Origin: Thermoplasmata archaeon
GTDB lineage: Archaea > Thermoplasmatota > Thermoplasmata > RBG-16-68-12
Assembly: GCA_013329855.1 (NCBI GenBank)
Contig: DUJI01000136.1
Coordinates: 1-18,172, forward strand
Direction: 5' to 3'
DNA length: 18,172 bases
In this document: positions 1-18,172 of the stretch, in pieces
How the letters are laid out: every line of letters begins with the position of its first letter
Numbering within the stretch: position 1 is the first letter of the stretch
Translations under genes and position numbers: made by a program
Notes under the pieces: generated by a model
Databases searched by the model: none
What the model was told of the DNA's origin: nothing
What the model saw: the letters and a program-made list of their open reading frames with translations, nothing else

Positions 1-573
1 CTCCCTGGCCTCTCCCTCGCCGCGCCGCCCGGGCCCGTGAACGCGCTCATCGCCTCGCATGGCGTGACGCGCTCGTGGCGCGCCGGCTTCCTCGTCGGGT
101 TGGGCGCGATGACCGTGGACCTGCTGTGGCTCGCGGTCTCTCTCCTCGCGCACTCCTACCTCCTGAGCGCGAAGTCCGTCTTCCCGGCGATCGCCCTGCT
201 CGGGGCCGCGGTCATGGCCTACCTCGCCTGGAAGACGGCGAAGGCGTGGCGGGCCGAGCCCGTGGTCGCCGTGCCGGAGCGCGCCGTCCACGCAACCTCC
301 TACGTGACCAACGTGGCCACGAACCTCACGAACCCGTACTCGGTCGTCTGGTGGCTGACCGCGGGTATCGCCCTGATCGACGCATTCGGCCCGCTCGTCT
401 TCGTCGGCTTCTTCGCGGGGATCCTCCTCTGGATCAGCGCCTTCCCGTTCCTCCTGCGCGCGGCCCAGCAGCGGTACGCGCAGACGTACCACGTCGTCCT
501 CGCCTTCTCCGTCGCGGTCCTGGTGGTCTTCGCCGTCTATCTGACCTGGTCCGCCTTCGCCGGCTTCTCCTGA
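1..573 (+). CDS. LysE/RhtB-family transporter, 5' end outside window
   Basis: The frame is open from base 1, so the gene begins upstream; the 190 residues present end at TGA 571-573. The first residues contain the PGPVN motif typical of the N-terminal region of LysE/RhtB exporters, followed by a glycine-rich hydrophobic helix (GFLVGLGAMTVDLLWLAV). Four to five further hydrophobic segments follow, and a central NLTNPYSVVWW matches the conserved NxxNPK-like loop of the family. These are inner-membrane exporters of amino acids or related small metabolites; the substrate cannot be read from the sequence. The usual family length is about 200-215 residues, so only some 10-25 residues are probably missing. 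It converges on the next gene with 6 bases between the two stop codons. The family call is fairly sure; specificity is unknown. Confidence 0.8.
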   Translation, partial: LPGLSLAAPPGPVNALIASHGVTRSWRAGFLVGLGAMTVDLLWLAVSLLAHSYLLSAKSVFPAIALLGAAVMAYLAWKTAKAWRAEPVVAVPERAVHATSYVTNVATNLTNPYSVVWWLTAGIALIDAFGPLVFVGFFAGILLWISAFPFLLRAAQQRYAQTYHVVLAFSVAVLVVFAVYLTWSAFAGFS

Positions 574-579
574 ATCGCG

Positions 580-1374
580 TCACCAGGAGAACCGCATGTG
601 TTCCGCAGCTCGGATGGGCCTCGGCTCGCCGACTGCGGCGAGGTCCACGATTCGCGGCCGCGCGTCCTCGAAGTCGTCCAGGGTGCGCTGGTCCGGCGGC
701 ACAGGTCGATACCACTCGCTGGCGTCGGAGTCGGAGCGGGTGATGAGCACGCCGTTCCTCCCGTGGGCGATCCGGACCACGCGGTCCACGGACTCGTACA
801 GCTGCCTCCGGATGGAGCGGCGCCGGTAGAGCTTGGACAGGCCTGCGTTCGTCACGAGACCGACCAACGCGCGGTCCGCGACGGTCTGACGTATGGCGCG
901 CGCCGACCTCTGGAAGAGCGCATGGGCCTCGCCCACGGGGACGTCCTCGTCCAGGTACATCTCGGGAAGGCAGGCGAGGACCGCGAGCTCGGCGTCTGTC
1001 TCCTCCAGTTTTTTATCTAGCATATCCAATACTAATGCGGTCATCTGGTGGCAGGTGAACGCCCGCGCGACGTGGACCCGCGGGAGGATCTCGTCCCGCG
1101 CCAGGCCCGCACGCTTCCCCAGGGCGACCATGCCATGGGGGTCCACGGAGTTGCCGCCATCCACGAAGACCACGCTCCCGCCCTCCATGACCGCGCGGAC
1201 GCACAGGAGGGTCGTCAGGTGGAACACGAAGTCGCTCCCGCTGTCGATCAGGGTGACCTTCCCCGCCTCGAAGGAGCCCAGGAGGCGGTCCAGGGTCGGC
1301 ACGGAGGTCGTGAGCGCCTTCCGCGTCTCCGCGCGGACCTCCGGTACGGCGAGCGTCTCCGTGATCAGGGCCAT
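580..1374 (-). CDS. RecA/RadA-fold paralogue with degenerate Walker motifs
   Basis: 264 residues from ATG 1374. An upstream extension in the same frame to 1623 is rejected because a TATA-like box (minus 1411-1417) and a ribosome-binding site (GGGGAGGAG) lie directly before ATG 1374. The fold is recognisable: TSVPTLDRLLGSFEAGKVT (23-41) resembles the RadA entry to the P-loop, VVFVDGG (68-74) the following strand, and GLARDEILPRVHVARAFT (90-107) is very close to the RadA/RadB block ending in ARAFT. However, the P-loop position reads SGSDFVFHLT (45-54) with no GKT, and the Walker B strand AVLACLPEMY (131-140) lacks the aspartate. ATP hydrolysis is therefore unlikely. By analogy it may be a non-catalytic RadA partner or a regulator; that is inference. 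The stretch 1009-1045 uses A/T-ending codons unlike the rest of the gene. Confidence 0.75.
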   Translation of the reverse strand: MALITETLAVPEVRAETRKALTTSVPTLDRLLGSFEAGKVTLIDSGSDFVFHLTTLLCVRAVMEGGSVVFVDGGNSVDPHGMVALGKRAGLARDEILPRVHVARAFTCHQMTALVLDMLDKKLEETDAELAVLACLPEMYLDEDVPVGEAHALFQRSARAIRQTVADRALVGLVTNAGLSKLYRRRSIRRQLYESVDRVVRIAHGRNGVLITRSDSDASEWYRPVPPDQRTLDDFEDARPRIVDLAAVGEPRPIRAAEHMRFSW

Positions 1375-1410
1375 GGTCTCCTCCCCGTCCAGAGAACGAT
1401 GGAGCGGTCC

Positions 1411-1417
1411 GTATAAG
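1411..1417 (-). promoter_or_regulatory. TATA-like box of the RecA-fold gene
   Basis: Minus-strand CTTATAC lies about 40 nt before ATG 1374. A start of transcription 25-27 nt downstream would leave a short leader that carries GGGGAGGAG just before the ATG. This supports the internal ATG over the longer reading frame. Confidence 0.5.
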
Positions 1418-1523
1418 GGCCGGAGCGGAGGAGGGATGGGCGAAAGTACGCGCACGCTCGTCGAACGTACTGTCGTGGAGTTACCTCTATCTTCCCCGTA
1501 GCGCCTTGGTGCTTGCGGAGGCG

Positions 1524-2719
1524 ATGTCGCGGATCGTGAGAACGCCCAGAATGCGGTTCTGCTGGCGGCCGGGGTCATCCTGCTCCTCATTCCGGTCCTT
1601 CTCGTCCCCGTGGATCCATTCACGGTCGGTGCCTACGCAGCCATCCTCGTCGCCCTTGCTCTCGCCGTGGGGCCGTGGGTCTGGAGGTTCTCGCTCGGGA
1701 CGATCGATGCAGCTCCTCCGGAGACGATGGCCTATCTGATTCGAAGACTGCGGATGGCGGGGCACGTCGTGCACGTCGAGCCGCAGGAGTTGACGGTGGC
1801 CATCGGTCGCGAAGCCCTCGTGAAGGTGCGGGTGGAGCCCGCCGGAGGCCGTTCGCGCATCCTGTACCGGGCCAGCGCGACGATTGTGGGCTGGCTGGGC
1901 GTCATCGGTCTGCCTCGGATCTACCGACGCGTGCGAGCCTGGGGCCGCGACGCCTCCGCCACGCTGGTCCCGCCGGAGGGCCGGTTGCCTCCACCGCCTT
2001 CCTCGGACGATGCGCAGGCGATGCTCGTGGACGCGGTGTCGGAGACGCATCGCTTGGCCGCAGAGGCCTATGCGGCGGAGCGGGAGAAGTACCAGAACGC
2101 CCAGGCCTTGGTCATCCTCGCCGCGATCATGGTGTGGTTCCTCCTGTTCCTCGGGCTGAGTTCGACCTCCGTCGACGCCGACTTGAATCGTCGGATGGCG
2201 ACGTCCGCAGGTTGGGCGTTCGCGGTCACGCTGTCCCTGTCCATCCCAGGGAGTTGGCTCATCCGGCGGTTCCGACGCGGCCGTATCGTGCGGTTGCGGG
2301 AGTGGGCGGACCGGCTGCAGGCGGCGCTCCACCTGGAATCCGGGCCGCGGGCGGTGGGAGAGCGTGACGGGAGTTCCTTGGAATTGCTTCTGACGAGCCA
2401 GGCGGAGGTGCCGCGCTGGCTCGACGCCGCGCGGAAGGCCAGCATGAGCGTCGATCCCATGGGGTGGTGGGCCGTGTTCGTTATGGTCTACCTCGGGGTC
2501 GACCTCCTCCTGGCGGATGCCCCTGCCTTCGCCGCCTTCAATCTTCCGGTCGCGGTGATCGTTGGCATCGCGGGAGTGGTCCTCCTCGTGGGCGCGTGGC
2601 TGTACTACCGCCGGTGGAGGCAGCGGAGGGAGGATGCGTTGGCGCGAAACCAGGCCGACTGGGACCGGAGCTACGAGCGCCTTCGCGGTGAGATAGAGCA
2701 GTACCTCGGAAGGCTGTGA
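1524..2719 (+). CDS. Multi-pass membrane protein, start uncertain with possible frameshift
   Basis: The first ordinary start in the main frame is GTG 1610 (369 residues), but the same frame stays open back to a stop at 1499 and encodes a convincing membrane helix just upstream (NAVLLAAGVILLLIPVLL) with no ATG, GTG or TTG. A well-placed ATG at 1524 with GGAGG before it is in another frame, so a one-base frameshift between about 1530 and 1555, real or an assembly error, is likely; the coordinates here assume it. Numbering from GTG 1610, hydrophobic segments lie at about 6-26, 166-184, 201-219, 285-302 and 309-333, with a soluble stretch at 27-160 and a charged C-terminus. I do not recognise the family. 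The winged-helix gene follows 4 nt after the stop, suggesting an operon. Confidence 0.6.
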
Positions 2720-2723
2720 CGCC

Positions 2724-3020
2724 ATGGGGAGTGCCGCTCCGCTCGACCGCCCGGACCTCTACGTGGTCGCGAGGCTGCTCGAGCGGATGTGCGGGGAGGA
2801 GGAACCCATCCTCAAGACACGACTCCAGGTGGCGGCCCACATCAACTACGATGTGTTCTCACGATACTTGGAGTGGCTGAAGTCCCGCGGACTCGTCGCG
2901 CTGGAGAGCACCGAGGACGGACACGAACGCGTCCGCCTCACCCCGAAAGGCCACGATGCCTATCTCCGGCTCGTCCAGTGGATCAACGAGGTGGTCCACG
3001 GCCGGATGCCGGGCTCGTGA
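2724..3020 (+). CDS. Small winged-helix protein, HTH_45-like
   Basis: 98 residues. Residues 12-90 follow the archaeal HTH_45 winged-helix pattern: a first helix (LYVVARLLERM), the characteristic ILKTRLQVAAHINYDVFSRY block in which KT and the alternating hydrophobics form the recognition region, YLEWLKSRGLVAL as the helix leading to the wing, and RVRLTPKGHDAYLRLVQW as wing plus final helix. Such proteins are abundant in Euryarchaeota, usually as small DNA-binding regulators whose targets are unknown. It starts 4 nt after the membrane protein's stop with GGAAGG upstream, so it is probably cotranscribed and could regulate or act with it. Its last 38 bases overlap the 3' end of the convergent SRPBCC gene. 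Confidence 0.8.
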   Translation: MGSAAPLDRPDLYVVARLLERMCGEEEPILKTRLQVAAHINYDVFSRYLEWLKSRGLVALESTEDGHERVRLTPKGHDAYLRLVQWINEVVHGRMPGS

Positions 3021-3447
3021 GATCCTGGTTCATGGAGCGCAGATGGTAGTCCGTGTCGCGCGCCGCGTAACGCTCGACGCGTCCGCGGAAGAGCGGCAAC
3101 AGGATCCGGCCGACGTGTCTCGGCTGGATATCCGCGACGAGGGAGATGCGCGTGCCCTGCTCGGTAGCCTCGAAGCGGTACGCGTAATGGACGTCGGCTC
3201 CGGGATAACGCGCCTCGACCGCGTACCCGTCCGGCGGTTCGAGGACAACGTGCTCCTGGAGGGTCACGGGCGCGGGCCGCGTGGCCCGGTCCCGAAGCCA
3301 CACTTCGTTCCCGTCCCGCCGCAGGATCTCGCGGTGGCTCGACGCGGGCGCGTGACGGCTCCCATGGTCGTCCTCCCGGAAGTCGGTCCACCACGCATAT
3401 ACGGCGTCCCGCGCGAAGGGGACCGTGCGCTCCACGCGGACGATCAT
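2983..3447 (-). CDS. SRPBCC (START/polyketide-cyclase-like) protein
   Basis: 154 residues. The opening IVRVERTVPFARDAVYAWWTDFREDDH is the usual first strand and helix of the SRPBCC helix-grip fold (PF10604-type), followed by repeated beta strands (VTLQEHVVLEPPDGYAV, VHYAYRFEATEQGTRISLVADI) and a C-terminal helix ending in YHLRSMNQDL. Members bind hydrophobic ligands in a cavity; many are uncharacterised, and nothing here fixes the ligand. It starts 1 nt after the stop of the DUF4203-like gene upstream on the same strand, so the two form an operon. Its 3' end overlaps the convergent winged-helix gene by 38 nt. Confidence in the fold is high; the function is unknown. Confidence 0.8.
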   Translation of the reverse strand: MIVRVERTVPFARDAVYAWWTDFREDDHGSRHAPASSHREILRRDGNEVWLRDRATRPAPVTLQEHVVLEPPDGYAVEARYPGADVHYAYRFEATEQGTRISLVADIQPRHVGRILLPLFRGRVERYAARDTDYHLRSMNQDLTSPASGRGPPR

Positions 3448-3448
3448 C

Positions 3449-4105
3449 TCACGGCGGCGGGGGCGGCGGCGGAGGCGGTGGGGGCCCCCGGGCCTGTGCT
3501 TCCGCCATGGCCTTCTGCTCCTCGCGGATCCGGCGCTTGCGGTTGATTGCCTGGGTCTGCAGGATGGCGCCGAGGACGAACGCCCCGAGCCCGGCCACCG
3601 CGGCGAGGAGGGTGCCCAGGTTCAGGATGTACAGCCCCGCGGCGATGAGCAGGCCGCCGATGGCCGCGGTGATGATCCCGATCAGGTCGTCGATGAAGTA
3701 GTACGAGATGCCGAACACGATCACGACGACCAGGAGCGCGGCGATCAGCGGCGGGTCCAGCGCGTAGTTCTTCGTGTCGATGTACGCCTTCCCGTGGAGG
3801 AGGGAGTAGACCAGCGCGCCCGCGAGCAGGCCGACAAGGAACGCGAGGGCGACCTTGACGAGCTTGGAGAACAGGATGCTCCCGATGATGGCGCCCACGA
3901 CGGCGAGGACCAGGCCCGCGATGTCGCCTCCGAGGGGCACGCCGAAGAGATAGCCCACCGCGCTCCCCAGGAGGGCGCCGATCATGGACATCACGGCGGC
4001 CCAGATCCCGTGGCCCCAGAAGGCCAGGAGGAGCCCCGTGACGACGAGGACGCCCCCGATGAGGAGGGCCACGTCGGAGCTGATGTTGGGTATCGTGACG
4101 GCCAT
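3449..4105 (-). CDS. DUF4203/TMEM198-like membrane protein with polyproline tail
   Basis: 218 residues from ATG 4105. About seven hydrophobic helices, many with small-residue repeats (GALLGSAVGYLFGVPLGG, GLVLAVVGAIIGSILF, FLVGLLAGALVY), resemble the DUF4203/TMEM198 family of multi-pass membrane proteins. A charged cytoplasmic-like tail (INRKRRIREEQKAMAEAQ) is followed by eleven consecutive prolines up to the stop, encoded by 3452-3484. A second ATG at 4117 is in frame, but the TATA box at 4128-4135 predicts transcription starting near 4106, so ATG 4105 on a leaderless mRNA fits best. The SRPBCC gene follows after 1 nt. The role is unknown. The proline run should need aIF5A for efficient translation. 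Confidence 0.7.
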   Translation of the reverse strand: MAVTIPNISSDVALLIGGVLVVTGLLLAFWGHGIWAAVMSMIGALLGSAVGYLFGVPLGGDIAGLVLAVVGAIIGSILFSKLVKVALAFLVGLLAGALVYSLLHGKAYIDTKNYALDPPLIAALLVVVIVFGISYYFIDDLIGIITAAIGGLLIAAGLYILNLGTLLAAVAGLGAFVLGAILQTQAINRKRRIREEQKAMAEAQARGPPPPPPPPPPP

Positions 4106-4127
4106 GGCCGTGACCATTCGGGCGGGA

Positions 4128-4135
4128 GTATAAAA
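4128..4135 (-). promoter_or_regulatory. TATA box, DUF4203-like/SRPBCC operon
   Basis: Minus-strand TTTTATAC, a good archaeal TATA box. A start 25-27 nt downstream falls at about 4105, coinciding with ATG 4105 and pointing to a leaderless transcript. Confidence 0.6.
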
Positions 4136-4184
4136 CGGTACCGCGGTGAATCCCAGGCCGCCGCGGCCCGGGCCGACGAATGTC

Positions 4185-5738
4185 CTAGCCGCGGCCGAGG
4201 ACGTCGTCCGCCCGATGCGAGATCTCGGTCATCGTGCCCTCGTCCGCGACCTCGGGCGGCAGGAGGTACTTGCGGACCTTGAGGTCCTCGTACTCGAGGA
4301 CGTCGATGACCGTGGGGATGCGGATGGCGTCCCCGAGGACGGCGACCGTGCGCAGGGGCAGCTTGGCGACGATGTTCACCCACATCCCCTTGTCCGGGAC
4401 GCCCGCCAGAGCCGACTCGACGTCGGAGGGCTCCTTGAGGGACATGACCAGGCGGTTCGCGAGCTGGCTGCGCACCTCGTCGTCGATCCGCGACGGGCGC
4501 TGGTCGATGAGCGCGAGGATCAGATTGAACTTCCGCGTCTCCCGCGCCAGGCGGCTGAAGATGGAGTACTCCGCGATCCGCGGGTCCAGGAACTTGTGGG
4601 CCTCCTCGAGGAACAGGACGAGCCGCGGGAACTTCGCCGTCTGCTCCGTGTACAGCTCGAAGAGGCGGCGCGCGAGGACGTTGGCCACGAACAGGTAGAC
4701 CATCTGGTCCGTCCCGAAGTCCCCGAAGTCCAGGACGACGCTCTTGCCCTCCTTGATGTGGGCGAGCATCTGGCCGAAGGCGTCCCTGGCGCCCTTCTTG
4801 ATGAACGGGAGCCTCTGGAACCGCCCCATCCGCCGCTGGAGGGCCTGGAGGACCATCAGGTGGAGCTGGCCGCCCTCCACCTCGGCCTCGCTCGCCTGCT
4901 TGTCGCGGATCGCGGACACCAGGTCCACGTCCCGCGGCTTCGTCCGGTAGATCTGGTAGATGTGGTCGATCATGGGCGGCGTGAGATCCTGGAACGCGAT
5001 GATCAGGTCCTCCGGCGTAATCTGGTCCGGGTCCAGGACGAACGGTTTCGCCTCCGTGTTCTTGGGGTCCAGGGAGAACGTCTCCACCTTGTGCGGGAAG
5101 AAGTACTTCAGCCCCTCCGTGCCGTCCGTCTTGCTGTAGATCCCGTACTCGCCGTGCATGTCGAAGATGAGGACGGAGCCCGCGTCCTTGGCCAGGATGG
5201 CCGTGCAGATGAGCTTGTTCAGGATGGACTTGCCCGTGCCCGTGCGGCCGAAGATGGCGAAGGGTTTCTCCACGAGCTTCTCCATGTCCACGTGGACGTA
5301 GAACGGCTCCACGCCCGTGATCGTCCCGAGCGGAGCGGACTTCTCCGTGGGCTCGTAGATCCGCTCCACGTCCGCCTTGGTCGCGTGGCGGCACTCGGAG
5401 AAGTAGGGCGGGATGGTCTGCGGCTCGCTCAGGGCCCGCGTCTCCTTGTCCACGAGCTGGATCATCCGCAGCTTGGCCTTGGAGTAGAAGATGGGGCCGC
5501 CGTACCCCTCGTGGGTCTCCGGCCGCGGGACGACGATGTCGCTGATGGACGACCCCGCGAGCTGGTCCGCGATGTCGCTGGGCTCGTTCAGGACGTCCTC
5601 CACGAGACAGTAGAAGTCGTACCGCGCGCCCTGGACGATGACCGGGTAGGCGATCCGAAGCTCCTCGGGGTTGTTCAGTTGGAGCTTGGCCACGAGGCCG
5701 TCGATCACGCTCGCGGCGACGATCTCCCCGATCTTCAT
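4185..5738 (-). CDS. herA: HerA DNA translocase/helicase
   Basis: 517 residues, the usual length of archaeal HerA. An N-terminal HAS-barrel region (about 1-135) precedes the FtsK-HerA ATPase core: Walker A GRTGTGKS (164-171), the strand VLIFDMHGEY (189-198) characteristic of HerA, then LVLFLEEAHKF as Walker B with catalytic glutamate, and LALIDQRPSRIDDEV as the sensor and arginine-bearing block. HerA forms a hexameric ring that pumps duplex DNA and, with the NurA nuclease, resects double-strand breaks opened by Mre11-Rad50. The ATG overlaps the nurA stop by 4 nt (ATGA, 5735-5738), as expected for partners made together. No anomaly was seen in the motifs. Confidence 0.96.
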   Translation of the reverse strand: MKIGEIVAASVIDGLVAKLQLNNPEELRIAYPVIVQGARYDFYCLVEDVLNEPSDIADQLAGSSISDIVVPRPETHEGYGGPIFYSKAKLRMIQLVDKETRALSEPQTIPPYFSECRHATKADVERIYEPTEKSAPLGTITGVEPFYVHVDMEKLVEKPFAIFGRTGTGKSILNKLICTAILAKDAGSVLIFDMHGEYGIYSKTDGTEGLKYFFPHKVETFSLDPKNTEAKPFVLDPDQITPEDLIIAFQDLTPPMIDHIYQIYRTKPRDVDLVSAIRDKQASEAEVEGGQLHLMVLQALQRRMGRFQRLPFIKKGARDAFGQMLAHIKEGKSVVLDFGDFGTDQMVYLFVANVLARRLFELYTEQTAKFPRLVLFLEEAHKFLDPRIAEYSIFSRLARETRKFNLILALIDQRPSRIDDEVRSQLANRLVMSLKEPSDVESALAGVPDKGMWVNIVAKLPLRTVAVLGDAIRIPTVIDVLEYEDLKVRKYLLPPEVADEGTMTEISHRADDVLGRG

Positions 5739-6766
5739 CGCAGGTCCCTCGCCACCTTGTCCAGGTACTCGTGGAACGCGGACCGTTTGCGGCCTTCGAC
5801 CTCCGTGAGGCCATCGAGGACCGTGCGCACGTCGATGCCCATGCGGAGCGCGGCCCGCATGACCGTCTCCTGGTAGATCGGCTTGAGCTGGCGCACGGTC
5901 ACCGCCATCCGGTGCGCCTCAATCAGCGGCCAGGGATATCCGACGGACACGAGGCTCTTCGCGTAGGGCGCAAGCTGCCCGAACACGTACTCGGGCTCGT
6001 CGCGGAACGTCCCCACGTCCACCCGGAACCACTTCCGCCCCTGGGGATGCAGGCGCCCGTAATAGATGTCGCCGTGGAGGAGGCCCTCCCGCGCGGCCTC
6101 GGACTCCTTGGGCGCCCGGACGAACGCGGTCGCGTCCTGCGGGAGCTCGGCCTGGCACCGGGCCAGGAAGTCCTCGTCCGTCAGGACCTGGCCGAACGTG
6201 TGGAGCTGGCTGTCCTTGGAGATGCCGACGAGGATGTGCTCGCGCTTCTCGCACACCTCGACGAGGCGCTTCATGAACGTGAACTGCTTGGGGAACTCGG
6301 ACAGGGTGCCGTCCATGGCCACGATGGCGCCCTCGCAGTCGTCCGCGAAGTTGATCGCGAGCTGTCCCTCGATGAGCCGCCGGTACTCGTTGACCATGTC
6401 GCGAGGCTGGTTCTCGTTCGCGCCCCGCGTGAATTCGAAGAGCGCCCGGTGCAGCTCGTCCTGCTTCTCGACGAACTCCGCGAAGGTCGAGAGGCCGAGC
6501 ATCCGCTGCATCAGGCGGACGTCCAGTCGCCGGAACTTCGTCCCATCGAAGTTGTACCGCAGGAGGCCCACGGAGATCAGGGCGAGCCACCAGCTCGAGA
6601 GGTTGAGGAGGAAGGCGTACGAGCCGTCCACGGCGACCATGTCTCGCGGCGGGTCCGCGGCGCGGAAGAGACGGAACTCGGGCACGGCCTCGGGCGGGAT
6701 GGGGAGATTCCGCTGGTTGCGGACGAGGAGCTCGAGCTCCTTTCGCATATCGTCCACGTAGCTCAT
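5735..6766 (-). CDS. nurA: NurA 5'-to-3' nuclease
   Basis: 343 residues from ATG 6766. NurA is the dimeric nuclease that docks on the HerA ring and degrades the 5' strand at DNA ends. Diagnostic motifs are present: MVAVDGSY (43-50, metal-binding D47), AIVAMDGTLS (147-156, D152), GISKDS (181-186) and a late EAHRMAV. A longer form from GTG 6811 is in frame, but that codon overlaps the TATA-like CTTTAAG at 6811-6817, so ATG 6766 is preferred. The herA ATG overlaps its stop by 4 nt. In many archaea herA, mre11, rad50 and nurA form one cluster; here a plus-strand cassette separates nurA-herA from mre11-rad50. Confidence 0.95.
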   Translation of the reverse strand: MSYVDDMRKELELLVRNQRNLPIPPEAVPEFRLFRAADPPRDMVAVDGSYAFLLNLSSWWLALISVGLLRYNFDGTKFRRLDVRLMQRMLGLSTFAEFVEKQDELHRALFEFTRGANENQPRDMVNEYRRLIEGQLAINFADDCEGAIVAMDGTLSEFPKQFTFMKRLVEVCEKREHILVGISKDSQLHTFGQVLTDEDFLARCQAELPQDATAFVRAPKESEAAREGLLHGDIYYGRLHPQGRKWFRVDVGTFRDEPEYVFGQLAPYAKSLVSVGYPWPLIEAHRMAVTVRQLKPIYQETVMRAALRMGIDVRTVLDGLTEVEGRKRSAFHEYLDKVARDLR

Positions 6767-6810
6767 CGTTCGACCCGCCCCAAAGCGGTCGTACGGATTG
6801 CCTAGGTTCA

Positions 6811-6817
6811 CTTAAAG
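6811..6817 (-). promoter_or_regulatory. TATA-like box of nurA-herA
   Basis: Minus-strand CTTTAAG about 45 nt before ATG 6766, predicting a leader of roughly 20-25 nt. It is back to back with the tetR promoter in the 218-nt divergent gap 6767-6984, which shows no other gene. Confidence 0.45.
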
Positions 6818-6938
6818 CAAAGGGGCGGAGAGCCGAAACGAGGACTCGCGCAAGCCGTATTGTCTGACTCCTGCGCACGCTAGGCTCGTCCCCGCAGGGA
6901 TCGCGTCCCCTTGCACGGGCCGCTCTCGATTGCCCCAG

Positions 6939-6945
6939 ATTTAAG
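6939..6945 (+). promoter_or_regulatory. TATA-like box of the tetR-methyltransferase-HgcAB-like operon
   Basis: ATTTAAG on the plus strand, about 40 nt before ATG 6985. Predicted transcription start near 6966-6968 leaves a leader of about 18 nt containing GCGGGGA. The palindrome at 6950-6959 lies between box and start. Confidence 0.5.
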
Positions 6946-6949
6946 TGGG

Positions 6950-6959
6950 TGACCGGTCA
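6950..6959. promoter_or_regulatory. Candidate TetR operator palindrome
   Basis: TGACCGGTCA is a perfect 10-bp palindrome placed 5 nt after the TATA-like box and before the predicted transcription start of a gene that encodes a TetR-family protein. TetR-family operators are commonly of the TGACC...GGTCA type, and a repressor bound here would block initiation. It is inferred from position and symmetry only; I did not notice a second copy in the window. Confidence 0.45.
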
Positions 6960-6984
6960 TTCATATTGGCAGCGGGGATGGCGC

Positions 6985-7623
6985 ATGGTACGGATTTCGG
7001 CGGCGGCGAAGGACGCGGTGAGGCAGCGGCTCCTCGAGGCAGCTGCCGCGCAGTTCGCCCACCAGGGGTTCGACGCGACGAACATCGATGACATCGCGGT
7101 CGCCGCGGGCGTCGCCAAGGGGACGATTTACAACTACTTCGAGAGCAAGGAGGACCTGTTCGGCGGAGTCCTTGCGGAGGGGGCGCTGAGGACGGTCCAT
7201 CGGTACTCCTCTCTCCCCCACGGTACGTCGACGCGAAGCGCCCTGAGGGCGCTCGCAGCCGCGGACGTGACCGTCCTCCAGGAAGAGGAGGCGTTCATGA
7301 AGGTCCTCGTGGCGGAGGCGATGACGCCCCGGAGCCGCAACTACTCCCTCATCCTCGGACGCCTTTCCCCCTTCCTGGCCGCGGTGGCGGAGATCCTCGA
7401 ATCCGGGGTCCGCACGGGTGACATCCGCCGCGACCGGCCTGTCCCCCAACTGGTTCTCTTCTTCGTCGGCATCCTCGCCCTCCTGTACATTCAGCACTGG
7501 CAGTCCGACGGAAGCTGGCCCAGGATGGAGGAGATTCCGGACCTCGCGGTGGACACTTTCCTCGACGGAGCCCGAGAGCGAGGCCGGGAGGCGCGGCGGC
7601 ATTCGAAGGCGGTGAGACGTTGA
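6985..7623 (+). CDS. TetR-family transcriptional regulator
   Basis: 212 residues from ATG 6985; a GTG at 6949 is in frame but lies ahead of the predicted transcription start. The N-terminal DNA-binding domain is classic: VRQRLLEAAAAQFAHQGFD (helix 1), TNIDDIAVAAGVAKGTIYNYF (helix-turn-helix, about 32-52) and ESKEDLFGGVL (helix 4). The C-terminal ligand-binding half is helical, ending in a very basic tail. It is the first gene of an operon: the methyltransferase starts with TTG inside its stop codon (TTGA, 7620-7623). A palindrome beside the promoter suggests autorepression. The ligand is unknown; a substrate or product of the downstream corrinoid system, or a toxic compound it handles, is a reasonable guess. 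Confidence 0.93.
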   Translation: MVRISAAAKDAVRQRLLEAAAAQFAHQGFDATNIDDIAVAAGVAKGTIYNYFESKEDLFGGVLAEGALRTVHRYSSLPHGTSTRSALRALAAADVTVLQEEEAFMKVLVAEAMTPRSRNYSLILGRLSPFLAAVAEILESGVRTGDIRRDRPVPQLVLFFVGILALLYIQHWQSDGSWPRMEEIPDLAVDTFLDGARERGREARRHSKAVRR

Positions 7624-8288
7624 GCACCTTCGCCTACATGAGGGTCCTGGAATCCGCGCCCGACCGGTACGACCGGGGCATCCGCATCCTCTCGCGCGGA
7701 CGGATCGACGAGGTATACTCGAGGATCGCCGACCTGGTCGCCGCGCCCGGGCGTCGGGTCCTCGACATCGGCTGCGGCACGGGTGGGGTGTCGATCGCGT
7801 GTGCCGCTCGGGGCGCCGACGTGGTCGGAATTGACCGGAGTCCGGGCATGCTGGAGGTGGCGAAGGCCAAGGCGAAACGCCCTCTCCCCGGACGCGTGGA
7901 ATGGCTGGAACTGGGGGCTGCCGAGGTGGGAGACCGGTTGGCCGAAGGTTCTCTCGACGCGGCGGTGGCCTGCCTGAGCTTCAGCGAGTTCTCCGAGGAG
8001 GAGCAAGCCTACGTACTCGAGGTCGTCCGGAGTCGCCTTCGCCCGGGCGGCGTCCTTGTCATCGCCGACGAGGTTGTCCCGCGGCCCCGGCTCCGCCGGA
8101 TCGCGTACCGCCTCCGGCGCGCCCTGGTCGCGGCTATCACCTACGTCCTGACCCAGGCGCGGACCCGCCCTCTGAAGGATCCGACGTCTCTCGTCGCGCG
8201 AGCCGGGTTCGTGGACATCGAATCCGTGCGGCTGTGGTCGGGGAGCTTCGTCATCCTGCGCGCCCTTCGTGGGAGGGATGACGGATGA
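7620..8288 (+). CDS. Class I SAM methyltransferase, CpaM-like (corrinoid-protein-associated)
   Basis: 222 residues from TTG 7620, overlapping the tetR stop by 4 nt. A Rossmann methyltransferase core is clear: motif I VLDIGCGTG (47-55), motif II VVGIDRSPGML (68-78) and RLRPGGVLVIADEV as the post-IV strand. The N-terminus, MRVLESAPDRYDRGIRIL followed by GRIDEVY, matches what I recall of a family named CpaM, found next to HgcA-related corrinoid proteins; that recollection could not be checked here. The next gene, an HgcA/HgcB-like fusion, begins with ATG 4 nt inside this stop (ATGA, 8285-8288), so stoichiometric expression and joint action are likely. It may methylate the corrinoid or a downstream acceptor; which one cannot be told from sequence. 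The middle of the C-terminal part (ALVAAITYVL) is hydrophobic and might touch the membrane partner. Confidence 0.85.
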   Translation: MSTFAYMRVLESAPDRYDRGIRILSRGRIDEVYSRIADLVAAPGRRVLDIGCGTGGVSIACAARGADVVGIDRSPGMLEVAKAKAKRPLPGRVEWLELGAAEVGDRLAEGSLDAAVACLSFSEFSEEEQAYVLEVVRSRLRPGGVLVIADEVVPRPRLRRIAYRLRRALVAAITYVLTQARTRPLKDPTSLVARAGFVDIESVRLWSGSFVILRALRGRDDG

Positions 8289-9421
8289 CCGTCCGCGAGG
8301 GTCTGAACCGCGCGTTCGACCTGTTCCTCCGGATGCTCCCTCATGCCGGCCCGACCGGGCTCATCGCGGTCGGCTCTCCGGGCCGGGGCTCGCCCGTCCT
8401 CGTCACAGGCAACTACACCCTCACGCTACGGCGGATGCGGCAGGCGCTCGCGGGGCGGGACGCCTGGATTCTCTCCGCGGACAGCAAGGGGATCAACGTC
8501 TGGTGCGCGGCGACGGGGGGTCACCTGACCCACCACGACGTCATCTCCGTGATCCGGACGTCTCACCTGGACGCCCGCGTCGACCATCGGGAGCTCATCC
8601 TGCCGCAGCTCGCAGCGACGGGCGTCGAGGGCAAGAAGATCACCGAGGCGACGGGCTGGTCCGCGAAGTGGGGACCCGTCCGCCTGGAGGATCTCCCTGC
8701 GTTCCTCGACCGGGGGCAGCGGGTGACCCGCGAGCAGCGGCGGGTCCCCTTCCCGCTCCGGGACCGCATGGAGATGGCCCTCATGTGGGGGTTCCCGATG
8801 CTCCTCGTCGGGGTTCCTCTCTTTGTCCTGCTCGGAGGCCCGGCCGTCGGTCTCGCGGTCGGCCTCGCGATCGGTGCCATGGTGACGAGTCTCTTCGCCG
8901 CCCTCCCGCGGGTGAAGGTCATCGGGCGCGTCCGCTGGGCAACCTTCGCCCTGTGGGCCCTAGGCGGGTTCGGACTCGGCGCCGGAGTCCTGTGGGCCTT
9001 GGGGAGCGCCATGGCGGGCAGCTTGTCCCTCGTTGGTCTGGGATCCGCGATTGCGATGGCCATCCTGGGCGTCGACCTCGCGGGGACGACGCCGTGGTAC
9101 GGCAGCTACATCAACACGTTCCGGAACGAGGCCCGCATCGAACTCGTGGAGGAACGCTGCACGGGCTCCGCGACATGCGTGCTCGTGTGTCCACGGGATG
9201 TGCTCCTGATGAACGGGCCTGCGCGGAAGGTCGACATCGTGCGGCCCGCCGACTGCATCCAATGCGGGGCGTGCATCGTCCAGTGTCCGCAGGACGCGTT
9301 GCGATTCCGGTACCAGGACGACCGCGTCGTGGAGGCGGCGACGATCCGGAGCACGAGGATGAACCTGCTCGGCCGGCGCACGGTCCCGGTCGGCGACCAT
9401 CGGGTCCAGGGCCGCCCGTGA
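8285..9421 (+). CDS. HgcA-like corrinoid protein fused to HgcB-like ferredoxin
   Basis: 378 residues in three parts. Residues 1-145 match the HgcA/CdhD-type corrinoid-binding domain: SPVLVTGNYTLTLRRMR, DAWILSADSKGINVWCAATGG (59-79, cap-helix Cys74), LILPQLAATGV and WGPVRLEDLPAFL. Residues 154-257 form four hydrophobic helices, as in HgcA. Residues 278-335 are a two-cluster ferredoxin domain like HgcB, with C282, C288, C292, C314, C317, C320 and C324. Oddities: the HgcA motif usually reads NVWCAAGKG; the second cysteine of the first cluster is Ser285 (CTGSATC); and there is no C-terminal cysteine pair, which true HgcB has for Hg(II). HgcA moves a methyl group from corrinoid to mercury while HgcB reduces the corrinoid. 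Here both would sit in one membrane protein, but the acceptor is probably not mercury. Fused HgcAB-like proteins are known from Thermococci. Confidence 0.88.
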   Translation: MTVREGLNRAFDLFLRMLPHAGPTGLIAVGSPGRGSPVLVTGNYTLTLRRMRQALAGRDAWILSADSKGINVWCAATGGHLTHHDVISVIRTSHLDARVDHRELILPQLAATGVEGKKITEATGWSAKWGPVRLEDLPAFLDRGQRVTREQRRVPFPLRDRMEMALMWGFPMLLVGVPLFVLLGGPAVGLAVGLAIGAMVTSLFAALPRVKVIGRVRWATFALWALGGFGLGAGVLWALGSAMAGSLSLVGLGSAIAMAILGVDLAGTTPWYGSYINTFRNEARIELVEERCTGSATCVLVCPRDVLLMNGPARKVDIVRPADCIQCGACIVQCPQDALRFRYQDDRVVEAATIRSTRMNLLGRRTVPVGDHRVQGRP

Positions 9422-9461
9422 GCGTCTCCCCCGCACGTCCGGGGTACCCTGCGTCCTCGCC

Positions 9462-11867
9462 TCAGGCGAGGACCTCGACCCGTGACTCCTGGTTCGGGGT
9501 CATCGTCACCAGGAGGCGACTCGGGAAGCGATCCGCGACCTCGGCCAGGTGCGTGATCAGGATGACCTTCTCGAAGAACTCCCCCATGCGGAAGAGCTTC
9601 TGCACGAAAAGCCCTCGAGAGACCTCCGTGTCCAGGGACCCGAGGTCGCCTTCGTCGATGAACAGGGTCTTCATGCGGCCGAAGGTCCGCCCCATCTGCG
9701 GAAGGGAAGCGAGCTCCCGCGCGATGGCGAACCGCAGGGCCGCGTTGATCTGTGTCTTCTCGCCCCCGCTGAACTCGCCCACGTCGTGCCAGAGGCTGTC
9801 CACGCCCTGCACCTGGATCCGGATGCCGTGGCCGCGTCCCTCCTCGTACGTCTCCAGCTTGATCCGGCTGAAGCGGCCGTCCGTGAGCTCCGCGAGGTTC
9901 TTGGACGCCTCGATCTCCAGTTCCGGCAGGAGCTGGTCGATCGCGTACATGACGACGCCCCGGTTGTGGAAGACGCGGCTCACAAGGACATCGGCGATCT
10001 CTGCGCGGATCCGGAGTTCATCCCGCTGGCGTTCCGCCTCCTTCAGCTTGGCTGCGTCGCTCTCGAGTGCGGAGACCTGAGCCTGGAGCTGCTTGGCCTG
10101 GCCCTCCAGCGTGTGGAAGGAGCGCCGCTCCCCATCCAGGGCGGCTCGGAGTTCCTCCAGCCCCCGCTTGGCCTCCTGGTACGCCGTCTCCTGGATCTCC
10201 AGACGGCCCGTCTCCTTCTCCAGCGACGCGAGTTCCGACTCCAGGGCCGTGACCTGTCCGTCCAGGTCCGCCAGGAGCGCCGTGGTATCCCCCCGCTCTC
10301 GGATGCGCGCACCGAGCTCGTCCGCTTTCCGGCGCTGGGCCGTCTTGGCCTGGACGCCGCGAGCCACGTCGTCCAGATGCCGCCGGTCTCGTTCCGTGAA
10401 TGGATTCGCATCGAGTTCTCGCAGGGCGACGATCTTCGCGTCATCCAAGGGGCGGAGCGTCTCGTGGCTCTCGTCGGTCTCCCGTTTGAGGTCGCTCCGG
10501 AGTTCCTCGATCTGCTTCTGGAGCTCCGTGAGGACGAAGGAATCCTGGTTGATCGAGCCGACCTTCTCTCGGACGTGGGTCAGGGCCTTCTCCGTGCGGG
10601 TCTGCTCCCCCCGGAGGCTGCTCATGAGATCGGGACGCTCCGCGAGCCATTCCAACTCACGCTCGATTCGGGCGATCCGCTCCTCGAGACGGCCCTCGTC
10701 GCGGAGGAGGTTGAACGCTCCGTCCCGGTCCAGTTGGGTGTCCAAGACGGCGATCTTTCGGTGGACCGCGTCGATCTTGTCCTTGATCAGGTCGCGCCGT
10801 CGCTCGTGGTCCTTCTTGGCCTGGTCGAACAGACGCTCGGCGGATTCGGCGGCGAGCCGCGCTCGCTCGTGCGCCTGCTGGCGGCCCCTCAGGAGTTCCA
10901 GCTCTTCCCGGAGCGGTTCCAAGTCGGCCACGTCCTTCTCGAGACCCTTGCGCTGGTGCTCGAGGTCAGCCGTCTCTTTCCCGCGGTCCCGGGTTTCCTC
11001 GATGCGCCCGTGCAGCTCGCCGAGGCGCTGCCTTCGGTCCTCCAGGGCCGCTCCCGAGCGGACCCATGCCTCGTGGTCCGCCTCCCGGACCCGCAACCCC
11101 TGCTCCGCATCGTGCAGCTTCGATTCGAGGGCCGCGAGTTCGAGGCTCCCCGCGGCCAATCCCTTGCGCGCGGTCTCCAGCTCTGTCCGTGCGGGCGGAA
11201 GCCTCTGAAGGGCTTCCGTGCGCGCGGCGATGTCCGCTTCCTGGGCCCGGCGGTCCGACTGGAGCGACGCCTGCTGGTCCTTGGCCTTCTGGAGGGCCTT
11301 CTCGAACACCTCAAGGCGGAACAGCTTCTGGAACACGGCGAGCCGGTCCGCCCCTCGCGCGGATCCGAGCTCCTTCATCTCCTCCTGCCGCACGAACGTG
11401 GAGTTGCGGAACCCGACGTAGTCGAGGCCGACGACGTCCTGGAGGGTCTGTTCCTTCTCGCGGATCGTTCCCGAGATGGCCTCCCCGTCGCAGCTCAGCT
11501 CGAGGTAGGAGTCCTTCTTCGACGTGAACCCCCGGCGCACCTCCCAGCGGCTGTCCCCCTGGCGGAAGGCCACGCGGACGTAGCCTCCGGGTCGGCAGAC
11601 GTCGGATTGTTTCACGGACTGGATGTCCGTGCGCGTCGTGGAACCGTACAGGGCGAACGTGATCGCGTCCAGGATGGACGACTTGCCGGCCCCGGTCCGG
11701 CCCGTGATGACCGTGAACTTCTCCGGGAAGCGGAGGGGTGGATCTGTCTTCTCCACGTAGCGCATGAAGCCCCGCATCTCGATCTCGTCGAGGACGAACC
11801 CCTCGGCGCCCGCGTTCGGCTCGAAGGAGGGAGCCGCCTCCGCGTCAATCTCCTCGGAGCCTTTCAC
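9462..11867 (-). CDS. rad50: Rad50 ATPase of the Mre11-Rad50 complex, without zinc hook
   Basis: 801 residues from GTG 11867, overlapping the mre11 stop by 4 nt. After a 25-residue N-terminal extension come the Rad50 ATPase motifs: Walker A GRTGAGKS (56-63), the Q-loop region near FVRQEEM, the ABC signature FSGGEK (699-704), Walker B TLFIDEGD (734-741) and switch His773. Between them lies a long heptad-rich coiled coil (about 190-640). Rad50 dimers tether DNA ends and drive Mre11; the coil apex normally carries a CxxC zinc hook. The only cysteines here are C91 and C126, both in the head domain, so no hook exists. The segment ALRELDANPFTERDRRHLDD (481-500) resembles the flank of a hook whose cysteines were replaced. 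The gene converges on the HgcAB-like gene with 40 nt between stops. Confidence 0.95.
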   Translation of the reverse strand: MKGSEEIDAEAAPSFEPNAGAEGFVLDEIEMRGFMRYVEKTDPPLRFPEKFTVITGRTGAGKSSILDAITFALYGSTTRTDIQSVKQSDVCRPGGYVRVAFRQGDSRWEVRRGFTSKKDSYLELSCDGEAISGTIREKEQTLQDVVGLDYVGFRNSTFVRQEEMKELGSARGADRLAVFQKLFRLEVFEKALQKAKDQQASLQSDRRAQEADIAARTEALQRLPPARTELETARKGLAAGSLELAALESKLHDAEQGLRVREADHEAWVRSGAALEDRRQRLGELHGRIEETRDRGKETADLEHQRKGLEKDVADLEPLREELELLRGRQQAHERARLAAESAERLFDQAKKDHERRRDLIKDKIDAVHRKIAVLDTQLDRDGAFNLLRDEGRLEERIARIERELEWLAERPDLMSSLRGEQTRTEKALTHVREKVGSINQDSFVLTELQKQIEELRSDLKRETDESHETLRPLDDAKIVALRELDANPFTERDRRHLDDVARGVQAKTAQRRKADELGARIRERGDTTALLADLDGQVTALESELASLEKETGRLEIQETAYQEAKRGLEELRAALDGERRSFHTLEGQAKQLQAQVSALESDAAKLKEAERQRDELRIRAEIADVLVSRVFHNRGVVMYAIDQLLPELEIEASKNLAELTDGRFSRIKLETYEEGRGHGIRIQVQGVDSLWHDVGEFSGGEKTQINAALRFAIARELASLPQMGRTFGRMKTLFIDEGDLGSLDTEVSRGLFVQKLFRMGEFFEKVILITHLAEVADRFPSRLLVTMTPNQESRVEVLA

Positions 11868-13054
11868 GTGAGCGCCTCCCGGAGCAGGCGCTGGGCCTCC
11901 GCCTTGATTGCGTCCTTCCGCGGGTGGCCCTCGAAGTTGCGATCCACGTACTCCGCGAGCAGCCGAGTCGGGTCCATGGTGAACTCGTCCGTCGTGATCC
12001 GCGGGCGTTCCGTGGATGTCAGTCGGAGTTCGCAGTGGAAGGCGTCCCGGAGGCGCTCGCTCAGCTTGCGCTCGTCCAGCGAGGCTCGCAACGCGTCGGG
12101 GAGACGGAGTTCGACCCGGATCAGCTTCCCCGCGGTGTCCTTGGGCAACGCCTCGAGGACGCGGCGGGTGGCGTCCTCGCCCATGCCCACGGTGACCTCG
12201 ACCTTCTCCATGGGCCGTGCGGGCAGTTCGACGAAGGACCAGGTCCCGTCCGCGCGGACGGCCACGAACCCCTTCGGGTCCAGGCGTTCCCCCCAGTCGA
12301 TCCGCTCGGGCGCTCCCGTGTACACGACCTTGTCGAAGAGGGTCTGGTGCAGGTGGATGTGGCCGAAGACCGCCAGGCTCACGGATGCGGGCAGCATGTC
12401 CCGGGTGAACGTGAAGTCATGGGGCACGACCTCGGGCGGCGTGGTGCTCGCGTAGCGTACGCCCTGCATTTCGAAGTGCCCGAAGAGGATGCGGAGGTCC
12501 GCGCCTTTGAGGTCGTCAGCCCGGTTCTGGATCCAGCTCTTCCAGACGCGCCGCGCGGCCTCGTAGGCCTCCTCGCGCGGGATCTCCTTCCCGAGCTTCT
12601 CCCGGATCTGCTCGACGATCTCCTCGGGATGGAGGTACGGGAGCAGGATGAAACCGACCTTCCGTCCGCCAATCGTGCGCGTCTCCGCCTTGGGATCTCG
12701 GAAGATCCGCACGTGGGCGTATCCGCGGAAGTCGTCCAGGGAGGTGGACCGCGCAGCACGCCGCGGCTGGTCGTGGTTGCCCGCGAGGATCCAGACCTCG
12801 ATCCCCGCCTTCCCGAGCGGCTCGATCACGTCGCGCCGGACGAGCTCGCGGAAGACGGGGGCCACGTGGGTCCGGTCGAAGAGGTCCCCGAGGATGCAGA
12901 AGAGGGATGCCTGGTGCTCCATGGCCCATTGGGCCGCCTTCGCGAAGTTGCCGTGGAGATCCAGAGCGCGCTCCGAGATGCCCGTCTCCGGGTCGATGCG
13001 GAAGTCGAAGGTGAGCCCCTCGTGGACATCACCTACGCAGACGATCTCATGCAT
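11864..13054 (-). CDS. mre11: Mre11 nuclease
   Basis: 396 residues. Mre11 is the Mn-dependent endo- and exonuclease subunit that trims DNA ends for homologous recombination. All phosphodiesterase motifs are intact: GDVHEG (8-13, D9 and H11), GDLFDR (56-61, D57), GNHDQ (92-96, N93 and H94), GHFE (192-195, H193) and GHIHLH (231-236, H232 and H234). The C-terminal part (about 280-396) would be the capping domain and the Rad50-binding helices. A TATA box at 13082-13090 lies some 31 nt before the ATG, giving a leader of only a few bases. The 3' end overlaps the rad50 GTG by 4 nt, indicating translational coupling. Confidence 0.96.
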   Translation of the reverse strand: MHEIVCVGDVHEGLTFDFRIDPETGISERALDLHGNFAKAAQWAMEHQASLFCILGDLFDRTHVAPVFRELVRRDVIEPLGKAGIEVWILAGNHDQPRRAARSTSLDDFRGYAHVRIFRDPKAETRTIGGRKVGFILLPYLHPEEIVEQIREKLGKEIPREEAYEAARRVWKSWIQNRADDLKGADLRILFGHFEMQGVRYASTTPPEVVPHDFTFTRDMLPASVSLAVFGHIHLHQTLFDKVVYTGAPERIDWGERLDPKGFVAVRADGTWSFVELPARPMEKVEVTVGMGEDATRRVLEALPKDTAGKLIRVELRLPDALRASLDERKLSERLRDAFHCELRLTSTERPRITTDEFTMDPTRLLAEYVDRNFEGHPRKDAIKAEAQRLLREALT

Positions 13055-13081
13055 CCTAGTCTACCGCAGGGCGAGGAGCCT

Positions 13082-13090
13082 ACTTATACC
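13082..13090 (-). promoter_or_regulatory. TATA box of mre11-rad50
   Basis: Minus-strand GGTATAAGT, centred about 31 nt before ATG 13054. The predicted start near 13059 leaves a nearly leaderless mRNA with no ribosome-binding site. Confidence 0.6.
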
Positions 13091-13131
13091 CGTTTTCCGG
13101 GGTCCCCCGAAAGTGGTGATCCTCCTCGGGG

Positions 13132-13695
13132 TCACGCGGGGGCGGACGGGGTCGGAGGGATTCGTCGAGCGAGGGCGCCGAGAGCCACCGCGATGAGGGA
13201 GAGGATCATCCCTGTCTCCACGACGAGGCTGCCAATCTCGGCCAGGGCCGCGACCGTGGGCAGGACTTGGCCGATGTTGCTCAGGTCCGCGGGCCCATAC
13301 ATGGACGGCGCGTAGACGAACCCGGCGAGGTCTCCGGCCGCCAGGAGCACGCCACCGAGCAGGATGAGGAAGGGGCCCACGCGCGTCCACCTGCGCATCC
13401 GAGGAAGGATCCGCAGGATTCCGTCGAAGATGAGGAAGAAGCCGACCTCCAGCAGGAGACTCTGCACGGCGGCCAGGGCGTACTGGCCCTGGAACAATCT
13501 GACGAGGTCCTGCAGGGAGGTCAGACCTCGCAGGTTGTAGTAACCCCATGCGAAGATGACCCCGATGAACGCCAAGCCGACGATCACCAGGATGATTCCG
13601 ACTCGGATTCCGAGGGGGATCTTCGCAGCGCGGGACAGCGACGGGGGGCCCTCGGCGCGTTCGGGACTCGGTGGAGGCACGGGCTGCGCGTTCAT
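13132..13695 (-). CDS. Four-helix membrane protein of unknown function
   Basis: 187 residues from ATG 13695; ATG 13728 in the same frame would add 11 residues but has no visible promoter spacing or ribosome-binding site. A proline-rich cytoplasmic N-terminus (PVPPPSPERAEGPP) precedes hydrophobic helices, the first being GIRVGIILVIVGLAFIGVIF, then a segment around ALAAVQSLLLEVGFFLIF, then VGPFLILLGGVLLAAGDLAG and a last one near TGMILSLIAVALGAL. Four spans, no catalytic motif, and no family I recognise. It is divergent from nep1, whose ATG is only 17 nt away, so one of the two starts may be misplaced. AGGAGG abuts the ATG, an unusually short spacing. Confidence 0.65.
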   Translation of the reverse strand: MNAQPVPPPSPERAEGPPSLSRAAKIPLGIRVGIILVIVGLAFIGVIFAWGYYNLRGLTSLQDLVRLFQGQYALAAVQSLLLEVGFFLIFDGILRILPRMRRWTRVGPFLILLGGVLLAAGDLAGFVYAPSMYGPADLSNIGQVLPTVAALAEIGSLVVETGMILSLIAVALGALARRIPPTPSAPA

Positions 13696-13712
13696 CCCTC
13701 CTATGTGGGGCC

Positions 13713-14474
13713 ATGCCGTTCCGCCCATTAGAGGATGTCGCGTGCTTGCTGGCCCGCCGCCTTGAAGGCCCGGAGCGGAATACCGACTCCGTGCTCACCC
13801 TCATCCTCGCGGACGCGGAGCTGGAACCGGTCCCGCAGGCCATCGCAGGCCATCCGGCCGTCCGCACCTCGGCGAAGCGTCGCGGGCGTTCCCCCACCAC
13901 GATGCTCCTCGACAGCAGCCTGCACCATCCCGCATTGAAGCGGTTCCCCGAGGGAGAGCGCCGCGGGCGGCCGGACATCGCCCACCTCTTCACCCTGCTG
14001 TGCCTGGACTCGGTCATCAACGGGCAGGGCCAGCTCCGGACGATCATTCACACCCGCAACGACGACGTGATCCGTCTCGCCGCGGAGACGCGGATTCCCA
14101 AGAACTACCCGCGGTTCGTCGGACTCATGGAGGACCTGTTCCAGAAGGGTGCGGTCCCCGAGGGCCAGCCCCTGATCACGCTGGAGCGCGGCGTGACCTT
14201 GGAGACGCTTCTGTCCGGATGCCCGTCGCCGCGGTGGGCGTTCGCGGAGACTGGAGAACGGGTGAACCTGTGGCCCGAACTGGCCGCGCTCGAGGGCGAC
14301 CTGACCGCCGTGGTCGGCGGCTTCCCCCACGGTGACTTCCGCAGCCCCGTGGCCCGGCTCTGCGACCGCGTCGTCTCCATCCACGAGGAGCCGCTTCGCG
14401 CCTGGACTGTCACGAGCGAGATCCTCGTGGCGTATCGCCAACGTAGCGCACCGCCTACCGCGGACCCGACGTAG
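13713..14474 (+). CDS. nep1: Nep1 (Emg1) 16S rRNA pseudouridine N1-methyltransferase
   Basis: 253 residues from ATG 13713; GTG 13791 would give 227 residues beginning LTLILADAELEPVP, which matches typical archaeal Nep1 starts and is a real alternative. Nep1 is a SPOUT-fold enzyme that N1-methylates a hypermodified pseudouridine in the 16S rRNA helix 35 loop. Diagnostic stretches are the block RGRPDIAHLFTLLCLDS, IIHTRNDDVIRL, ETRIPKNYPRFVGLMEDL, the SPOUT-knot segment VVGGFPHGDF and the C-terminal EPLRAWTVTSEILVAY, all of which align by eye with the Methanocaldococcus protein. Between the middle and the knot is an extra linker near LLSGCPSPRWAFAETGERV. It appears monocistronic; a coding remnant begins right after its stop. 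Confidence 0.93.
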   Translation: MPFRPLEDVACLLARRLEGPERNTDSVLTLILADAELEPVPQAIAGHPAVRTSAKRRGRSPTTMLLDSSLHHPALKRFPEGERRGRPDIAHLFTLLCLDSVINGQGQLRTIIHTRNDDVIRLAAETRIPKNYPRFVGLMEDLFQKGAVPEGQPLITLERGVTLETLLSGCPSPRWAFAETGERVNLWPELAALEGDLTAVVGGFPHGDFRSPVARLCDRVVSIHEEPLRAWTVTSEILVAYRQRSAPPTADPT

Positions 14475-14671
14475 GTGCGGCCGCGGCCAAGGCGGTCGTC
14501 CAAGGCGTCAAGGCGACCACGGTCTTCGCGAAGATCTCCGGCGCGCTGGCGGACCTCGCGGACGTCGCGAAGGTCACGTAGTGGGTGAACCGTCTCAAGG
14601 GCATCGGCCTCGTCAACTCGCGGTTCCTCGTCGCCGGCGCGTTCACTGCCGCCTTCGGCGCGGCTGCGTAG
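14475..14671 (+). pseudogene. Alanine-rich coding remnant with in-frame TAG
   Basis: In the frame of 14477 the sequence encodes about 34 residues (AAAAKAVVQGVKATTVFA onward), then TAG at 14579-14581, then about 29 residues (WVNRLKGIGLVNSRFLVAGAF and a short Ala-rich end) to TAG 14669-14671. Nearly every codon ends in G or C, as in the real genes around it, so it looks like former or actual coding sequence. The frame is closed upstream by a stop at 14444 and has no ATG, GTG or TTG before the first TAG, so the 5' end is missing. It is probably a gene remnant. Readthrough (pyrrolysine) is possible but has no other support. A GTG at 14585 could open a 28-residue peptide. I recognise no family. 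Confidence 0.4.
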
Positions 14672-14759
14672 GTTTGGCCAGAGATTCCTCGTTCCGCAGG
14701 ATCAAGGACATGCGGTCACCAGCGATTGCGGTCCGGACGGACGATCCCGGGTGCGCATC

Positions 14760-14767
14760 CCTTTATC
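14760..14767 (+). promoter_or_regulatory. TATA box of the FtsZ-like gene
   Basis: CCTTTATC on the plus strand, about 28 nt before GTG 14792. The predicted transcription start coincides with that GTG, so the mRNA is probably leaderless, which decides the start of the gene. Confidence 0.55.
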
Positions 14768-14791
14768 TCGTCACCTCCTGATTCGCGCTCC

Positions 14792-15730
14792 GTGCCGGAG
14801 ACCTGGCGGCTGGGGACCGGCGAGGAGCGGGTCCGCTCCGCCATCGTCGGGTGTGGCGGCGCCGGCTGCAACACGTTGCGGCACGTGGCCGCGGCCGCGG
14901 GCGTCGAGCGCATCGCGATGAACGATGCGCCGCATCCGTCCATGGCCGGGATCCCCCGCCGCGTGATCGTCGACGCCGGACCGCTCAAGGCCGTCGCGTC
15001 CCTGGAGGAGAAGGCCATCCCCACCCTGGCGACGAACGAGGAGAAGGAGCTCTCGAACGCCCTCGTGGGCCGGGACTTCGTCGTGGCCCTCGGCGGCCTC
15101 GGCGGCGAGTTCGGCGGCTGGGGCCTCTCCGTCGTCGGCCGGGTCGCCCGGATTCTGGGCGATGTCTCCCTCGCCCTCGCCACGGTCCCGTTCACCGCGG
15201 AGGGCATGCTGCGCCGGCATCTCGCGGAGGCCCAGATGGCGACGCTCCAGCGCCGCGCGGACGGAGTGGTTGCCTTCGGGAACGACGCGCTCCTGCGGTC
15301 CTACCCCACGCTGCCGCTAGCTCGCGCCTTCGGCGCCATGGGCGCGATCATGGCGAGGCCCGCGGCGGCGCTGCCCACGATCCTCTCGCGGACGGACCTC
15401 GTGCCCCTCAAGCGGTTCCTAGCGCGCACGAAGGACTGGCGGTTCGGGATGGGCGCGGGCACCGAGAAGCACCGCTGCTTCCTCGCGGTCGAGGAGGCCT
15501 ACGCGAGTCCCTGGTTTACGGGCCGGCACGAGGATGTGCGCCAGGCCGTCGTGCTCATCGCCCAGCCCCCGGGAGCCGCGTTCGAGGACGAGTTGCTCCG
15601 CGAGGTCCGCCTCCGTTCCCCGCAGGCCGACGTCGCCTGGGCCGTGCTCCCGGAGCCGGCCCCGGAGGACCGCGTCTCCGTCCAGGTCCTCGCGGGGCTG
15701 GACAGAGGCACCGCGACTCCCTCGTCCTGA
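14792..15730 (+). CDS. Divergent FtsZ/tubulin-superfamily protein
   Basis: 312 residues from GTG 14792; an in-frame TTG at 14726 precedes the promoter and is rejected. The N-terminal nucleotide-binding strand-loop IVGCGGAGCNTLRHV (18-32) is FtsZ-like, and NDAPHPSM and AFGNDALLRSYP (162-173) match FtsZ positions N-D and IPNDRLL. The tubulin signature GGGTGTG is replaced by GGLGGEFGG (101-109), and the T7 loop NxDxxD by RTDLVPL (190-196), keeping only the first aspartate. EKHRCFLAVEEAYASPWF continues the FtsZ pattern (AEEAL.SPL). It is therefore an FtsZ-superfamily paralogue that may bind nucleotide but probably hydrolyses it poorly. Non-canonical archaeal FtsZ-like families exist; this may belong with them. 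It is not the division FtsZ. Its role is unknown, and it stands alone. Confidence 0.8.
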   Translation: MPETWRLGTGEERVRSAIVGCGGAGCNTLRHVAAAAGVERIAMNDAPHPSMAGIPRRVIVDAGPLKAVASLEEKAIPTLATNEEKELSNALVGRDFVVALGGLGGEFGGWGLSVVGRVARILGDVSLALATVPFTAEGMLRRHLAEAQMATLQRRADGVVAFGNDALLRSYPTLPLARAFGAMGAIMARPAAALPTILSRTDLVPLKRFLARTKDWRFGMGAGTEKHRCFLAVEEAYASPWFTGRHEDVRQAVVLIAQPPGAAFEDELLREVRLRSPQADVAWAVLPEPAPEDRVSVQVLAGLDRGTATPSS

Positions 15731-15820
15731 GGTACGGATCGCGCCTTTCTGTGTCGCCCCCGTCGGGTGATGTCCCAAGCTTGGAGTAGGCTTGAGAACT
15801 CGGCCAAAGTGTCCTGTGGC

Positions 15821-15840
15821 GGGGGTTAGCAACAACTCCC
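15821..15840 (+). terminator. Possible hairpin downstream of the FtsZ-like gene
   Basis: GGGGGTT, a six-base loop (AGCAAC), then AACTCCC: a 7-bp stem with one G-T wobble, about 90 nt after the stop. No T-run follows, so a role in termination or mRNA 3' stability is only a guess. Confidence 0.2.
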
Positions 15841-15854
15841 AAACCCTTACTCGT

Positions 15855-15869
15855 CCAGACCTGGTCTGG
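15855..15869. repeat. Perfect 7+1+7 palindrome
   Basis: CCAGACC-T-GGTCTGG, an exact inverted repeat with a single central base, in the gene-free gap. The form suits a dimeric regulator site or a small hairpin; no flanking promoter was identified, so the role is open. Confidence 0.35.
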
Positions 15870-16176
15870 ATTCGGCAGCAGCCGATATCGCATTCTACCA
15901 TTTGTGCGGCGACCGGGATTGGGAATTGCTCGCTTTCGTGAATTGGGGGTCCAGTGATGCGATGTCGGTGCGACGCGATTCCCTGCACTGTCGCGTGATG
16001 GGCCCATCGTGAGTTGCGACGGATGCGACTCTGTCAATTTCCACGGGCCGGTCTTCTCAGGTGGCGTTCAGTTACTCCATGGCGGAGGGCCGTGGCGGGC
16101 AAACGGGTTCTGTCCCGAACCTGCATTAGGCTTGGACATGGGATCGGAGAATGCCAAGGCGCGCTCGGCCGTTCCA

Positions 16177-16635
16177 TCACGCGGCGGCCACAGGGGCGGT
16201 CCACCAATGTCCGGCGCCGTACGTGAGCAGGACCACCGCGCTGCCCAGGAGCACGGGCACGTAGGTGTACAGCAAGATGTTGTCGCTGAATACGTACATC
16301 CTGAACGCCGAAATTCCCACCTCGAGAACCCCGCTCCCCGCAACGAGGAGTATCACGCTTACCGCCGGCGTCCTGCGATTGGCTCGTCCAGGTCCACCAC
16401 GAAGGATGACACCTACGAAAGCAAGCACGGCCCCGATTGAAATGAGCGGGACAGGGAACCGGGGGTCAGGCCACGACGGGGAGCATGTAACCGGCGAGCC
16501 TGAGCAGATCAAGCTCGGCGAGGTCCAAAGCCAATCGATGGCCATGGAACCGCCAAACGCGACGAGCACGACCCCTAATATTGTCAGCGCGATGGGCCAT
16601 TTTCGGTCGACAACGGGAAGTGGCACAGGAATCAC
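16177..16635 (-). CDS. Small four-helix membrane protein, hypothetical
   Basis: 152 residues from GTG 16635. The start is supported by a GATAAGTT TATA-like box (16651-16660) that places the transcript start next to the GTG, i.e. leaderless. Hydrophobic spans lie near WPIALTILGVVLVAFGGSM, then PLISIGAVLAFVGVIL, then AVSVILLVAGSGVLEVGI and the C-terminal YTYVPVLLGSAVVLLTYG. Two cysteines in the first outer loop (ICSGSPVTCSPSWPDP) could form a disulfide. I recognise no family. Codons end in A or T more often than in the left part of the window, as for the adjacent peptidase, suggesting a shared, perhaps acquired origin. Confidence 0.6.
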   Translation of the reverse strand: MIPVPLPVVDRKWPIALTILGVVLVAFGGSMAIDWLWTSPSLICSGSPVTCSPSWPDPRFPVPLISIGAVLAFVGVILRGGPGRANRRTPAVSVILLVAGSGVLEVGISAFRMYVFSDNILLYTYVPVLLGSAVVLLTYGAGHWWTAPVAAA

Positions 16636-16922
16636 CTATCGGCCAATGCCAACTTATCTCCTCCAGGTTCTGGGCTCATAGGGCACAAGAAACCGGCCGC
16701 TGCGAACCAATGATCCGCAAAACCGATTTCTGGAGCTTGCATTGAGGATCGGTATCGAGGTGGCCGGCGTATCCTCTGCCATGCGCTGTCCGTCCTCGGC
16801 CATCGTGGTGACATGTCGTCTTTCATCTCGTCATTGGTCATCCCATCACCAAGCCGTCCGAGAACGAGCATGTGACCAACTCCTCGGGAAACAAGACGCT
16901 GAAGTGTTCGCGCCCGGGAACC
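16636..16922. other. Gap with no supported gene
   Basis: 287 nt between the G1 peptidase stop and the start of the small membrane protein. It holds the latter's TATA-like box (16651-16660). Short frames here have no coding character, and I see nothing else. Confidence 0.4.
16651..16660 (-). promoter_or_regulatory. TATA-like box of the small membrane protein gene
   Basis: Minus-strand GAGATAAGTT preceded by a purine-rich GGAG (BRE-like), about 20-25 nt before GTG 16635, consistent with leaderless initiation. Confidence 0.4.
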
Positions 16923-18116
16923 TCAACCAGGGGTCGTCCCCCATGTGACCGTCCAGCCTCCCGAGTTGGAGATCGGTCCATTCGTCAGGTAGCTCGGATT
17001 CGAGTAATCGGACGGTTGATGCGAATCGTCGCCGATTGTTCGCAAGAGACCCAATGCAAAGTCAGCGGAGAGGGGCGTCGTTCCAAAGGAGTTGTTCGGA
17101 ATCGTGAAGGAGCCGTAGTTTGGAAGCACACAGAGGTAGCCTTGTTGCACTCCGCAGTCGCTGCCGCTGGCGACCGCCGTGGGAGCTTCCACGACCCACT
17201 CGGAGGATTCGGTGTCCGAGGCGTAGTTGGCGATGCAGTTGCCCGGACAGCCTCCTTGGAGGGTCCAAGTGTCACCAGGGCCATAGTCCTGCATGTAGAA
17301 CGAGACGCCGCCACTCGTAGAGTACGAAACCTGAACATACACCCTGTCGCCCAACGCGATGTTGACCGTGTTGAACAGGCCATTCCAGATGTAGGCCGGC
17401 TGGCAGTTCGTCGTTGTGCACTCTTCGGTGAACGGATGAACCGCAACGCTTCCGCCGCTCGTGACAGTCATCAAGAAACCCGCCTGCCAGAGGTTGGTCC
17501 CGCATGGCGGTGGAAGACCGGGGGAACATCCGCCCAGACCTGCCCAGACGCTCACCTTGTCAATCCCAGAATTGGGAGCCTGCACATACGAAGCCGAGGT
17601 CGGCAGGATGAAGGTCGCGTAGGCGCTCCATGAAGTCGTGCCCGGAGGAGCACTCGCGATATCGGCGACGTAACCTCCCCAATTCCGAGGACCGTCATAC
17701 TGCAGGACCATGGCAATCGCCCCGCTGTTGCCTGCAGGATAGAACGTCGTAGACTGGCTCGCTTGGTTTGCAAAGGATCCTGCATCGGAGGCCCATTGGC
17801 GGAACGTGAAGCCGGTCGCTATGTAAGAGTAGCTGATGGAGTAGGACTGACCGCATCCCCAAGAGATTGAGGTCGACATGCCGTCCGCGTACGAAGTCCC
17901 CGCAAACACGATCGTGCCAGCAGTACCCCACACATGGAATAGAATCGTGGCAACGCGTGACCGGCAGACTGCACGTGCCGGGGTCGCGATTGTCGGGAGG
18001 AGCACCAGAGCTGACACGAGCAGGAGGCTCAGGACGCCAGCCCTCGTGAACTTCGACGGAAGTTGTCCACGAGAAACGGTCGGATTACAAGTGCGGCGCT
18101 GAATTCCCTCCATCAT
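16923..18116 (-). CDS. Secreted G1-family (glutamic) peptidase-like protein
   Basis: 397 residues from ATG 18116; TTG 18131 and ATG 18113 are alternatives. GGAGGGAG lies just before the ATG. A basic start and hydrophobic core (AGVLSLLLVSALVLLP) ending PARA form a signal peptide with likely cleavage near residue 49, so the protein is exported. The central part (about 145-330) has the beta-sandwich pattern of eqolisins: GIDKVSVWAGLGG, LWQAGFLMTV carrying the probable catalytic Gln (about 211), and TESSEWVVEAPTA carrying the probable catalytic Glu (about 306). G1 enzymes are acid endopeptidases, fitting an acidic habitat. Many cysteines (CSPGLPPPC, ECTTTNC, GGCPGNC) suggest disulfides. Codon use is less GC-rich than the repair genes, so recent acquisition is possible. 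There is no C-terminal anchor. Confidence 0.8.
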   Translation of the reverse strand: MMEGIQRRTCNPTVSRGQLPSKFTRAGVLSLLLVSALVLLPTIATPARAVCRSRVATILFHVWGTAGTIVFAGTSYADGMSTSISWGCGQSYSISYSYIATGFTFRQWASDAGSFANQASQSTTFYPAGNSGAIAMVLQYDGPRNWGGYVADIASAPPGTTSWSAYATFILPTSASYVQAPNSGIDKVSVWAGLGGCSPGLPPPCGTNLWQAGFLMTVTSGGSVAVHPFTEECTTTNCQPAYIWNGLFNTVNIALGDRVYVQVSYSTSGGVSFYMQDYGPGDTWTLQGGCPGNCIANYASDTESSEWVVEAPTAVASGSDCGVQQGYLCVLPNYGSFTIPNNSFGTTPLSADFALGLLRTIGDDSHQPSDYSNPSYLTNGPISNSGGWTVTWGTTPG

Positions 18117-18150
18117 CTCCCTCCGCGTCAAGTATCCACTGCCCTCGAAT

Positions 18151-18158
18151 GAATATTG
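18151..18158 (-). promoter_or_regulatory. TATA-like box of the G1 peptidase gene
   Basis: Minus-strand CAATATTC, about 38 nt before ATG 18116; predicted transcription start near 18129 leaves a short leader holding GGAGGGAG. Confidence 0.4.
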
Positions 18159-18172
18159 CGGGGGCTTTCATC

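What the first reader, a model, noticed from the sequence alone, without database searches (positions are those of the whole stretch)
6985..9421. Compact operon: TetR regulator, CpaM-like methyltransferase and fused HgcA-HgcB-like corrinoid membrane protein
Seen: three plus-strand genes with 4-nt overlaps at both joints (TTGA at 7620, ATGA at 8285); the last carries an HgcA cap-helix motif NVWCAA, four membrane helices and a two-cluster ferredoxin. Known: HgcA and HgcB are normally separate and methylate mercury; fused HgcAB-like proteins occur in Thermococci. Inference: a self-contained, ligand-regulated methyl-transfer machine in which a SAM-dependent enzyme and a corrinoid protein with a built-in electron donor act on one substrate (a metalloid, a small molecule or the corrinoid itself). 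The physiological substrate is unknown.
Basis: partly seen in the sequence, partly recalled or inferred. Interest (0 to 1): 0.88.

Follow-up and report, generated by a model that had tools for sequence, protein, structure and literature searches.

The report
Mercury-methylation cousin with its methyl loader
A likely archaeal genome carries a three-gene cassette that pairs a relative of the mercury-methylating enzyme HgcAB with its own SAM methyltransferase, a pair that likely moves methyl groups from SAM through a vitamin-B12-type cofactor onto a toxic metal or metalloid; it matters because relatives of the pair in Asgard archaea sit beside arsenic-resistance genes.

Summary
In detail: TetR, CpaM and an HgcA-HgcB-like fusion, overlapping by 4 nt at both joints. 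NCBIfam already curates CpaM (265 bits, cut-off 180) and HgcAB_like (391, cut-off 285), so the pair is known; its function is not. Added here: (1) near-absolute pairing: the same 10 of 375 genomes of one phylum carry both, and 63 of 66 CpaM-first loci have an HgcA-type corrinoid protein beside or fused to them. (2) Relatives fuse the parts into one chain (CpaM-HgcA-HgcB, or CpaM-HgcA plus HgcB). (3) In one Asgard type, acr3 directly precedes CpaM-HgcA in 7 of 14 loci and a divergent arsR is near in 8; another branch has ArsR upstream. (4) Mercury-type HgcA has a lysine after NVWCAAG that CpaM-linked ones lack. (5) The window protein lacks the HgcB cysteines needed for mercury and one ligand of its first Fe-S motif. 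(6) The cassette sits exactly at the rad50/nurA joint, gapless in two sister species. Best reading: CpaM likely charges the corrinoid from SAM and the methyl likely goes to a soft metal(loid). Substrate and direction are untested.

The parts
6939..6947 (+). TATA-like box upstream of the TetR gene
   Evidence: ATTTAAGTG; 2 matches in the window to CTTTAAGTG with up to 1 mismatch against 0.46 expected (17 of 200 shuffles reach 2); promoter role inferred
6950..6959 (.). perfect palindrome TGACCGGTCA, possible TetR operator
   Evidence: Only match in the window, but 0.86 expected at up to 1 mismatch, so only its position suggests it; role inferred
6985..7623 (+). TetR-family regulator
   Evidence: PF00440 67.4 bits, cut-off 24; start inferred
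7620..8288 (+). CpaM, class I SAM-dependent methyltransferase
   Evidence: NF043040 265.5 bits, cut-off 180
8285..9421 (+). HgcAB-like fusion: corrinoid domain, four predicted membrane helices, ferredoxin
   Evidence: NF043039 391.3 bits, cut-off 285; AlphaFold2 model
8495..8512 (+). cap-helix motif NVWCAA (residues 71-76; Cys74 the likely lower cobalt ligand)
   Evidence: alignment A4: N71 V72 W73 C74 A75 invariant in 34 sequences
9131..9313 (+). ferredoxin part (residues 283-343); motif 1 has three cysteines, motif 2 four
6767..9461 (.). interval between rad50 and nurA that carries the cassette and is absent in two sister species
   Evidence: G009 and G003 have rad50 and nurA overlapping by ATGA
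6809..6817 (-). TATA-like box facing nurA
   Evidence: CTTTAAGTG exact; role inferred
5735..6766 (-). nurA, flank of the cassette
   Evidence: PF09376 23.5 bits, cut-off 21; 91.5% identical to G009
9462..11867 (-). rad50, flank of the cassette
   Evidence: PF13476 80.0 bits and a Rad50 model (PRK03918) 112.2 bits, below its 700-bit cut-off; 79% identical to G009

Best explanation
The cassette encodes CpaM, a class I SAM methyltransferase, and an HgcA-HgcB-like membrane corrinoid-ferredoxin protein, which are predicted to form one enzyme in which CpaM likely moves the methyl of SAM onto the reduced cobalt of the corrinoid and the methyl-corrinoid then likely methylates a soft metal or metalloid, the ferredoxin part would re-reduce the cobalt, and TetR would switch the pair on when the compound is present. 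Shown by sequence: the families, the near-absolute pairing, the one-chain fusions in relatives, and the arsenic-resistance genes beside Asgard relatives. Predicted by model: the corrinoid-domain and ferredoxin folds and the membrane helices. Inferred: a complex of the two separate window proteins, direction of methyl transfer, corrinoid binding, Cys74 as lower ligand, substrate class, and TetR control. The window protein is unlikely to methylate mercury in the known way, because the HgcB cysteines needed for that are missing.
For: Pairing: of 80 loci from a scan with the HgcAB-like protein, 28 of the 30 without the HgcA-type GK motif have CpaM beside or fused; 0 of the other 50 do. Of the two misses, L056 is cut by its contig end and L014's genome shows no CpaM. 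The same 10 of 375 genomes carry both families. CpaM-first loci: 63 of 66 have an HgcA-type protein. Co-inheritance: distance correlation 0.90 over 49 loci, highest of 2000 shuffles 0.166. One-chain proteins: 24 of 82 loci and 115 of the 120 listed of 362 database hits, in a search that favours whole chains; the 619-residue chain folds with pTM 0.82. SAM as donor fits HgcAB biochemistry (PMC11588087: abstract, one Results section and the Discussion read). Metal(loid) link: an acr3-type gene directly upstream in 7 and a divergent arsR near in 8 of 14 loci of one Asgard type; ArsR upstream in 7 of 7 loci of another branch, all with Cys-rich tails.
Confidence: 0.48

Rival explanations
1. CpaM does not load the corrinoid but acts on the same substrate before or after it, so that the pair puts two methyl groups on one metal(loid) or small molecule.
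For: CpaM is a UbiE-like SAM enzyme with weak ArsM similarity and its own SAM site; HgcAB can use SAM by itself (PMC11588087).
Against: Gene fusion and short overlaps favour direct hand-over. CpaM has no invariant or nearly invariant cysteine in 38 sequences, unlike the As(III) site of ArsM (recall).
Confidence: 0.2
2. The substrate is not a metal but a membrane lipid, quinone or other organic molecule that needs corrinoid chemistry.
For: Near folds of CpaM include Coq5, UbiG and phospholipid or phosphoethanolamine N-methyltransferases; TetR regulators often answer to organic ligands (recall); PEMT-type genes lie near cpaM in L025, L012, L168 and L209.
Against: ArsR, acr3-type and MerB-like genes beside relatives; cap-helix Cys shared with the metal-methylating HgcA.
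Confidence: 0.2
3. It is a mercury methylator of the HgcAB kind, fused into one gene.
For: Cap-helix Cys and overall fold as in HgcA.
Against: Scores below the curated HgcA and HgcB cut-offs (171.1 of 275; 48.3 of 99); no cysteine after the second cluster motif, where HgcB Cys73 is essential (PMC7305189, passages); lysine of NVWCAAGK absent; fused HgcAB of two organisms inactive on mercury.
Confidence: 0.05
4. The cassette runs in the other direction: the corrinoid takes a methyl group off an organometal or methylated compound and CpaM disposes of it.
For: A gene with a MerB domain lies upstream in L042.
Against: Transfer of methyl to SAH is energetically unfavourable (general knowledge); one locus only.
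Confidence: 0.05

Closest known systems
NCBIfam NF043039 HgcAB_like with NF043040 CpaM
   Same: Both proteins score over the curated cut-offs; adjacency as the CpaM name states.
   Different: Window adds TetR, sits alone inside a DNA-repair operon, and has a three-cysteine first cluster motif (shared with 27 of 50 parsed CpaM-adjacent relatives).
HgcA + HgcB mercury methylation pair
   Same: Corrinoid domain with NVWCAA cap helix, membrane domain, dicluster-type ferredoxin; SAM is the donor in HgcAB (PMC11588087).
   Different: Below HgcA and HgcB cut-offs; TGG instead of GKG after NVWCAA; no Cys73-like or C-terminal cysteines; fused; paired with CpaM.
Fused HgcAB proteins of the mercury literature (Thermococci, Atribacteria, Aminicenantes, Chloroflexi, Methanococcoides, Kosmotoga; PMC7573106 and PMC7438021, passages)
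   Same: HgcA and HgcB in one protein; used there as the root or paralogue group of HgcA trees. An Atribacteria and a Chloroflexota relative (L025, L049) have CpaM here.
   Different: CpaM is not mentioned in the passages seen; whether the tested organisms carry it was not checked.
Corrinoid iron-sulfur protein large subunit (CFeSP/CdhE)
   Different: Cys where CFeSP has none in the cap region (PMC7305189, passages); membrane helices; a SAM enzyme as partner.
ArsM arsenite methyltransferase
   Same: Class I SAM enzyme; acr3-type and arsR genes lie beside Asgard CpaM chains.
   Different: CpaM is far below the three ArsM cut-offs shown and has no nearly invariant cysteine.

Membership tests
CpaM (NF043040) | score over the curated cut-off of 180 bits | tested here: met
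   265.5 bits
CpaM (NF043040) | gene next to a corrinoid protein | tested here: met
   4-nt overlap with the HgcAB-like gene
HgcAB_like fusion (NF043039) | score over the curated cut-off of 285 bits | tested here: met
   391.3 bits over model positions 3-350
HgcA (NF040863) | score over the curated cut-off of 275 bits | tested here: not met
   171.1 bits
HgcA (NF040863) | cap-helix cysteine as lower cobalt ligand | tested here: met
   residue present (Cys74, invariant in A4); ligation itself not tested
HgcA (NF040863) | lysine after NVWCAAG | tested here: not met
   window reads NVWCAATGG; K in 67 of 69 HgcA-type rows without CpaM. That this defines the family is my inference
HgcB (NF040864) | score over the curated cut-off of 99 bits | tested here: not met
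   48.3 bits
HgcB (NF040864) | two complete CxxCxxCxxxCP motifs | tested here: not met
   motif 1 has Ser at the second position
HgcB (NF040864) | Cys73 and at least one C-terminal cysteine | tested here: not met
   no cysteine after residue 334; need for them from PMC7305189 (passages)
HgcAB activity | methylmercury formation | not testable with these tools
   needs an assay
CFeSP corrinoid domain (PF03599) | domain score and fold | tested here: met
ArsM | conserved As(III)-binding cysteines | tested here: not met
   no invariant or nearly invariant cysteine in A2, 38 sequences; requirement is recalled
TetR regulator | N-terminal TetR helix-turn-helix | tested here: met
   67.4 bits, cut-off 24

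The most novel reading that the evidence does not exclude
CpaM is the first class I SAM:cob(I)alamin methyltransferase: a dedicated loader that charges HgcA-type corrinoid proteins, so that CpaM-HgcA-HgcB is the general, arsenic-type metal(loid) methylation machine of Asgard archaea and many bacteria, and mercury methylators are a branch that does without the loader and carries the cap-helix lysine instead.
Probability: 0.27. Interest if true: 0.9.

Novelty: new variant of a known kind. Interest (0 to 1): 0.66.

Why it matters
The native role of the HgcAB fold, and why mercury methylation uses SAM, are open questions. A widespread related system in which a SAM methyltransferase is tied to, and often fused with, an HgcA-type corrinoid protein, and which in Asgard archaea often sits beside arsenic-resistance genes, gives both questions a testable form: does CpaM load the cobalt, and is arsenic the substrate? 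It also warns surveys that count fused HgcAB genes as mercury methylators: the window protein lacks the residues known to be needed.

Tried and rejected
Ancestry: a quick tree of 94 rows rooted on CdhE put mercury-type HgcA inside the CpaM-linked group. Without three long rows, holding all CpaM-linked rows (plus L014) together gave a better likelihood and AU p 0.816, so I do not claim that CpaM was lost on the way to mercury methylation. L210 and CdhE are long branches that meet.

Foreign composition: the insert (GC 0.688) hardly differs from its flanks (0.675, 0.659) and its GC3 (0.84-0.89) is near theirs (0.88-0.93), so transfer rests on gene order and tree, not composition. Direction of transfer is not resolved. 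The TetR palindrome is no rarer than chance.

CpaM copies without a seen partner: two genomes hold a second CpaM over cut-off (G442, G444). I looked at them: both (L220, L221) are cut by a contig end on the partner side; a further CpaM fragment of G444 (L223) is followed by an HgcAB-like ORF.

I looked for CpaM in a Halobacteriota-type sample (phylum of L059) to reach a fused HgcAB with published mercury tests (Methanococcoides): 0 of 236, which shows nothing about that genus. Pyrococcus was out of reach.

Geometry: the predicted chain gave no coordinates, so the distance between the SAM pocket and the corrinoid site was not measured. VIA rows for the 619-residue model cover only the methyltransferase part; in Foldseek the HgcAB model is rank 9.

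Literature: no paper in the held library has the phrase 'corrinoid protein-associated methyltransferase'. Searches on HgcAB, fused and Thermococcus (none), hgcA with Asgard, Asgard with mercury methylation, HgcAB-like and mixed terms showed no title or abstract start on CpaM or an Asgard CpaM-HgcA chain; I opened only the papers cited, mostly as passages, and most subscription papers are not held.

Full report
Observation. The window holds three plus-strand genes with 4-nt overlaps at both joints: a TetR regulator, CpaM and an HgcA-HgcB-like fusion. NCBIfam already names the last two: CpaM 265.5 bits (cut-off 180) and HgcAB_like 391.3 bits (cut-off 285); TetR_N scores 67.4 bits. The third protein also hits HgcA (171.1 of a needed 275) and HgcB (48.3 of 99), so it is a cousin of the mercury pair and not a member by those models.

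Pairing with CpaM. A scan of a genome collection with the HgcAB-like protein kept the 80 best of 500 relatives. Thirty of the 80 are not of the HgcA 'GK' type (L076, which has GAG, is counted with HgcA): 28 have CpaM directly upstream or in the same ORF; L014 has none in its whole genome and L056 is cut by its contig end, though its genome has a CpaM in a 630-residue frame. None of the other 50 has CpaM beside it; two have weak hits of 24.5 and 30.7 bits elsewhere on the locus. In the 30 genomes of those non-GK loci, 29 have CpaM (28 over cut-off). In 375 genomes of the phylum of L020, CpaM (E up to 1e-35; 9 over cut-off) is in 10 and HgcAB_like over cut-off in 10, the same 10; 15 further genomes with sub-cut-off matches that run through stops (as separate hgcA and hgcB would) have no CpaM. 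In the window's phylum CpaM is in 2 of 340 genomes, the two that alone pass the HgcAB_like cut-off among 120 relatives (the rest of the 340 were not tested for it). In the phylum of L049 it is in 4 of 231. In 28 genomes with HgcA-type loci, picked by me from the 50, CpaM passes the cut-off in one, G1300, where it is a CpaM-HgcA chain of 532 residues (L218) on another contig; G1300 also has a second match of 110 bits, and three other genomes have matches of 94-100 bits, far under the 180-bit cut-off (two more loci were asked and not held). Starting from CpaM instead, 63 of 66 loci have an HgcA-type corrinoid ORF adjacent or fused (11 of the 66 repeat loci, one repeats L082 and one is the window; L186 shows only the first 47 residues at a contig end); L137 and L183 end at contig ends and L167 shows only a ferredoxin piece. 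Over 49 pairs the distances of the two proteins correlate at 0.90 (2000 shuffles reach at most 0.166), and 23 of 49 joints overlap by 1-4 nt with the starts my script chose.

Metal(loid) context. In the phylum of L015 (Asgard by the names of its members L006, L008-L011, L013, L015, L019, L026) 90 of 225 genomes have CpaM at E up to 1e-35, 37 of them over cut-off. I picked 20 of these loci for longer flanks. In these 14 an acr3-type gene lies directly upstream on the same strand in 7 (three scanned against TIGR00832: 275.6, 275.4 and 283.4 bits, cut-off 282.8) and a divergent ArsR lies near in 8, with a ninth weak; three of the 14 hold under 1 kb upstream. Their separate HgcB ends in a Cys-rich tail (GCGCLW ... 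CC or CNC), as mercury HgcB does. In the branch L014, L016, L018, L020, L021, L023, L027 an ArsR gene is upstream in 7 of 7 and all seven have Cys-rich tails. L042 has ArsR and a gene with a MerB domain (38.0 bits, cut-off 27) that scores 49.8 against SaoL (cut-off 140) upstream. Over all 82 loci ArsR is within 4 kb in 17 and TetR in 4, found with two probes each and often with only 1.5 kb of upstream sequence, so these are lower bounds. Published work: an ArsR-like regulator controls hgcAB of P. mercurii and answers to arsenic (read in passages of PMC10349881; the original paper was not held). For the window itself there is no arsenic gene in the cassette; extending the metal(loid) reading to it is inference.

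A residue that tracks CpaM. After NVWCAAG, HgcA-type rows without CpaM have Lys in 67 of 69 (the others are L014 and L076); of 77 CpaM-linked rows, none of the 66 that parsed has it (64 G, 1 A, 1 R); 11 did not parse and the six of those printed read G. Many CpaM-linked rows were fetched by CpaM, and rows are related, so this is not a count of independent events. Since the purified mercury pair takes its methyl from SAM without a partner (PMC11588087), one may guess that the lysine branch has internalised what CpaM does elsewhere. This is a hypothesis; the tree cannot yet say which state is older.

How the cassette got here. In sister species G009 and G003 mre11-rad50-nurA-herA run without a gap, rad50 and nurA overlapping by ATGA; in the window the cassette lies exactly at that joint, in the opposite direction, and 2695 bp separate rad50's stop from nurA's ATG. 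None of the 18 same-genus genomes passes the HgcAB_like cut-off, though many are incomplete. On the tree the window's nearest row is a Myxococcales bacterium (support 100), 62% identical. Rad50 is 79% identical to G009, so the contig belongs with this genus.

Mechanism. Known chemistry of HgcAB (PMC11588087) and the facts above give one economical reading: CpaM binds SAM and methylates Co(I) of the HgcA-type domain; the methyl goes to a thiol-bound metal(loid) at the membrane; the ferredoxin returns the cobalt to Co(I). In the window TetR would sense the compound or its effects. CpaM's lack of a nearly invariant cysteine in 38 sequences speaks against CpaM binding As(III) like ArsM, which leaves the corrinoid protein as the likelier metal-facing part. 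Each of these reaction steps is untested.

Verdict. The pair is a known, curated family of unknown function. The fusion architectures, the near-exclusive pairing, the Asgard arsenic neighbourhood and the lysine contrast showed up in no title or abstract start of the searches; papers not opened may mention them.

Noticed in passing
L124 (G011), about 3980-4900: A cation-diffusion-facilitator-like ORF, read by eye, sits at the same rad50/nurA joint in another species of the genus, so this joint may be a repeated landing site; L126 (G005) has a gap of about 370 bp there.
   Followed up: partly
L037, L044, L045, L055, L063: HgcB frames stop right after PGVG or similar, where HgcB relatives have cysteine: possible selenocysteine codons (stop codon type not checked), in line with published notes that some HgcB may be selenoproteins.
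   Followed up: no
L018, L020, L021, L023 upstream of cpaM: Two further conserved small genes between arsR and cpaM: a 161-residue membrane protein with a GCCGSP motif (no Pfam or NCBIfam hit) and a 166-residue protein.
   Followed up: partly
L003 9097-11060; L009 2740-3843: Memo and a radical SAM protein follow HgcAB-like in Myxococcales L003 (and by blast L004); a related radical SAM gene lies beside cpaM in L009 and, by blast, in other Heimdall loci (a group of 7 loci).
   Followed up: partly
L202 2781-3056 and six others: A conserved gene of about 92 codons follows hgcB in 7 of the 14 Asgard chain-type loci; no Pfam or NCBIfam hit for the L202 copy.
   Followed up: partly
L218 (G1300, genome of L079): One genome has both a lysine-type HgcA and a CpaM-HgcA chain of 532 residues with a ferredoxin ORF behind it, on another contig, so both systems can coexist.
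   Followed up: partly
L009, L010, L170, L185: Some Asgard fusions end in KRDCC or REYCC, so C-terminal cysteine pairs come and go within the window's own branch.
   Followed up: partly
L021 3542-4144: A DJ-1/PfpI-family gene lies between cpaM and hgcAB-like.
   Followed up: no
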